Below are positions 1 to 64,000 of a DNA stretch of 64,000 bases, one piece after another (positions within the stretch are counted from its first letter, which is position 1; each line of letters opens with the position of its first letter). The stretch is from Lachnospiraceae bacterium (GTDB taxonomy: Bacteria; Bacillota; Clostridia; Lachnospirales; Lachnospiraceae). The notes beneath the pieces were generated by a model. It was not told the origin of the DNA. It was given only the letters and a program-made list of their open reading frames with translations, and did no database searches. The stretch spans positions 14,277 through 78,276 of the forward strand of contig CAJTCL010000008.1 of NCBI GenBank assembly GCA_910575005.1. Direction: 5' to 3'. Both the position numbers and the translations under genes were made by a program.

Positions 1-108
1 TACCTTTTTGCCCTGCTGTGCCAGAGCCACGCCCAGATTGACCGCCGTGGTGGTCTTTCCAACGCCGCCTTTCTGATTGGTTAAAGCGATTACTTTGCAA
101 TTTGACAT
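1..108 (-). CDS. parA: ParA/Soj-family ATPase, N-terminal fragment (runs off the left edge)
   Basis: Only the first 36 codons are inside the window; the gene continues to the left. The start is ATG at 108, preceded by a purine-rich stretch. The deviant Walker A motif KGGVGKTT lies at about residues 13-20, followed by TAVNLG, which is diagnostic of ParA/Soj/MinD-type partition ATPases that bind ATP and act with ParB-like partners. Together with the small protein at 235-414, this is the kind of gene set found at one end of integrative conjugative elements or on plasmids in Clostridia. A near-perfect palindrome sits 29 bases upstream of the start and could be an autoregulatory site. The family call is firm; the element it belongs to is inferred. 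Confidence 0.9.
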
Positions 109-136
109 AGGGTGCGTCCTCCTTTCGCATAGATTT

Positions 137-157
137 AGCCACTTTGTCAAGGTGGCT
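137..157. promoter_or_regulatory. 21-bp near-perfect palindrome upstream of parA
   Basis: The arms AGCCAC and GTGGCT flank a TTTGTCAAG centre that is itself nearly symmetric. It lies between the small gene at 235-414 and the parA start at 108. It could be an operator for the partition gene or a leader hairpin. The half-site AGCCACTT recurs in the hairpin at 185-222. Confidence 0.45.
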
Positions 158-184
158 ATGTAAGAGTACCAGAGAACGCAAAAA

Positions 185-222
185 AGCCACTTACTCTTAA
201 AAATCAATAAGAATAAGCGGCT
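185..222 (-). terminator. Stem-loop between the small element protein and parA
   Basis: Arms AGCCACTTACTCTTA and TAAGAATAAGCGGCT can pair over 15 positions, with two G-U pairs in the RNA, around an 8-base loop. On the minus strand the stem is followed by a short T-rich stretch (GCTTTTTTGCG). It may terminate the 235-414 transcript or be a leader structure of parA. Confidence 0.5.
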
Positions 223-234
223 CTGTGATGTGCC

Positions 235-414
235 TTAGACATATTCAATTTTCATTCTCTTGACTGGTGCGTTTACGACTTTGAATATCAGCTCGTCAAC
301 GCAGTCTGTATATCTGCCTTGCTGAATGAGCTGATTTTTCAGCTCCACAAGGCTATGTAATAAAATGCTCCGTTCTTGGCTATCCACATACAAATGGACT
401 TTCTTTTCTCTCAT
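235..414 (-). CDS. Small protein of an integrated element, function unknown
   Basis: A 59-residue protein starting MREKKVHLYVD. I chose the ATG at 414 over a TTG four codons upstream because GGTG lies about 7 bases before it. It is rich in charged residues and reads as a short beta strand followed by helices (ERSILLHSLVELKNQLIQQ), with a basic C-terminus (VKRMKIEYV). I do not recognise a named domain. Its place directly upstream of parA on the same strand, facing away from the chromosomal genes, suggests a mobile-element accessory protein, perhaps a small DNA-binding or regulatory protein. No function is assigned. Confidence 0.6.
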   Translation of the reverse strand: MREKKVHLYVDSQERSILLHSLVELKNQLIQQGRYTDCVDELIFKVVNAPVKRMKIEYV

Positions 415-440
415 AAATTTCACCAACCTTACTTGTCCAA

Positions 441-647
441 CTATGCAACATCGGGAGTAGATACCAAAAGGTTAATTGTACGTTCATTACCTCGTTGAAC
501 CACTGTCGGATGTTCCGAAAACTCAACTTGATTATTTTCACCATACCGTACCACCTTATCCGAAGTCTTTAAAGAATATACTAAAAAGCCTGTAAAATCA
601 GATGATTCATTACTTTGTGATAATGGAACATTACCGCTGCTTCTCTG
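441..647 (-). pseudogene. C-terminal remnant of an unrecognised gene, cut at the element junction
   Basis: An open minus-strand frame ends with the sequence LLVSTPDVA and a stop at 441. The part from about SQSNESSDFTG to the end has ordinary protein composition. The first dozen residues of the frame are only the antisense of the cotJC fragment. I read it as the tail of a mobile-element gene whose 5' part was lost where the element meets the cotJC remnant near 647. No ribosome binding site supports the ATG at 668. Confidence 0.35.
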
Positions 648-1070
648 GGTACAGAAGAACTGGCACACATGGAGATCATCTGCTCAATTATCTACCAATT
701 GACAAAAGATTTAACACCAGAAGAAATCAAGGCATCTGGATTTGATAAATATTATGTAGATCATACCCTTGCACTTTGGCCTCAGGCAGCCGGAGGCATC
801 CCCTTTAATGCTTGCGAATTTCAGTCCAAGGGCGATCCAATCACTGATTTAATGGAAGATATGGCTGCAGAGCAAAAAGCCCGCAGCACATATGAGAATA
901 TCCTGCGTCTGGTCAAAGATCCAGAAGTAGCTGACCCGATTCGTTATCTGCGTGAACGAGAAGTCGTACATTTCCAGCGTTTCGGTGAGGGACTTCGTAT
1001 TACACAAGAACACTTGGATTCTAAAAACTTCTATGCCTTTAATCCAGCTTTTGACTGTCCGCGGAACTAA
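648..1070 (+). pseudogene. cotJC: Manganese catalase / spore coat CotJC, C-terminal remnant
   Basis: The frame reads GTEELAHMEI and continues through EDMAAEQKARSTYENILRL and REREVVHFQRFGEGLR to FNPAFDCPRN, the typical C-terminal two thirds of the CotJC/Mn-catalase family (about 190-200 residues when whole). The ferritin-like metal ligands EExxH and the later E and H of REREVVHF remain. The N-terminal helix with the first ligand is missing. Just upstream of the GTEELAH codons the frame is unrelated and reaches a stop (TAA) within about 15 codons, so no intact start exists apart from an internal ATG at 669. The break coincides with the end of the parA-bearing element, so truncation by integration or a later deletion is likely. 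The product would lack a complete dimanganese site. Confidence 0.8.
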
Positions 1071-1102
1071 GTTCTAAAATGTGAGTGCATTTTCACGGCG
1101 GC

Positions 1103-1136
1103 GTGCGGTCTTCTTTTGCAACAACGAAAACCGCAC
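1103..1136. terminator. GC-rich stem-loop between convergent genes
   Basis: GTGCGGT pairs with ACCGCAC around a 20-base loop, with partial extension outward (GGC and GCC). It lies between the end of the cotJC remnant and the end of the minus-strand membrane protein gene. It lacks a long T run, so terminator function is only probable. Confidence 0.5.
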
Positions 1137-1140
1137 CCGC

Positions 1141-1455
1141 CTATATGATCAACAATAATATCCCAAAAACTGCAAAGATACACGGACATCCATATGCATC
1201 TGCCTTTGATACCATTCCCCAATCAATACGATCTGGGGTCATTTTCTGATGATTCGCATTTTGAAACGAACAAAAAATATGTTTCCACTTGCACAGATAT
1301 CCAATCAGTTGATAAGCAGAAAATAGCAAGATACTGATAGCAGCTGGAATATAATTTGACCTTAATTTTCCATATAACAAGACAATAAGTATTATGACTG
1401 GATATAAATACCGGTTTGCATATGCAAGAAAAATAATCAAAGAACGTTTCATCAA
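1141..1455 (-). CDS. Small membrane protein of unknown function
   Basis: A 104-residue protein with three hydrophobic segments (about residues 5-27, 35-52 and 88-104), the last running to the C-terminus (FAVFGILLLII). A central hydrophilic part contains Cys and His residues (KHIFCSFQNANHQK, YGCPCIF). It starts with ATG overlapping the stop of the upstream carboxymuconolactone decarboxylase-like gene by four bases, so the two are probably co-translated. I recognise no family. The coupling suggests a membrane partner of the upstream enzyme or a simple passenger in the operon. Confidence 0.6.
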   Translation of the reverse strand: MMKRSLIIFLAYANRYLYPVIILIVLLYGKLRSNYIPAAISILLFSAYQLIGYLCKWKHIFCSFQNANHQKMTPDRIDWGMVSKADAYGCPCIFAVFGILLLII

Positions 1456-2144
1456 TGCTCTGTCTCTGCCGCTTTATTCACACAGGCAATCGCGTTTAAG
1501 CTTCTTGGATAACCAATATACGGCAAACATTGTGAAACAACTTTAATCAAAAATTCCTTCGTATTTCCAAGGTTTATATTCCCTTTGGCATGAGCAATTA
1601 ATTGTGGCTCACATCCACCCTGTGCGGCCAAAAAACAAAACGTAATCAGCTCCCGTTGCGCGAGGGTAAGTCCTGTTCTTGTATAGTAATCCCCAAAACA
1701 ATTCGCCGCCAGCCAACGATTGATATGTCCGCTTTTCCATGCTTCCTTCATATGATCTCCAAAAATATCTGCCTGCGCCTGAGCCCCTTTTTCCAGACGA
1801 TTTTCAAAGGTTGTTGTGGCTTGACTAGGAAGCGGAAGCGACACACCTTTTTCTTGCAGCACTTCATTCACTGCAGTTAAAAACGGAAACATTCGTCCAT
1901 AGCCAAGATAATCTACCGCCTGATAGACCACTTCTTTGATCATTACTGGGGACAAGCCTACATCAAGCGCCTGAGGCAGAATCTGATGAAATACTTCCAC
2001 TCCCTGACAACCGATCAGGGCAGCTAAAATTGCCATATATCGTATCTGATCAGGCAGCTGCTGTCCTTCTTCATTGATAACCTCTTCTAATGCAAACTGT
2101 TCCCATCGCTCCATAAATTCTGGATCTGTTTGATATAAATTCAT
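1452..2144 (-). CDS. Carboxymuconolactone decarboxylase-family protein, two-domain
   Basis: A 230-residue, largely helical protein with two repeats of the carboxymuconolactone decarboxylase/AhpD fold: one around YMAILAALIGCQG to VVYQAVDYLGYGR (residues 37-83) and one around RELITFCFLAAQGGCEPQL to CLPYIGYPRS (165-215). The CxxC dithiol of AhpD peroxidase adaptors is absent, so it is more like the gamma-carboxymuconolactone decarboxylase-type proteins linked to small-molecule metabolism or oxidative stress. The start ATG at 2144 has AAGGAGGAATT upstream. It heads a two-gene unit with the membrane protein at 1141-1455. The substrate cannot be read from the sequence. Confidence 0.85.
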   Translation of the reverse strand: MNLYQTDPEFMERWEQFALEEVINEEGQQLPDQIRYMAILAALIGCQGVEVFHQILPQALDVGLSPVMIKEVVYQAVDYLGYGRMFPFLTAVNEVLQEKGVSLPLPSQATTTFENRLEKGAQAQADIFGDHMKEAWKSGHINRWLAANCFGDYYTRTGLTLAQRELITFCFLAAQGGCEPQLIAHAKGNINLGNTKEFLIKVVSQCLPYIGYPRSLNAIACVNKAAETEH

Positions 2145-2383
2145 TTTAATTCCTCCTTCTTTCCTGTAATGATAACCTAACTATTTAAATGAACTTAAAA
2201 GGTCTAGATCTCTATTTTTTTGAGTTTTTGAATAATTACATGATAACAGATCTAATATAAAAATTCCAACAGACTTTTCCTATCTCAATCATAAAAATTT
2301 ATAATATTACGGTTCACTATTTTTATACTTTTTGATTCCCAATCTATGTGTAAAAAAGTGTCTGTTTTGCGCAAGACCGGCAC

Positions 2384-2413
2384 TTGTGAAGCCCTAAAAT
2401 GCAATAGTATAAT
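2384..2413 (+). promoter_or_regulatory. Sigma-A-like promoter of the chemoreceptor gene
   Basis: TTGTGA (2384-2389), 18-bp spacer, TATAAT (2408-2413), 41 bases before the ATG at 2455, with GGAGGA as ribosome binding site. The rest of the 310-bp divergent gap (2145-2383) is AT-rich and shows no further structure I can support. Confidence 0.55.
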
Positions 2414-2454
2414 AATTATAGTCAAAAAAATAATAAATTTGGAGGACATAATTT

Positions 2455-4161
2455 ATGAAACTAAAGGGTAAAATTTTGGCGTTGTCACTCATTCCTGTCA
2501 TTCTATTGGGCATTTTAATGTTTCTAGTAGCTTCTGATAAAATTGCAAATGGCATTTATGATGAAGCTTATGCAGGAATGCAGGCAACTGCTCTTGCTGT
2601 GCGTGATATCTTTGAACAAGGTAATGAAGGTACATATCATATAGATGAAAATGGGGATTTATGGAAAGGTGACAGCCTAAATATTTCACTTGCAACAAAT
2701 ATCACAGACCACATCAAGGAAAACACTGGCATGGAGGTAACAATCTTTTGGGGAGATACAAGGATTTTAACTTCAATTGTCAATGAACAGGGTGAACGCC
2801 AGATTAACACCAAAGCTTCTGCAGACGTAATGAACCATGTGCTCAAAAACGGCGAAACATATCAAAATAGAAATGTAGAAATTTTGGGTAAAAAATATAT
2901 TGTATGTTACATCCCAATTTATCAGGCGGACGCTGAGGAAATTGTGGGCATGGTTTTTCTTGGTACGCAACAAAAAACCATTTCTATGATTATCAATAAA
3001 ATAAGAGGACAGTTTTTGCTTATAGTCCTATGCACAGCCATATTTGTGACTGTATTTTCTTATTTGCTGGTAAATCGGATTGTATCTGCATTAAAAAAGA
3101 ACATGGATGTCATTGACCATATTTCTAAAGGAATGCTGCATATTGACATGGAACAAAGTATCCTAGACAGAAAGGATGAAATTGGTGATCTGGCAAGAAA
3201 TATTTTAAATCTCAGAAATGAATTACATGATATCGTGATCAATATCCATGAAAAGAGCAAGACGCTCAATCATGAGACCAGCAAAATTGAAGAAATATCA
3301 GAAAATGTATATCAATTTATGAAAGAGGTAAACACTTCAGCACAGGAAATTGCAGAGAGCTGTGCAACACAGGCAGAAGGCGCGAACCAGGCAAGTGTAA
3401 ATGTAACAACCATAGGAAATATGATTGCACACAACACTACACAGATCAACCAACTACATGGAATTTCTGAACAAATGAAAAAAGGCACTATGGAAACGGT
3501 GGCTCACTTTACGACATTAAATACTGTTATGCAGAGCGTAAAAGAAGCAATCTATTTTCTATCTCAACAGACAGCAATGACAAATGAATCAGTTGCAAAA
3601 ATTAGTTCTGCGGCAGAATTGATCACCACAATTGCCTCACAGACAAATTTACTCTCCTTAAATGCCAGTATTGAGGCCGCCCGCGCTGGTGAACATGGCC
3701 GAGGATTTGCCGTTGTAGCCTCAGAAATTCAGCAGCTCTCAGAACAGTCAAATCATGCCGCCAGCGAGATTCAAACTATGATTACTAATCTAAATACCAA
3801 TTCCACCAACACAATGGAACGTATGAAAGATGTCCAGGGTATCATTGAACAGCAGGAGGCAAACATACAAAAAACTAGTGTTATTTTTAAGGAAGTTTGC
3901 AACGGTGTTGACCAATCATCATCTGGCATGGATATTATTCTGGAAAACTCTCAAAAACTAGAGAATATTAGAATTGATACTATGGCCATTGTCCAAAATG
4001 CTACCGCACTTTCACAGGAAAATTCTGCCAGCATTGAGGAGATTATGACATCCATTGAAAATATTTCTCATGAACTTGGAGATATATCCGAAAAAACCAA
4101 GTCACTGAGCAGCTTATCTCAGGAGATGACTGTAAGCGTAGATGTATTTCAACTTGTCTAA
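2455..4161 (+). CDS. Methyl-accepting chemotaxis protein with single Cache sensor domain
   Basis: A 568-residue transmembrane receptor. TM1 is at about residues 7-27, an extracytoplasmic sensor of about 155 residues follows (fold pattern like single-Cache receptors: [19 protein letters not shown] then [13 protein letters not shown] and VGMVFLGTQ), TM2 is at about 188-208, then a HAMP linker ([20 protein letters not shown]) and a long cytoplasmic coiled coil. The conserved signalling tip reads [20 protein letters not shown], which binds CheA and CheW. It presumably sends ligand information to a CheA kinase encoded elsewhere. There is no C-terminal NWETF-like tether for methylation enzymes. It is convergent with the bile salt hydrolase gene, only 19 bases away; a functional link to bile is possible but unproven. 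Confidence 0.92.
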
Positions 4162-4180
4162 CCTTTGGAAATTCTGTTGG

Positions 4181-5158
4181 TCAATCATTCTGCATATAGA
4201 TTTTTTCCTCTTGAATCGGGGGGTAATGGATCAATAATGTGCTCTCCAGATTTTCCTTATACATATCAACAGCTGTAATCTGATGATTGTCATACGTAGT
4301 GTAATAATAAACACCTCTATCTGTATTACAGCAGGATGTATAAATTGTGATTTCATACTTTCCATTCCCTAAATCACAGCATCCTCTCTGTTGCTCTACC
4401 GAACCTAAAATATGAAAAAATTGACTGACACTCTCTAAATTAGACGCCCCAGAAACAGCATTCATTTTTGTAAAAGCAGCCCTGACAAAACGGGAGGCAG
4501 AGGATAAATCTCCTGGAAGTCCCAACGCACCCATTCCACGACTGTAAGTGTGCAATGGCAGCCTGCTGCAAAAATGATTCTGTGGTTCCTGGGGAGAAAG
4601 ATGCATATAATTATTTAATTGAAACATCTGTTCTTCAAAAGGAGGATTGTTTGTCAATACACCCACCGGATTATCAAAAATTTTAATTCCCTGCTTTGTA
4701 GATTCCACAGTGATAGATGCCCTTCTATCCGCAATTAGCCAGTGCAGTTGTGCCGCTGGCATCTTCTCATCAAAAGGTGTCTTTAAAAGACTGATCTTAC
4801 TCAGCAATTTTTCTGCTTCTTTGACTGTGGCACATTGACTGAGAATCCAAGGAATAAACTCAAAAGTCGCCACATTATCCCGATTAGTCTGCATATCTTG
4901 ATACACTGCATTTCCCACAAAATTTAATCCTGCCATTCCAAGCCCTTTTTCATTCACTGCATCATAAAACAATGGAACATCTTTTGAAATATGCGCCATC
5001 CCAATCATTGCATAATGACAATCCATACGGCCCATACAGCGAAAATCAAAAACATAGCTGCGAGGTATGACCACAATCTCCTCACCATAAGAAAAATCAT
5101 AATCTAAGGTACGTCCAAAATAAAAATCTTTTGTCTTATAGGTTATTGCTGTACACAT
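4181..5158 (-). CDS. bsh: Bile salt hydrolase (choloylglycine hydrolase, Ntn family)
   Basis: A 325-residue protein of the penicillin V acylase/bile salt hydrolase family, which cleaves the amide bond of glycine- or taurine-conjugated bile acids. Processing of Met1 exposes the nucleophile Cys2 (MCTAITYK). Further active-site residues match the Clostridium perfringens enzyme: Arg16 and Asp19 (FGRTLDYD), Asn79 (AGLNF), Asn170 (VLTNNP) and Arg223 (SASRFVRAAF). Asn at the AGLNF position, rather than Tyr, favours bile salt over penicillin V hydrolysis. There is no signal peptide, so it is cytoplasmic. The gene stands alone after an AT-rich promoter region with an inverted repeat (5189-5214). Family and bile salt specificity are well supported; preference for glycine or taurine conjugates is not readable. 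Confidence 0.93.
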   Translation of the reverse strand: MCTAITYKTKDFYFGRTLDYDFSYGEEIVVIPRSYVFDFRCMGRMDCHYAMIGMAHISKDVPLFYDAVNEKGLGMAGLNFVGNAVYQDMQTNRDNVATFEFIPWILSQCATVKEAEKLLSKISLLKTPFDEKMPAAQLHWLIADRRASITVESTKQGIKIFDNPVGVLTNNPPFEEQMFQLNNYMHLSPQEPQNHFCSRLPLHTYSRGMGALGLPGDLSSASRFVRAAFTKMNAVSGASNLESVSQFFHILGSVEQQRGCCDLGNGKYEITIYTSCCNTDRGVYYYTTYDNHQITAVDMYKENLESTLLIHYPPIQEEKIYMQND

Positions 5159-5188
5159 GTTTCTGCCCCGTTTTTCTATTATATTTTT

Positions 5189-5214
5189 GTAAATAGTTAC
5201 AATTTGTTATTTAC
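5189..5214. promoter_or_regulatory. Inverted repeat in the bile salt hydrolase promoter region
   Basis: GTAAATA and TATTTAC form perfect 7-bp arms around a 12-base centre, 31 bases upstream of the bsh start. On the minus strand a TATAAT box (5178-5183) follows directly, so a protein bound here would cover the -35 region. It is a candidate operator; no regulator is adjacent. Confidence 0.4.
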
Positions 5215-5276
5215 ATTATCTCCATTGATTCACGAACCAATACATGGTTTTGCACAACAAGATACCCAAATACTAA

Positions 5277-5302
5277 GAGCTGGACTTATCACAGTCCAGC
5301 TC
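5277..5302. terminator. Stem-loop after the four-gene Hsp70-like cluster
   Basis: GAGCTGGACT and AGTCCAGCTC form a perfect 10-bp stem with a 6-base loop, 25 bases after the stop of the membrane coiled-coil gene. The minus-strand downstream sequence (TTAGTATTTGG) has only a weak T run. Confidence 0.6.
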
Positions 5303-5326
5303 CTAATTTTAAATCAATAATAACAT

Positions 5327-6529
5327 CTATGCGGCAATTCCACAGATCCTCTCCAGCGATTCTAAAATTTCTTTCACTTCGTTTTCATGTCCCGGATACT
5401 GCTGCACCAGCTTCTCGATCTCTCTCTTTGCCTTCTGGATATTTTCTATCTGGCTTTCCATACTAGAACGCAGTTTTTGGCGGCGCACCAATAATTCATG
5501 TTTGACCTCCACCATCTCTTTTTTATCCAGCAAAGCCTTTACCTGATAAGTCCAGATTTTAGTGTCATAAAGATGATAGCCGCGAAGTCTGCGCAGAAGT
5601 TTACCTGAAAGAAATTCCAATTCATCATTTGTACGCTGATATTTTTCCCGTTCTCTTACCGCTTCTAGATATTGCTCCCAAATATAATTCAATTCATAAG
5701 AGTTTTTGACATGATATTTCTCACATGCATAATCTACAGCATTGGTGACATTTACATACTTAAATGAAATTTTATTCAACAATGTAGTGGCATAGTTAAT
5801 ATTTACCTGAGATTTCTTAATATCTGCCTCATCATTCTGAATACGCCAGACCATAATCGCCCCCGCAGCACCTACCACAAGCGCTGCCACTAAGACAGGC
5901 ATTGTATAATCAAACTGCAGCACAAGCCCCAAAATCAAAATCATAACTACTACCGCCATACCTGCACCTGCTAAAATATACAATATTTTGCGCAGCACCT
6001 CTTCTTCTTGTTCCAAGGTTTCTTTATAATAGCGCCATTCTTCGCGTTCCCCTTCCAGATACTGCATATCCCGCTTCACTGTAGTCTGGTAAGTTTCGTT
6101 GGATTTGAGACGATTGATCACCTCTGGAATCTGATCCTGGTACTGCTCCATCTGGGCAAACTGGCTATCTGAAATTGTTTTTGTTTTATTTACATAAGCA
6201 TCCCTAGATTGACTGAGAGCTGTAATGCTCTGGGCAATCCCCTGTATCTCGGCATATTCCTGCTCTGGCAGATCTTCAAGGGTTTGAATATCCGTCAGAT
6301 AATCAGTTGCTGTCCCATATTCCCTTTTGGTCTCCTCCAAAGCCTTTGCCGCTGTCAAAATCTGTTCACAGTACTCCATCGCTGGATTTTTCCTTGGCTG
6401 CCTGGAACCCTGCGGCTTTCCAGTATTTTGCTCCTTGGGCCTGCCTGCCTCATCTGGTTGCGCCTGTTCCTCAAATTCCAATATTTCTTCTACATATTTT
6501 GGTTTTTTCTTTTTTTTGAATAATCCCAT
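5327..6529 (-). CDS. Membrane-anchored coiled-coil protein of the Hsp70-like cluster, unknown function
   Basis: A 400-residue protein that starts with a very basic stretch (MGLFKKKKKPKY), then a low-complexity acidic/Gln/Pro linker to about residue 50, a helical region (55-180) with heptad-like patterns, two adjacent hydrophobic segments (about 183-205 and 210-230: AGMAVVVMILILGLVLQF and PVLVAALVVGAAGAIMVW), and a second long helical region ending in a Glu/Lys-rich coiled coil. There is no signal peptide; the two membrane segments form a hairpin with both ends probably cytoplasmic. It is the last gene of the cluster, 2 bases after the TPR gene, so it is likely the membrane anchor of the same complex. 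I recognise no named domain. Confidence 0.75.
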   Translation of the reverse strand: MGLFKKKKKPKYVEEILEFEEQAQPDEAGRPKEQNTGKPQGSRQPRKNPAMEYCEQILTAAKALEETKREYGTATDYLTDIQTLEDLPEQEYAEIQGIAQSITALSQSRDAYVNKTKTISDSQFAQMEQYQDQIPEVINRLKSNETYQTTVKRDMQYLEGEREEWRYYKETLEQEEEVLRKILYILAGAGMAVVVMILILGLVLQFDYTMPVLVAALVVGAAGAIMVWRIQNDEADIKKSQVNINYATTLLNKISFKYVNVTNAVDYACEKYHVKNSYELNYIWEQYLEAVREREKYQRTNDELEFLSGKLLRRLRGYHLYDTKIWTYQVKALLDKKEMVEVKHELLVRRQKLRSSMESQIENIQKAKREIEKLVQQYPGHENEVKEILESLERICGIAA

Positions 6530-6531
6530 TT

Positions 6532-7269
6532 TTACTCACTTTTCCTATACTCTATCCTTAATTCTTGCAGCATACCTTCTATTATTTCTTCATAACTATT
6601 ACGATCCCCAGATTGTTTCTTTTCCTGCAACTCTTTCAACAAACTTTTCATTTTCGCTCCGCCCTGATCTGGCACCTGTCCATCGCGATAGGAAAGGCAG
6701 AGAAGATAAGCCTCACTGCTCTCTGTCTGCTGTCCTGTCTCATAGGCACGCTTAAAACACTCTGCGGCAGGTGCAAATAAGAACTGCCTGGCATAGACCG
6801 TACCAAGATTATGCCAGACCTGACCTTGAAAAAACAGATCACTCTCCTGTTCCAAAGCTTTCAGATACTCAAGTAATGCATCGCGGAATTTTGCTGATTT
6901 TAAATAACGGTCTCCACGCAGCTTTGCACGCTGCACAGGTGTCTTTTTCTCCATAGTCTCGGCAATACGAAGAACATTATTCATCTCTTCAATATTATAA
7001 AATCCACCTTCATTCAAAATCTGCTCCAAACACCAACAGCCACTCTTTTCCTGCTCTAAGCCTTCTAAAAGCTTATGTGCAAGCTCTTGTCTGTCAAGCT
7101 CCTTTGCCAGCCATTGGCACAGAAGCTCATTATAAAAACTTTCTTCCACAGACTCTACATTCTGATAAAGATAATAACATAATTCCTCAAAAGAATACAA
7201 GCTAATACCTGCATTTACCATCAATGGCCGACTCGCCATCTGGTCTTCACATAACCATACTCTGCCCAT
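6532..7269 (-). CDS. TPR-like helical protein of the Hsp70-like cluster
   Basis: A 245-residue protein. I place the start at ATG 7269 (MGRVWLCEDQMA) because GGAGGA lies 7 bases upstream; a GTG at 7296 overlapping the previous stop is the alternative. An N-terminal helical part (residues 1-110, with YSFEELCYYLYQN) is followed by TPR-like repeats (KLRGDRYLKSAKFRDALLEY, WHNLGTVYARQFLFAPAAEC, AYETGQQTESSEAYLLCLSY) with the small/large residue pattern of helical-hairpin repeats. TPRs usually bind partner proteins, often chaperones of the Hsp70 class, which fits the Hsp70-like gene directly upstream. No enzymatic motif is visible. The exact function is unknown. Confidence 0.75.
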   Translation of the reverse strand: MGRVWLCEDQMASRPLMVNAGISLYSFEELCYYLYQNVESVEESFYNELLCQWLAKELDRQELAHKLLEGLEQEKSGCWCLEQILNEGGFYNIEEMNNVLRIAETMEKKTPVQRAKLRGDRYLKSAKFRDALLEYLKALEQESDLFFQGQVWHNLGTVYARQFLFAPAAECFKRAYETGQQTESSEAYLLCLSYRDGQVPDQGGAKMKSLLKELQEKKQSGDRNSYEEIIEGMLQELRIEYRKSE

Positions 7270-7292
7270 CGCTGTTCCTCCATAACTCCATT

Positions 7293-8561
7293 TCACCCCT
7301 GAAATTCGCTGGAAGCCATATCAAGCTCATATTCCCATTCCTGCCCGCTTGCCGGCTTTATCATTCCCCAGCCAAGATCACGTAATCTTAAGAAAATCCT
7401 TCCTTCCTCTCCTGCTGATACCGAAACAGATAATCTGGAACGTCCCTGTGCTGACACTGGAAGTCCTGCAAGATTCAAGGATTCGACCCTTGCATCACGG
7501 TCTCCTGGCTTTTGTACATGTAACTCCAAGAAATCATCCTCACCTTCTAAAATAAGACGAAACTCTCTGCTTACTTGGTAACGATTTTCCCCTGCAACCA
7601 ACAGTGGATAAAAATATGCCTGATTGCCCTTGACTGCTTTGATAAAAATAGATTCTTTTATCTTATATTCACTGACATATATTGTCTCTGCTTTGTCTTG
7701 ATACCTCTGTAACACTCCAGCATAACAGGCACCCCGCGTATAGAGATTTTTGCCCTGAAATGCCCTTCTGCTGCGACAGACTAATTTCAATGACTCCTTC
7801 ATCCATCCGCCCTCAAATCCAGAACCTATCAAATACACTGCAGAGACAATTCTTCCTGCAAGCGCTTCCCCTGCCATCTCAACAAATTTCTGATCTCGTT
7901 CCTTATGCTCCTGCGGCAGCTTTCCGAGAAAAACTTCTGCTACCTCTACTGGCTTAGGAACTACTGCCGTGCGCCCACAGGAAAGCAGGCGACAAAGTAC
8001 TCCATCGCCTTCCTCCTCAAATAATAATACTTGTTGTTTCCACAGAGAGGAATCTTGAGATACCACATAGGCATAAAAGCTTTCTCGATGATCCTGAATT
8101 TGAATCTGGTCTTCCGTAAAACCGAGCTTCTGTGCCAATGCTTGAAAAAAAACAACGATTTCTTCTGTCACTTTCTCTAAGGAAAAAATGCACTTTGTCA
8201 CGGCCTCACACCCCTGAACTGGAAGCGCCAACCGCAATACTTTTCGGCAAAATATCACAAACAATTCCTGTGTTGAATACTCCTGATCAAGCGTAATCGT
8301 CTCATTATGCCAGGCACGATACAAAAGATCTGCTGCATAATAACCTTCCCCAATTTCTGCCAGCCTTCTGCCCTCTTCTCCAAAATACCACTGACCTGTC
8401 TGTTTATGCTTACAGAGTGCCGTAGGAATCTGAAAAACTTCTGTTCCCACAATTGTACTTTTTGTCTCTGGCTCTGCCAGCCCTGCATGGTAGCAGCTAA
8501 TCTGCGTCCATTTCCTGCCTGTCTCTATGCCGATATACCATTCCTCTCTTTTCGGTCTCAT
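7293..8561 (-). CDS. Hsp70-like (ASKHA-fold) protein with degenerate ATPase motifs
   Basis: A 422-residue protein that I read as a divergent Hsp70. Residues 9-26 (YIGIETGRKWTQISCYH) occupy the place of the phosphate-1 loop. About 160-195 (RESFYAYVVSQ and then VLLFEEEGDG) match the connect-1/phosphate-2 region, with the usual DLGGGT changed to EEEGDG. VYLIGSGFEGGWMKESL and KNLYTRGACYAGVL (about 245-285) match the adenosine motif and the closing helix. The last 120 residues resemble the beta-sandwich substrate-binding domain (LNLAGLP, a run of beta strands, LRLRDLGWG). Loss of acidic and glycine positions suggests weak or no ATP hydrolysis. Gene order with a TPR protein and a giant solenoid suggests a dedicated chaperone-like complex. 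I associate these families with Lachnospiraceae DUF57xx entries but cannot confirm the numbers. Confidence 0.7.
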   Translation of the reverse strand: MRPKREEWYIGIETGRKWTQISCYHAGLAEPETKSTIVGTEVFQIPTALCKHKQTGQWYFGEEGRRLAEIGEGYYAADLLYRAWHNETITLDQEYSTQELFVIFCRKVLRLALPVQGCEAVTKCIFSLEKVTEEIVVFFQALAQKLGFTEDQIQIQDHRESFYAYVVSQDSSLWKQQVLLFEEEGDGVLCRLLSCGRTAVVPKPVEVAEVFLGKLPQEHKERDQKFVEMAGEALAGRIVSAVYLIGSGFEGGWMKESLKLVCRSRRAFQGKNLYTRGACYAGVLQRYQDKAETIYVSEYKIKESIFIKAVKGNQAYFYPLLVAGENRYQVSREFRLILEGEDDFLELHVQKPGDRDARVESLNLAGLPVSAQGRSRLSVSVSAGEEGRIFLRLRDLGWGMIKPASGQEWEYELDMASSEFQG

Positions 8562-8630
8562 TGTTCCACCTGCCTTATATCAAAGCCCCACTGACAGCCG
8601 CAGGACTGTGACAATTATCATTTTGTATTT

Positions 8631-8719
8631 GTAACTATTCAAAACCCTGACAAAAGCCTCTTTAAAGGCTTATGACAGCTTGCTAGCATGTCTGTGACAT
8701 GAAGTTAGTGAATAGTTAC
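8631..8719. repeat. Dispersed palindromic repeat, family 1, copy A (89 bp)
   Basis: The ends GTAACTATTCA and TGAATAGTTAC are perfect 11-bp inverted repeats. The interior (CCTCTTTAAAGGC, TATGACA, TTGCTAGCAT, TCTGTGA) matches the right part of copy B at 44424-44597 at roughly 80 percent. It fills most of the gap between the giant-solenoid gene and the Hsp70-like gene and could fold into one long hairpin. It has no coding capacity. It resembles a MITE or REP-like element. Confidence 0.7.
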
Positions 8720-8724
8720 TCGTA

Positions 8725-11700
8725 TTACAACACGGTAAATTCTCTCATTACCATCTCATCCAAGTGCCCATATATTTTTAGCCATTCCAACAGTGCTGTC
8801 TCGTCCTTCATCTGCCAACCAGCCATCATATCATTGACTAGATCAAAACGGCTTTCTTCACCGCTATTGTCAAGCTGCAGCCTTTGTATCTGTCCGCTCT
8901 CCGTAACAGTACATTCCCCCTGCTTTTCTTCTTTAATATAATATGGAATCGCCTCCCCATAAAATATTAAAAATTCCTTGGCATAGACCCCTTCATACAT
9001 CTGCGGCATTTCACATTCTACATACTCGGAATCTCCCAGAGGCTGATAATTAATCAATACCTTGACATCAGCATCTGTGTGATACTCTAAAATAACACGA
9101 TCATGGAGCAAATACTTTTTCCTCAAATCCTCTGGCAGAGATTGATAAAACGCAAAATATCTTCCCTCCATCAGCAAATCTTTTAAAATTTGATCAGCAA
9201 GCGCCAGTTCCTCCTCTGTCAGTTCAACTTTTGAAGCAGACCATTTTAAAAATCCCAGCCTGCATACATGATTTAGTTCTTGATCTTCTCTCAACAGAGC
9301 TGACAGCTTTTGAAAGAGATAGTCAGAAATCACTGCATCCCGCACAATATACTGATGACACATTTTGGTTAGGTATGCCTGAATTATCAAATCTTTGCCC
9401 TGTGTTCTTCCATAGCATTCAAATACTTGTTCCAGGCTGGGCAAAAAATCTCCTGTATACAGGAATCGTTTCAGACAGCGCTCCTCTAATTCATAAGTAT
9501 CTAGCTCAAAATTACGGGCGGCCTGCCAAAGCTTAATCATTTCATTGAGACTGCCATAAAAATACTGACACATATATTTTAAAATCTGCTCATTGTACTT
9601 GCCTCGCAGAAATACATTTCTACAAAATCCCAACAGAAAATCATCTTCTGCGTCGTCTTGCTGCTCCTGCAGCCGGTCACAGAGTACATAGACCAGCTTA
9701 GTAGGTGAAATATGTTCACAGCCATATGCCAATAACAGTTCATAGGCACGCCCATAATGACGTCTGGCCACCAGAAGTTCCATAATTTTTTCTCTGGCCT
9801 GTTTTCCAATTCCCTCAAACGACAGATTTAGTAAAAAATCATCCAACATATCGCCTGTATAATTGTCATAGAAATATGCTACCATCTGTGGACGCAGTTC
9901 CGACTGATATAATTCACTGGTTGCAGAAGAATCCAAAAGCATCTGCAGATAAGGCAGATCTTCTGGCTCATACGTCTGCCAGATCACTTTCTTATCAAAA
10001 TATTTGAGAAGATAAGGAAGTTTATTTTTTGCACAGGAGATACCTTGCTGCAAAAATTCCTCACTGTCTAACAGAGGTGTCACCTTAAGCTCCTCATCCG
10101 GTAAAAACCGCCTGCCACGTGAATCCTCCAACAAAATCTGCCATGTACTGCTGTAAATATTTACATATCCTTTTCCATGAATAATCGGTACTACCTGCTC
10201 ATTTTTCAACGTGTGCTGACATAATACCAGACTACATGCACCAGATGCTGCCCCTGTCACTTCACAGGTAAACAATACCCTTGCAATATCCTCTGCATGT
10301 TCCTCGGTCAATAACTCTGGTGTCAGCACCTCCTTGTAAACGGCCGCCAGCGCATGATCAATCTTCCCACCCTTAAGCTGCCGGAAAACAAATTGTTCCA
10401 TATTTTTGCGATAATGGGGCCACAGCGCCTTCCACTGCGCCTTTGCTTTAATTACCGCTGCATAGAGCATGGCCTGAGGATAGCTGGCAAGATTGCTATT
10501 GCTGTAAGATTGAAAATACAGGACAATAGGCTTTGGCAGTCTCTTAAGCTTTTTTTCATCTGCTGAGAGCACCCAAGCTTCATACAATCCAGTAATCCTC
10601 AGTTCTTCGGCAATACCTAATTGATACCATTTCCAATATTTTCTGCCATAAAACCGGCTTCTAATACAATAGCTGCAAACTGCCTGCAGCAATTCTCTGT
10701 CTGGCCTTGACCGGTAAGCTGCTACCAAAATCCGATACCAGATAAAATCATTAATTGGAATCTGTGGCGCCATTTCTGCAATCTGTTCTGCCATTCCTTT
10801 TGTCAACGCCTGATGCTTGACTGCGAAATACAAGATTTTGCGTTCAAACGCATTGGCTCTTCCCATCAAAAACGGCTCTTTGGCCAAGATCCGCCAGGCC
10901 TCCAGATAGAGTAAGATATTTTCTCTTCCAATCCGCAAATGCTTGGCAATCACTTCCAATTTTCTTCCCTTGCTATAATTGAGATTATCGTCCAAAAACA
11001 GCAATATCCACAATAATATCGGATGATTCTGATGTTTATGAAAGATCTTTCGGATCTGGCTTGTACATTTATTCACATAGGAAGGTTCTGGTTCCCGCAA
11101 TGTACACAGATACAGATAATACGCATAAAGCGGCGTCTCTTTTTCAACCTTATTGCGCGGAAAAGAATCCAGCAGCCATTCCGCCTCCTGTCGCTGTCGG
11201 TTTGCCAAAAATACCTGTGCCTTTGCCAACAGATACCAAAGATTATCTGGTACCAATCCCTGCAGCTCCTCTAAATCTTTGCAAGCTCGTTTTGCCCATA
11301 CACCAGTGACAATCTTATGCATTCCAAAATCGAGATAATCACGGGCAAGCGATACCTGTTTCTTATGGATAGACCGCAAAACGAATTCCCGTGTTCCAAT
11401 CTCTCGAACTGCACTCAACTCGATCTCCACCTTTTGGAATGGAGTTTGCAAAATCAAACGTCCATAATTTTTCCCTGTATGCAGCTTCTCTGGCAGTATC
11501 ATATATTCCACCATGCCGTGGCTGCCGACAAAATCTTCATCGGTAAGGCGCTGCTTTAAAGGTTTGATCCAGTCATCCTCTGAAATCACTTCCAGTGCAA
11601 AATGCCCCCACTCCTCCTTTTTCAAGATCACCTGTTTCTGCTGCGGTTCTGGTATGCCAATAAATTCGTGTTCTGCCTCAGTGACCTCAAACAATACTCT

Positions 11701-12294
11701 TTTCTTCTTGCGCGCCGCAATCAAAAATTCCTCCACCTGCGCCCGTGTACAAGGTCTATGCATCAGTCCTTGATAAATCAGACGCTCGTTTGTCTCCTGC
11801 GGTTTAAAAATATTTAAAAATTCCTCTTTTCCAAAAACTCTGACCGCCTCATTGTAAGATTCACGTGCAAGATTGGCAAATTCAAATATGCTCTTGACTT
11901 TACCCAAAGAGCTGTCTGGATATTTCTTAGAAACGGTCATCACAAATGGCAAAATATATTCGCCCTGATCACTGACAATATGTAAATTCCCCTTCTGGGA
12001 TTCTCCCTCGCTCAAGCCTTCACTGCGAAATTCAAATCGCTGCGTCACATCTGTCCCCTGAAAACCTGATTCCTGGCACACCAACCTTGGACTCGTGGAA
12101 TAGACAATACCTGACACGGGCACACCATCCGTACTTCTAATCGAAAACTCCCCGGTATAAATGGTTCCTTCCAACACCTCAAATTCCAGCTTTTCCGGGG
12201 AAAACTGGAGGATGGAAGATTGACTGGCGCATACTCCTGCGGCCAGTTCCTCTAATTTTCTCTGCAACTCGTCACCTGCTTGCTTTTTTATCAT
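8725..12294 (-). CDS. Giant Ig-like plus alpha-solenoid protein heading the Hsp70-like cluster
   Basis: A 1189-residue soluble protein without signal peptide or membrane segment. Residues about 20-115 form an Ig-like beta sandwich (LQFSPEKLEFEVLEG, then GEFSIRSTDGVPVSG and LPFVMTVS), reminiscent of ASPM-SPD-2-Hydin-type domains. A second beta-rich part follows at about 185-305. From about 310 to 1010 it is almost purely helical with TPR-like pairs (WYLLAKAQVFLANRQRQEAEWLL). A C-terminal beta domain (about 1040-1130, RVILEYHTDADVKVLINY) and a helical tail end the chain. It probably scaffolds the complex with the Hsp70-like, TPR and membrane proteins downstream. The start at ATG 12294 lacks a clear ribosome binding site; the promoter at 12325-12353 would give a leader of about 25 bases. 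I think this is the family catalogued as DUF5717, to be confirmed. Confidence 0.75.
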   Translation of the reverse strand: MIKKQAGDELQRKLEELAAGVCASQSSILQFSPEKLEFEVLEGTIYTGEFSIRSTDGVPVSGIVYSTSPRLVCQESGFQGTDVTQRFEFRSEGLSEGESQKGNLHIVSDQGEYILPFVMTVSKKYPDSSLGKVKSIFEFANLARESYNEAVRVFGKEEFLNIFKPQETNERLIYQGLMHRPCTRAQVEEFLIAARKKKRVLFEVTEAEHEFIGIPEPQQKQVILKKEEWGHFALEVISEDDWIKPLKQRLTDEDFVGSHGMVEYMILPEKLHTGKNYGRLILQTPFQKVEIELSAVREIGTREFVLRSIHKKQVSLARDYLDFGMHKIVTGVWAKRACKDLEELQGLVPDNLWYLLAKAQVFLANRQRQEAEWLLDSFPRNKVEKETPLYAYYLYLCTLREPEPSYVNKCTSQIRKIFHKHQNHPILLWILLFLDDNLNYSKGRKLEVIAKHLRIGRENILLYLEAWRILAKEPFLMGRANAFERKILYFAVKHQALTKGMAEQIAEMAPQIPINDFIWYRILVAAYRSRPDRELLQAVCSYCIRSRFYGRKYWKWYQLGIAEELRITGLYEAWVLSADEKKLKRLPKPIVLYFQSYSNSNLASYPQAMLYAAVIKAKAQWKALWPHYRKNMEQFVFRQLKGGKIDHALAAVYKEVLTPELLTEEHAEDIARVLFTCEVTGAASGACSLVLCQHTLKNEQVVPIIHGKGYVNIYSSTWQILLEDSRGRRFLPDEELKVTPLLDSEEFLQQGISCAKNKLPYLLKYFDKKVIWQTYEPEDLPYLQMLLDSSATSELYQSELRPQMVAYFYDNYTGDMLDDFLLNLSFEGIGKQAREKIMELLVARRHYGRAYELLLAYGCEHISPTKLVYVLCDRLQEQQDDAEDDFLLGFCRNVFLRGKYNEQILKYMCQYFYGSLNEMIKLWQAARNFELDTYELEERCLKRFLYTGDFLPSLEQVFECYGRTQGKDLIIQAYLTKMCHQYIVRDAVISDYLFQKLSALLREDQELNHVCRLGFLKWSASKVELTEEELALADQILKDLLMEGRYFAFYQSLPEDLRKKYLLHDRVILEYHTDADVKVLINYQPLGDSEYVECEMPQMYEGVYAKEFLIFYGEAIPYYIKEEKQGECTVTESGQIQRLQLDNSGEESRFDLVNDMMAGWQMKDETALLEWLKIYGHLDEMVMREFTVL

Positions 12295-12307
12295 TTTTGG
12301 TTATAAT
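12280..12307 (+). promoter_or_regulatory. Promoter of the CobD-like gene, overlapping the start of the giant gene
   Basis: TTGCTT (12280-12285), 16-bp spacer, TATAAT (12302-12307). The -35 box lies inside the first codons of the minus-strand giant-solenoid gene. Transcription from here and from 12325-12353 would collide. Confidence 0.5.
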
Positions 12308-12324
12308 AGATACAGTTATTGTTC

Positions 12325-12353
12325 ATTATAAACGATTTAAACGCCTGTGTAAA
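12325..12353 (-). promoter_or_regulatory. Promoter of the giant-solenoid/Hsp70-like cluster
   Basis: On the minus strand TTTACA (12348-12353), 17-bp spacer, TATAAT (12325-12330): a near-consensus sigma-A promoter whose start would fall about 25 bases before the ATG at 12294. Confidence 0.65.
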
Positions 12354-12372
12354 GGCAGATTTGGAGGTACAC

Positions 12373-13461
12373 ATGCTGCAGCATAAAGACCATTTTCATG
12401 GAAGTGATTTAGAAAAAATAGAACAAATTTATGGCATTAAAAAAGAAGAAATCATAAGCTTCAGCGCCAATGTAAATCCCCTTGGCGTCTCTCCTCTTTT
12501 GCGTGAGACCTTGGCAAACCATATCGACGCTATCACTACTTATCCCGATAGAGAATACACCACTCTGCGAGAATGCATCGCGTCCTATGTAGACACTGAT
12601 CCTGAAAATATCCTTATGGGCAATGGCTCCACAGAATTGATTTCTCTGTTTATCCAGATTCAACACCCCAAAAAAGCCTTAATCATTGGCCCCACTTATT
12701 CCGAATATGAACGTGAAATTGCCCTGGGCGGCGGTACCAGCCTATATTATCCACTGCAGGAAGAACAAAATTTTGCTTTAGATATCAACAATTTTATGGC
12801 GCAGCTCAACGAAAGTATTGATCTGGTCGTAATCTGTAATCCCAATAATCCTACCTCTGGCGCAATTTCACGGCGAACCATGCGCAAAATCCTTGATGCC
12901 TGCAAACAAAACAACATCTATGTGATGGTAGATGAGACTTATGTAGAGTTTGCCGACAATTACCAAGAAATTACTTCCATCCCGCTGACTGCCTACTATA
13001 ATAACATCTTTATCCTTCGCGGAACCTCCAAATTTTTTGCAGCTCCTGGGCTGCGTTTAGGCTATGCTGTCACAGGCAACCGCGACTTATTAAAATCTAT
13101 CAATACCAGAAAAAATCCCTGGACCATCAATTCCTTGGCCGTGATTGCCGGCGAAATTATGTTCCAGGATTCTTCCTATATTGCCCAAACCAGGGAACTG
13201 ATTGCAACGGAGCGTTCCCGCATCTATCAACTGCTATCTCAGGACAGCCGCTGCAAGACCTATCCCCCCAGTGCCAATTTTATGCTGGTGCGCCTTTTGG
13301 ATAACCGGACTTCCGGCGAACTGTTTGACTGTGCAATACGTGAAAAAATGATGATCCGCGATTGTTCCACCTTCCCATTCCTGGACAATAAATATATCCG
13401 CTTCTGCTTTATGCAGCCGCAAATGAATGATAAACTTATCTCATGTTTGTTTGATTTCTAA
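12373..13461 (+). CDS. CobD-like threonine-phosphate decarboxylase / HisC-type aminotransferase
   Basis: A 362-residue PLP enzyme of fold type I. I chose ATG 12373 because TTGGAGG lies 6 bases upstream; a TTG 54 bases earlier has no such site. The N-terminus (FHGSDLEKIEQIYGI then ISFSANVNPLG) is typical of L-threonine-O-3-phosphate decarboxylase (CobD), and less so of histidinol-phosphate aminotransferase. CNPNNPTSG, DETYVEFAD, RGTSKFFAAPGLRLGY (Schiff-base Lys in TSK) and the C-terminal IRFCFM form the cofactor site. CobD would make aminopropanol phosphate for the cobalamin nucleotide loop. No other cobalamin or histidine genes are near, so the substrate is open. The promoter overlaps that of the divergent giant gene. 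Confidence 0.8.
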   Translation: MLQHKDHFHGSDLEKIEQIYGIKKEEIISFSANVNPLGVSPLLRETLANHIDAITTYPDREYTTLRECIASYVDTDPENILMGNGSTELISLFIQIQHPKKALIIGPTYSEYEREIALGGGTSLYYPLQEEQNFALDINNFMAQLNESIDLVVICNPNNPTSGAISRRTMRKILDACKQNNIYVMVDETYVEFADNYQEITSIPLTAYYNNIFILRGTSKFFAAPGLRLGYAVTGNRDLLKSINTRKNPWTINSLAVIAGEIMFQDSSYIAQTRELIATERSRIYQLLSQDSRCKTYPPSANFMLVRLLDNRTSGELFDCAIREKMMIRDCSTFPFLDNKYIRFCFMQPQMNDKLISCLFDF

Positions 13462-13501
13462 TGGATATTATTCTTTTCATGGAAAATTTCTTGAATTGAC
13501 A

Positions 13502-13801
13502 TTAACAGATATGATAGATAAATTTAAGAAAACAGCCGCCCACATGGGGATGATCGAGAACAAGATAACACTCATGATACAAACGCTGAATCGTAGCATA
13601 ATCTTCCGTTCCATAAAATGACTTATTCGCTTTTTCAAAAACCTGTTTTATTTTAGAAAACCAAGCATCACTTAACGCTCTATCACTTTTTGATATATCA
13701 ATATTTGCTGAATTGTACACTTCGTAATTTATATTTGATAATTCTGAAATATATGGGTTTGTGATGGTTGATTGATACCAGATAAGGATAAATTTTTTGG
13801 C
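13502..13801 (-). pseudogene. Unrecognised gene remnant without a start codon
   Basis: The minus-strand frame is open for 99 codons between stops. It has protein-like composition (YQSTITNPYISELSNINYE, then SDRALSDAWFSKIKQVFEKA, then RLYHECYLVLDHPHVGG) but no ATG; the first possible start is a GTG at 13720 without a ribosome binding site. The composition and the 3' stop argue for the tail of a decayed gene, possibly from a mobile element or an abortive-infection-like gene. I do not recognise the family. It lies in a 469-bp stretch (13462-13930) otherwise holding only the toxin promoter and leader. Confidence 0.35.
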
Positions 13802-13821
13802 CTATACATAGGTTCTTTTGA

Positions 13822-13850
13822 TTGAGTATCAGCTTTCCATATGTTATAAT
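13822..13850 (+). promoter_or_regulatory. Toxin promoter of the type I toxin-antitoxin locus
   Basis: TTGAGT (13822-13827), 17-bp spacer, TATAAT (13845-13850) with an extended -10 TG (13842-13843). The predicted start at about 13857 gives a 5' leader of about 75 bases before the toxin ATG. Confidence 0.75.
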
Positions 13851-13898
13851 GAACCCGTGTAATTGAAAAGAAAGTAGGATGCGATTTTCCGATGGATG

Positions 13899-13921
13899 CC
13901 CTCTAGTCTAACGAAAGAGGG
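13899..13921 (+). promoter_or_regulatory. Leader hairpin that sequesters the toxin ribosome binding site
   Basis: CCCTCT (13899-13904) pairs with AGAGGG (13916-13921) around an 11-base loop. AGAGGG is also the Shine-Dalgarno sequence, 9 bases before the ATG at 13931. Masking of the ribosome site is typical of type I toxin mRNAs. Confidence 0.6.
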
Positions 13922-13930
13922 TGATGCCCT

Positions 13931-14011
13931 ATGAGTATAATGGAAGTTCTTACATTATTACTTGTATTGTTTGCGGCTCTGTCTTACATAGACAATCATA
14001 AAAAGAAATAA
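13931..14011 (+). CDS. Small hydrophobic type I toxin (holin-like toxin family)
   Basis: A 26-residue peptide that begins MSIMEVLTLLLVLFAALSY and ends in a basic tail (NHKKK). One membrane helix plus a lysine tail, with the MEVLTLL start and the ALSYID segment, matches the putative holin-like toxins related to Bacillus TxpA and BsrE/G, which insert in the membrane and stop growth when not repressed by an antisense RNA. Its promoter, a leader that hides the ribosome site, a shared terminator and an antisense promoter are all visible (13822-13850, 13899-13921, 14003-14047, 14103-14131). The stop codon lies inside the terminator stem. The call rests on the peptide pattern and the complete locus architecture. 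Confidence 0.78.
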   Translation: MSIMEVLTLLLVLFAALSYIDNHKKK

Positions 14012-14096
14012 GCATCCCTACCGCCCAAGTTTGGATGCTTATTTCTTATAATCATTTTTACTGAGGGCAATCGGAGATTCAATTCCGATTACTTCT
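14000..14096 (-). ncRNA. Predicted antisense antitoxin RNA
   Basis: From the minus-strand promoter 14103-14131 transcription would start near 14096 and stop at the bidirectional terminator (stem 14003-14047, T run on the minus strand at about 13998-14007). The roughly 95-nt RNA overlaps the last codons and 3' end of the toxin mRNA tail to tail. This is the arrangement of convergent type I antitoxins that share a terminator with the toxin. Ends are inferred from the promoter and terminator, not measured. Confidence 0.6.
14003..14047. terminator. Shared bidirectional terminator of toxin and antitoxin
   Basis: AAGAAATAAGCATCC and GGATGCTTATTTCTT form a perfect 15-bp stem with a 15-base loop. 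Both strands end the stem with T-rich sequence. The toxin stop codon (14009-14011) lies in the first arm. Confidence 0.85.
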
Positions 14097-14102
14097 AAGT
14101 AG

Positions 14103-14131
14103 ATTATACATGAGAGCTGCTTGATTTTCAA
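14103..14131 (-). promoter_or_regulatory. Promoter of the antitoxin RNA
   Basis: On the minus strand TTGAAA (14126-14131), 17-bp spacer, TATAAT (14103-14108): stronger than the toxin promoter, as expected for an unstable antisense RNA. The remaining gap up to 14385 shows nothing else that I can support. Confidence 0.75.
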
Positions 14132-14385
14132 GTGGCTCTTTATATTATTTATCAGAAATATATTGAAAGACGGGATTGTGGCTGATACAATCCAATGCTC
14201 GCTATTTTTGTGGACACTGTCACAGGACAATTTTAATTTTTATCCTTATCTAGTTTCATTCTTGTTTCTTTACATAACATTTTACATTGTCACAGTTAAT
14301 TTTTCAACCATTCAATCAAAATGACTATTATGTTGCAAATAGCAGCAACTTCTTGTTTCTATTTGAATTATATTATCACAAAAAT

Positions 14386-14411
14386 AGAGATGCCCCTCTC
14401 GGAACACCTCT
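14386..14411 (-). terminator. Terminator after the secreted-protein transcript
   Basis: AGAG.TG and CA.CTCT arms form an imperfect hairpin followed on the minus strand by TATTTTTGTG. It lies 28 bases after the stop of the 30-residue peptide gene. Confidence 0.55.
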
Positions 14412-14438
14412 ATCCGGCCTAAATATGGCATAACGCCC

Positions 14439-14531
14439 CTATGAAATAAATATTTTTATCAGAAAATCTGATATCACAATCGCCAAAAATAAGGCGATCA
14501 GAATAAAGCTCCCCTTCAAAAATTCTTTCAT
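14439..14531 (-). CDS. 30-residue hydrophobic peptide, unknown
   Basis: The reading frame starts at ATG 14531, two bases after the stop of the secreted protein gene, and encodes a peptide beginning MKEFLKGSFILIALFLAIV and ending DFLIKIFIS. It would form a single membrane helix. A terminator follows at 14386-14411, so it lies inside the transcript. The ribosome site is poor (TTAGAG). It may be translationally coupled to the upstream gene, or it may be untranslated 3' sequence. No family is recognised. Confidence 0.4.
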   Translation of the reverse strand: MKEFLKGSFILIALFLAIVISDFLIKIFIS

Positions 14532-14533
14532 CT

Positions 14534-14959
14534 CTAATAGGTATGTTTAATACTGGTGTAGGAAAGCTCTTCTCCTGCCACATTGAAATAGGCCTTTACC
14601 CGATACGTGCCCCGCTCTGTCAAACCAAATGATCTGGTCATAGTTAAAGTTCCAGCATCCACAGAATCGCGCCAGGAGGCCTTCATCTTCCAAGTATCGC
14701 CAACCTTGCGCTGCAGCTCCATATTGACACTTATGTGGCAGACACGCTTCGCAGTAACACTGGAATAACAACTAGCGGTACTTCCATTGAGATTCATATC
14801 CGCTGAAATAATCGCTGTATTGATATACCGTGGCTGTACCTGATCCTCGGCATGAATCTCGCGTATCCCTGGAGCGGCCGCATAGCTGACGCCGGAAGCA
14901 GCTGTCGCCATGCAGCAGGCAAAGGCAAGCACAAGTGCCATCTGTAACTTTCTTTTCAT
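14534..14959 (-). CDS. Small secreted protein, DUF6147-like
   Basis: A 141-residue protein from ATG 14959 (MKRKLQMALVLAFACCMATA), chosen over an ATG six codons upstream because GGAG sits at the right distance. A signal peptide of about 29 residues ends near SYAAAPG. The mature part is beta-rich: ATSCYSSVTA-like strands, then VNMELQRKVGDTWK, SVDAGTLTMTRSF and RGTYRVKAYFNV. This pattern, alternating strands with KxGDTWK and GTYRVKA, is what I associate with the DUF6147 family of small Clostridial exoproteins; I cannot verify it here. It is transcribed from an unusual promoter shared with the DUF4367 gene upstream. Confidence 0.65.
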   Translation of the reverse strand: MKRKLQMALVLAFACCMATAASGVSYAAAPGIREIHAEDQVQPRYINTAIISADMNLNGSTASCYSSVTAKRVCHISVNMELQRKVGDTWKMKASWRDSVDAGTLTMTRSFGLTERGTYRVKAYFNVAGEELSYTSIKHTY

Positions 14960-15022
14960 CTTGATCTCCTCTCTCACTGTATCTCAGGGCAGACTGCACC
15001 CTTCTTTTGCAAAATAACAAGT

Positions 15023-15054
15023 ATAGTAACAATCGACCTATAAAAAGTATGACA
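15023..15054 (-). promoter_or_regulatory. ECF-like promoter of the secreted protein gene (copy 1 of 2)
   Basis: On the minus strand AAAGTGTCAT (core TGTCAT 15049-15054), 20 bp, then TACTAT (15023-15028). The block between them shares GGTCG and GATTG with the copy at 16001-16032 at the same spacing. The distance to the ATG at 14959 gives a leader of about 55-60 bases. Confidence 0.5.
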
Positions 15055-15128
15055 CTTTTTTCCAACTTTTTTATAAAAATTTTGCCTTTGCCATATTCTC
15101 TTAGCACAAGGTCTTAGCTGTGATCTCT

Positions 15129-15866
15129 TTATTCCTTGGCAAATCTTAAATCCTCTGCCAGCGATAACAGTTCCTCTTTGGATAAGTTGCCAAAAATTTC
15201 AAGCATATATTTGCCATCTGATAACACCAGAGTGCAAGTGTCAAAATCCTCAACAAAATAGCCCTGAAAATCATTGATCTTTACTTCCTCCATCTCTTCT
15301 CTGATAGAAGTAGTATTTCCATGATTTCCGTTTTCCTGTAAACTTTGTCTTAACACCAACATTTCACTTTTTGAATTGGCATATGAAATTTGATAAACTC
15401 CAAACTCAATCTTAAACTGCTCTTCTGCCAATTCATAACCTTCTGGCACTTTGGCAAACTCATACTTCTGGAAAGAATCTGCTGTTGAGTTATTGTCATT
15501 TTCTCTTTGTTCCATCTCAACAAAATTGCCATGTTGTTCCATACAGTATTCAAACAACCGACAGATTACTGGCTCTGCACCTGTCACTGTTCCTCCCACC
15601 AATGCCAGCAATAACGCCAACATAATCAGCCACTTTCTCTTAGAGTGAATCGGACGATAAAGATCTGTAATGGGACTTGCATTCTCAGCCGCTCTGCGTT
15701 CCGCATTCACCTGTTTGATCATGCGACGCATTTTGCGCCGAAACCGCAAAGAGAAAAAATGCCTTTTGAAATGTTTGGGACGATTTTCATACTCCTGTCT
15801 TACCAGCTCCGTCAACACTTCTTTCAATAAATTTTCCAATTCTTGCATGTGATCTACATTTTGCAT
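15129..15866 (-). CDS. DUF4367-type membrane protein, possible anti-sigma factor
   Basis: A 245-residue protein: a basic cytoplasmic N-terminus of about 75 residues (KHFKRHFFSLRFRRKMRRMIKQ region), one membrane segment (about 78-98, KWLIMLALLLALVGGTVTGA), and an extracytoplasmic domain whose C-terminal half (VPEGYELAEEQF, ISYANSKSEMLVLRQS, VKINDFQGYFVEDFDTCTLV, YMLEIFGNLSKEELLSLAEDL) matches DUF4367. Such proteins usually sit beside an ECF sigma factor gene and act as its membrane anti-sigma or sensor. No sigma factor gene is adjacent here. Its own promoter region carries the same unusual motif as the downstream secreted-protein gene, so both may answer to one sigma factor encoded elsewhere. 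Confidence 0.75.
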   Translation of the reverse strand: MQNVDHMQELENLLKEVLTELVRQEYENRPKHFKRHFFSLRFRRKMRRMIKQVNAERRAAENASPITDLYRPIHSKRKWLIMLALLLALVGGTVTGAEPVICRLFEYCMEQHGNFVEMEQRENDNNSTADSFQKYEFAKVPEGYELAEEQFKIEFGVYQISYANSKSEMLVLRQSLQENGNHGNTTSIREEMEEVKINDFQGYFVEDFDTCTLVLSDGKYMLEIFGNLSKEELLSLAEDLRFAKE

Positions 15867-16000
15867 AATTTAACCCGCCTTTTCTTTTGTATTGTCGCCG
15901 CTGCCTGCTTTATAAATATATGAAAAAGACAACGACTTTGTGATTGGTTACTCGGCAGACTGCATCCCATTTTTATGGCATACAATCAGCCCTATACAAT

Positions 16001-16032
16001 AGAGTAGCAATCCACCGACCCAAAACATGACA
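16001..16032 (-). promoter_or_regulatory. ECF-like promoter of the DUF4367 gene (copy 2 of 2)
   Basis: On the minus strand AAAGTGTCAT (core TGTCAT 16027-16032), 20 bp, then TACTCT (16001-16006), with the same GGTCG and GATTG inner blocks as copy 1. Both copies are also followed by GGG(A)TGCAGTCTGCC. No good sigma-A boxes fit. Confidence 0.5.
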
Positions 16033-16095
16033 CTTTTGCAAAAAATTTTCTATTTTCCTGCAAATCTCTTGACTTTTTCCTTGAAAACCTTTATT

Positions 16096-16121
16096 GTATT
16101 ATTTATATAGTACAATAATAC
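16096..16121. promoter_or_regulatory. Operator-like inverted repeat of the GntR-ABC operon
   Basis: GTATTATT and AATAATAC are perfect 8-bp arms around 10 bases; a second overlapping pair is TATTGTA and TACAATA. It lies about 22-48 bases before the GntR start, downstream of a possible TTGACT-17-TATTGT promoter. YtrA-type GntR repressors bind such palindromes, so autoregulation is likely. Confidence 0.6.
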
Positions 16122-16143
16122 ATAAGGAAAACGAGGTGATTCG

Positions 16144-16527
16144 ATGCCGTGGAATTTGGATTCTGACAGACCTATTTTTATCCAGATTATTGAACGGATC
16201 CAGATGGATATTATTTCTGGACTCTATAAACCAGGAGATAAGCTGCCTTCTGTACGTGAACTCGCTCAGGAAGCATCTGTAAACCCAAATACAATGCAGA
16301 AAGCCCTTTCCGAGCTGGAACGAACAGGGCTTGTCTATTCTCAGAGAACCAGCGGAAGATTTATTACGGAGGATACTGCCATGATCGACAATTTAAAATC
16401 AGAACTCGCCAAGGAACTAGTGACACAATTCCTGGAAAATATGCAAAAATTGGGAATCCCCCAAGACGAAGCTCTATCCCTAATATCAGAAACCATCAAA
16501 GGAGACGAATATCATGACACTGATTGA
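16144..16527 (+). CDS. GntR-family repressor, YtrA subfamily
   Basis: A 127-residue regulator. The winged helix-turn-helix at residues 9-77 (IFIQIIERIQMDIISGLYKPG, LPSVRELAQEASVNPNTMQKAL, ELERTGLVYSQRTSGRFI) is followed by only a short helical tail (about 45 residues), which is the YtrA pattern rather than FadR or HutC types with ligand domains. YtrA regulators repress ABC transporter operons that they precede, often in response to cell-envelope stress or antibiotics. Here it overlaps the ATPase gene by 14 bases. The palindrome at 16096-16121 is the probable target. Confidence 0.9.
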   Translation: MPWNLDSDRPIFIQIIERIQMDIISGLYKPGDKLPSVRELAQEASVNPNTMQKALSELERTGLVYSQRTSGRFITEDTAMIDNLKSELAKELVTQFLENMQKLGIPQDEALSLISETIKGDEYHDTD

Positions 16528-17209
16528 ATGTAAAGCCCTCACCAAAAAATATGGCAATTATCATGCCCTCTCCAACATTGATCTTCAGATTGAAAGCGGG
16601 CATATTATCGGCCTCTTAGGTCCCAACGGCAGCGGCAAAACTACTTTACTGAAATTGATCACCGGCCTTTTGCAGCCCAGTTCTGGTACACTCACCATCA
16701 ATGGAGAACCTGTGGGTGTCAACAGCAAACGTTCCATTTCCTATTTGCCTGACCACACTTATCTGGACCGAAATATGCGGGTGCGGGATGCGATGGATTT
16801 TTTTGAAGATTTCTATCAGGACTTTGACTCCATGCGCGCTTATGATATGCTGGCACAATTGGCAATCAATCCCAACCACAAATTAAAAACGCTCTCCAAA
16901 GGAACACAGGAAAAGGTACAGTTAATCTTGGTGATGAGCCGTCGGGCAAATCTCTATATTTTGGATGAACCAATCGCTGGTGTAGATCCTGCCGCCAGAG
17001 ATTTTATTTTAAATACCATTCTTTCCAACTATGATGAAAACGCTTCCATCTTGATTTCTACTCATCTGATCTCAGATATTGAAAATATACTAGATGAGGT
17101 TATTTTTATTCAGGACGGCAATCTACGCACACATGCTTCTGTGGATGATCTTCGCCAGAAGGAACACAAATCAATTGACACCATATTTCGGGAGGTATTC
17201 AAATGTTAA
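16514..17209 (+). CDS. ABC transporter ATP-binding protein
   Basis: A 231-residue ATPase with Walker A GPNGSGKTT (residues 36-44), a signature close to LSKGTQEKVQL instead of LSGGQ, and Walker B LYILDEPIAGVDP. The degenerate signature with KGTQEK is common in YtrB/EcsA-like exporters governed by YtrA regulators. It pairs with the permease that overlaps its 3' end by seven bases (17203). Cytoplasmic, peripheral to the membrane. The exported substrate is unknown; lipid, peptide or antibiotic are the usual classes. Confidence 0.92.
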   Translation: MTLIECKALTKKYGNYHALSNIDLQIESGHIIGLLGPNGSGKTTLLKLITGLLQPSSGTLTINGEPVGVNSKRSISYLPDHTYLDRNMRVRDAMDFFEDFYQDFDSMRAYDMLAQLAINPNHKLKTLSKGTQEKVQLILVMSRRANLYILDEPIAGVDPAARDFILNTILSNYDENASILISTHLISDIENILDEVIFIQDGNLRTHASVDDLRQKEHKSIDTIFREVFKC

Positions 17210-18057
17210 GAAAACTGCTGAAACACGAATGGAAATCGGTAAGTAAAGTACTGCTCCCAGTCAATCTGGGTATTATCCTTATCACTGTCATCGGCTGTAT
17301 TGTACTGAACACCAATATATTTGCCACAAAAGAATCCTTTCCCATAGCGTTGTTCATGCTGATTTTTTATTTACTTTCGTTGATGACGTTTGCATCCATA
17401 ACTTTAATCTTTGTCTATGTGCGCTTTTACAAAAATTTGTTTACCACAGAGGGGTATTTGATGCATACCCTCCCAGTAGCACCTATTCAGTTATTTCATT
17501 CTAAACTGATTGTAGGATTTTCGTGGTCTATCTTTAATTGTCTGCTGACATTGTTTTCCACTGCAGCTCTGGGTTTTTCCGCTATCGTCCGTGTTGCAAA
17601 GGATGAAAATATTGATAACGTATACCGTTTTTTTCTGGGCGACTCCATATCAAATAACCATAACCAAACATTTTCTTTTGCAGAGATGTTTGGTTATCCA
17701 CCGGCAACATTTGTAATTCTGCTCTTATTGCTGTTGCTGACTGGCTGCCTTGTCTCAATCTTAATGGGTTATCTGAGTATTTTATTGGGACAATTGATGG
17801 AAAAATTTAAGCTGGCTGCTTCCATTGGTTTTTATATTGTTATCTATCTTATTATGCAGATGGTCACTTCCGTTGCCATACTACTACCCAACTCAAATCT
17901 ACTGTTAAGTGCTATGGATAATGATTCCTCGATATATTTTTCGAATGTGTTTTATAAAAATTTATTTCCAGCAAGTATTATCTCACAACTGATCCTCTGC
18001 ATTATTTTCTACCTGGCTGCCTATTTTTTAATCAGGCGCAATGTAAATTTAGACTGA
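17203..18057 (+). CDS. ABC transporter permease
   Basis: A 284-residue membrane protein with about six hydrophobic segments (about residues 20-40, 48-75, 100-128, 170-200, 206-230, 258-280). It contains MHTLPVAPIQLFHSKLI, a motif found in the cytoplasmic loop of ABC-2-type permeases related to the YtrC/D and lantibiotic-immunity families. It starts inside the end of the ATPase gene, so the two are coupled. An extracellular loop of about 40 residues (VAKDENIDNVYRFFLGD and on) lies after the third helix. It would form a dimer with two ATPase subunits. Confidence 0.85.
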   Translation: MLRKLLKHEWKSVSKVLLPVNLGIILITVIGCIVLNTNIFATKESFPIALFMLIFYLLSLMTFASITLIFVYVRFYKNLFTTEGYLMHTLPVAPIQLFHSKLIVGFSWSIFNCLLTLFSTAALGFSAIVRVAKDENIDNVYRFFLGDSISNNHNQTFSFAEMFGYPPATFVILLLLLLLTGCLVSILMGYLSILLGQLMEKFKLAASIGFYIVIYLIMQMVTSVAILLPNSNLLLSAMDNDSSIYFSNVFYKNLFPASIISQLILCIIFYLAAYFLIRRNVNLD

Positions 18058-18059
18058 CA

Positions 18060-18088
18060 ATCCGGCATGTGTCTCACACATGCCGGAT
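18060..18088. terminator. Terminator-like hairpin after the GntR-ABC operon
   Basis: ATCCGGCATGTG and CACATGCCGGAT are perfect 12-bp arms with a 5-base loop, two bases after the permease stop. A T run is weak (ATCTGTTAC). The following 219 bp to 18307 show no further feature. Confidence 0.7.
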
Positions 18089-18307
18089 ATCTGTTACTGG
18101 ATAAATGAAATAAATGTTTCCGCACATTTTACTTTTGTTTCTTAGTCCTTCTATATTCTCAATGATACTTGTCCCAACAACACATACATTGTATACATTC
18201 TAGCATTATCCCAAACACTATACCATACGATTTGATGCAAGTTTCTCCAATCTGATTCACGTTCTGTCAATTATTTAGGGTGTACCTGTGAAATCATGCT
18301 TGCCTTC

Positions 18308-21187
18308 TTACATCGGATTTATCTTTGCATCTGAGTCCAGTCTCTCCTCAAATACTTCCTCTGGCACTGGCTTAGCATAACGGTAGCCTTGTGCCACATA
18401 AGCACCAATCTCCCGCATCAATTCCACATCATTATCGGTCTCTACACCTTCACATACAATCTGCGCTTCTAGCTCTGCTGCCAGATTGACAATGCCCTTC
18501 ATAATTGTGACCTGGCGGCTTCGATCCTGCCGATTCAACAGAAATGAACGGTCTAACTTGATGACAGATGCCGGAATCTGCTCAAAAATACCAAGGGAAG
18601 AATACCCTGAACCAAAATCATCAATGGAAAGACGTACCCCTTTGCTGCGCAACATCTCAATGGTCTGCCTTACCATCTGCTGTTGTAACTCTTCCACAAC
18701 AATAGTCTCTGTCATCTCAACCTCAATCAGCTCCTTTGGCACCTGATAACGTTCTAAAACTTCTTCAAACCGCTCTGGAAAATCTGGTTTGATAAAGTGC
18801 ATTCTGGAAAAATTACAGGAGACAGTGACCACAGGTTTTCCCTCCATCCTCCTTCGCTGAATCATCCGACAGACACATTCCAGGACAAAGAAATCAATCT
18901 CTGTCACTCTTCCTGTCTGTTCATAATATGGGATAAAAAATCCTGGCGATCTTACCTTACCATCTGCCGTAGGATCCAAAAATCTGACCAACGCTTCCGC
19001 GCCAACCACTTTTTCACTGCGGATATCCACTTTTGCCTGGTAATAAGTCACAAAATGATTCTCAATCTCCACAGCCTCCAGAAGTTTTTCTCTCTCATGC
19101 CGCTGTTTTAACGTCTGCTCTAAGAGTTGATCATAGACCATCACATCATTGAGGCGGCTGTCTTTGATATATTCTACCGCCTGGGTTGCGTAATTGACTG
19201 CCAAACGCATATCAGAATTTTCTGAGGGAATCAGATAAACTCCCATCTGTAATGTCATATGATTTTCCGTATCTTGATAAATTACTTGTTCGATCTGTTG
19301 TTCCATCTGCCTAAGCCTCTCGGTCAATGCCTCCTGAGACTGATAATTTAACAGAAGCACAAAACGGTCCCCTTGATTCCTGGCACAGATTTCATCTTTG
19401 TCACTGATACGCTCCTGAAGATTTACGGCAACCGTCTCTAAAAGCTTCTGTCCGGCATTCCAGCCATAGATCACATTATAACGACGAAACTGTGATATAT
19501 TTACACAGACCACTGCACACTGCCTTGTCCTGCGCTCTGGCAGCAGCTTAGTCTCTCCTTGATAAATCAGATAATTGAGATTCCAAATGTCCATCCCAGT
19601 ATCTTTGTACATCAGCTTTTGGATTTTCCTGCTGTTCCTGATCATATGATATGCCACCAGAACAACCGCCATCATCAACACCATCAACAGAATAATAATC
19701 TCCACACTGTGGTTGCGCAGAAAACGTTCCAGACTGATCTGCGAATGGACATTGTTCTTAAGCAAATATTCATTCACTGTTTTGGCATCTATCAACTCTA
19801 TTGTTTTACCCAATATCCCAGCTAACTCTATGTCATCTGCTCTGACTGCAATGGAGATCCCATGCTCCCTGTTTAAGACACTTTTGATCTTTATCTTACT
19901 GTAAGAAAAATCAGTTCCCATCAAATATTCTGATAGATAACCATCGCACAGCACTGCATCTGCTTCTCCCTTCGCCACCGCGTCCAGACATTCCTGCTGG
20001 GTTGAATAAAGTTCCAGACGGACTTCACCTTGATCAAAAGCTGTAGCTGCCTCCCCCTTAAGATAAGGCACGGTTGCCAGCACTTGCGCCTCAGCAAGCG
20101 TACTATCTTCTTTCATCGCAATCACCAATGGAATCTGAATATACTCCTTAATCATTTGAAATCCATATTCACTGAGTTGCTCTTTGGTATCTGTACAATA
20201 AGAAAGCAGATCGACTTCCCCAGCATGCAAAGCTTCCCTTGCCTGTTTAGCCTGATCATATTTCTTATATTGAACATTTAGTCCCGCATAACTTAACTTG
20301 GCATCGAACATCTCTCTGGCAATTCCCTGGCATTCACCTTCCACTTGATAACAAAATGGATAATGCCCATCCAGATAACCGACAACAATTTCTTTCTGAC
20401 TCTCAATATACGTTTTCTCTTCTGTGGTGAATACCACTGTCTTATCCAGCCGACTATGATAATATCTGTTCATCAACTCTGTTTCCAATTCTGGCCGGCT
20501 GATTTTTAAGTCTGCAATTGCCTGATTTAACTCCCGCAGTACATCATCATTTCCCTGGTATGTAATATAATAAAAAGGCATTGGCGCAAAACGTCCCAAC
20601 AGCCGATGCCCTTGGCGCACTTCTGTAAATGTATGAATATAGGCATCAATCTGCCCTTCCTCTAAGGCTTGCAAAAGATCCGCTGTGCTGTCATACATAT
20701 TCAGTTTTGGATCTGCTATGCCATGATCTTTCATGTACTGTAAAAATTCATTTTTGCGCACATAGGTTTTTACCATTCCAAAGGTAATCTTTTTCATGGC
20801 TTCAAAATCCTCATACGCCAACAGACTATCTCCTTGGGCTGCAATTGCTCCAAAAGTATATCCGCTTGAAAGGGAAGCATACTGATAAATCTTGGCGCGC
20901 TCCTCGGAAAATTGTGCCGACCCCACCAGATCCACGTTCTGATTCGCCAACAACTCCAATGCCTCGTCCCAGCTTTCACACTCGACAAATTCTATATTCC
21001 AGTCTGCATATTCGCACAATGCATTTAAGTATTGGACATCCATTCCATCATAGCTTCCTCCATTTTCTTTTATATGGTAGCCGTCCATTGGGAAAAAGGC
21101 CACTTTTACATTGCGCTTGTCCGCTGCCTGAATCCCTAGTGGTAAAAATATGCCCATCAATTGAAACAAAATTATGATTCCTGCCAA
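18308..21187 (-). CDS. Membrane sensor: two solute-binding domains, degenerate GGDEF, EAL phosphodiesterase
   Basis: About 959 residues. After an N-terminal membrane segment there are two tandem extracytoplasmic solute-binding (SBP_bac_3-like) domains (about 27-250 and 265-485), then a second membrane segment (about 497-517), a GGDEF-like domain and an EAL domain. The GGDEF signature is replaced by NQGDRF, so cyclase activity is unlikely. The EAL domain keeps EALVRF, EMTET, DDFGSGYSSL, IKLDRSF and EGVET, so it should hydrolyse cyclic di-GMP, probably in response to an amino acid or similar ligand. The start is problematic: this frame begins only with TTG at 21187. A better-looking start (ATG 21245) lies in another frame, separated by seven A residues (21199-21205); an indel there would restore a normal signal anchor. 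Confidence 0.82.
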   Translation of the reverse strand: MAGIIILFQLMGIFLPLGIQAADKRNVKVAFFPMDGYHIKENGGSYDGMDVQYLNALCEYADWNIEFVECESWDEALELLANQNVDLVGSAQFSEERAKIYQYASLSSGYTFGAIAAQGDSLLAYEDFEAMKKITFGMVKTYVRKNEFLQYMKDHGIADPKLNMYDSTADLLQALEEGQIDAYIHTFTEVRQGHRLLGRFAPMPFYYITYQGNDDVLRELNQAIADLKISRPELETELMNRYYHSRLDKTVVFTTEEKTYIESQKEIVVGYLDGHYPFCYQVEGECQGIAREMFDAKLSYAGLNVQYKKYDQAKQAREALHAGEVDLLSYCTDTKEQLSEYGFQMIKEYIQIPLVIAMKEDSTLAEAQVLATVPYLKGEAATAFDQGEVRLELYSTQQECLDAVAKGEADAVLCDGYLSEYLMGTDFSYSKIKIKSVLNREHGISIAVRADDIELAGILGKTIELIDAKTVNEYLLKNNVHSQISLERFLRNHSVEIIILLMVLMMAVVLVAYHMIRNSRKIQKLMYKDTGMDIWNLNYLIYQGETKLLPERRTRQCAVVCVNISQFRRYNVIYGWNAGQKLLETVAVNLQERISDKDEICARNQGDRFVLLLNYQSQEALTERLRQMEQQIEQVIYQDTENHMTLQMGVYLIPSENSDMRLAVNYATQAVEYIKDSRLNDVMVYDQLLEQTLKQRHEREKLLEAVEIENHFVTYYQAKVDIRSEKVVGAEALVRFLDPTADGKVRSPGFFIPYYEQTGRVTEIDFFVLECVCRMIQRRRMEGKPVVTVSCNFSRMHFIKPDFPERFEEVLERYQVPKELIEVEMTETIVVEELQQQMVRQTIEMLRSKGVRLSIDDFGSGYSSLGIFEQIPASVIKLDRSFLLNRQDRSRQVTIMKGIVNLAAELEAQIVCEGVETDNDVELMREIGAYVAQGYRYAKPVPEEVFEERLDSDAKINPM

Positions 21188-21409
21188 TACTACAATACTT
21201 TTTTTCGATTGGACTTTTAAATAATGCTTGATAATACCACCTCATCCTCGCTTTTATTCTTTCATTTTATCATGCTAGGTAATTTTTGCAAGAACTTATT
21301 CTACGCACCATTGCGCAGGAAAATCAAATAGAAACAGCCTATCAGCTTTTTCTCCCTGATACTATATCATACAAATATATCTTTGCACCGAATAGCATGG
21401 TATAAAAAA

Positions 21410-21446
21410 CACCTCTCCTCTATACTGAATACAGAGAGGGGAGGTG
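21410..21446 (-). terminator. Terminator of the RRNPP-like regulator gene
   Basis: A 12-bp stem (CACCTCTCCTCT with AGAGGGGAGGTG, one G-T pair) with a 13-base loop. On the minus strand it is followed by TTTTTTAT. It lies 82 bases after the stop of the regulator gene. Confidence 0.8.
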
Positions 21447-21452
21447 TATATT

Positions 21453-21515
21453 ATGAATATTTCTAGAAAAACAATTCTATTTTTCTTTCTGGATGATGTA
21501 GAAGAAACCTTTTAA
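21453..21515 (+). CDS. Possible 20-residue peptide convergent with the regulator (doubtful)
   Basis: ATG 21453 opens a 20-codon frame: basic start NISRK, hydrophobic ILFFFL, then an acidic tail (DDVEETF). GGGGAGGTG stands 6 bases upstream and TATAAA with an extended -10 TGG stands at 21401-21406. This layout recalls short hydrophobic pheromone precursors whose mature part starts at Asp or Glu, and the neighbour is an RRNPP-like receptor. Against it: the ribosome site is simply the second arm of the regulator's terminator, so its strength may be coincidence, and the site would be buried in a 12-bp stem. Confidence 0.25.
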   Translation: MNISRKTILFFFLDDVEETF

Positions 21516-21527
21516 CACAATGCCAGT

Positions 21528-22451
21528 TTATGATACTATGCCATAATTTTGTGCATATTTTTTCACTTGTTCCGCGCGTTCGCGCTGACCCACTGCCAGA
21601 AACACAGCAGTACTCATATCAAAAAATTCTTTCGACATTTCAATCTGTCCCAACTCTGCCAGGGCACATGCTTTGTTGCACAACAGCATGGGAAAGGTAT
21701 GCATTTTTCCATATTCAATACAAAAATCAATTCCTTTCTGGCAGAGTGCAAGGGCGTCTTGATAATACCCCTCCTGCCCAAGCCAGGAAGAAAGATTCTG
21801 TAAAATCATGGGGTATTTTACTGATAATTCTTGTCCGTTCATTGGATGCTTTTCCATATATTCTTTCAGTTCAAATAATAGATGAAATGCATCATGGGTG
21901 TCCCCCATCGCATGGTAGCTGCATGCAATATTATTAAGAATACTAATTTCCTGATAAGTTAAAAGTCTAGTCCTAATATGCAGACCATCAAACTCAGGTA
22001 TTGTCATTTGAATCACTTCTAAAAGCTGTTCTAATATTTTCTGGGCGCTTTCTCCCTGATTTTTGCAAATCAATACTCTTGCAAAACACAAGTATTGTTG
22101 TTCCATATTTCTACTGTAACCACTGTATGGTTTTTTCTGTATGATTTCTTCCAGTGTACAGACCAATTGTTCCGCCTTACCATATTCTTTTTTCCCAAGA
22201 CAGCGAATCAGATGCTGTTCCATCTCATACTGCTCCATTTCTGCCTTACTAAGACAGATATCATGGACTTGATCTATAATCCCCAATCTTTGAAACAATC
22301 CCTGCAAAATCTTTTTTCCTGGTATCTGTATTCCATTTTCAATCCTTGACAGAGTGGAAGGCGTACAAATCCCATAACTTAGCTCTTCTTGAGAATATTT
22401 TTGTCGTTCCCTGGCATCACGGATCAAAGCGCCGACCGTATAATTCGCCAT
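21528..22451 (-). CDS. RRNPP-like regulator: HTH domain plus TPR helices
   Basis: A 307-residue protein. Residues 5-60 form a Cro/C1-type helix-turn-helix (VGALIRDARERQKYSQEELSYG and TPSTLSRIENG). The rest is helical with TPR-like pairs (LNNIACSYHAMGDTHDAFHLL, NKACALAELGQIEMSKEFF, YYQDALALCQKGIDFC), the architecture of Rgg, PlcR, PrgX and other RRNPP regulators, which bind short peptides in the TPR groove. It stands alone with its own terminator (21410-21446). A perfect palindrome in its promoter region (22478-22498) may be an autoregulatory operator. A cognate peptide is not obvious; the only candidate is weak. Confidence 0.82.
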   Translation of the reverse strand: MANYTVGALIRDARERQKYSQEELSYGICTPSTLSRIENGIQIPGKKILQGLFQRLGIIDQVHDICLSKAEMEQYEMEQHLIRCLGKKEYGKAEQLVCTLEEIIQKKPYSGYSRNMEQQYLCFARVLICKNQGESAQKILEQLLEVIQMTIPEFDGLHIRTRLLTYQEISILNNIACSYHAMGDTHDAFHLLFELKEYMEKHPMNGQELSVKYPMILQNLSSWLGQEGYYQDALALCQKGIDFCIEYGKMHTFPMLLCNKACALAELGQIEMSKEFFDMSTAVFLAVGQRERAEQVKKYAQNYGIVS

Positions 22452-22477
22452 ATCCCTTAAACCTCTTTTGTACTATA

Positions 22478-22498
22478 CGGCTCCCATTCTGGGAGCCG
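22478..22498. promoter_or_regulatory. Perfect palindrome in the regulator's promoter region
   Basis: CGGCTCCCA and TGGGAGCCG, 9-bp arms around three bases, 27 bases upstream of the regulator ATG. On the minus strand TATAGT directly follows the palindrome and could be the -10 box, which would place the palindrome over the spacer. On the plus strand it is followed by CATTTTTCT and could instead terminate antisense transcription. Confidence 0.5.
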
Positions 22499-22616
22499 CA
22501 TTTTTCTATATACTATATCGAGGTCAGAGCAAAATTCTCGAAAAATAAGAATTTTGCAGACAGACATATGCAGTTTGCATTCTAATGTCATAGATTAAAA
22601 TGCCTATCATATGGTA

Positions 22617-25600
22617 TTACTCCTCCACTTGCAGCCGTCTAAATTCCCGTTTTTCAAATTCCTGAATAGAAATACTTTTCTTATTGGGATTGGCAAACAC
22701 AAATGTCTTATCCACATTTTCCAGATAATTTTGAATCTTATCATTCGTGGCGCTGATAATCACCTGAAAGCCAAGCCTGCGAATTAGACTGATACAACTG
22801 GCCACTTTCTCAGCATCCATCTTAGAAAATGCTTCATCCAGCACCACCAGGCGAATCGTTGGTGTATGATGTGTTCTGGTATCTGCGCTAATCCGGTAAG
22901 TCTGTGCAAAACTGGCCAGTAAAGCCACATACAAGGGATTCTGCCCTTCACCGCCAGAATTTTTCTTCAGCATTTTGCTAAGCTTTAACTTCATGGGTTG
23001 TCCATCTTCCCCGCGGATAATCTGCTGCATATCAAAAGAGAGATAGGTACGGTAATCTGCGTATCTGTCCATACTGCGCTTTGCCTCCTCTTGCACTTCC
23101 ACAGAAGCATCCACTGGAGGAATGAAGATATTTAAAAGCTCATTCATCTGCTCCCCATATTTATTTTCATGTTCCATGCGGAACAGATCCATCTGATTTT
23201 CCATCTGATTGGATAACTGGCTGGGATTGATATCTAGATCTCGATCCATAAACATATCATAATATTTTCCGTCTTCCCCAGAATTGCGCTGAAAGACAAA
23301 CTGATACTGATCTTTGCCAAAATCCAGCTTAGCAATCACTTTATTCAATTCATCCTTTCTGCGGATGGCGTCTTCAATTGCGCTGCGAATTTTGTAGATA
23401 AAATCATCCTTAAAATGTTCCAACGCAGACTTGGCCTGCTCTCTAGCCAACTCCTGAAAACGCTCCAAATCTTTACATTGTAACTCTTCAAGCAGAGAAT
23501 CATAATTGTGGTTGGTCTCCTCAAAGGCCCCAAAATTTCGATTGGGATGTTCTCTCAGATATGCGCTGCGACGCTCAGCAAGCATCCGAAATAATTCTTC
23601 CTGCTGTGCCTGGGCAGACTGTTCTTGGTTTAAACAACGCTTCTGCAGATATTCCGCTCCCTGATCTGACTGTTGAAGCTCGGCCGCCCATTGCTGTTCC
23701 AACTGCGGATTTGCGTCAAACTGGCGCTTTTGGTCAACGAACTCCTGACTAAGCTTAAGATGTTCCTGCTCTTCTCTGTCAATCTGCCGCTCCCTGTCAT
23801 AAATTTGATTGGAAAGGTGCAGGAGCTGTGCTTCATGTTCCCCAAGCTCTTTATCTAACTCCTCTTTCTGTAATTTCAAACGACTGACATCCTTCTGCTG
23901 CAATTCTAAAATTCGTGCGCTCAAATGCTCTTTCTCTTTTTTCTGCTTTGGGATTCGTCGAATATCTGCCAGCCATTCTAAATATTGGCTGGCATCCCTG
24001 GATAACGATTCCATAGACAATAATTGCTGAAAACTCTCCAGCTCTTCCCACAATGGCTGTAATTTTTTCTCCAACTGATCCCGCTTTTTTTTGAGCATCG
24101 ACATGCGCCGCTTGAGACTTTCCGCGCCGATATAGGCATATTTTATGTAATTGTCTGGATTGATATGTTGTAGACGATATCCTTGATACAACATACAATC
24201 TTCTGTCACTGCCACAGGAAACTGTCGCATCTGTTCCACATTCTCACATTTGATTACATTCCCCAAAAGAAAATCTATAAAACTGCGCACATATTCTTCC
24301 TTGGTTTTTACCGCCTCTGCCAAGGCATGTTCCTGTACATGGTGTTTTCGTTCCATAACCTTTTCGGTATCTAACACCGAGACGCGGAAAAATTTGCGGT
24401 GATCCATCTTTTGATACAAGACCGTGGCCTGCTTTGCATATTTGGGTTCCACCACCAACAAAAGTTTATTTTTCCCCAGATAGCCTTCCACCGCATTGCG
24501 CCAACGTTCTTGTTTGATATCTAAAAGATCGGCTAAAATACTAACCTTTACAGCCTTCCCGTTTTGCTCTGATAATTTCTGATATAAATACTGTCTGGCT
24601 TCGATCAACTCTCTTGGATATACCTTACTGCCCTTGTGAAGCTCAGATAATTCGCGTTCTGTCTCCTTTAATGCTCTACGCTCCTCTTTTATCTGTGCCT
24701 GCAGGTCGTCCTTCTCCTCAGAAATCTGCTCCCGTAACTGATAAAGCGCCTCCTTTAATCCCTCCATCTCTGCTTCCTGGATGGAATAGTTACTGAACTT
24801 TTTGACATTCCATAAAATGGTATTTGCAGCCATCTCACAATCTGCCCAGCCCTTCAAATTCTTAGCTGTCTCATCCCACTCCAATTTACTACGTTCCAGA
24901 CGCTCCAACAGTTCATTGACATTTCTCAATTGATCTTGTGCTTGCTGATATCCGGTCTCTGAGATCAGGCGAATTAACTCTTCTTTTCTAGAATTATATT
25001 CCTGCTTTTTTTGTTCCAGCTCTGCAAGCTTTTGTCTGCTTTGCTGCAAATCTTCTCTGTGAAACTGCACCTTATCCTGAAGTTCCTGTATCTTCTGCTG
25101 TTTTGCCAAAAATGAAAACTTTTCTGCAAAATATTGATACTTTAAGACCTCTTCCTTTTGCTGCTGTACTTTTGCAAACGATTCTTGAATTTCCTTCAGA
25201 CTATCTACCTCTTTGCGGATATCCATAATCTTCTGCTGCATTCTTCCGTACTGAATCACACTCTCCTGCATATCCTCAATATGGATATCTTGTTCCATAC
25301 AGATATATTCTTTTACAAACTCCTCGATACGGCTGTTCATCTTAAAGGGGATGGCACGTTTAAACAACATGGGAAATTTCTCCATATCCAGCCCGCCCAG
25401 ATACTCGTCATACAATTTTCTGCGAAAGGTCTCATTGCGTGAGGTCGCAAACCAGGCACCTCTCTCATATTTACGGTTTAGATATTCACGAATTTCCTCC
25501 GCAGACATGACTCTCTGCTCCATGCGGTAGCTGTTTTCAAACAGTCCCCCTTGATGCCAGAAAAAATAGCGCTTAGAATAATCGTTTGCCGCTGTCTCCA

Positions 25601-25982
25601 CATCAAAAACCACACCGACACATTGTTGTTCTCCTGTGTCACTGCGTGTAAATTCCAGTACAATGGTTGTGGAAAAATCCTGATTTCTAAGATACTGGCT
25701 GGTGTTGTTTTCCTCCATATTAACCATACCGCGCAGATACTCAATTAGACTGCGGTCGGAATCATCAGCCGCTGCTTTGTTAAAAAATCCTCTGCCATCT
25801 GTATTAGCATACAACACTACCTGCAGCGCATCAATAATCGTGGATTTTCCACTGCCGGAATGCCCTGTAAAAAAATTGATCTCCTTGTGGAAGGACAGAA
25901 TCTTGCGGTCAATATAATGCCAGTTGTTGAGACACATGCGCGACAATATTTCAAAATGCTCTCTATACTTCTTTTCTTGCAT
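22617..25982 (-). CDS. jetC: JetC/MksB-like SMC ATPase of a Wadjet-type condensin
   Basis: A 1121-residue SMC/SbcC-like ATPase. Walker A GHSGSGKST is at residues 40-48 after INFF. Two long coiled-coil arms (about 270-460 and 650-900) flank a hinge-like central domain (about 480-620, KVSILADLLDIKQERWRNAVEG). The C-terminal head has a signature NSGGEGQNPLYVAL and Walker B RLVVLDEAFSKMD. This is the JetC (MksB) subunit that extrudes DNA loops with JetA and JetB. It overlaps jetB by 20 bases. The complex normally works with JetD, a TOPRIM nuclease that cuts small circular DNA; no jetD follows, because a solitary regulator gene comes next. Confidence 0.92.
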   Translation of the reverse strand: MQEKKYREHFEILSRMCLNNWHYIDRKILSFHKEINFFTGHSGSGKSTIIDALQVVLYANTDGRGFFNKAAADDSDRSLIEYLRGMVNMEENNTSQYLRNQDFSTTIVLEFTRSDTGEQQCVGVVFDVETAANDYSKRYFFWHQGGLFENSYRMEQRVMSAEEIREYLNRKYERGAWFATSRNETFRRKLYDEYLGGLDMEKFPMLFKRAIPFKMNSRIEEFVKEYICMEQDIHIEDMQESVIQYGRMQQKIMDIRKEVDSLKEIQESFAKVQQQKEEVLKYQYFAEKFSFLAKQQKIQELQDKVQFHREDLQQSRQKLAELEQKKQEYNSRKEELIRLISETGYQQAQDQLRNVNELLERLERSKLEWDETAKNLKGWADCEMAANTILWNVKKFSNYSIQEAEMEGLKEALYQLREQISEEKDDLQAQIKEERRALKETERELSELHKGSKVYPRELIEARQYLYQKLSEQNGKAVKVSILADLLDIKQERWRNAVEGYLGKNKLLLVVEPKYAKQATVLYQKMDHRKFFRVSVLDTEKVMERKHHVQEHALAEAVKTKEEYVRSFIDFLLGNVIKCENVEQMRQFPVAVTEDCMLYQGYRLQHINPDNYIKYAYIGAESLKRRMSMLKKKRDQLEKKLQPLWEELESFQQLLSMESLSRDASQYLEWLADIRRIPKQKKEKEHLSARILELQQKDVSRLKLQKEELDKELGEHEAQLLHLSNQIYDRERQIDREEQEHLKLSQEFVDQKRQFDANPQLEQQWAAELQQSDQGAEYLQKRCLNQEQSAQAQQEELFRMLAERRSAYLREHPNRNFGAFEETNHNYDSLLEELQCKDLERFQELAREQAKSALEHFKDDFIYKIRSAIEDAIRRKDELNKVIAKLDFGKDQYQFVFQRNSGEDGKYYDMFMDRDLDINPSQLSNQMENQMDLFRMEHENKYGEQMNELLNIFIPPVDASVEVQEEAKRSMDRYADYRTYLSFDMQQIIRGEDGQPMKLKLSKMLKKNSGGEGQNPLYVALLASFAQTYRISADTRTHHTPTIRLVVLDEAFSKMDAEKVASCISLIRRLGFQVIISATNDKIQNYLENVDKTFVFANPNKKSISIQEFEKREFRRLQVEE

Positions 25983-26577
25983 TCTGTTCCTCCTCTGTAA
26001 AACTCTCCAGTATTTTTCTTGCGTTCTCCCCCATCAGAGCCATATTGATACTAGGATAGATAATCATTCTTGTCTCTGCCTGTGCCTCCTCCACAGAATC
26101 AAGTACCTCCAAGATCTGATAACGTTTTAACAAAGCCAGCGTGCGCCGAAGTTCTGTCGGTGAAGGCCTGTCCTTTAAGATCTGGAAACTGCCCAGCTTA
26201 CTGTTGATTTCCCCCAAGGTCGTATAAATATTGACACTGGTGGAAGCAGACGCCATCTGCTCATCATAAATCAATTTTAAAATTAAAATATAGATGGTAG
26301 ATAGTTTGCTGAGCCGTTCTGCCATCACCTGTTCTCCCGTTATATAAATTACACCGCTTTGAATATTTTCATGAAGCTCAATGCCTGCCACCTGAAAATA
26401 TTCTTTTAAAAAATCTAAATGTTTACTCAGTATACGATACTCCCGATTGAGCACAAATCTTCCTGTGCTTTTCTCATATTTTCGTTCCAGGAAAAATGTC
26501 TGCCGTAATAATCCCTGGATTACTTGTGTCAATTGAAGCTGCTCCCCCTCTGATAAATTTTCAAAATAAGCAATCAT
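25963..26577 (-). CDS. jetB: JetB/MksE-like condensin subunit (DUF4194)
   Basis: A 204-residue winged-helix protein of the DUF4194/MksE class (kleisin-associated subunit of Wadjet/Mks condensins). The pattern EYFQVAGIELHENIQSGVIYITG, then ILILKLIYDEQM, then PSPTELRRTLALLKRYQILEVLD is typical for the tandem winged helices, and the end is acidic. It lies between jetA (40 bases away) and jetC (20-base overlap), which fixes its identity. It would bridge the kleisin JetA and the SMC heads. The hairpin 26612-26638 sits in the gap to jetA. Confidence 0.88.
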   Translation of the reverse strand: MIAYFENLSEGEQLQLTQVIQGLLRQTFFLERKYEKSTGRFVLNREYRILSKHLDFLKEYFQVAGIELHENIQSGVIYITGEQVMAERLSKLSTIYILILKLIYDEQMASASTSVNIYTTLGEINSKLGSFQILKDRPSPTELRRTLALLKRYQILEVLDSVEEAQAETRMIIYPSINMALMGENARKILESFTEEEQNARKEV

Positions 26578-26611
26578 TGGTATTCCTTTCGCTTCAAGAA
26601 CGCTGATAGCT

Positions 26612-26638
26612 TTTATCTCAATCAGAGATTGAGATAAA
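26612..26638. other. Strong hairpin between jetA and jetB
   Basis: TTTATCTCAATC and GATTGAGATAAA form a perfect 12-bp stem with a 3-base loop. It contains the jetA stop codon and the last codons of jetA. No T run follows, so an RNA processing or stability element, or a partial attenuator that sets jetA above jetBC, is more likely than a terminator. Confidence 0.6.
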
Positions 26639-28024
26639 TGTCAGCTTGGGATAACAGTATCTGCCATTGTCTGCGCTCTTGAGCTCCTTTGCCTCTTGAT
26701 TTGGCAGTAGCCGATACTTGCTGTTTTTCTTACCTGCATAATCATAGGCAAGAATCAGCTTTTCAAAATCCTCATCACTCTTAACGGTATCTTCTGTAAT
26801 TTGAATGGTTCCCTGCGCATCCGCATGCAATTCCAAAAATTCTTCCACCTGCTGTCTGCTGTATCTATGATGGATCTGATTGAGCTTTAAAATATCCTCC
26901 TTAGAAAGCTCTTTCTGTTCTGCCTGCGGCTGCAAATTTTCAATAAAATTCTTCTTGGGCGCACGCCTGCGGTACAGGGATTTTTCATTGAGTGTTTGAA
27001 ATCCAGACAGATTGATCTGCTCAGCCATCTTTTTGAGATCTTCTTGGGGCTGCTGTCTTGTGGCAATCTGATTTAATATCTGCACCACCATGCCCTGCAT
27101 ACTGCCCTCCTGATTCAACAGGTAATTGAGACGCACCACAGTAGCCTTGACATATTTCATATGCTCTCGATCCATATTTGCAATCCGCCGCTCAATGTCA
27201 TCAAATCCACGGTCAATGCGCTCTAAAATATCCAAAATTTCCTCAATATCTATATCTTTCTGAGAAGCTGGCTGACCAATCATCCCAGTGTTTCCTTCTC
27301 TCTGGGCAATCCTCTGCATCCAGTCATAATCCTGCTGCATCTGTCGAATCCACTGTTTTATGTCACTCTTATAGATATAAAAATTATCACTGGTCTTTAA
27401 GATATGATATTTTCTATGAATAATCTCCTGCACATAGCCTTCCAGATGATCTTTGAGCAAATCTCCATAAAACTGCTGTTCCAACAAACTATCAAAAAAA
27501 CGATCCATATTGTGAAGCATGTCCTGCAAAGATTTATTCAATCTTCTGGTATTATAGAGTGCTGTCTTTAAAAGACCAAGATTGGCATTGGGATCTTGAC
27601 GCAGAGAAAATAAAATGGCATATATATTTTGTATGTATACCTCTGTATCATCCATTTCCTGGCTGGTAAGTTTTTCAAAAGCTTCAATAAAAACCGCCGC
27701 ATAGTCTGGAATCATAATATTTGTCACCTGTGCATAATAATCCTCTATCTTTTTCAGCCAGCGGCTATTTAACAGCCAGTTAAGAACACGGTTCGCTGGC
27801 GTCTCTAGCAGATCAAGATCCGTTTCATTATCCTCTCTCTGGATCTGAAGCTTCTTCTGGGAAAAATACTCACTCAAGATTCGCACACATGCCTCACGGC
27901 TCAGAAAATAGCTCTGATATTGATATTCTTCATTTATAATTAACAATGCTTCTATATACGTGTCCCGGTTCGGCGACCGGAACAGGCTATAGAAGCTGTC
28001 TGGTATCTCGTATCTATATTCCAT
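26618..28024 (-). CDS. jetA: JetA/MksF-like kleisin subunit of a Wadjet-type condensin
   Basis: A 468-residue, mostly helical protein. I set the start at ATG 28024 (MEYRYEIPDSFYSLFRSPNR), with AAAGGGAAA upstream; this lies inside the last codons of metA (11-base overlap). The N-terminus and helical core (WLKKIEDYYAQVTNIMIPDY, LFSLRQDPNANLGLL, NMDRFFDSLLEQQF) match the JetA family in Firmicutes. JetA is the kleisin that joins the SMC heads and JetB. A C-terminal part with YSRQQVEEFLELHADAQG follows. Assignment rests on gene order plus overall pattern, since kleisins are poorly conserved. Confidence 0.85.
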   Translation of the reverse strand: MEYRYEIPDSFYSLFRSPNRDTYIEALLIINEEYQYQSYFLSREACVRILSEYFSQKKLQIQREDNETDLDLLETPANRVLNWLLNSRWLKKIEDYYAQVTNIMIPDYAAVFIEAFEKLTSQEMDDTEVYIQNIYAILFSLRQDPNANLGLLKTALYNTRRLNKSLQDMLHNMDRFFDSLLEQQFYGDLLKDHLEGYVQEIIHRKYHILKTSDNFYIYKSDIKQWIRQMQQDYDWMQRIAQREGNTGMIGQPASQKDIDIEEILDILERIDRGFDDIERRIANMDREHMKYVKATVVRLNYLLNQEGSMQGMVVQILNQIATRQQPQEDLKKMAEQINLSGFQTLNEKSLYRRRAPKKNFIENLQPQAEQKELSKEDILKLNQIHHRYSRQQVEEFLELHADAQGTIQITEDTVKSDEDFEKLILAYDYAGKKNSKYRLLPNQEAKELKSADNGRYCYPKLTFISISD

Positions 28025-28955
28025 GATTTCCCTTTTTTGGCGGCACAGCCGTGTATTCATACGGTGTTGCCTGATAGACATAATAATTCAACCAATTCGT
28101 ATAGAGTGTGTTGGCATGAGCCCGCCACTGTAAATGGGGACGAATGGTACAATCATCATCCTGATAATAATTCTTTGGTATCTGAATATCCAGCCCTTTT
28201 TCCTTATCCCGCATATATTCAGTATGTAGCGTAACACGGTCATATTCTGGATGTCCCATCACAAAAATTTTCTGCCCGCTGGTATCCATGATCAAAAATA
28301 CCCCCGCCTCTTTCGATTCAGCAAGAATGGTCAACTCTGGTATTTTCTCAATATCTTCTCTGCGCACCTCTGTATGTCTGGAATGGGGCGCCAGAAAATA
28401 ATCATCAAACCCGCGCACAAGCGGAATCTTGCGGTTACTGACTTTATGCTCAAACAGTCCAAACATTTTCTGGCTTAACGGATGTTTGGGAATGCCATAG
28501 TGATAATATAATCCCGCCTGTGCCCCCCAACACAGATGCATGGTGGAAGTGACATTTGTTTTGGTCCATGCACAAATCTCCTGAAATTCTGGCCAATAGT
28601 CCACTTCCTCATACTCCATCTGTTCAACTGGCGCTCCAGTAATGATAAAACCGTCGAATTTGCGCTCTTTGATTTCTGTAAAGGTATGATAAAATTTATT
28701 TAGATGACTGCTGGAGGTATTGCGGGACTCATGGCTGCCTGTTTTCACAAAGGTCACATCCACCTGCAGCGGCGTATTGGACAGTTCCCGCAAAATCTGC
28801 AATTCTGTCTCTTCCTTTAAAGGCATGAGATTCAAGATTCCTACCTCAATGGGGCGGATATCCTGATGCATAGCCCGATTTTCATCCATAGTAAATACAT
28901 TTTCCCGTTCCAGCGTCTCTCTTGCTGGTAATCCGCTCTGAACTTTGATTGGCAT
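28014..28955 (-). CDS. metA: Homoserine O-acetyltransferase, MetA family
   Basis: A 313-residue enzyme of the MetA class (class I glutamine-amidotransferase-like fold) that acylates homoserine in methionine biosynthesis. Cys142 in HLCWGAQAG is the nucleophile; His and Glu in GHPEYDRVTL complete the site. Residue 111 is Glu (TGAPVEQ), whereas succinyl-CoA-specific enzymes such as E. coli MetA have Gly there; Glu111 predicts acetyl-CoA as donor. It lies between ligA (27 bases) and jetA (overlap). No S-adenosylmethionine riboswitch or T-box fits in the 27-base gap, so it is not under the usual methionine control at this position. Confidence 0.95.
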   Translation of the reverse strand: MPIKVQSGLPARETLERENVFTMDENRAMHQDIRPIEVGILNLMPLKEETELQILRELSNTPLQVDVTFVKTGSHESRNTSSSHLNKFYHTFTEIKERKFDGFIITGAPVEQMEYEEVDYWPEFQEICAWTKTNVTSTMHLCWGAQAGLYYHYGIPKHPLSQKMFGLFEHKVSNRKIPLVRGFDDYFLAPHSRHTEVRREDIEKIPELTILAESKEAGVFLIMDTSGQKIFVMGHPEYDRVTLHTEYMRDKEKGLDIQIPKNYYQDDDCTIRPHLQWRAHANTLYTNWLNYYVYQATPYEYTAVPPKKGNHGI

Positions 28956-28982
28956 TTGATCTTCCTTCTTTCTGTGTGATAA

Positions 28983-31747
<2,765 letters not shown>

Positions 31748-31833
31748 CACTTTGCCCCCCTATCAGAATACCAGAGGCATTCTGATCCCAGAACTTTTCT
31801 AAGCTCTGTTTTATTCTTCGTCTATTCTTGTAT

Positions 31834-32265
31834 CTATAAAAATCTCTTTAACCGTTCAATGTTCTCTTCCTCAAAATCCATCAACTCCTCAGCAAGCTCA
31901 TTGGCATAGCTGCCCACATTCTTGTTGTTGTGCTTGACCTTCAAAAGATCGGCAATTCCTCTTGTATTTCCCTGAATCACCATATCTGCCACATGATCTG
32001 TACTGATATTGAGCATCGTATTCGCCTGGATAGCTCCCCACAGCATGGCCTTTTGAAGTCCAGAATCTCTAGGCAGCAGCCCATATTCCCACAAACCAGC
32101 CTCCGCTTTCCGTTCAAAATCCCGAAAACGATTTCGCTGTGATGTCAGCTCATAAGCAAATTCCTGATTGTAAACCTTTCCCATCAATGCATCAATCGCC
32201 TGAACTGCCATAGATGCATTTTTTCTAGTTTCTTTTAGAACATGGATTTCTTCATAATTACGCAT
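31834..32265 (-). CDS. Helical protein of unknown function
   Basis: A 143-residue protein, nearly all helix: MRNYEEIHVLKETRKNASM, AIDALMGKVYNQEFAYELTS, then AMLWGAIQANTMLNISTDHV and ELAEELMDFEEENIERLKRFL. It has the spacing of a four-helix bundle, without obvious ferritin metal ligands, membrane segment or signal peptide. Proteins of this type are common as single-copy hypotheticals in Lachnospiraceae. It starts with ATG 32265 after AGGAGG and is monocistronic. No function is proposed. Confidence 0.75.
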   Translation of the reverse strand: MRNYEEIHVLKETRKNASMAVQAIDALMGKVYNQEFAYELTSQRNRFRDFERKAEAGLWEYGLLPRDSGLQKAMLWGAIQANTMLNISTDHVADMVIQGNTRGIADLLKVKHNNKNVGSYANELAEELMDFEEENIERLKRFL

Positions 32266-32401
32266 AGCTTCCTCCTAATGGTTTTACTATTAGGTTGAAG
32301 CATTTTTCTCATTTTATACCTGCCAAAGTTCCTATAGACAAGTGAAAGTACCAGTCATTTATGATTTGTTGTACTAGATGCGCCACTGTGTATAAAAAGA
32401 A

Positions 32402-32425
32402 GAACTGCCTTATCTAAGGCAATTC
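32402..32425 (-). terminator. Terminator of the SH3-domain lipoprotein gene
   Basis: GAACTGCCTT and AAGGCAATTC pair over 10 bp with a 4-base loop. On the minus strand the stem is followed by TTCTTTTTATA. It lies 30 bases after the lipoprotein stop. Confidence 0.75.
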
Positions 32426-32455
32426 TCCCTTCTTTGCTCATCATGGATAGTTTAC

Positions 32456-33637
32456 TTAATTTTGCAGTAACAAATCAGTTCTGATATATCCGGTCTTACC
32501 ATTCCATTCTACTTTTGTCCAACCTTCTGCGTAACTGAGAACAACCTTAATACTGTCGCCAACTGCTGTAGAACCCATGATTTCCGAGGTAACACTCATA
32601 GATGTACGCACGTTGTAGACATTATTTGCTGTCAACACAGTTCCCTCTGGTACATAGTTGACACCGCCAGATTCTCCCTCATCTGAAGAACTATCCTCAG
32701 AAGCATTATCATCTGTATTTTCTTCTGGTTGTGGTTCTTCTGGTGCCTGTTCAGGCTGATTCTCCTCTGGTGTCTCCTCCTGCTTTGTATTTTCTTCTGG
32801 CTTCTGTTCTTCCTCTTCTGCTTTTGCTACATAAGAATCCTTCCACTTTGTAATCGCCTTTGCAACTTTGGCTACTTTTTTCTTTAATTTGTTATCGTCC
32901 TCAATAATTTTATCATAATTATCCTGGACTTCATCGTTCAAAGTCTGGACGGTATCTCCGCCTTCAAATTCTTTAATCGAATTCAAAATCTTTTTATTCA
33001 TCTTCTGCTCTTTTAACTCACGATTGAAAGAACTATAACGATTATTGATATAAAGTTTTCCCTCTTTATCTGTCTGCACATAAAAGACATTCAAACCTGG
33101 AAGCGCTTCCTTGGCTCCCGAAAATTTCATATCATAAACAACAGCTACCATATAGCTGCCTTTTTTACTCCCATCCTCAACCGTACAGGAGACATTATCA
33201 TAGCTATCTACATTTTCATGCATCATTTTAATGTAATCTTTTTCCATATCAGAGAGATATTTTGTCACTTTAGAAAGCTTGTCCATATCCCCCGCAGCAT
33301 AGGAATTATAATATGTGGAGAATAACTTCTGAATCTTGGCATTTTCAGAATTTGAATCCTCGGTCTGATCTTCTTTATCTTCTTTATCTTCTTTATCTCC
33401 CTTAGTTTCTTTGTCTTCTCCCTCGTCTGTCTGTGCATCTGATTGCTGTCCATCCTGTTCTGTCTGCGGTTTTTTAGATTTGTTATCATCCCCGCCTTTA
33501 CAACCTGCCACTGTAACGGCAAGTGCCATAACAAGTGCAACCGTTAAAAATCCCTTAGACATATATTTCACATTTTTCTTACAAAAACTTACAATTCTAT
33601 CTATACCAGACTCAGATCTTTTATCTAAATTATTCAT
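32456..33637 (-). CDS. Lipoprotein with C-terminal bacterial SH3 domain
   Basis: A 393-residue protein. The start at 33637 has AAAGGAG upstream. A hydrophobic segment (about 27-45) ends in the lipobox VAGC with Cys46. Next comes a charged low-complexity linker (KED and EDKED repeats, about 50-97) encoded by a 9-bp DNA repeat, then a helical/alpha-beta domain (about 100-275, with IQKLFSTYYNSYAAGDMDKL and YMVAVVYDMKF), then a Glu/Pro-rich spacer, and finally an SH3b domain (VYNVRTSMSVTSEIMGSTAVG to GYIRTDLLLQ). It is anchored on the outer face of the membrane, where the SH3b domain may bind peptidoglycan. The unusually long basic N-terminus precedes the signal. The specific role is unknown. Confidence 0.85.
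   Translation of the reverse strand: MNNLDKRSESGIDRIVSFCKKNVKYMSKGFLTVALVMALAVTVAGCKGGDDNKSKKPQTEQDGQQSDAQTDEGEDKETKGDKEDKEDKEDQTEDSNSENAKIQKLFSTYYNSYAAGDMDKLSKVTKYLSDMEKDYIKMMHENVDSYDNVSCTVEDGSKKGSYMVAVVYDMKFSGAKEALPGLNVFYVQTDKEGKLYINNRYSSFNRELKEQKMNKKILNSIKEFEGGDTVQTLNDEVQDNYDKIIEDDNKLKKKVAKVAKAITKWKDSYVAKAEEEEQKPEENTKQEETPEENQPEQAPEEPQPEENTDDNASEDSSSDEGESGGVNYVPEGTVLTANNVYNVRTSMSVTSEIMGSTAVGDSIKVVLSYAEGWTKVEWNGKTGYIRTDLLLQN
33368..33398. repeat. 9-bp tandem repeat in the lipoprotein gene
   Basis: ATCTTCTTT is repeated three times in direct succession followed by ATCT. It encodes the KED linker in frame, so copy number changes would lengthen or shorten the linker without a frameshift. Confidence 0.85.
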
Positions 33638-33806
33638 ATATTCTCCTTTATATAATTCAAGCAGTGTTTCTCCAAATTAAAAAAACACTTATCTATGTTA
33701 AAAACTCTTCCATATTGTTACTACGACACAAATTTGTCTTATGATTCATATGATATAAAATCCCCCACCGCATACTGCGAGAAGGAGATAAGATTACAGG
33801 TTCCAA

Positions 33807-33878
33807 TGCACCCAGAGGGAATCGAACCCCCAGCCCCAGAACCGGAATCTGGTATTTTATCCGTTAAACTATGGGTGC
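33807..33878 (-). tRNA. tRNA-Arg (anticodon CCG)
   Basis: The minus strand folds as a cloverleaf: acceptor GCACCCA with TGGGTGC, anticodon stem CCAGA with TCTGG around TTCCGGT (anticodon CCG), and T arm GGGGG-TTCGATT-CCCTC with one G-T pair. The discriminator is A and CCA is not encoded. It reads CGG codons. Confidence 0.95.
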
Positions 33879-34072
33879 CTTTTGCTTATTTTTTCGAGCT
33901 AAATCATTGTACCATACTTTATTTTAAAAAGCAAAAGAATTTTTTATTTTTTGCATTTTATTTACAATTTAACCTTTTCATGCAGTTTTTTTGTTTATCT
34001 TGTCGGAAAATATTGCTAGTTTTATTGCTTAAAATTCAAGAACGCCAAGTCATTCTTGCGATGGGAGTCTCT

Positions 34073-34582
34073 CTATTTGATATACTTACTAATTTCCTCA
34101 GCAATGTCCTCTGGCAGACGCCTGTCTGTGGCAATCACAATTTCTCCAGCTTCTTCATAGTAGGGAAATCTCTGCCCTAAAAGCTCTTGAATATAATCGA
34201 CACTCATATTTTCATTTAAAATAGGACGGCCATTATCATTCTGCACTCTGGAAAAAATAGTCTCTGGCTCCGCAGTCAGAAGTACTACGGTTCCATTTTG
34301 GCGCATCAAAATTACATTTTCCTTGCGCAAAGCCATTCCTCCTCCACAGGAAATAATTTTATCCTTCTCTTTGCACAATTCTTGTAACAATTCTGTCTCC
34401 ATATCCCGAAATCTTTGTTCTCCTTGTGCGGCAAATATTTCTGCAATACTCTGATGATAACGCTCAACAATCTGCGCATCTGTATCTATCTCTTCATATC
34501 CCAACTTATTGGCAAGACATCTAGACACTGTACTCTTGCCAGTCCCCATAAATCCAATTAAATATATATTTGGTTTTGTCAT
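34073..34582 (-). CDS. aroK: Shikimate kinase
   Basis: A 169-residue kinase from ATG 34582 (MTKPNIYLIGFMGTGKSTV); the start overlaps the aroD stop by four bases (ATGA), with GGAGAG upstream. The P-loop GFMGTGKS is at residues 10-17. Shikimate-binding residues follow in EIDTDAQI, RFRDMETELL and CGGGMALR. It phosphorylates shikimate at O3 with ATP. It forms a two-gene minus-strand unit with aroD, opposite the divergent aroE-aroF unit. Confidence 0.95.
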   Translation of the reverse strand: MTKPNIYLIGFMGTGKSTVSRCLANKLGYEEIDTDAQIVERYHQSIAEIFAAQGEQRFRDMETELLQELCKEKDKIISCGGGMALRKENVILMRQNGTVVLLTAEPETIFSRVQNDNGRPILNENMSVDYIQELLGQRFPYYEEAGEIVIATDRRLPEDIAEEISKYIK

Positions 34583-35340
34583 CTCTGTATACTCTCCGAA
34601 ATTTTTTCTAATATTTCTGTCATATTCTGAAGTGGAAGCTGCCCAGGCGCTGATATTTTCCCAAGACTTGCAAAAGTCATACAAGAACCAAATATCTGTC
34701 CACTAATTCGAGACACAGTTCCCAATCCTCCCATCGCCATTGTGACCAGCGGATAATCTGGATAGTCCTCTTTGGTCTGTACGGTTGCTTCCAATAATCG
34801 CAGCACATCCATTGCATTTTGAGGCATCACCGCAAGCTTGCCGATATCTGCACCAGCTTCTTGTATCTGTAACAATTCCTGCCGCATCTGCACTGTTTCT
34901 GGTGTATGAGAAAAATAATGTTGAGAACCAATAATTTTCTGCCCTGCTTGATGCAACTTTTCAATCACAGCAGAGGCATTGGCACACTCCATTACCTCCA
35001 GATCCAGCAAATCTACATAACCGCTCTTCGCAACATTCTGCATCAATTGTATGTATTCTGCCTGTGATAACTGCTGTTCCCCACCCTGAGATTTGCTGCG
35101 AAAAGTACAGAGCAAAACCGTCTCCTGACAGATTTTTGCCAGTTCAGATAATATCTGCTCTGTCTTGCCCCACTGCTCAATCTGTGCAAACCAGTCCATA
35201 CGCCATTCCAGTACTTCTGCCCCCTGCTTTACAGCCTGCACTGCCACTTGACAAATCTGATCTTTTTCAATCTCCACTATGGGTACACAGATCAATGGTC
35301 TTCCTTTCCCAATTGTATATTGCTTTATTTTCTGTGCCAT
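34579..35340 (-). CDS. aroD: 3-dehydroquinate dehydratase, type I
   Basis: A 253-residue TIM-barrel enzyme from ATG 35340 (MAQKIKQYTIGKGRPLICVP), with GGAAGAT upstream; a TTG three codons earlier is less likely. Glu45 and Arg47 (LEWRMDWF) bind substrate, His141 (GSQHYFSHTP) is the general base and Lys168 (DIGKLAVMP) forms the Schiff base. It converts 3-dehydroquinate to 3-dehydroshikimate by syn elimination. It is coupled to aroK by an ATGA overlap. Confidence 0.96.
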   Translation of the reverse strand: MAQKIKQYTIGKGRPLICVPIVEIEKDQICQVAVQAVKQGAEVLEWRMDWFAQIEQWGKTEQILSELAKICQETVLLCTFRSKSQGGEQQLSQAEYIQLMQNVAKSGYVDLLDLEVMECANASAVIEKLHQAGQKIIGSQHYFSHTPETVQMRQELLQIQEAGADIGKLAVMPQNAMDVLRLLEATVQTKEDYPDYPLVTMAMGGLGTVSRISGQIFGSCMTFASLGKISAPGQLPLQNMTEILEKISESIQR

Positions 35341-35450
35341 ATCTTCCAATCCACTTCTTTCCCTATAATTACTATTACTTTCTATAAAATTAAATTTGGT
35401 TTTATTTTTTAATCACCGACTGTCTGTTGTGTTCCTACTGTTCCTCGCTT

Positions 35451-35478
35451 ATTATACCAAAAACACCCTGGAATGCAA
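35451..35478 (-). promoter_or_regulatory. Promoter of aroD-aroK
   Basis: On the minus strand TTGCAT (35473-35478), 16-bp spacer, TATAAT (35451-35456) with an extended -10 TGG. It is about 100 bases from the aroD start. Confidence 0.6.
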
Positions 35479-35519
35479 AGCTTTTTTCCATGTAATTTGT
35501 ATACCATATTCCTCTGTCA

Positions 35520-35560
35520 TATGAAGTGATGGGAGATTTTGGTACTAGAAATATAAATCT
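35520..35560. other. Gap between divergent aro units, with a possible decayed repeat
   Basis: The 359-bp gap 35341-35699 holds the two aro promoters. Between them, ATGGGAGATTTTGGTAC (around 35530) and a nearby ATATTCC resemble the interior of the repeat at 41893-42058. The match is short and no terminal inverted repeats remain. Confidence 0.25.
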
Positions 35561-35590
35561 AAAATGGAGATTGTCAAAACTAACATTTGA

Positions 35591-35619
35591 TTGACATATT
35601 TTTTAATATCCATTAAGAT
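35591..35619 (+). promoter_or_regulatory. Promoter of aroE-aroF
   Basis: TTGACA (35591-35596), 17-bp spacer, TAAGAT (35614-35619), followed by a leader of about 75 bases to the ATG at 35700. Confidence 0.7.
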
Positions 35620-35699
35620 AATTTCTGAACAATTTTTCCAAAACAAACCGAGAGGCATCCATACTCACGATTTCCTCTTACAGAAAGGTGGATTTATAT

Positions 35700-36569
35700 A
35701 TGAAGTACGAAATCACAGGCAAAACGAAACTTACAGCCCTTTTAGGCAGCCCTGTCTCCCACAGTATTTCCCCTCAAATGCATAATGAGGCATTTCATGA
35801 GTTAGGGCTTGATTATATTTATCTCGCCTTTGATATAACCCCTGATACTCTAGAAACTGCAGTAGCTGGATTAAAGGCAGCTGGTATCTGTGGATTCAAT
35901 TTGACCATGCCCTTAAAAGTACATATTCTGCCATTATTGGACGAATTAACACCAGCAGCCAGGCTTGCAGGAGCTGTAAATACTGTGATGGTAAGAGATG
36001 GCCGCTTAATTGGCCATACAACAGATGGTACAGGCTATATGCGTTCTGTTACGGATGCGGGCTTCGATATTATTGGAAAAAAGATGACTCTGCTCGGCGC
36101 CGGCGGCGCTGCCACTGCAATCTGCGTACAGGCTGCTTTAGATGGTGTTGCCGCCATAGATATGTTTAAGCGCAAAAACAATTCTTGGGATAAGACGGAA
36201 GCTTTTTGTGACAGTGTTGCCTCGGAAACTGGCTGTCAGATTCGGCTTTTGGATATTAACAATACAAACCTTCTCGCCGAAAGTATCTCCGAGAGTACTA
36301 TTCTTACCAACGCAACTAGTGTCGGTATGGCACCAAACACTGCCTTAAGCCCTATTTGTGATCAGTCACTGTTACATAAAGAGTTGATTGTATCTGATAT
36401 CATTTACAATCCCAGAGAAACCCTGCTCTTAAAGCAGGCCAAAGCACAAGGCTGTCGTTACTTTAACGGTCTGTATATGCTGCTCTACCAAGGAGCTGCC
36501 GCATTTACTTGCTGGACGGGCCTGGAAATGCCTGTCGACCTGATTAAGAAAAAATATTTTTCCAATTAA
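35700..36569 (+). CDS. aroE: Shikimate dehydrogenase
   Basis: A 289-residue enzyme from ATG 35700, with AAAGGTGG 8 bases upstream. The shikimate site shows SHSISPQMHN, catalytic Lys73 (NLTMPLK) and Asp109 (GHTTDG). The NADP-binding loop is GAGGAATAI. It reduces 3-dehydroshikimate to shikimate. It is followed by aroF after 39 bases, on the opposite strand to aroD-aroK, so three successive shikimate steps and the entry step share this 3.6-kb block. Confidence 0.96.
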   Translation: MKYEITGKTKLTALLGSPVSHSISPQMHNEAFHELGLDYIYLAFDITPDTLETAVAGLKAAGICGFNLTMPLKVHILPLLDELTPAARLAGAVNTVMVRDGRLIGHTTDGTGYMRSVTDAGFDIIGKKMTLLGAGGAATAICVQAALDGVAAIDMFKRKNNSWDKTEAFCDSVASETGCQIRLLDINNTNLLAESISESTILTNATSVGMAPNTALSPICDQSLLHKELIVSDIIYNPRETLLLKQAKAQGCRYFNGLYMLLYQGAAAFTCWTGLEMPVDLIKKKYFSN

Positions 36570-36608
36570 CAGTCAAAAATCAAATTCAGATAAAGGAGAC
36601 CACCAATT

Positions 36609-37640
36609 ATGAGTTTTACATTTTTTAAGCAACTTCCCAGTCCAGAAGAAATCAAACAGCAATATGGATTATCCCAGTCAGCTACCCAGGCAAAACAAAC
36701 ACGCGATAAAATGGTTCGCGATGTCATCACAGGTGCATCCGATAAATTTCTGGTCATTATTGGCCCATGTTCCGCAGACAATGAAGATTCCGTCTGCGAC
36801 TATATCAGCCGCCTTAGCCGTGTACAGGAAAAAGTAGCTGATCGTCTAGTTATCATTCCTCGAATTTACACCAACAAACCAAGGACAACTGGGGAAGGCT
36901 ACAAAGGAATTGCACATCAGCCAGATCCAGAGAAACGTCCAGATATGCTGGCCGGATTGATTGCCATGCGCAAAATGCATATTCGTGCTCTGGAAGAAAG
37001 CGGCCTCTCCTCCGCAGATGAAATGCTCTATCCAGAAAATTGGCCTTATGTGGAAGATCTGCTTTCCTATGTGGCCATCGGCGCCCGCTCGGTGGAAGAT
37101 CAGCATCACCGCCTGACGGTAAGCGGTTTTGATGTCCCTGCTGGAATGAAAAACCCCACTAGTGGAGATTTCTCCGTTATGCTGAACTCCGTGTATGCCG
37201 GACAACACCCACATCACTTTGTATTCCGCGGTTATGAAGTGGGAACTACTGGAAACCCCTTAACCCATGTTGTTTTAAGAGGCGCTGTCAATAAACGTGG
37301 CGTCTGTATCCCCAATTACCACTATGAAGATCTGGAACGTTTAATTCAAATGTACGACAAAATGGATCTGCAAAACCCTGCAGCTATCATTGACTCTAAC
37401 CACTCCAATTCTAATAAACAATATGAACAACAGATCCGTATTGTCAAAGAGGTGATGCACAACCGAAAAATTTCTCCAGAAATTAGAAGCATAGTAAAAG
37501 GTGTTATGATTGAGAGCTACATTGAACCTGGCTGCCAGAAAGTCGGCGAACATGTCTATGGAAAATCTATCACAGATCCCTGCCTTGGCTGGGAAGAATC
37601 TGAACAATTGATTTATCAGATTGCAGAAATGAATCAATAA
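36609..37640 (+). CDS. aroF: 3-deoxy-7-phosphoheptulonate synthase (DAHP synthase, type I)
   Basis: A 343-residue enzyme of the AroFGH type. Characteristic motifs are IIGPCSADNEDS, PRIYTNKPRTTGEGYKG, IGARSVEDQHHR, GMKNPTSGDF, the metal ligands in DSNHSNSNK and the C-terminal KSITDPCLGWEES. It condenses phosphoenolpyruvate and erythrose 4-phosphate, the first step of aromatic biosynthesis. The E. coli-like type carries the N-terminal allosteric extension, so feedback by an aromatic amino acid is likely. The start has AAAGGAG upstream. Confidence 0.96.
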   Translation: MSFTFFKQLPSPEEIKQQYGLSQSATQAKQTRDKMVRDVITGASDKFLVIIGPCSADNEDSVCDYISRLSRVQEKVADRLVIIPRIYTNKPRTTGEGYKGIAHQPDPEKRPDMLAGLIAMRKMHIRALEESGLSSADEMLYPENWPYVEDLLSYVAIGARSVEDQHHRLTVSGFDVPAGMKNPTSGDFSVMLNSVYAGQHPHHFVFRGYEVGTTGNPLTHVVLRGAVNKRGVCIPNYHYEDLERLIQMYDKMDLQNPAAIIDSNHSNSNKQYEQQIRIVKEVMHNRKISPEIRSIVKGVMIESYIEPGCQKVGEHVYGKSITDPCLGWEESEQLIYQIAEMNQ

Positions 37641-37643
37641 TCT

Positions 37644-37682
37644 AACACTCCAAGTTCTATTGAGTATGGAACTTGGAGTGTT
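37644..37682. terminator. Hairpin after aroF
   Basis: AACACTCCAAGTTC and GAACTTGGAGTGTT form a perfect 14-bp stem with an 11-base loop, three bases after the aroF stop. A T run is missing (TTCATATG). It also faces the 3' end of the truncated xerD. Confidence 0.7.
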
Positions 37683-37716
37683 CATATGCCTTATCTACAT
37701 ACGTTCTAAAAAGTGA

Positions 37717-38496
37717 TTAAGAACGCAAAGATATGCCATTGCTCAGAAGATGTATTGCAAAAGATCGGCGCAGTACATGCGGCGTCAGTTGTCCTGTTAT
37801 CCCCGCCTTTTTTCCATAGGTCTTGATCAATTTCCAAAAACCCTGACGGCTCATCGCCTCTCCAGAACAATTGGTAAACAGATAATCGCTGTCTTTCCCT
37901 GAAAGCAAAGTAAAACGCCCTTCCTCAAGATAAATCTCCAATGCCTGTTTTGCTGCCTTCCCGATTGGAATCACACGTTCTTTATCATGATCTCTGCAGG
38001 TAAGATACTCCATCTGTAAATTGACATCTGAGATTTTTAGAGAAATCAATTCAGATACTCGTATTCCAGTGACATACAATAATTCCATCATTGCCCTGTC
38101 ACGTAATTCTTTGGGGGAGTTTCCCTTAGCCTGTTTTAACAGACGCAATGTCTCTTCCTCAGACAAAATAGACAACGCCTTTTTTTCCACTCTGGGTGCT
38201 TTTATCTCTTCCACTATATTGCGCTTTAGACTTCCCTCTTCCTGCAAGTAATAAAAAAATGCTTTTAGGGAAGCAATATTTCTGGAAATTGTCGCTGGTT
38301 TTTTCCCCTGTCTTTCCAAAAATAAAATATAAGCATTCAATCCTGCCAACGTAATCTGATCTGCTTTCTCAATCCCTTGACCTGCAAAATATTGATCCAT
38401 TTTCTTCAAATCTCTCTCATAAGAAATTGTTGTATTCTCTGATGTCCTTCGTACCTCTTTCAAATATTGGGTAAATTTTTGAATCTCTTCTGTCAT
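37717..38496 (-). pseudogene. xerD: XerD-like tyrosine recombinase lacking its catalytic C-terminus
   Basis: 259 residues against about 295-300 for XerD. The SAM-like core-binding domain (residues 1-85) and most of the catalytic domain are present: the first Arg (YVTGIRVSELISLK), the Lys turn, and HVLRRSFAIHLL with the second-motif His and Arg. The chain then ends at NGISLRS and a stop, exactly where VQEMLGH and the nucleophilic Tyr should follow. No downstream frame restores them, so the last His and the Tyr are gone. The position after spoIIM is the usual one for Clostridial xerD. The break lies 35 bases from the aroF hairpin, which suggests a deletion joined the two regions. It cannot cleave DNA unless another protein supplies the missing part. 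Confidence 0.75.
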
Positions 38497-38539
38497 AAAT
38501 CAATTACCTCATCTGACGTATTTCTATCATTTGTAAACA

Positions 38540-39175
38540 TTACATAATTTTCAAAATCTGTTTTAAAATCACCGGATTAATATAACTTTCCAAAAAAATT
38601 CCTGCCGCAAATAAAATTAACAAGCCTGCACCTGCCAATAATCCCGCTGCACAGATATAGCCACGATCTAAGATTGGCCCCCGCCCTTCCATATACATCC
38701 GTTGCCGCAAATAAACAGTCAAATAGCAATACAACAAATACACCGGCAGATAAAACAGATACTGTGGAAATAATCCCCCTAATACCAATAATATTCCCTT
38801 CATCCCATATTTGGCAATCGCCGATGCAAGCATAAATCCTACAGAAAACCCCTGCCATCCAATCATAAGAATCCCACCAATAATACCAAAAGCGGTGAAT
38901 GCCAACAACAGCAGTAATAACAACAATGGGACACGCTCCCCCAAAATATAAAAAAATAAATTCTCTCCATTAATTTCTGTATATTGGAATTTTTCCACAA
39001 AATAATCATTTAAAATTCCGGCATTGGAAACTGCCTCTCTTCCCATAATATTTGCCATAAAAATTCCCGCTACAAAAGCCCCTAAAAGTCCTCCCTTCAT
39101 AACCTGTGCCCAAACGGGCCCATTCCTCGGAAGTCTTTCTCTCTGCCTCCAATGCCTGTTCAGTAATTTTTTCAT
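38540..39175 (-). CDS. spoIIM: Stage II sporulation protein M
   Basis: A 211-residue membrane protein with five or so hydrophobic segments (about residues 25-45, 80-105, 110-135, 145-165, 180-205). GGLLGAFVAGIFMANIMG and the PQYLFYLPVYLLYCYL region fit SpoIIM, part of the SpoIIDMP complex that thins peptidoglycan during engulfment. The upstream nudix and downstream xerD genes form the neighbourhood seen in many Clostridia. The start ATG at 39175 lies close to GGAAGGC. It was expressed in the mother cell in studied relatives. Confidence 0.9.
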   Translation of the reverse strand: MKKLLNRHWRQRERLPRNGPVWAQVMKGGLLGAFVAGIFMANIMGREAVSNAGILNDYFVEKFQYTEINGENLFFYILGERVPLLLLLLLLAFTAFGIIGGILMIGWQGFSVGFMLASAIAKYGMKGILLVLGGLFPQYLFYLPVYLLYCYLTVYLRQRMYMEGRGPILDRGYICAAGLLAGAGLLILFAAGIFLESYINPVILKQILKIM

Positions 39176-39295
39176 ATGCCTTCCAGTCTTTTTTTCTATC
39201 TTATGCAGGTCTCGTACAAAAAATTATCACTGCTGATATTTTTAAAATCAGAAAGGCCTGAATATCTATATTCATAGAGTTTTGAATCGTTATAA

Positions 39296-39838
39296 TTAGC
39301 AATACTTATTTTTATATGCCATAATTGCTGCCACTGTCTTGCCATCCTGAATGACCCCCTGATAGACCAGTTCACACAATTCTGACAGCTCATGCGCTTC
39401 CAACTCAATATACTCTCCCTCATCCAAATGTTGTTCGGAAGGGATTAAATCTCTTGCCACATATACATCAATCATTTCATTGCAAAATGCAACTGTAGTG
39501 CGAAGTGATAGTAAAAATTCCAGATTGTCACAGCGATAGCCCGTCTCCTCTTCCAGTTCTCTGGAAGCACATTCAATCGTAGGTTCTGTCACAGAATCTC
39601 TGGAACCCGCTGGTATCTCCAAGGTAAAACGATTTAAGGCATTGCGATACTGACGAACCATCAAAATTTTACCATCTGGTAATACTGGCACCACCGCCGC
39701 CGCCCCTTTGCGATGCTCCACATAATCCCATTTTTCCACTTTTCCATCAGGCAGTTCCATATAGTCAGAATAGATATCCAAAATGGAACCTTGATGCTCC
39801 AATACTCGTTCTTTTCTCCTCAATAATGGCTGTTTCAT
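39296..39838 (-). CDS. Nudix hydrolase, ADP-ribose pyrophosphatase-like
   Basis: A 180-residue protein from ATG 39838 (MKQPLLRRKERVLEHQG), with AGGAGG 7 bases upstream. The Nudix box is intact: GSRDSVTEPTIECASRELEE followed by ETGY. The overall pattern (YVEHRKGAAAVVPVLPDGKILMVRQYR, IDVYVARDL) is that of NudF/ADP-ribose pyrophosphatases, which hydrolyse ADP-ribose to AMP and ribose 5-phosphate. It precedes spoIIM and xerD on the same strand. Substrate is by analogy. Confidence 0.9.
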   Translation of the reverse strand: MKQPLLRRKERVLEHQGSILDIYSDYMELPDGKVEKWDYVEHRKGAAAVVPVLPDGKILMVRQYRNALNRFTLEIPAGSRDSVTEPTIECASRELEEETGYRCDNLEFLLSLRTTVAFCNEMIDVYVARDLIPSEQHLDEGEYIELEAHELSELCELVYQGVIQDGKTVAAIMAYKNKYC

Positions 39839-39955
39839 TTTATCTCCTCCTAAATTTATAAATCGAGTAGGGAAGATTTTCTTCCCCTGCCTGCTGCACA
39901 AGCTGAACACCATGTAAGTAGTAAATTTCTTTATGCGTCCTTGTATATAAAAAAA

Positions 39956-39983
39956 GACCGTCAACTTTCTTATGTTGACGGTC
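39956..39983. terminator. Bidirectional terminator after rny
   Basis: GACCGTCAAC and GTTGACGGTC form a 10-bp stem. The minus strand continues with a run of seven T, the plus strand with TTTT. It lies 66 bases after the rny stop. Confidence 0.9.
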
Positions 39984-40049
39984 TTTTGCCCAGCTTATAC
40001 AGAACACACCGATTTAATCGGCAAACTTAGACCCGAATTGTGTTATCCT

Positions 40050-41597
40050 TTACTTGGCATAATCCGTTACACGAGATTCACGAATTACATTGACCTTGAT
40101 TTGTCCTGGATATTCCAAATCATTTTCAATCTGTTTTGACACATCACGCGCTAACAAAACCATATCTGCATCGCTAATCTGCTCAGGAACTACCATAATC
40201 CGAATCTCTCTACCTGCTTGAATGGCAAATGACTTATCAACACCCTTGAAATTATTGGCTATGTCTTCCAACTGCTTCAATCTGTTTGAATATGTTTCTA
40301 ATGTTTCTCTTCTTGCTCCTGGTCTGGCTGCTGAAATTGCATCTGCCGCTTGTACCAGACATGCAATCAGAGACTGTGGTTCTACATCTCCATGATGAGC
40401 TTCAACTGCATTAATAATCGTGGAGCTTTCCTTATATTTTCTACATAAGTCCACACCAATCTGAATATGGGAACCTTGTAATTCATGGTCAACAGATTTT
40501 CCAATATCATGGAGAAGACCTGCACGCTTTGCCATTCTCACATCCACACCGATTTCTGCTGCCAATAAACCGGAAAGTTGCGCCACTTCTATGGAATGCT
40601 TCAACGCATTCTGCCCATAGCTTGTCCTAAATTTCATCTTGCCAAGCAATCGCACAAGTTCTGGATGAATGCCATGCACACCCACTTCTAGGGTTGCCGC
40701 TTCTCCCTCTTCCCGAATCATGGTCTCCACTTCTTTTTGAGCTTTCTCCACCATCTCTTCAATTCTTGCCGGATGGATTCGCCCATCAACGATTAATTTT
40801 TCCAAAGCAATTCTTGCAACTTCCCGACGAACCGGGTCAAAACCAGAGAGTATTACTGCCTCTGGTGTATCATCAATTATCAGATCTACACCCGTCATTG
40901 TCTCTAAGGTACGAATGTTTCTTCCTTCTCTTCCGATAATTCTTCCTTTCATCTCGTCATTGGGAAGCTGTACCACTGAAATCGTAGTTTCCGCCACATG
41001 ATCAGCAGCACATTTCTGGATAGCCGTGACAATATATTCCTTTGCCTTCTTCCCAGCTTCTTCTTTTGCTTTGATTTCCATTTCTTTGATTAATTTTGCA
41101 GTATCAAGCTTTACATCATCTTCAATCATTTTTAAAAGATAATCTTTTGCCTGTTCAGAGGTTAATCCTGAGATTCTTTCTAGTTCCTGTACGCGTTCCT
41201 CGTGTAGCTTTGAAACTTCTGCTTTCTGCCTGTTAATCTCTTCTTCCTTCGCTGCAAAACCTGCTTCTTTCTTCTCGATCGACTCTAATTTCCGATCCAG
41301 ATTTTCTTCTTTCTGGATAATGCGTCGCTCGTTGCGCTGAATCTCATTCCGGCGTTCTTTGATTTCTTTGTCAAGTTCATTCTTACTGCGAATGGACTCT
41401 TCTTTAATCTCCAGCATAGATTCCCGCTTCTTGTTCTCAGCAGTCTTAACAGCTTCATCTATTATTTTTCTTGCCTTTTCCTCTGCGCTTCCAATCTTGG
41501 AATCTGCAGCACGCTTACAATGTTCATTCGTGGCAAAGCAAGTAATAGGTACGGCAATAATTAACGTGACTACTACAGCGATTAAAATTCCTGGCAC
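40050..41597 (-). CDS. rny: Ribonuclease Y
   Basis: A 515-residue endoribonuclease. An N-terminal membrane anchor ([20 protein letters not shown]), a long coiled coil (about 30-190), a KH domain ([20 protein letters not shown]) and an HD domain ([12 protein letters not shown], and HHGDVEP) follow in order. It starts the decay of many mRNAs in Firmicutes and acts at the inner membrane. It lies downstream of trxA-recA-recX on the same strand, a usual order in this family, but is separated by 446 bp that carry a repeat. Confidence 0.97.
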
Positions 41598-41892
41598 AGG
41601 AGCACCTCCTTATTTAGTTTTCATTGTACATATAGCAGAACATTTTCATCACTATAGCCAACAACATCATCATTTGTCCTTGACCATAGCCCCTCCAGGG
41701 GATGCGCACGAATTTTGTAAGAAAAATGAAGTTCATTGCGCAACAAAAATCGGCGCGGTGAATGCTAAAAACAAAAATTTTTATCGTTCACTAATATGTC
41801 ATATACAATAAATTGCATACATAACCTTCTATTTAAGGACATGAATAGCAACATACTGATTTTATACTTTTTTCCGCTTTATGTCAAGTAGT

Positions 41893-42058
41893 CTAGCGTG
41901 TGTTTAAAAATGCTTTCTGCTAGATATATTCCACAATTTATGGGAGATTTGTACCAAATAAGGGATGCGTAACGAGCTATATTGACCGAATGAGTCATAA
42001 ATCTCACGCAATGTGAGAAATTACAGATAACAGTAATAATTTTTCAAACACGCTCTAG
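41893..42058. repeat. Dispersed repeat, family 2, abutting and feeding into recX (166 bp)
   Basis: The ends CTAGCGTGTGTTTAAAAA and TTTTTCAAACACGCTCTAG are near-perfect inverted repeats. The interior includes a small palindrome CTCACgcaatGTGAG (42003-42017). The right inverted repeat contains the last codons and the stop of recX (ERV and TGA). It is unlike family 1. The rest of the gap (41598-41892) shows no feature that I can support. Confidence 0.65.
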
Positions 42059-42646
42059 TACATGCAAAATGTCATCTGACTGAAATCCTTTGCGCAACAA
42101 AAATTGATACATCCTGCGTTTTTCTTTCATATCTGCTTCCTGCGCACAATATTGCTTTTTCTCAATCCACTTTAAAATTAACTGTCTCTCATTCTCCTGC
42201 TGGTATTCTTCCTCCAATGCCTGCTGTGCCATCTGTTTGGGAACTCCCTTAGCCAGAAGTTCCATCTGTAATTTTTTTTGACTCTTTTGTTCTTTTCGCG
42301 CTCTGACATAATTCTGTGCATAACGCAAATCATCCACATAATGATAACTTTTCACATATGCAACAGCATCCTCAATGACATCCTCTGGATAATATCCCAA
42401 TCTCAGCTTCTCTCTTAACTGGGCTTCTGTTCGATCCATCCGTTCCAATAAGTGCATCGCTCTCTTGCGTGCCCGTCTAATCAGGATTTCTTCTCTGATC
42501 TGTAAAAACTGTTGTTCTAAAAGCTCCTCCCCCTCTGTCAGATCATAGCGTCTCTGCTCTGCTTTGTATAACAAAAAACAAGTCCCGTCCTCCAATACGA
42601 TTTTAACACGTTTCTTATCTAGTTCAGAAATCCGAATGATCTGCAT
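42044..42646 (-). CDS. recX: RecX, regulator of RecA
   Basis: A 200-residue RecX built of three-helix repeats (RRARKRAMHLLERMDRTEAQ, EKLRLGYYPEDVIEDAVAYV, DDLRYAQNYVRARKEQKSQ). It modulates RecA filaments. It starts 29 bases after recA ends, on the same transcript. The final residues ERV and the stop lie in the inverted repeat of the element at 41893-42058, so the present C-terminus was set by that insertion. An N-terminal part (IIRISELDKKRVKIVLEDG) is normal. Confidence 0.92.
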   Translation of the reverse strand: MQIIRISELDKKRVKIVLEDGTCFLLYKAEQRRYDLTEGEELLEQQFLQIREEILIRRARKRAMHLLERMDRTEAQLREKLRLGYYPEDVIEDAVAYVKSYHYVDDLRYAQNYVRARKEQKSQKKLQMELLAKGVPKQMAQQALEEEYQQENERQLILKWIEKKQYCAQEADMKEKRRMYQFLLRKGFQSDDILHVLERV

Positions 42647-42675
42647 CTTTCTTTCCTTTCTTTATGCCCAAATTC

Positions 42676-43860
42676 TTAAATCTGATCTACCTTATCTTGC
42701 TTTACAATTTCTTCTTTGTCCTTCTTTGGAGCTTCCGCAGAATCTCCTTTCTTCTTTGCACTCTCAGCAGATTCTTCCTTCTTCTTTAAAGTCTCTAAAG
42801 ATTCTTCTGCCTCTTGTTCTAACTGGTCCTTCTCTAATACCTCTGCGCGAACCTTCTGCGCTACCTCCTGGCAGACTTCATCATGCTCACGCAGATACTG
42901 TTTGGCATTCTCCCTGCCCTGTCCAATCTTAGCATTATTATAAGCAAACCATGCTCCTGATTTATTGATTATATTAAAATCTACAGCAAGATCCAGAATA
43001 TCTCCTTCTCTGGAAATCCCCTGTCCAAACATAATATCAAATTCTGCTTCTTTAAATGGAGGTGCTACTTTATTCTTAACCACCTTGACCTTGGTACGAT
43101 TGCCGATAAATTCTCCTGCCTGCTTCAATGTCTCAATTCTTCTCACATCCAGACGCACAGAAGAATAAAATTTCAAAGCCCGTCCGCCTGTGGTGGTCTC
43201 AGGATTGCCAAACATAACACCAACTTTCTCACGAAGCTGATTGATAAAAAGTACAATACAATTTGTCTTGCTGACAACTGCGGTCAGCTTCCGCAACGCC
43301 TGTGACATTAAACGTGCCTGCAGTCCCACATGGGAATCCCCCATATCACCGTCAATCTCTGATTTTGGTACCAATGCTGCTACGGAATCGACAATCACAA
43401 TATCAACTGCACCAGAACGCACCATTGTCTCTGTAATCTCCAGCGCCTGCTCTCCATTGTCTGGCTGAGAAATATAGAGATTGTCAATATCAACACCTAT
43501 ATGCTTGGCATAAACCGGATCCAAAGCATGTTCTGCATCAATAAATCCAGCAATTCCGCCGTTCTTTTGAACCTCTGCCACGATATGTAATGCCACCGTA
43601 GTCTTACCACTGGATTCTGGTCCATAGACTTCAATAATTCTTCCCTTGGGCACGCCCCCTACACCCAATGCCAAATCAAGACTGAGACATCCAGTTGGAA
43701 CTGCCTCCACATTCATATTCTTAGCGGATTCACCCAGCTTCATCACAGAACCCTTGCCATAATCTTTCTCAATTTTAGAGATTGCCGCCTCCAATGCTTT
43801 TAACTTCTCTTCCTTGGTTCCTGGAATCTGTAATGTTTTTGATTTATCTTCTTTTGCCAT
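42676..43860 (-). CDS. recA: Recombinase A
   Basis: A 394-residue RecA. I set the start at ATG 43860 ([10 protein letters not shown]), since AAGGAGA is 7-8 bases before it; the ATG two codons upstream is too close. Walker [10 protein letters not shown], the L1 and L2 loops ([17 protein letters not shown] and [11 protein letters not shown]) and the Walker B region [10 protein letters not shown] are intact. The C-terminus is longer than usual and very charged ([21 protein letters not shown] and on), as in other Clostridia. The upstream SOS box shows LexA control. recX follows. Confidence 0.98.
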
Positions 43861-43877
43861 ACTCATTCTCCTTTTTA

Positions 43878-43891
43878 AGAACTTATGTTCG
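43878..43891. promoter_or_regulatory. SOS box (LexA/DinR operator) of recA
   Basis: On the minus strand CGAACATAAGTTCT matches the Firmicutes consensus CGAACNNNNGTTCG with one change. It overlaps the expected transcript start, between the -10 box (43902) and the recA start. Confidence 0.9.
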
Positions 43892-43901
43892 TGTATTTAA
43901 T

Positions 43902-43930
43902 ATAGTAATACACTTTTATAATATTGTCAA
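43902..43930 (-). promoter_or_regulatory. recA promoter
   Basis: On the minus strand TTGACA (43925-43930), 17-bp spacer, TACTAT (43902-43907). The SOS box follows within 20 bases. Confidence 0.85.
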
Positions 43931-44024
43931 CTGTTTTGTGGAAATTTTATACTGTGATTTTGACATGCATTTTTATGAGATTTCCTGCCTTATCAAACTG
44001 CCTGCCATACTGGAAAAGAAAAAA

Positions 44025-44050
44025 GAACAGTTACTGATTAGTAACTGCTC
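44025..44050 (-). terminator. Terminator of trxA
   Basis: GAACAGTTACT and AGTAACTGCTC pair over 11 bp (one G-T pair) with a 4-base loop. The minus strand continues with TTCTTTTTTC. It isolates trxA from the recA promoter. Confidence 0.85.
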
Positions 44051-44078
44051 TTTATTATAAAGTCTGCCAATGAATCCG

Positions 44079-44390
44079 TCAAGCTATGATGGAACGAATC
44101 TGCTCTAAAGAGTGGAATCCCACCTCTTTCTTTACCGCCTCCCCATCCTTAAATAAGACCAGCATGGGAATGCTCATGACACCATATTTCTGTGCCAGTG
44201 CTCCTTCCTGATCTACATTCAACTTGCCAACCTTGATCTTGCCAGAGAATTCTTCTGCTGCCTGATCAATCACTGGCCCCTGCATCTGACATGGGACACA
44301 CCATTCTGCCCAAAAATCAACCAGCACTGGTATCTCACTCTTCATCACTTCTGTTTCAAAATTATCCACGGTAACTTTTACTACTGCCAT
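44079..44390 (-). CDS. trxA: Thioredoxin
   Basis: A 103-residue thioredoxin, complete. The active site is WCVPC (Cys31 and Cys34), where the standard sequence is WCGPC; the change of Gly to Val next to the nucleophile may shift the redox potential. PVLVDFWAEW, the cis-Pro in MSIPMLVLFKDG and the ending SLEQIRSIIA are normal. AGGAGG precedes the ATG. It reduces protein disulfides with thioredoxin reductase (not in this window). Confidence 0.96.
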   Translation of the reverse strand: MAVVKVTVDNFETEVMKSEIPVLVDFWAEWCVPCQMQGPVIDQAAEEFSGKIKVGKLNVDQEGALAQKYGVMSIPMLVLFKDGEAVKKEVGFHSLEQIRSIIA

Positions 44391-44423
44391 TTTAATTTCC
44401 TCCTAAATTTTCTTTGCTAAAAT

Positions 44424-44597
44424 GTAACGATTCAGATCCCTATGGAAATATAAGCCAGACCGTTGAAATCTATTTGAAAAAGACTAAATTTCTATTTCTA
44501 TGAGGATGATCATCCCCAAAGCTACAGACGAAAACCTCTTTCAAGGCATATGACAATTTTGCTGGCATATCTGTGATAAGAGTTTCTGAATAGTTAC
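44424..44597. repeat. Dispersed palindromic repeat, family 1, copy B (174 bp)
   Basis: The ends GTAACGATTCAGA and TCTGAATAGTTAC are inverted repeats with one mismatch. The right part (about 44527-44597) matches copy A at 8631-8719; the left part contains about 85 bp that copy A lacks. Together with the small hairpin at 44687-44706 (ACAGAGCA and TGCTCTGT) it fills the 353-bp gap between trxA and the sensor kinase gene. Confidence 0.7.
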
Positions 44598-44743
44598 GCT
44601 AAAATAATGTTAAAATTCATTTTCTTTCTTGAATCGCCTCTTTCTTCATGGTACGATTTAATCTGACTGATAATGATACCTATGGCACAGAGCATCTCTG
44701 CTCTGTCTGCCTCCACAAAAGAGACAACTATTGAGGTACTCAA

Positions 44744-45823
44744 ATGAAAAAAGAAACTATAAAACAACTGTTACATGATTCACTGATCACTGTCGGACTA
44801 TTGGCATTGACTACTGGACTGACTTTCCTTTTGTTTAACCATATTTCTGATAATCCCACAAATATCGCCTTGTTTTATATTGTTGGCATCATTACTGTTG
44901 CCAGGTACACCAATGGATATTTTTTTGGCATTCTCTCCTCTGTCATTGGTATTCTCTGTATCAACTGTTTTTTTACCTACCCCTATTTTAATATAGACTT
45001 TTCGCTCTCAGATTATCCCTTTCGTTTTCTGTGTATGCTGACTTTATCCTTAATCACCAGCACCACCACCTCTCACATGAAACGTCAGACGCAGGCACTT
45101 GCCTCCCATGAAAAACAACTCTTAGAAGCAGAGAAAGAAAAAATGCGTGCCAATCTTCTGCGTGCAATCTCCCATGACCTGCGTACTCCTCTGACCAGCA
45201 TCTTAGGCGCCAGCGCTTCTATGGAAGAACACTGGGAAAATTATGAAGCCAATGAACGTGAAGAATTACTCCGCAACATCCATGATGACGCAAGTTGGCT
45301 CTTAAATATGGTGGAAAATCTTCTCTCCATTACCCATATTCAGACTGAAGATTCTAAGCTGAATACCACACCAGAAATTGTAGATGAAGTGGTTGCAGAA
45401 TCTGTCACCCGTCTCAAAAAACGCATCCCAGACGCCGAAATCCATGTAACACTGCCCACGGAAATCCTTATGATTCCAATGGATGCCATGCTGATTGAAC
45501 AAGTCTTAATCAATTTGGTGGAAAATGCCTTTCTCCACTCACACACCAAACGTCCTGTGGAGTTAATTGTTGAAGAACAGACCGAAAATGTTTGCTTTCG
45601 CGTGATCGACTATGGAATCGGACTAGACGAAAACTATCAGGAACATATCTTTGACGGAACTTACTCTGCCGCTGCATCTTCTGACGTTCACAAAGGATTT
45701 GGTATTGGACTTTCCATCTGCCACAGCATTATCATGGCACATCACGGTACCATCCTGGCAAGAAATCATAGCAACGGGACAGAATTTTTATTTACCTTAC
45801 CAAAGGAGGAAATCCATGAATAA
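44744..45823 (+). CDS. KdpD-like sensor histidine kinase (C-terminal half type, DUF4118)
   Basis: A 359-residue kinase. Four membrane segments (about residues 13-32, 41-58, 62-80 and 93-108) form the DUF4118 domain typical of KdpD. A coiled linker is followed by the dimerisation domain with His144 (AISHDLRTPLTSILG) and an ATPase domain (NLVENAFLHS, GIGL and GFGIGLSICHSII). The large N-terminal KdpD and Usp domains that sense potassium or cyclic di-AMP in full KdpD are absent. It overlaps its regulator gene by 8 bases. No kdpFABC transporter genes follow, so the target is elsewhere or different. Confidence 0.88.
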   Translation: MKKETIKQLLHDSLITVGLLALTTGLTFLLFNHISDNPTNIALFYIVGIITVARYTNGYFFGILSSVIGILCINCFFTYPYFNIDFSLSDYPFRFLCMLTLSLITSTTTSHMKRQTQALASHEKQLLEAEKEKMRANLLRAISHDLRTPLTSILGASASMEEHWENYEANEREELLRNIHDDASWLLNMVENLLSITHIQTEDSKLNTTPEIVDEVVAESVTRLKKRIPDAEIHVTLPTEILMIPMDAMLIEQVLINLVENAFLHSHTKRPVELIVEEQTENVCFRVIDYGIGLDENYQEHIFDGTYSAAASSDVHKGFGIGLSICHSIIMAHHGTILARNHSNGTEFLFTLPKEEIHE

Positions 45824-46526
45824 ATTTAGCATCTTAATTATCGAAGACGAGAAAAATATCTGTGACTTTATCTCCAAAACACTGACCTCCCACGGCTACC
45901 GGGTAAACTGTGCCACCACTGGAAAAGAAGCGCTCTCCCTAGCCTCCTCACTTTGTCCAGATATATTTCTGCTGGATCTTGGACTGCCAGATATGGATGG
46001 CATGGAAGTGATTTATCAAATCCGCCGCTGGTCTGGCCGCCCTATTATTGTAGTTTCTGCCCGCACTCAGGAGACGGACAAAGTACGCGCCCTGGATGCC
46101 GGCGCTGATGACTATCTCACAAAGCCTTTTGGAACTTCAGAATTGATGGCACGCATTCGCGCTTCCCTGCGCCATAGTAACCGTCTAAACAACGATCACG
46201 GTCTGCCACTGCATCCCTACCGGGCAAAAGAGCTTAAAATTGATTTTTTCAAACGCACAATCACCATAAAAGGCGAACCTGTACATTTAACTCCAATTGA
46301 ATATAAAATCGTTGCTTTTCTTGCCCAAAACTCTGGTAAAGTAATGACTTATTCGGCAGTCATGAATAATGTTTGGGGACCTTATGCTGAATCTGATAAC
46401 AAAATTCTTCGTGTAAATATGGCTAATATACGCAGAAAACTAGAAACAAATCCAGCAGAACCCGTCTATATTTTCACAGAAGTAGGTGTAGGCTATCGGA
46501 TGGCTGATGACGAAGATAATCTATAA
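45816..46526 (+). CDS. KdpE-like response regulator (OmpR family)
   Basis: A 236-residue regulator from ATG 45816 (MNKFSILIIEDEKN), with AAAGGAGGAAA upstream. The receiver has Asp54 (FLLDLGLPDMDG), Thr/Ser and Lys switch residues (VVSART, LTKPF), and the C-terminal winged helix (LTPIEYKIVAFLAQNSGKVM and YIFTEVGVGYRM) binds DNA. It is paired with the kinase upstream. Similarity is to KdpE, which controls potassium uptake; here the regulon is unknown. Confidence 0.92.
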   Translation: MNKFSILIIEDEKNICDFISKTLTSHGYRVNCATTGKEALSLASSLCPDIFLLDLGLPDMDGMEVIYQIRRWSGRPIIVVSARTQETDKVRALDAGADDYLTKPFGTSELMARIRASLRHSNRLNNDHGLPLHPYRAKELKIDFFKRTITIKGEPVHLTPIEYKIVAFLAQNSGKVMTYSAVMNNVWGPYAESDNKILRVNMANIRRKLETNPAEPVYIFTEVGVGYRMADDEDNL

Positions 46527-46592
46527 ATATTTGCAGATTACATACAAAAGACCATATTTTTTCTAAAAAATCAATTCCGGCCAATATGAAAA

Positions 46593-46622
46593 CCGCCCCA
46601 GTGAAGCCAAACACTGGGGCGG
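46593..46622 (+). terminator. Hairpin after the KdpDE-like pair
   Basis: CCGCCCCAGTG and CACTGGGGCGG form a perfect 11-bp GC-rich stem with an 8-base loop, 66 bases after the regulator stop. There is no clear T run. The surrounding 247-bp gap holds nothing else that I can name. Confidence 0.65.
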
Positions 46623-46773
46623 AACGCAAACCAACTCAAATTAGGGGAAAAAGCTGATTTGCTCGAGCTGTGACTATATTGTAACATTCAAACTGGTAAT
46701 CGTCAATAGAAACTATATTTTTTATATGTTCTAATTGTCCTTATCGACAAAAAACGACTTGCCACAGCATACC

Positions 46774-47937
46774 TTATTCTTTGTTTTTCAATATATTCTT
46801 TGCCTTTCTGTAACCTCGAGCAATCAGACTGTCACTCGTCCCCAAAATATTCTCACTATTTTCTATTCTGGCAATTTGCTTTTTCATCTGATTGACCTTT
46901 TGGGTCAGATTACTGATCTTCTTCTCCTGTGCACAAAACATTTCCACCATAAAGATAAAGAGATCTTGGTACATCTCATCATGATTGACTTCCCAAACAG
47001 GCAGCTTTGGAATAGGCTCACGGAACAATATTCCATCTTTTCTGCCCAGAAATTCCCTTGCTGTCCTGGCATTGCTCTCTTCATATCTCTTAAGAAAATC
47101 CATCTGTTCTTCATAAGTAAACATGTTGGTTTTACCCTCAGGATTATGCTCTAAATGATGATCACTGGCATATGTCATGGGCATTCTCATAAAATTTTCC
47201 ATTTTCTGATATTCCTTAATACCATTTAAGAGCCGTTTCATCTCCACAAAATTGCCAGCCAGTCCATGATTTAAAGTTTCTTCCGGCATTCTAAACTCAT
47301 CATTTAATTCAACACCCAATGTCTCTAAATAATCCGATATTAAATTATGTTCTACCCCTCCAAATTGGCCATTTTCATATACCCGCACCAATATATTTTC
47401 TTTCCCTACGAAACTTGCAATCTTCTGTAGCTGTTCATAATAGTCCAGTGGAAAATATGCAAACATCTCCTCCTGGAAATACGTCTGAAAATCCTCTGTA
47501 ATCCCAGGTAATCCCTTAACCTTCTGATTCCAAAGTGACTGTATTATGCTGTCCTGCCTGCGCAGATACACGACAACCTTCAAGGTACAATTAATCTTTT
47601 GAAATTCATTGCAAGCATCCTGCCAAAAGTTTTCGATATTATTGCACTGATACCAGATAATCTCATCCGACAACACTATATTATCATACTCTTTTGCCAG
47701 TTCTCCCAAAATCCGATAAGCGTCCTGTTTTTTTTGTCTCTCTTCTTCCATATCACTGGAATGATAAACCAAAAAATGTGCATTTCTATTTTTATAAAAA
47801 GCATCCGACATCCCTAATTCCATATATGGATAACTATAACTCTGTTTTTTTAAAACATCCTCATTAGCCCTCATAAAATACTGGAGAGAGGTTGTCCCTG
47901 TTTTCTGAGTTCCTATACATAAATACACTGTTGCCAT
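46774..47937 (-). CDS. Sulfotransferase-family protein
   Basis: A 387-residue protein from ATG 47937 (MATVYLCIGTQKTGTTSLQY), with AGGAGG upstream. GTQKTGTTSLQ is the 5'-phosphosulfate-binding loop of PAPS-dependent sulfotransferases, and VVVYLRRQDSIIQSLWNQ matches the 3'-phosphate-binding strand and helix with Arg and Ser. The C-terminal 60 residues form a coiled coil (KKISNLTQKVNQMKKQIARI). Such enzymes add sulfate to glycans, lipids or capsules. It is monocistronic and close to a CapA-like gene and galU, which hints at a surface polysaccharide substrate. PAPS supply genes are not in the window. Confidence 0.8.
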   Translation of the reverse strand: MATVYLCIGTQKTGTTSLQYFMRANEDVLKKQSYSYPYMELGMSDAFYKNRNAHFLVYHSSDMEEERQKKQDAYRILGELAKEYDNIVLSDEIIWYQCNNIENFWQDACNEFQKINCTLKVVVYLRRQDSIIQSLWNQKVKGLPGITEDFQTYFQEEMFAYFPLDYYEQLQKIASFVGKENILVRVYENGQFGGVEHNLISDYLETLGVELNDEFRMPEETLNHGLAGNFVEMKRLLNGIKEYQKMENFMRMPMTYASDHHLEHNPEGKTNMFTYEEQMDFLKRYEESNARTAREFLGRKDGILFREPIPKLPVWEVNHDEMYQDLFIFMVEMFCAQEKKISNLTQKVNQMKKQIARIENSENILGTSDSLIARGYRKAKNILKNKE

Positions 47938-48152
47938 ATTTTCATCCTCCTGAATATTTCTCATTATCGACCTTCTATAAAAATAAATCTTTCGCTTTTA
48001 TTATTAACAATGACTATTATGCATTTCATTTTTGATGGAAATTTGAATTCCCCAAAAAATAATATACAATCTTCTTTTTATATATAAAATGTAAAATATA
48101 GGCAATTATTCCCCTCCATTTTTGTTTAAAAGGGCTATAAAATATGATCTTT

Positions 48153-49427
48153 TTATTTCGGCCGCACTGTGCCGTCTGCGTCAACCATCACATCAAAAGA
48201 CAGATCCTCGATCTGAAGAAATAATTCCGCCGCTGCATCAGTGTCCATCTCCTGCGTCAAGGCGCCAGAGGCATATGCTGGAATAATCTTTAAGACAACC
48301 TCATTTTGCAATGTCACCCGCACTCTTAGTAACACCGTAGAAATAATTTCCTGACTAAAGATATAATTTCCAAGACTATATACAATAGGTTTGTCATTAT
48401 AATACTCAATTCCCTGTAAAACATGCGGATGCGCTCCTATTACCAGGTCCGCACCAGCATCAATATATTGATAGGCAAGCTGCCGTTGATATTCCTCTGG
48501 TGTGTTGGATTTCTCAATTCCCCAGTGCACATACACAGTCAAAAAATCACACTGCTTCTTTGCCTCCTCAATGGCCTGACACAATAGTGCACTGTCATAG
48601 GTACATAAAATGCCTGGCTGCCGATTTTCCACATTCCAGTCAACCTCTGGAATCACTCTAGATGCTGCCAAAAATCCAAATCTGCGCTGTCTTGCCTCTA
48701 TAATGCTGGGCTGCATAGCACGCGCCTGGTCTGCCCCTGCTCCAACATAGTCTATACCTGCTGTCTCTAATGCCGTAAACGTATCTGTCAAAGCCTCAGT
48801 TCCATAGTCTAGGGCATGGTTATTGGCAAGTCCTACAACATCAATCCCCATCTCTGTCAACATCTTTGTATACGTTGGATCAACACGAAAATTAAATTGT
48901 TTACCTGCCACTTTGGTTCCCCCAGAAGAAATAGGAAATTCCTGATTTGCTATTGTGATATCTGCCTGCTGCATTTCTGTAAGAAGCGTTTCAGCAACCA
49001 CGCCCTCTATTCCATTACTATCATAATTATTCTGGACATAGGAACTTAAGTAAATATCACCTGCAAATATCAGTATCGCTTCTTCCGTTAGCTGCGACTG
49101 TCCTTCTATATCTGAGTTCTGTCTCTGCTGTTCTTCTGCTGTTGGCTTATCTGCCTTACTATGATCCCCTGGTGCCAGCTCATCTGTTTCTATATGATCT
49201 TCTGGTTGCGGCTCACCTGTCTGTGCATGATCTTCTGCCAGATCTACGCTCTTTTCCTCAGAAGCGGTATATATTTTTTGTCCTTGTGCAGACTGTGTGA
49301 CTGTTTCTGTGTATTCTACAATATCTTCTTCCCTCTGCTCTGGATCAAACACCCAAAAATATAATCCTATTCCCACCAACAGCACCACAGCCAATGAAAC
49401 CATCGTCACTCTGATATTTCTTTTCAC
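48153..49427 (-). CDS. CapA-family metallophosphatase-like membrane protein
   Basis: A 424-residue protein. I set the start at GTG 49427 (KRNIRVTMVSLA), because AGGAGGTG lies just upstream. One membrane segment (about residues 6-26) is followed by a low-complexity linker with repeated EDH/GDH units (about 45-105) and a CapA/PGA_cap-type phosphoesterase domain: FAGDIYLSSY, TIANQEFPI, VVGLANNHALDYG and VIGAHPHVLQG supply the metal ligands. CapA proteins take part in poly-gamma-glutamate or capsule synthesis, but many homologues have no polyglutamate genes near, as here. It is located on the outer face. The exact substrate is unknown. Confidence 0.85.
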   Translation of the reverse strand: MKRNIRVTMVSLAVVLLVGIGLYFWVFDPEQREEDIVEYTETVTQSAQGQKIYTASEEKSVDLAEDHAQTGEPQPEDHIETDELAPGDHSKADKPTAEEQQRQNSDIEGQSQLTEEAILIFAGDIYLSSYVQNNYDSNGIEGVVAETLLTEMQQADITIANQEFPISSGGTKVAGKQFNFRVDPTYTKMLTEMGIDVVGLANNHALDYGTEALTDTFTALETAGIDYVGAGADQARAMQPSIIEARQRRFGFLAASRVIPEVDWNVENRQPGILCTYDSALLCQAIEEAKKQCDFLTVYVHWGIEKSNTPEEYQRQLAYQYIDAGADLVIGAHPHVLQGIEYYNDKPIVYSLGNYIFSQEIISTVLLRVRVTLQNEVVLKIIPAYASGALTQEMDTDAAAELFLQIEDLSFDVMVDADGTVRPK

Positions 49428-49508
49428 CCATGCACCTCCTGCTGATTTTCTGTTTATCAAACGCACTTTATATATGTCTGTGCACATAGAATCTGTCTCA
49501 TTATACCA

Positions 49509-49537
49509 TTGATTTTTACCAAGAGCAATGATATAAT
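49509..49537 (+). promoter_or_regulatory. Promoter of the small membrane protein gene
   Basis: TTGATT (49509-49514), 17-bp spacer, TATAAT (49532-49537), followed by a leader of about 53 bases. Confidence 0.75.
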
Positions 49538-49596
49538 AGGACAGGTATTATGTACATTTGCAGGGTACAGAAACATTATTAAAAGGAGGTTTTTTT

Positions 49597-50058
49597 GTGG
49601 CAACATGGCAAATCGTATTGATCGTAATTGCTGTTATTCTGTTAGCGGCAATCATCGCGCTTTACATACTAGGCAAAAAATCACAGAAGAAAAAAGAAGA
49701 ACAAGATGCACAGATTGCTGCGTCTGCACAGACTGTCTCAATGCTGATTATTGATAAAAAGCAAATGAAATTAAAAGACGCTGGCCTTCCTGCTGCTGTT
49801 TTAGAGCAGACACCTAAATTATTGCGACGCTCTAAAATGCCGATTGTAAAGGCTAAAGTAGGACTCAAAATTATGACCTTCCTCTGTGATGGCGCCATCT
49901 TCGACAGCATTCCTACCAAAAAGGAAGTAAAAGCTGTGGTCAGCGGCCTTTATATTACCAGTGTCAAGGGAATCCGCGCTTCCAACGAACCGACCCCTAA
50001 AAAATCAAAATTCTGGGATAAATTCTGGAAATTAAAAAAAGAACGTGAATCGAAATAA
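49597..50058 (+). CDS. Single-span membrane protein with basic tail, unknown function
   Basis: A 153-residue protein. The start is GTG 49597, with AAAGGAGG seven bases upstream. One membrane segment (residues 4-24, WQIVLIVIAVILLAAIIALYI) is followed by a charged cytoplasmic domain: KSQKKKEEQDAQI, then a small conserved-looking domain (SMLIIDKKQMKLKDAGLPAAV, PIVKAKVGLKIMTFLCDGAIF, VKAVVSGLYITSVKG) and a Lys/Trp-rich end (KSKFWDKFWKLKKER). It has its own promoter and a shared terminator with galU. I do not recognise a named family, although such proteins recur in Lachnospiraceae. Confidence 0.7.
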   Translation: MATWQIVLIVIAVILLAAIIALYILGKKSQKKKEEQDAQIAASAQTVSMLIIDKKQMKLKDAGLPAAVLEQTPKLLRRSKMPIVKAKVGLKIMTFLCDGAIFDSIPTKKEVKAVVSGLYITSVKGIRASNEPTPKKSKFWDKFWKLKKERESK

Positions 50059-50160
50059 TTCTGGAATATTAAATGACAGGCGCAAACGGGTTATGAATCC
50101 ATAAACTTGTCTTTGCAAACTGCACATATTAGGAATAATCATAAACTTTCCTAAATATAT

Positions 50161-50211
50161 AAAAATATCCTCAATGGACATTATATTATCTTGTCCATTG
50201 AGGATATTTTT
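50161..50211. terminator. Shared bidirectional terminator with 20-bp arms
   Basis: AAAAATATCCTCAATGGACA and its exact complement TGTCCATTGAGGATATTTTT flank an 11-base loop. It serves the plus-strand membrane protein gene and the minus-strand galU. Confidence 0.9.
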
Positions 50212-50224
50212 TACTCAATTTCAT

Positions 50225-51118
50225 TTAATCATACTGCAGCATTTCATCCATGTTATCATGCAGTCTCTGTAAATATTCTTTCATATCTTCACGCAATTCT
50301 TCTCTGCGCAGTGCAAACTCAATATTTGCCTGAATAAATCCAGTTTTACTGCCCACATCATAACGGCGTCCCTTAAAATCATAGGCATACATTGCCTGCT
50401 CCTTCGCAAGCCGCCTTAGAGCATCAGTCAACTGGATTTCTCCTCCTTTTCCGGCATCCTGCGTCTCCAGAAAACGGAAAATTTCGGGTGTGATAATATA
50501 ACGCCCTAACACTGCAACATTGGAAGGCGCCTCCTCCAAAGAAGGCTTTTCCACCATATCATTTACCTTGTATACGCGATCATCCACTTGTTTTCCGGCA
50601 ATAATTCCATACTTATCAACCACTTCATGTGCTACTGTCTGTACTCCTAAAATAGAAGTCTGATATTCTCGAAAGATATCCAGCATCTGCCCCAAACAGG
50701 GTTGTTTGGACACTACCACATCATCTCCCAGCAAAACGGCAAATGGCTCGTCCCCAATAAAATGCTGTGCTGCAAGAATCGCATGTCCCAATCCTCTTGG
50801 TTCTTTTTGGCGGATATAGTGAATATTAGCCATCTCAGATATATCTCTCACCATATCCAGCATTTCTTGTTTGTTACTCTTTTCCAGCTCTAGCTCTAAT
50901 TCAATCGAACGGTCAAAATGGTCTTCAATCGAACGCTTATTACGTCCAGTGACCACAATAATATCCTGAATACCGGCCTCCACAGCCTCCTCAATAATAT
51001 ACTGAATCGTAGGCTTATCCACAATTGGCAGCATTTCCTTAGGCTGTGCCTTCGTTGCAGGCAGAAACCTTGTCCCCAATCCCGCTGCAGGAATAATTGC
51101 TTTTCTGACATTCATCAT
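50225..51118 (-). CDS. galU: UTP-glucose-1-phosphate uridylyltransferase
   Basis: A 297-residue nucleotidyltransferase. The signature AAGLGTRFLPATKAQPKEML (residues 11-30), VDKPTIQYIIEEAVEAG, LLGDDVVVSK and EKPSLEEAPSNVAVLGRYI are intact. It makes UDP-glucose for surface polysaccharides, glycolipids and galactose use. The start at ATG 51118 has GAGGAG upstream; the next codon is also ATG. It is likely transcribed with the DUF1934 gene 40 bases upstream and murI. Confidence 0.96.
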   Translation of the reverse strand: MMNVRKAIIPAAGLGTRFLPATKAQPKEMLPIVDKPTIQYIIEEAVEAGIQDIIVVTGRNKRSIEDHFDRSIELELELEKSNKQEMLDMVRDISEMANIHYIRQKEPRGLGHAILAAQHFIGDEPFAVLLGDDVVVSKQPCLGQMLDIFREYQTSILGVQTVAHEVVDKYGIIAGKQVDDRVYKVNDMVEKPSLEEAPSNVAVLGRYIITPEIFRFLETQDAGKGGEIQLTDALRRLAKEQAMYAYDFKGRRYDVGSKTGFIQANIEFALRREELREDMKEYLQRLHDNMDEMLQYD

Positions 51119-51158
51119 ATTTTCTTCTCCTCTAACTGATCTGCAACACTTGCTCTGA

Positions 51159-51611
51159 TTAAGAAAGCGTAAAATTTCCTGACTCTTTTGACTGAATGCT
51201 CATAGTAATTGAACAATCTGCCAAGTGTTCATAATTCACTTCCAGATTATATTTTATCTTGACGTCAATATGGGATTCTGTCTCTGCAATATCAACACTC
51301 TTGGCATCAATGCCTATCAAAAGACTTCCAAATGGTGTATTGTAATAAGATACATTTTTCTTATTTTTCTCAAATACCATATGAACATTGGAGATCCCCT
51401 TCTTGGTGATATCCAAAGAATCCTCTGTGAGCTTGATGATATTTTTGGTATTGCCGTCAAAGCCTTCCATAACCTCATCATACAAAATATAATGTTTTCC
51501 ATTTTTCTTGTAATAATCTCCAGCCGTAATCATCTCTACTGGCTCTATATCTTCCTCATCCTTTGCTGCAAACTGCAGTCCGCTGATAGATAGCAATACA
51601 TCTTTCGTCAT
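51159..51611 (-). CDS. DUF1934 (YwiB-like) beta-barrel protein
   Basis: A 150-residue, beta-rich protein: VLLSISGLQF, ITAGDYYKKNGKHYILYDEV, NIIKLTEDSLDITKKG, VFEKNKKNVSYYNTPFGSL and a final SHIDVKIKYNLEVNYE. The order fits DUF1934, a lipocalin/streptavidin-like barrel of unknown function represented by Bacillus YwiB. It is cytoplasmic. It begins two bases after murI ends, so the two genes are co-transcribed. Firmicutes often keep it near cell-wall or arginyl-tRNA synthetase genes. Confidence 0.85.
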   Translation of the reverse strand: MTKDVLLSISGLQFAAKDEEDIEPVEMITAGDYYKKNGKHYILYDEVMEGFDGNTKNIIKLTEDSLDITKKGISNVHMVFEKNKKNVSYYNTPFGSLLIGIDAKSVDIAETESHIDVKIKYNLEVNYEHLADCSITMSIQSKESGNFTLS

Positions 51612-51613
51612 AT

Positions 51614-52444
51614 TTACTCCTCAATATGTATTAATTGGGCCTCCTCTATTTCACACGGCAAAATAGAATTGGCAAAGTTTTTAAACTTCTCAGCCGCGTC
51701 ACTGACATAAAATTGATACATCGGTTCTCTGCTCTGTCCACCGTCATTAGAAAGCTGGTGCTGCTCTAACAGACGTTTCAATCCCTGTGCTGTCTCATAG
51801 GCGGGATTGACCAGACTGACCTTGCCCCCCATAATCTCCTGAATCATAGAACGCAGCAAAGGGTAATGTGTACATCCCAGAATCAAAGTATCGATATCTG
51901 ACTCTTGAAAAGAAGCCAGATACCGCTTCGCCACTTCGACTGTCACAGAATCCTTGAGCCATCCCTCTTCCACCAAAGGGACAAACAGCGGACAAGCCTT
52001 TCCCAACACCACTGCCTGTGGATTATGCCTGTGTATCATTTCTGTATAAATTTGGCTCCCCACTGTTCCCTCAGTCCCAATCACACCAATGTGTCCATTT
52101 TCCGTAAGTTCTGCTGCCACTTTAGCTCCTGGCTTTACCACACCGATAATGGGCATCTTCATTTCTGGGCGAATCTTCTCTAATGCAAATGCACTGGCCG
52201 TGTTACACGCTACCACAATGGCCTTCACCCCTTTAGATTCCAGGAAACGAATAATCTGCCTGGAATAGCGGATAATTGTCTCTCTGGATTTACTGCCGTA
52301 AGGCACCCGCGCCGTATCTCCGAAATAAATGATTCGCTCTCCTGGAAGCTGACGCATAATCTCACGTGCTACTGTCAAACCTCCGACGCCAGAATCAAAT
52401 ACTCCGATTGGAGCATATTTCTTATTCTCATATGGTTGATTCAT
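51614..52444 (-). CDS. murI: Glutamate racemase
   Basis: A 276-residue enzyme from ATG 52444 (MNQPYENKKYAPIGVFDSG), with GGAGA 8 bases upstream; an ATG 10 codons earlier is less suitable. The catalytic pair is Cys80 (VACNTASA) and Cys191 (LGCTHYPLL), with Asp17 (FDSGVGG) and GDTARVPYG. It makes D-glutamate for peptidoglycan. It is the first gene of a murI-DUF1934-galU run. Confidence 0.96.
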   Translation of the reverse strand: MNQPYENKKYAPIGVFDSGVGGLTVAREIMRQLPGERIIYFGDTARVPYGSKSRETIIRYSRQIIRFLESKGVKAIVVACNTASAFALEKIRPEMKMPIIGVVKPGAKVAAELTENGHIGVIGTEGTVGSQIYTEMIHRHNPQAVVLGKACPLFVPLVEEGWLKDSVTVEVAKRYLASFQESDIDTLILGCTHYPLLRSMIQEIMGGKVSLVNPAYETAQGLKRLLEQHQLSNDGGQSREPMYQFYVSDAAEKFKNFANSILPCEIEEAQLIHIEE

Positions 52445-52523
52445 CTCATTTTCTCCACAAAATAGATCATACACATGTATATTACTCGTTTTGCTTTAAA
52501 AATGCAAGTATCATCACAGATTT

Positions 52524-52970
52524 TCAAATATTTCCTATATTAGTTAAGGAAATTTTAACTTCTTTTCCATATAAATCCTTGTAAATATAAAAAAATTTTG
52601 ACTTTTCTTGTTTTACCAGCATATAAAACATTTCACTTGCAGTTATATCAAATTGTGTGTTGCATTGGAATTTACACAAACAGAACTTATCAAAACATTT
52701 GTGATGATTGATCGTTAAGTCTGTGATCTGCTCTGCAATCCATCCATAAACTTGTTGCTGTCCCCCTGTTTGCTGTCCTGCATTCTTATTTGCTCTTAGT
52801 ACACAGAAAAGATATTCCACATAATCCTGCACAAGAATTTCTTCCACAGGGATCATCAGTTTTCTTTTATCAGAGTATCTGACTTTTTCTATCGTCAAAG
52901 CAATGATTTCAGGTAAAATCACAAGCAGATCATCACACTTGGCCATTCTAATACTATATTCACATATCAA
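52524..52970 (-). CDS. Hypothetical protein coupled to the ABC exporter
   Basis: About 148 residues. The frame begins with TTG at 52970, overlapping the permease stop (TTGA); an ATG eight codons in (52946) is an alternative. It contains a helical part (LLVILPEIIALTIEKVRYSD, VEEILVQDYVEYLFCVLRAN), a Gly/Gln linker and a Cys-rich segment (HHKCFDKFCLCKFQCNTQFD). No membrane segment and no known family. The position suggests an accessory or regulator of the exporter. The many Cys/His residues could bind metal. Confidence 0.5.
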   Translation of the reverse strand: MICEYSIRMAKCDDLLVILPEIIALTIEKVRYSDKRKLMIPVEEILVQDYVEYLFCVLRANKNAGQQTGGQQQVYGWIAEQITDLTINHHKCFDKFCLCKFQCNTQFDITASEMFYMLVKQEKSKFFYIYKDLYGKEVKISLTNIGNI

Positions 52971-55375
52971 TTCTCTGCCCCTCTTAACCGTTCTACCAAG
53001 GATTCTTTTGAAAAGCTGTACAATGACAAAATAGTGATGGCAAGAGGTACAATGATCAATACACCTGCATAGGCACAGGCAAAAAGCGCTGGAAAGCGAA
53101 ATGCCATATAAAATGCTCCAATTTGATAAAGAGCATTACTCAAAAGATATCCACAGAACGTGCCGATTGTCATGGTAACTCCCACAGCGACAAATACCAA
53201 AAGCAAACTCTCACCTAAAATCATTTTTTGAATTTGTCTTTTGTCCATACCAATGGATTCTAACATTGCAAGTTCCTGTTTGCGGGTCACAATATTGGTA
53301 ATCAGTGTATTCATCATACTTAAAATACTAAACATCATAATGAAAATTGCCAGACCACTGATGGCTCCAAACATCTGATTTGCTGCTTGTTCATAAGAGA
53401 CTCTGCGTTCCTCCAGTGTTTCCATGTCTAACTCTGGTCTTTCTTCAATCATCCTTGCAAGGCTTTCTCCTACTGCGCTTTCTTTCTCTGCTTGCGTTGA
53501 CACAATCAAATTCGTATTTAAACTATTATGTGATACCAAATTTGAAATAGTCTGCTCTGGCATTAAAAACCATCCTTCTGTCTCTTTATGATCTATCACA
53601 TATTGTTGATTTAAAATGCCTAAGATTGTCACCTGCTTCTCTGCCCGTTTTACGCCGTCATAATAATGGAATGTGATCGTATCACCCACTGCAAACTTCC
53701 ATCCATAAATTTCTTGGACAGTACTATTTCCTGATACAAGAACATAATCACCACTGAACAGTTTATCAAAATCTGCCTCTCCTTCTTCTAAATACTTTTT
53801 AAGCTCTTCCCCTTCTTTTTCTGCGATTGGATTTATTCTATCCTCAGTGTTAAATTCATCATGCCTCGGACAATCAAATTTCACACCAAGCCCTTTTACT
53901 TCATATACATTTTTTACCCCATCCAACGCTAAGATTTCCGCTATCATATCGTCGTCTAATGGAGCCTGCGCCTGCAGACCACTTATGCCATTTTCATTTA
54001 GCTCAATTGCTGACACAGCATATTGAATATCAAATTCTGCATCTGTAAAATAACCCTGTCTCGCATAATTGGCCTTGTCAAAAGAAGACATATAAGTAGC
54101 CGCCGTCATAAACAAAATACCTCCTAAACCCAAGGAGAGCATGGTGATAATCGCTTTTTTTCTGTTCTTTGAAAAATTCATCACACCCAAACCAATCGGC
54201 GTCAAGCTGCGGCACATTTTTCTGTTAGCTTCTTTTTTCATGGTGTCCTGCGGCACATAGCGAAGCGCTTCCATTGGGGAAACCGCTGCTGCAAAGCGCG
54301 CGGGTTTATGGACAGAAATCATGGTAATGCCATATATAATGAAAAATACAAACGCAATAATCCACAATGTATTTAGGATGGTAAATCCATCTGAAATCAT
54401 AAAATATCCGGCAATAACGCCAATCACAATTCCAAGCGGTGCAGAACGCCAAAACAACATGCCGCCCTCACGAGAAACTAATTTTTTCATCTGTTTTCTT
54501 GTCATGCCAATGGTTCGTAACTGCCCAAACTGATGGATTCTTCCGACTACCGACAGATAAAATACACCATAGATTACAAGAATACAGGCAAGTAAAATCA
54601 CCATACCCACCAATCCATAAATCATCACCGACTGCATATCTATAGAAAGCGAATCTAGAAAAGACTTTGAGGGATTAATATATTTTCTTTCTATTCCTGC
54701 ATCACTGCCAATCACATACATGGCTTCTTTGCACTCCTCAGGGTACATATTGGCGGCATGATATAATTTTGCATGAACCTCATATGGCATATCTTTTAAC
54801 TGGCTGCCATTCTCGGCATAATCCTTAGAAAAGAAAACGGAAAACTGTTTTGCGGTATCGCCGCCTTTTAGAATGCCTGATACTGTAAAGGTCTCTGTAA
54901 TTTTATTATAGAAGGTAAGTGTCACTTTACTTCCAACAGCCGGCGCAACGCCCAACTTTTTTAATACTGCTGCCTGCAGTGCAATCTGATCTTTTTCTTC
55001 TGGCAGTGTGCCGTTCTCTAGTTCTGCGACTAGAATCTGATCTGTCATTTCACTCACATAATAAGGCATGATATCAAATCCATCCATTTCAGAGAGAATC
55101 CCTGTTTTTATTTGGATCTGATAGGCAATGCGATCATCCTTTTTCAGCGCCTCCACTTGCTCATCCGTTAGGTTATAATAACTTACCTGCTGTCTATGAG
55201 AGAGCGCATTTTTGGTGCGCTGGTTTTGTCCCATAGCAAACATGAAAATAGCCGTCAGCAGGGCGGAGGCCAAGACGATAGTAATCATCACAAAAATATT
55301 TCGCATACGGCTGGCTTTTAAACTCTCTTTTGACATCAGAGAAATCATTTTTGTCGTCACTTTTCTATCTCTCAT
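52967..55375 (-). CDS. ABC transporter permease, FtsX type (two FtsX domains)
   Basis: An 802-residue permease. TM1 at about residues 25-47 is followed by a large extracellular domain (about 50-250), three membrane segments with the first FtsX domain (about 255-375), another segment (about 405-430), a second extracellular domain (about 440-665) and the second FtsX domain (about 670-790), containing QELAMLESIGMDKRQIQKMI. This layout, similar to the SalY/VraG/BceB-like and MacB-like exporters, mediates peptide or antibiotic resistance or lipoprotein release. It pairs with the ATPase 11 bases upstream. An HK-RR pair stands just before. Confidence 0.9.
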   Translation of the reverse strand: MRDRKVTTKMISLMSKESLKASRMRNIFVMITIVLASALLTAIFMFAMGQNQRTKNALSHRQQVSYYNLTDEQVEALKKDDRIAYQIQIKTGILSEMDGFDIMPYYVSEMTDQILVAELENGTLPEEKDQIALQAAVLKKLGVAPAVGSKVTLTFYNKITETFTVSGILKGGDTAKQFSVFFSKDYAENGSQLKDMPYEVHAKLYHAANMYPEECKEAMYVIGSDAGIERKYINPSKSFLDSLSIDMQSVMIYGLVGMVILLACILVIYGVFYLSVVGRIHQFGQLRTIGMTRKQMKKLVSREGGMLFWRSAPLGIVIGVIAGYFMISDGFTILNTLWIIAFVFFIIYGITMISVHKPARFAAAVSPMEALRYVPQDTMKKEANRKMCRSLTPIGLGVMNFSKNRKKAIITMLSLGLGGILFMTAATYMSSFDKANYARQGYFTDAEFDIQYAVSAIELNENGISGLQAQAPLDDDMIAEILALDGVKNVYEVKGLGVKFDCPRHDEFNTEDRINPIAEKEGEELKKYLEEGEADFDKLFSGDYVLVSGNSTVQEIYGWKFAVGDTITFHYYDGVKRAEKQVTILGILNQQYVIDHKETEGWFLMPEQTISNLVSHNSLNTNLIVSTQAEKESAVGESLARMIEERPELDMETLEERRVSYEQAANQMFGAISGLAIFIMMFSILSMMNTLITNIVTRKQELAMLESIGMDKRQIQKMILGESLLLVFVAVGVTMTIGTFCGYLLSNALYQIGAFYMAFRFPALFACAYAGVLIIVPLAITILSLYSFSKESLVERLRGAEN

Positions 55376-55386
55376 TTTCCTGCCTC

Positions 55387-56052
55387 CTATGCGTAAATTT
55401 TTCCATCTTCTATGTGAATCTTAAGATCTGCTTTTTCGGCAATTTCAGGATTGTGGGTAATCATCACAATGGTCTGCTGAAATTTTTCACTGGTCATTTT
55501 TAAAAGGCTGATTACCTTATCGCTGGTGCAAGAATCAAGATTTCCTGTGGGCTCATCAGCCAAAATAATGGCCGGTTTAGACACCAAAGCTCGGGCAATT
55601 GCCACTCGCTGCTGCTGTCCGCCGGAAAGATGGCTCGGATAATTGGAGAGCTTTCCCTCCAATTCCAAAAAATGAATGATCTCCTCCAGAAATTTTTTAT
55701 CCTCCCTCTTGCCGTCCAAACGAACTGGCAGCACAATATTTTCATAAGTGGTGAGATAGGGAACCAGATTGTAATTCTGAAAGATAAAACCAATCCGCTG
55801 TCTGCGAAATACTGTAAGCTGTTCTTCAGTCATTGTCTCCATACTTTTATTTTCCACCTGTACACTGCCTGAGGTTGGTCTGTCTAGGCCGCCAAGCATA
55901 TTTAACAGTGTGGATTTTCCGCTGCCTGAAGTACCAATAATCGCTACAAATTGCCCTTCCTCCACAGATACATTCACATCGTCCAATGCTTTTACAAGAC
56001 TCTCTTCTTTTCCATAATATTTTTTCAAATGAGATGTTTTTAATATTGCCAT
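55387..56052 (-). CDS. ABC transporter ATP-binding protein (MacB/LolD/BceA type)
   Basis: A 221-residue ATPase: Walker [10 protein letters not shown] (about residues 40-48), Q loop [14 protein letters not shown], signature [15 protein letters not shown], Walker [13 protein letters not shown] and switch His in [10 protein letters not shown]. The class energises FtsX-type permeases such as the one 11 bases downstream. The 233-bp gap upstream holds the terminator of the HK gene and possible LytTR sites, so expression is likely controlled by the neighbouring two-component system. Confidence 0.93.
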
Positions 56053-56131
56053 AATGATTCACTCCTTCTGCCAATTTTTTGATTTACTGTTTAAAACGTA
56101 TCTTACTCGATTTAAAAAAATATACAATAAA

Positions 56132-56161
56132 GGACGCAAATTCTAATACTGACAACGTAAA
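56132..56161 (-). promoter_or_regulatory. Possible LytTR-regulator binding site
   Basis: On the minus strand TTTACGTTG and TTTGCGTCC are imperfect direct repeats 21 bases apart, the spacing of LytTR sites, followed by a TATATT-like -10. They are only partly similar to the AgrA-type consensus. Confidence 0.35.
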
Positions 56162-56250
56162 TTTTACAAGCAAAATCTTGTTATACAAAATTCTGCGCGC
56201 AGGAACGGACAGCAAATCGGCAAGTGAATAAAAATTTCCCAATATAAAAA

Positions 56251-56275
56251 CCTGTCATCTTTAAAAGACAACAGG
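56251..56275 (-). terminator. Terminator of the LytTR two-component operon
   Basis: CCTGTCATCTTT and AAAGACAACAGG form a 12-position stem with two mismatches. The minus strand continues with TTTTTATATT. It lies 11 bases after the kinase stop. Confidence 0.75.
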
Positions 56276-56285
56276 CTTAAATTTA

Positions 56286-57578
56286 TCAAACTGGCATAGG
56301 AATTAAGATTTTCAAAATAAATTTTCCATTCTCATTTTTAATTGTCAAATGTCCTCCATATTTTCTGGCGGCTTTCTCCATATTAGAAATACCAAAACCA
56401 TGCAGAAAATGATCTTTTTTTGATGTATCTTTTTCTTTTAGATCCTTATTCTGCGCACAATGATTTTCTATCAGAATCGAAACAAAATTCTGCACTTTTC
56501 CTGCTTTGAGAAGAATGATTCTCTGCTCTTCTGGAAGTTTTTCACTGGCTTCAATGGCATTGTCAAGCCCATTGCCAAACAATGTGCTGATATCCAAAGG
56601 TGCAATAAAATTGACGCCGCTAAAATCTACCACTGCCGAGAACTCAATTTGTTTTTCACGGGCATATTCTGCCTTATCTCTGATAATAATATCCAAAAAC
56701 TCGTTTTCTGTATGAACATAATTCTCATACTCTGCAATCTGAGTGTGTAATTCTTTGACCATCTGGTGAACGACATTTGATCCTTGGCTGCCCTCCAATA
56801 CAAGCAGATGATTTTTCATATCATGGTAAATAGAACGAACCTTCTCTTCTTCTTTTAATTTATCCCGATAGTACTTCTGCTGTATCTGTAGTTTTTGTAG
56901 ATCATACATATTTTGCATAGAATTACTCATATATGCAACCAGACAGACACAGCCCAGGGAAGAAAATACCGCGGCGATACACAGAGGATAGATAATCACT
57001 GATTGGTTTGTGATAAAATAAATCGTGGTAAAGCAGGCAATTCCTGATACCATAATAATGGAGTCGACAATTAGCCACATTTTTGTGGTTAGATTTAAAC
57101 GGATTCGTTGAAGTGGTTCTCTTAAAAACTGCCAGATTGCCGCCCAGAATAACAAGCGCACAACATTCTGCCCCATGCTTATGAGCGCTTCTGCCACAAG
57201 GATTCCCTCTGGCCACCCTCCAGCACCTGGTTCTGTCCTTCCTGCCACAGCAAAGAAAATTTTACTGAAAATATCCATCAATAAAAAGTTTATGGAAATC
57301 ATAATCGGATAAAAAATAAAGACTGCTGTCATTTTTTCAATTATTCCGCCCTGGTGAAACACCAATAGATAGATGATCAGGGCAAAGAAGGAAAGCAGAA
57401 TGTTATCCAAATCATTCTGATAAATAATCGTATCTGCAATAAATAGTGAGAGAAAAAATGCAGCCGCACGCATTATCACATTAGCCTTTAGCGGAATAAA
57501 AGTATGTAAGATCCAATAAAACAAAAACTGATAACCTAGAACAACCATAAAAGTAATAAAATGTAAACATGAAATCAC
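56286..57578 (-). CDS. AgrC/GHKL-type sensor histidine kinase
   Basis: About 430 residues. I set the start at GTG 57578, with GGGGGGA upstream and overlapping the stop of the response-regulator gene by four bases; a TTG at 57593 is possible. Six or seven membrane segments fill residues 1-220. The phospho-acceptor His near residue 252 is in YHDMKNHLL, and the C-terminal GHKL ATPase has FGNGLDNAIEA and HGFGISNMEKAARKYGG, as in AgrC and other peptide-sensing kinases. The partner is the LytTR regulator. The ABC exporter downstream suggests a role in peptide sensing or defence. Confidence 0.88.
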   Translation of the reverse strand: MISCLHFITFMVVLGYQFLFYWILHTFIPLKANVIMRAAAFFLSLFIADTIIYQNDLDNILLSFFALIIYLLVFHQGGIIEKMTAVFIFYPIMISINFLLMDIFSKIFFAVAGRTEPGAGGWPEGILVAEALISMGQNVVRLLFWAAIWQFLREPLQRIRLNLTTKMWLIVDSIIMVSGIACFTTIYFITNQSVIIYPLCIAAVFSSLGCVCLVAYMSNSMQNMYDLQKLQIQQKYYRDKLKEEEKVRSIYHDMKNHLLVLEGSQGSNVVHQMVKELHTQIAEYENYVHTENEFLDIIIRDKAEYAREKQIEFSAVVDFSGVNFIAPLDISTLFGNGLDNAIEASEKLPEEQRIILLKAGKVQNFVSILIENHCAQNKDLKEKDTSKKDHFLHGFGISNMEKAARKYGGHLTIKNENGKFILKILIPMPV

Positions 57579-58288
57579 AGCATATCCCCCCAATAATCTG
57601 TCAATCTCATCATAAATTCTTTTCTTTTTGGCTGACTGATGGGAATATGCTCCCCAGTTGTGAGAATAAGCTCCATGCCTTCCATGCCTTTTATATAAGA
57701 CATATTTACTACAAAACTCTGATGGCAGTGTACAAACTGTGGTTGTTCACAAAGCAGCGCTGAAACTTCTTTCATATTCTTATAGATTACTTGCCGCTGT
57801 CCATTAAAATGCAGCATTACATTGCGCTTATTAGTCTCCGCATAACTGAGATCTTTATAGAGAACTTTATATTTTCCACGATCATTTGAGAAACTAAAAT
57901 ATGGTTCATCTTTTCCCTGATAATGAGCAAAATAACGGTCAAGTTCCATTTTTAAAACACCATATTTTACAGGTTTTAATAAGTAATTCACAGCATGATA
58001 CTGATAACCTTTCCACACATACTGTTTTAGAGAAGTCAAAAAAATAATTCCCACCGATCGATCCATTCTGCGAATTGCCTCAGCCGTTTTTAAACCATCT
58101 ACCTGTTGCATTTTTATATCCATAAAAATCAAATCATAATCTGGACTATACTCCTGTATCAATTCGCTGCCATCATGAAAGGTGAAAAAACAAAATTCCT
58201 TGTTTGTCTCGTCTGCATATTGGTTTAAATGATCTTTTAACTGGCAGATCAGTGTGTCCTCATCATCACAAATTGCTATCTTGAACAC
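57575..58288 (-). CDS. LytTR-family response regulator (AgrA-like)
   Basis: A 237-residue regulator. I set the start at GTG 58288 (FKIAICDDEDTL), with AAGGAG about 10 bases upstream. The receiver has CDDED near the N-terminus and Asp57 (LIFMDIKM). The C-terminal LytTR domain (YKVLYKDLSYAETNKRNVML, HCHQSFVVNMSYIKGME) binds direct repeats. It is co-expressed with the kinase (overlap). Possible binding repeats lie before the ABC genes at 56132-56161. The open frame upstream of the GTG has no suitable start. Confidence 0.92.
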   Translation of the reverse strand: MFKIAICDDEDTLICQLKDHLNQYADETNKEFCFFTFHDGSELIQEYSPDYDLIFMDIKMQQVDGLKTAEAIRRMDRSVGIIFLTSLKQYVWKGYQYHAVNYLLKPVKYGVLKMELDRYFAHYQGKDEPYFSFSNDRGKYKVLYKDLSYAETNKRNVMLHFNGQRQVIYKNMKEVSALLCEQPQFVHCHQSFVVNMSYIKGMEGMELILTTGEHIPISQPKRKEFMMRLTDYWGDML

Positions 58289-58406
58289 CTCTCTTAATCT
58301 CCTTGTCGCATTATAATTTCTTAAAGATTGACCTGTCAAATCATCTATAAAATATCCTTTCAGGTCAATAAAATTATAACACTCTTTCTGGATTTTACAA
58401 CTGCTA

Positions 58407-59030
58407 TTACAGGTTTTTAAATATTTCTTGTATACGTTCCAAAAGCGCAAATTTTACCTGATAATTTTTCTCTTCCATCAGACTTTGATATTCCTGCTCT
58501 GTCAACACCTGATGTAGGGATTTTTCTGCCTCTTGATCTACCACCTCATAGGTACTGTTAAAAAAACAGAGATTTGGGTACATCACACACCACCAGTTAT
58601 GCCCGCCTCCCTTTCCAATTACCACTTCCAAAGCCTCATATTTTCCTGCCGGAAACGTATAAGCGCCATAAGTCTTTTCTGGAAAATCTGTGACAGTCAA
58701 AGAAGCTTTGACCTCATATGTATAACCCTCTTGTGCAATCACGCCAGAGGCCGTATGCTCTACCTGTTTTAAGTTTTCCTCTACCACCTTGCGGCTTATA
58801 TCAATATCTGAAATGCCAGAAAGTTTTGGCTGCATATAAGCCCCGATTGCATCCCGCACTTTTAACTTTAATGCCTGATCTTCTTTGGTATCACTGTTTG
58901 TCCGCACATGGAAACGGATAATTTTTCCTGCAATCTCTTCTGTCATGCGCTGCTGTCTATACTGATGCACTCCACCAAACAGCAGCGCTGCCACTGCACA
59001 TATCATCACAATTTTAATCCATTGTTTCAT
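58407..59030 (-). CDS. spoIIR: Stage II sporulation protein R
   Basis: A 207-residue secreted signal protein, from ATG 59030 (MKQWIKIVMICAVAALLFGG); an ATG four codons upstream is also possible. The N-terminal signal segment is followed by FHVRTNSDTKEDQALKLKVRD and the conserved KGGGHNWWCVMYPNLCFF. SpoIIR is made in the forespore under sigma F and activates SpoIIGA to process pro-sigma E in the mother cell. A sigma F-like promoter lies upstream at 59071-59099, within the 74-base gap after gerC. Confidence 0.93.
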   Translation of the reverse strand: MKQWIKIVMICAVAALLFGGVHQYRQQRMTEEIAGKIIRFHVRTNSDTKEDQALKLKVRDAIGAYMQPKLSGISDIDISRKVVEENLKQVEHTASGVIAQEGYTYEVKASLTVTDFPEKTYGAYTFPAGKYEALEVVIGKGGGHNWWCVMYPNLCFFNSTYEVVDQEAEKSLHQVLTEQEYQSLMEEKNYQVKFALLERIQEIFKNL

Positions 59031-59070
59031 AACTAATACCATCCTCGCTCATTCTATTGCCGGCTAAGGA

Positions 59071-59099
59071 AAGTATTGCCAAAAACAACGGTCTTATAC
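59071..59099 (-). promoter_or_regulatory. Forespore (sigma F/G-like) promoter of spoIIR
   Basis: On the minus strand GTATA, 14 bases, GGCAATACTT, close to the sigma F pattern GYATA-N15-GGnnAnAnT. It lies 41 bases before the spoIIR start. Confidence 0.5.
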
Positions 59100-59104
59100 A
59101 ATTT

Positions 59105-60229
59105 TTACTCCCAATTCATCAAATTAATATCCACCTCAAAAATATGCTGCACTTTCTCATTATACATATCAGGCAGATTCTCATATATGTTGTAAAGTTC
59201 CCGATCTAATCCCCCCAGTGAGAGATAACTATTGGTCATATCCATGCCAAATTTTTCTGTCAGTTTCTCTGCTGTGGCCTGTAAGTCTTTGGTAAGATGC
59301 TGTTCTATTTTCTGTTCCATCTGATACTGCTGCTGTGTGGAAGAAACTTGTGCCGTTTTAAGTTTTCCCTTACCAGAAATAGAAACAGTGACTGTGGGCG
59401 TTTCATTCTGCCTTTTTATACTCATATTCACCTGAATGTCAGAGATTTCCACCACCTCATTTTTGGCCGGCTCAACAGTAAATTTTTCTAAAAGTCCCTG
59501 ACAGAAAAATACTTCCATTGCCTCCTCCACGGTAAGCATTCCACGATAACTGAAATTGAGGACTGCTGCATATTTGGTGATTGTCGGACGATTCCCCTGT
59601 TCGGTAAGCACTGGAATTAAGAGTAACTGATCTTGATTATGCCATTGATTCATCAAGTCACCAATAGTGGCAATCTTATTTTGCTTGAAATCTTTCTGGC
59701 TCTCAAGCATCTCCTCTAGATATTTTCCCATAGAGCCTTCCGTCTCCTCGGTAAGTGAAAGAATTTCTGCCGCCGACTCACTGCCAATCAAAAGACTGGT
59801 ATTTCTGGCGGATGCTTCCCGCTGTTCCCAGGCCAGAAGCAGACTGCGAAGCTGCCTTTGGTCTTCAAACATATTTTTCCCCAGCACAATGGCTTTCATA
59901 TGATTGTAATCCAATACCCGATTGGTATTATTCTCAAAAGATTTCTCCACATGATACATATCTATCCCTTCTAAGGACAGCCCCATTGGTGTATCTGTAG
60001 TCTTATCTTTCTCTGAAATTTGCGCCAAATCTGGAAAATCAAAACTGACAATCAATGCCCTATCCTCAATAGCTGGGTTTTGTTCTTTCTTCTTACCCTT
60101 ATCCTCTGTCTTTTGCAGATCAATGCCCACCGCCAAAGGAAAACTGCGCTGTTCTAATTCCACAGACTCACATCCACAGAGCATAAGCATACCCAAACAT
60201 GCCAGATATACGGTTCTTCTCTTACACAT
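59105..60229 (-). CDS. gerC: Spore germination lipoprotein, GerC type
   Basis: A 374-residue Ger(x)C protein. The lipobox MLMLCGC gives the lipidated Cys near residue 20, after which LEQRSFPLAVGIDLQK is characteristic. The GerAC domains follow (FENNTNRVLDYNHMKAIVLG, LLAWEQREASARNTSLLIG, and in the C-terminal part VNMSIKRQNETPTV). It is anchored on the outer face of the inner spore membrane, where it completes the receptor formed by GerA and GerB. It overlaps gerB by 8 bases. Confidence 0.93.
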   Translation of the reverse strand: MCKRRTVYLACLGMLMLCGCESVELEQRSFPLAVGIDLQKTEDKGKKKEQNPAIEDRALIVSFDFPDLAQISEKDKTTDTPMGLSLEGIDMYHVEKSFENNTNRVLDYNHMKAIVLGKNMFEDQRQLRSLLLAWEQREASARNTSLLIGSESAAEILSLTEETEGSMGKYLEEMLESQKDFKQNKIATIGDLMNQWHNQDQLLLIPVLTEQGNRPTITKYAAVLNFSYRGMLTVEEAMEVFFCQGLLEKFTVEPAKNEVVEISDIQVNMSIKRQNETPTVTVSISGKGKLKTAQVSSTQQQYQMEQKIEQHLTKDLQATAEKLTEKFGMDMTNSYLSLGGLDRELYNIYENLPDMYNEKVQHIFEVDINLMNWE

Positions 60230-61334
60230 CAGTGATTCCCTCCTTTTTTGGCTTTCTTTCCTTAGCCCAATGCAGGGACAATAAAATCAACAAAATCAAA
60301 AACATTCCTGGCAGTGCTACATGACTTTGATAAATCTCAAACACTTCTGTCAGAAAATTGTACTCAAAAAATCCCTTGGCAATGATAAAGGCCAAAACCG
60401 CCGTTGCCCACAATGCCCAACTTCCACGACACTGCTGACACAAATCCTTTAAAATCAGTGTTCCCTGAAAAATTCCTGTATTCATAAGTGCAAACAGTGC
60501 AAAAAACCACACGGCTGTCATCAACACATCCTGCCTGGTAAAAAAACCGCCCGGCAGATTGACCATACCCATCAAAGTAATAATCGGGCGCTTAAGTATC
60601 CCCATTGTATTTTGCCCAAACACTCCTACAAGAATCAGATAAATCAGCGCATTCAATACAATTACGAGAAACATTGCCCATCTGCCACAAGAAGCAAGCT
60701 GCTGAGGTTTCTGGCAAAATGGTTTTAAAAACAACAGTGCCGTCAAAGGCAAAAGAAAAATGAGCACTGCAATCGTTCCTTCTAAAAACTGTGCGCCGCC
60801 AGAACTGACAATTGGCGTCCAACACGCTGTATCTACTTCCTGCATTGCCAAAAACAACATAATCAATAAAGGGATCCCCAGAAACCAAAAGATAATCTCA
60901 TATACTCTGGCTCGTCCCTCAATGCCCCGCATACTGGCATAGACTGCTAACAATAACAGTAAAATGCAGACACCCATCCAGGAACCTTCTGGCAGCAGCC
61001 AGGTCAATACCAGCATTGTGACCTGATTCAATACATATCCACAGAGTGTTACAAAATACAGAAAATAAAACACCATAAACACATCACCCAAAAGCTGCCC
61101 CACCGTATCTTTGATATAACTATAATAATCTGTCTTGATATGCTTAAGATTCGCACCGATCAGCCATAGCAGCACCATTCCCCCCGCCATGCCCAAGGTC
61201 AGACATAGTATACCGTCTGCTCCGGTCAAAGTGGAAAAAATGCCCGGAAGAATCAGGCTGCTGATGCCAAAAATATCCATCACAAAAAGTCTTTTTATCT
61301 GCCGTAATGATATTTTCCAATTATCTGCAAACAT
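60222..61334 (-). CDS. gerB: Spore germination permease, GerB type
   Basis: A 370-residue membrane protein of the APC-like GerB family with about ten hydrophobic segments. ISLRQIKRLFVMDIFGISSL at the start and the TM core (YSYIKDTVGQLLGDVFMVFYF) are typical. It is the probable germinant-binding subunit of the GerA-type receptor. It is encoded between gerA (28 bases upstream) and gerC (8-base overlap). The germinant cannot be read from sequence. Confidence 0.93.
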   Translation of the reverse strand: MFADNWKISLRQIKRLFVMDIFGISSLILPGIFSTLTGADGILCLTLGMAGGMVLLWLIGANLKHIKTDYYSYIKDTVGQLLGDVFMVFYFLYFVTLCGYVLNQVTMLVLTWLLPEGSWMGVCILLLLLAVYASMRGIEGRARVYEIIFWFLGIPLLIMLFLAMQEVDTACWTPIVSSGGAQFLEGTIAVLIFLLPLTALLFLKPFCQKPQQLASCGRWAMFLVIVLNALIYLILVGVFGQNTMGILKRPIITLMGMVNLPGGFFTRQDVLMTAVWFFALFALMNTGIFQGTLILKDLCQQCRGSWALWATAVLAFIIAKGFFEYNFLTEVFEIYQSHVALPGMFLILLILLSLHWAKERKPKKEGITDV

Positions 61335-61362
61335 TACACCTCTCCTTTTTCATTCTCCTTCA

Positions 61363-62868
61363 TTATTTCTTTTCCTTCTCTTTGGGCTGATTAAATTTTA
61401 ATTTGGTACGGGCGCCCTCTCTGGTATATACAGGACGCTTTTTTAAAAAATTAAGAGGCAGCCGCAAAAAGGTATCTCTCTCATCCTGATAACCGTTTAA
61501 ATCAGCACCCACAAATGGCGCCAGATAGGGAATCCCAAAACTTTCCAGATGAGATAAATGAATCAATACTACCAAAAGCCCTGTCAAAAATCCAAAAAAT
61601 CCTAAGCTGCCACAGAGAAAAATAAACATAAATTTTAAAATACGGAATGCGGTGGCAAATTCTTCATTGGGCACTGCAAAGGAACATAGTGCTGTCAAGG
61701 CCACCACAATTACTACAATAGGACTAACAATATTAGCATCCACAGCCGCCTGCCCGATAATCAAACCACCGACAATTCCAATTGTATTACCATTGGCTCC
61801 TGGCAGGCGCACTCCGGCCTCCCGCAACAGCTCAAAGGCAATCTCCATAATGATTACCTCCACCATAGCTGGAAACGGCACACCTTGTCTGGCCGCCGCC
61901 AGAGAAAGCAGTAAATCTGTGGGTACAATCTGTGTATGAAAATTGGTCATTGCCAGATACAATCCTGGAAAAACCATCGCCATAAAAGACGCCAGATAGC
62001 GCAGCGCTCGTGTAAAAGAAGCGATCTCCCAACGACTGTAATAATCGTCACTGGTCTGAATATAAGTATTGTAAGTTGCTGGAAGAATCAGAGCCACCGG
62101 TGAATTGTCTGATAACAATACAATTCTTCCCTCCAAGATAGCCATCGCCGCCCGATCTGGCCGCTGTGTAGTCTGAAACTGTGGAAATGGTGAATACTTT
62201 CGCTTCTCGGTAAGCTGTTCAATAATTCCGCTGTCTAAGGTTCCATCAATCTCAAATTCTCCCAGACGTTTTTCAATCTCTTTTAGCATTCCTGGATGGA
62301 TTAAATCTTTCATATAAACTAGATCTACATTGGTATGTGTGCGCCGGCCGGCAAAACTCTCTTTGACCTTGACATGGGGACTGCGCAGACGTTTGCGGAT
62401 TAGTGCTGTATTCAACTTTACAGACTCAGAAAATCCCTCATTGGAACCACGGATTACTTTTTCCGATTCTGTCTCATAGACCCCCCTGCTAGGATAGCCC
62501 TTATCAGGAATCTTTAGAGCCTTGTTGTAGCCATCTAGAAAAAACAGTACATCCCCAGTAAGCATTGCCTGTGCCGCATCCTCTATGGTTGCAAAGGGTT
62601 GAGAATCAGAGATGTCTTCCACGTTATTTTTCACATAAGCGGCAAGTTCCTCCTCTGGCAAGGTGCGCAGTTTCCCTAGGAATTTCCCCACAGCAGAATC
62701 CTTCCAATCCACACTGCTTAGCGCCACCTCAATATAGGCAATGTAGCATTCCTCTTGCAAATTTTTTCCAACCTTAATATTACGCTTTTTAATGTCTGCA
62801 CAATCTGAAAAAAGTTCCTCAAAATTTCTGATGTTTTCCTGTAAATCAGCAGTGACTTGAATTGGCAT
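61363..62868 (-). CDS. gerA: Spore germination protein, GerA type
   Basis: A 501-residue GerA/GerKA protein. The N-terminal domain has two subdomains (NIRNFEELFSDCADI to VLFFLDGYNKALKI, then RVIRG-like EKVIRGSNEGFSESVKLN and RRTHTNVDLVYMKDLI), and the C-terminal half has five or six membrane segments, including PTDLLLSLAAARQGVPFPAMVEV and the motif GLVVLIHLSHLESFGIPYLAP. GerA subunits form the nutrient-gated ion channel that starts germination. It is the first gene of the gerABC operon; the start ATG 62868 is 12-13 bases after AAAGGA. Confidence 0.95.
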   Translation of the reverse strand: MPIQVTADLQENIRNFEELFSDCADIKKRNIKVGKNLQEECYIAYIEVALSSVDWKDSAVGKFLGKLRTLPEEELAAYVKNNVEDISDSQPFATIEDAAQAMLTGDVLFFLDGYNKALKIPDKGYPSRGVYETESEKVIRGSNEGFSESVKLNTALIRKRLRSPHVKVKESFAGRRTHTNVDLVYMKDLIHPGMLKEIEKRLGEFEIDGTLDSGIIEQLTEKRKYSPFPQFQTTQRPDRAAMAILEGRIVLLSDNSPVALILPATYNTYIQTSDDYYSRWEIASFTRALRYLASFMAMVFPGLYLAMTNFHTQIVPTDLLLSLAAARQGVPFPAMVEVIIMEIAFELLREAGVRLPGANGNTIGIVGGLIIGQAAVDANIVSPIVVIVVALTALCSFAVPNEEFATAFRILKFMFIFLCGSLGFFGFLTGLLVVLIHLSHLESFGIPYLAPFVGADLNGYQDERDTFLRLPLNFLKKRPVYTREGARTKLKFNQPKEKEKK

Positions 62869-62971
62869 GATTTGTACATTTTCCTTTCTTTATTTTTTGA
62901 AGTGAAGAAAGATCCTGCGATCATTGTTTTTTATTTTATAGAAAGTCTGAAGGTATTTCCTATAAAATTAG

Positions 62972-63000
62972 AAAAGGATAAGCAGTCTGCCTATCCTTTT
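62972..63000. terminator. Bidirectional terminator between the regulator and gerA
   Basis: AAAAGGATA and TATCCTTTT arms around an 11-base centre, with T-rich sequence after the stem on both strands. It lies 37 bases after the stop of the GntR regulator. Confidence 0.8.
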
Positions 63001-63037
63001 TCTTACTTTACTATTATATTTTCCCAAATTTTCCTTT

Positions 63038-63712
63038 TTATTCCTGTTTGTGGATAATATTTTTCACCATAATTTCCTGATTCACTACATGATAGCCTAC
63101 AATCTCTACCACGGTTTCTTTATCTTTCTGTTTCAATCCCTCATATATCTTCTGATGTTCTTCGATCAATCTTGGATATACATCATCATTTTTCAGATAT
63201 TCTACCCGATAACGATACATCTGTTCTCGTAGATTATTTAGCATATTTACCAGCTTGGGATTATCCGCCGCCTGGTAAATGACTTCGTGAAACTCCATAT
63301 CTGTCTGTGCGGTCTGTTTGACATCTCCGCTTCTGGTACTCTCCTCAAAACGAATCATCGCTTTGTAAAGCTGCTCTAACTTTTCCTCTGTCATATTGTC
63401 ACAGGCAAGCCCTACTGCAAGCTCATCCAGGGCTCGCCGAATCTGCAGCACGTCCTCCATATCCTTTTCTGTCATCTTAGCAACCTCAGCTCCTTTTCTG
63501 GGAAAAGTAACTGCCAAGCCTTCTAACTCCAACATACGAATGGCCTCCCGAATCGGAGTACGGCTCACACCCAACTTAGAAGCGAGCTGTAATTCCATCA
63601 ACCGCTCTCCCGGTTTAAGTTCCCCTTTTAAAATCGCTTCCCGCAGGGTATGAAATACCACATCCCGCAGCGGAAGAAATGCATTCATATTTAATTCCAG
63701 CTTATCTGTCAT
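63038..63712 (-). CDS. GntR-family regulator, FadR/FCD type
   Basis: A 224-residue regulator. A winged helix-turn-helix (residues 12-75: FHTLREAILKGELKPGERL, LASKLGVSRTPIREAIRML, FPRKGAEVA) is followed by a helical FCD domain (about 80-215) with probable metal ligands in TDMEFHEVIY and the His in HQKIYEGLK and VGYHVVNQE. FCD regulators bind small organic acids. It follows ispE by 23 bases on the same strand, an arrangement seen in other Clostridia. Its targets are not evident. Confidence 0.9.
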   Translation of the reverse strand: MTDKLELNMNAFLPLRDVVFHTLREAILKGELKPGERLMELQLASKLGVSRTPIREAIRMLELEGLAVTFPRKGAEVAKMTEKDMEDVLQIRRALDELAVGLACDNMTEEKLEQLYKAMIRFEESTRSGDVKQTAQTDMEFHEVIYQAADNPKLVNMLNNLREQMYRYRVEYLKNDDVYPRLIEEHQKIYEGLKQKDKETVVEIVGYHVVNQEIMVKNIIHKQE

Positions 63713-63735
63713 CCCTCTCCTCCTGCTTATCTATC

Positions 63736-64000
63736 TTATCTGCGATTATTATAAATATCAGTCAAATATACCTGCTTGGCCAGTGAGCCTTCCCGTAGGC
63801 TCTGATATGCCATCTGCGCCTGCGCCTCATCCTCAAACAAGCCAAAAACAGTAGGCCCGCTGCCACTCATCATAGCATTGACTGCACCATAATGAAGCAT
63901 TTCCTCTCGTATCTGAGCAATCACTGGATAATGGGGGATGGTCACACTCTCCAACACATTTCCCATATGAGAAGCCACTTTCTTTAAATCTCCCTCACGA
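63736..64000 (-). CDS. ispE: 4-diphosphocytidyl-2-C-methyl-D-erythritol kinase, C-terminal part (runs off the right edge)
   Basis: The last 87 codons of a GHMP kinase. REGDLKKVASHMGNVLE, then LHYGAVNAMMSGSGPTVFGLF, the third GHMP motif with the SGSGPT loop, and YLTDIYNNRR at the end match IspE. It phosphorylates CDP-ME in the non-mevalonate isoprenoid pathway. The 5' part with the ATP-binding motif lies outside the window. The FadR-type regulator follows immediately. Confidence 0.92.
   Translation of the reverse strand, partial: REGDLKKVASHMGNVLESVTIPHYPVIAQIREEMLHYGAVNAMMSGSGPTVFGLFEDEAQAQMAYQSLREGSLAKQVYLTDIYNNRR

Follow-up and report, generated by a model that had tools for sequence, protein, structure and literature searches.

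A DUF5717-DUF5716-TPR gene cluster of Lachnospiraceae and its probable descent from a multi-Hsp70/GrpE locus

To our knowledge, ATPase-dead Hsp70s are few. Ssz1 of the ribosome-associated complex is an Hsp70 that acts inside a fixed complex; it keeps subdomain IIB of the nucleotide-binding domain (NBD), and its partner is a J-protein. Hsp110, which is larger than Hsp70, serves as an exchange factor with ATP bound. The classic contact between TPR proteins and Hsp70s uses a C-terminal EEVD motif. GrpE contacts have been placed at residues 255-272 and at the hairpin 276-302 of subdomain IIB, with exchange factors described as working by rotating IIB (PMC10825016). Loci with HSP70 and GrpE are described by Kaur et al. 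2020 (PMC7159879), where GAP1-N2 systems join an HSP70, GrpE, a second HSP70 without a peptide-binding domain and an FNIII-TPR/DnaJ protein, and where the HSP70/GrpE loci are tied to a GTPase. We found no description of a GrpE-containing locus with four Hsp70 genes in the open-access full-text literature, in which DUF5716 and DUF5717 had their sole mention in a work unrelated by title.

The D-C-B-A cluster and its spread in Lachnospiraceae

The window, that is, the whole stretch of 64,000 nucleotides of Lachnospiraceae DNA that was analyzed, carries four adjacent genes here called D, C, B, and A (Table 1). An earlier note made from these letters had described them as a cluster on one strand, and all four frames are real, lie on the minus strand, and have the coordinates it claimed. 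When searched against Pfam, D matched DUF5717 twice (E 5e-278 and 2.3e-94; 925 and 316.5 bits against a cut-off of 25), and C matched DUF5716_C (E 8.1e-79; 265.1 bits against a cut-off of 34.7). The reading of D as an Ig plus TPR-like protein was not confirmed, since Pfam assigns it to DUF5717, and 4 of 38 members show a weak TPR_19 match (best E 0.011). The DUF5717 alignment, tried as a query, yielded no conserved stretch. The TPR attributed to B is present, but weak and under the Pfam cut-off (best E 2.6e-5; 24.5 bits against 27). A has no Pfam domain above cut-off, its sub-threshold match to VipE (0.0031) being judged chance, and NCBIfam added nothing further above cut-off for the cluster. 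B is called from a GTG, while its relatives start at an in-frame Met 9 codons inward (MGRVWLC, near 7269).

Table 1. Features of the cluster and its surroundings, in positions of the window
Feature	Positions	Strand	Description	Basis
Gene D	8725..12294	-	DUF5717 protein, 1189 aa (PF18984 + PF18983)	open frame, Pfam
Gene C	7293..8561	-	DUF5716 protein, 422 aa, evidently Hsp70-derived; predicted NBD at about residues 5-290 and beta substrate domain at about 300-413; without lid, subdomain IIB or ATPase motifs	open frame, Pfam, profiles, model
Gene B	6532..7296	-	small weak-TPR protein, 254 aa, GTG start	open frame, Pfam
Gene A	5327..6529	-	400 aa; two-TM hairpin with a coiled coil on either side; linked here, no obligate partner	
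Promoter-like site	12325..12353	-	TTTACA-17-TATAAT, just upstream of D	consensus match only
MITE-like insert	8630..8720	-	between D and C, ~95 nt; not part of the system	
Aminotransferase gene	12319-13461		divergent, flank	
Choloylglycine-hydrolase-family gene	4181-5158		adjoins the cluster	PF02275, E 6.4e-99

The C and B frames share 4 nt, 2 nt lie between B and A, and 163 nt separate D from C; on this spacing the cluster would be co-transcribed. It had been assigned to one good promoter. The site in front of D does score 11/12 and is one of two that good, but sites scoring at least 9 number 35 between 3500 and 14000, against 24.6 +/- 5.8 expected, and a single promoter driving the cluster is therefore only plausible. 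Rfam gave no match over 4000-14000. The insert between D and C looks like a MITE. Its ends are 11-nt terminal inverted repeats (GTAACTATTCA/TGAATAGTTAC), its predicted folding energy is -33.3 kcal/mol (z -5.5), and it is missing from a relative whose C is 90 percent identical (L051), in which the D-C gap is 68 nt rather than 163. Near matches to the 11-nt repeat number 8 in the window, where 1.1 would be expected, and a second facing pair, 174 nt across and with one mismatch in one arm, was found at 44424-44597.

A scan of named genomes returned at least 593 relatives of C, and the loci of the best 80 were compared. Genomes named Lachnospiraceae, Petralouisia, Roseburia, Pseudobutyrivibrio, Butyrivibrio, and Agathobacter are among them. 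In 72 of these 80 the genes D-C-B-A follow each other on one strand, and this recurrence indicates that the order is not due to chance; the others have D-C-B (4), D-C (2), D in two frames (1), or no C frame called (1). The median gaps over the same best 80 of at least 593 are 15 nt (D-C), 9 nt (C-B), and 2.5 nt (B-A). Among 150 Lachnospiraceae genera, D was found in 147 and C in 145; counted by eye, 144 have both, 2 have neither, and 4 have only one, three of these four being less than 70 percent complete. D is rare in the class at large: of 148 genomes, six have it, and five of these six are Lachnospiraceae. D, C, and B thus travel together, and the lack of co-occurrence that would have contradicted the earlier note is not seen for these three; their presence in nearly all sampled genera of the family argues for a general cell function.

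C and B are a single protein in five of the 145 genera with C (G053, G620, G678, G624, and G597), with both domains recognized by profile. Similar fusions suspected from frames of ~700 aa in G029 and G030 were rejected, the genes there being separate. The 12 loci of one sample were selected because they had long frames or unusual members. D is shorter in some genera (~1,099 aa), and that of L204 (2817-6116) omits approximately profile positions 747-839. In a Butyrivibrio fibrisolvens 16/4 draft (L119, 6426-13174), D is in two frames and B and A are short, the locus being either broken or affected by draft error. D had no match on 72,556 plasmids. It had four matches on phage records. The three that were fetched (H1, H2, and H4; MT835486, MT835988, and MT835719, here L218, L219, and L220) are labelled "Bacteriophage sp." but are pieces of bacterial chromosome with D-C-B-A, and L218 also carries valS.

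A four-Hsp70 locus in other families of the order

Outside Lachnospiraceae, families of the order Lachnospirales have a larger locus with the gene order D1-D2-Ha-G-Hb-Hc-Hd-B. D1 and D2 are one protein in Lachnospiraceae. The products measure ~390 aa (D1), ~900 (D2), ~559 (Ha), 412-565 (Hb), ~546 (Hc), ~690 (Hd), and ~387 (B), and G has 565-645 aa, or 279 in L033. In the locus L032, Pfam HSP70 matched Ha (1.8e-77), Hc (2.5e-57), Hd (2.5e-95), and Hb (1.9e-16); Hd has a VWA domain after HSP70, and Hb also matches DUF5716_C (1.8e-25). GrpE matched the final 130 residues of G in this locus (1.4e-14), and the domain is found in 8 of 8 G members. DUF5717 is matched by D2 of L032 and by D1 of L042. 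Of 19 Hb members, 18 have DUF5716_C and 16 have HSP70, and a Tox-PL-2 match in one of them (0.0088) was judged chance.

The order Ha-G-Hb-Hc-Hd was counted by eye in 21 of 31 loci, a count that leaves out L152 and includes L033, whose Hd is in two frames; the remaining loci are partial or cut by contig ends. L147 was dropped as a duplicate of L038. Unrelated genes stand between the Hsp70 genes in L036, L157, L148, L161, and L162. At 3205-6384 of L033 (family f4), Hd and B are each in two frames, through decay or assembly error. An aminotransferase gene flanks 11 of the 31 order-level loci and 64 of 100 Lachnospiraceae loci, and this shared flank speaks for one inherited locus.

Across 146 genomes of the order, D was found in 75, G in 60, and Ha in 59. 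The 131 genomes from outside Lachnospiraceae comprise 58 with D and G, 2 with D only, 2 with G only, and 69 with neither; the 15 Lachnospiraceae all have D, and none has G or Ha. Ha was likewise absent at E 1e-80 from 150 Lachnospiraceae genera, for which the order search with its 59 positive genomes served as the positive control, and no Hc or Hd occurs in the Lachnospiraceae loci read. A profile search for G found none at 1e-12 in 249 genomes of the phylum, a search run without a positive control on a sample with at least one non-Lachnospiraceae genome of the order and of little weight by itself. An ordinary DnaK is also present in all five order-level genomes searched, and the only HSP70 matches of the window genome are its DnaK and one MreB-sized protein.

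Relation of C to Hb and the fate of the ATPase motifs

By sequence comparison, C is evidently the orthologue of Hb. Comparison of profiles gave E 1.4e-49 over 410 columns with Hb, 3.8e-21 with Hc, 1.5e-5 over 118 columns with DnaK, and 0.51 with G. Hb itself matched DnaK at 3.5e-25 over 459 columns, and C is linked to HSP70 by transitive profile homology through Hb and Hc. C is nearer to DnaK than to MreB, for which hhalign gave E 0.069 (probability 0.8) with an MreB profile of 3 near-identical rows. Searched against PDB, the C sequence retrieved only translin (E 1.4), and the profiles A4 and A5 matched no PDB sequence; the connection was made by way of Hb and of the fold.

In a tree of 65 rows, C formed one clade (100/100), sister to the Hb of L033 (100/99), and a branch supported at 100/100 separated Hb plus C from Hc, Ha, Hd, and DnaK. 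In none of the 200 bootstrap trees (0 percent) did a branch set Hb apart by itself, which places C inside Hb; the deepest Hb branches are unsupported (72/23). This tree omits five long rows (Hb of L153, L152, and L040; C of L045 and L049), and in it Ha, Hc, Hd, and DnaK were thinned and Hd was trimmed to its first 530 residues. A quick tree of 81 rows again had C as one clade within Hb. The stem of C is long, at 1.71 changes per column, which could mean relaxed constraint.

The predicted model of C is confident and has two domains, a two-lobed actin-like NBD and then a beta substrate domain with strands at 304-413; C aligned over its whole length both with Hb and with DnaK structures. No helix that could be an alpha-helical lid follows the substrate domain in the model, in which residues 417-422 are under pLDDT 50. 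Ssz1 and Sse1/Hsp110 were among the tied best structural matches, the Ssz1 structure having been solved with ATP. The model and the profiles thus bear out the Hsp70 fold proposed for C in the earlier note and not an unrelated one.

The ATPase motifs (phosphate loops, Lys70, adenosine motif) are named and numbered here as is usual for Hsp70, and column counts are of the four commonest letters and hence lower bounds. Phosphate loop 1, Lys70, DxGGGT, and the adenosine GG[ST] are kept by Ha in 24/24 rows, by Hc in 29/29, and by Hd in 24/25, the odd row being the Hd of L033 that is split over two frames; six of the 29 Hc have H for the N of loop 1. At least 27 of 30 Hb rows carry V, L, I, or M at the Lys70 position, and at least 26 of 30 have E, Q, G, or A where the T of GGGT would stand. 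C has lost phosphate loop 1, and in at least 78 of the best 80 of at least 593 relatives its Lys70 position is taken by L, Y, F, or W. The motifs of the window C read GIETGRKWT, EEEGDGVLC, and DLLY, and the aligned columns agree with the earlier observation of EEEGDG in place of DLGGGT and with the lost ATPase site read from it. Loss of the catalytic motifs does not imply that nucleotide is not bound, since phosphate loop 2 begins with D or E in 65 of the same 80 C (best 80 of at least 593) and Ssz1 was solved with ATP.

The distance between phosphate loop 2 and the adenosine motif is 143 residues in the genome's own DnaK, 144-146 in Hc, 153 in Hd, 177-182 in Ha, and 117-152 in Hb, and 60-75 in all 80 C (best 80 of at least 593). 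The C-specific gap is of 71 residues, corresponding to 184-254 of the own DnaK, or presumably ~209-279 in E. coli numbering by an offset that we take to be 25; residues 257-267 are missing from Hb and Hc also. C has thus lost NBD subdomain IIB, the GrpE docking site. Because the GrpE contacts lie in IIB, the family without G is also without the lobe that G would grip. The Hb of L033, in a genome with the short G, retains 139 residues in this interval and with them the lobe.

Interpretation, alternatives, and comparison with known systems

We think it somewhat probable that an Hsp70 machine specific to the order has been reduced to a core of D, C, and B, and that C would now serve as a nucleotide-independent clamp or docking module. 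A chaperone-derived D-C-B complex is likely because of the descent from the multi-Hsp70/GrpE locus and the C-B fusions. In the ancestral machine, active Hsp70s would have cycled with G as a built-in exchange factor on a scaffold of D, with Hb as a regulatory or scaffold subunit. Lachnospiraceae would have given up the ATP cycle, leaving a C that may be held by the TPR protein B and by D and that would hold a fixed client or partner by its beta substrate domain, with neither a lid nor ATP-driven release. Where present, A may tether the complex to the membrane as an optional part. More tentatively, and as a possibility rather than a probability, we propose that the relatives own a second, dedicated Hsp70 engine, in which four non-equivalent Hsp70s (one fused to VWA, one an ATPase-dead subunit) are combined on a DUF5717 scaffold with a built-in GrpE-like exchange factor. 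Lachnospiraceae would have made this engine ATP-free: motors, exchange factor, and gripped lobe would have been lost, and what stayed as a core component of the cell would be the dead subunit with its scaffold and TPR adaptor. Across many genomes there is a series that leads from a multi-Hsp70 locus, presumably active, to an ATPase-dead one. The sampled sister lineage (G063) has both the GrpE gene and the lobe at which GrpE docks, and Lachnospiraceae have neither. A testable role is offered for two DUF families that almost every sampled genus of this dominant gut family carries.

The earlier note had instead joined all four genes, A included, in one membrane-anchored complex, which seems doubtful to us. 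It agrees with the D-C-B-A order of 72 of the 80 nearest relatives (best 80 of at least 593) and their close B-A spacing, and A is linked to the locus in other families too (L032, L033, L152, L153, L164, and L165). However, of the 95 among 146 genomes of the order that have A, 83 are from outside Lachnospiraceae, and 27 of these 83 have neither D nor G; A is found in 56 of the 62 non-Lachnospiraceae genomes that have D or G and is present in 12 of the 15 Lachnospiraceae of this evenly drawn sample. Unlinked A lies beside valS in 5 of 9 cases, and A is missing from 12 of 19 Lachnospiraceae genomes that were chosen largely because it was not adjacent, D-C-B being kept. For these reasons, we take D-C-B to be the core and A to be optional or incidental: the four-gene order stands, as does a likely complex of three, but the placement at the membrane came from A. 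As to the classic partnership of TPRs and Hsp70s that had been invoked, C ends SSEFQG and has no EEVD tail.

Tight binding of ATP without hydrolysis, with C as a static partner that, in the manner of Ssz1 or Hsp110, would stimulate some other chaperone such as the cell's own DnaK, is unlikely. The structural matches, the D or E of phosphate loop 2, and the ordinary DnaK kept by the genome would fit, but the lost loop 1 and replaced Lys70 argue against it, as does deletion of IIB, the lobe that closes over the nucleotide. It is quite improbable that C is a vestige, retained only as a folded spacer or glue that joins D to B while these two carry the function: although its stem is long and some members lack the N-terminal part (e.g., L206, 344 aa), C occurs in 145 of 150 genera, has 27 invariant positions over 60 sequences, and yields a confident model that includes the substrate domain. 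A conflict or defence system like the GAP1-N2 systems is suggested by their composition and by PADLOC, in which Ha, Hc, and Hd of the larger locus match the candidate PDC-M61B (E 4e-5 to 5.5e-9) and its B matches PDC-M71B (2e-9) and TPR (0.0042). We nevertheless hold such a role to be highly improbable, given that the four window proteins have no PADLOC match, that the locus is near-universal with shared flanks, that D is unmatched on plasmids, and that no GTPase or effector domain lies above the Pfam cut-off in the window and L032 proteins.

C and D belong to the Pfam families DUF5716 and DUF5717, whose model names give no function and do not mention Hsp70. C shares with Hsp70 (DnaK, PF00012) the fold of the NBD and beta substrate domain but differs in lacking the ATPase motifs, IIB, and the helical lid, and its locus has no GrpE partner. 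Ssz1 may be its nearest working analogy, although Ssz1 was solved with ATP, and no J-domain was found by Pfam in the window and L032 locus proteins. C is smaller than Hsp110/Sse1. The GAP1-N2 systems (PMC7159879) resemble the larger locus in having an HSP70 with GrpE, a truncated HSP70, and a TPR-linked beta-sandwich protein. Unlike them, the present system yielded no GTPase domain in Pfam scans of the window and L032 proteins, is near-universal in Lachnospiraceae, and has four Hsp70s in its larger form.
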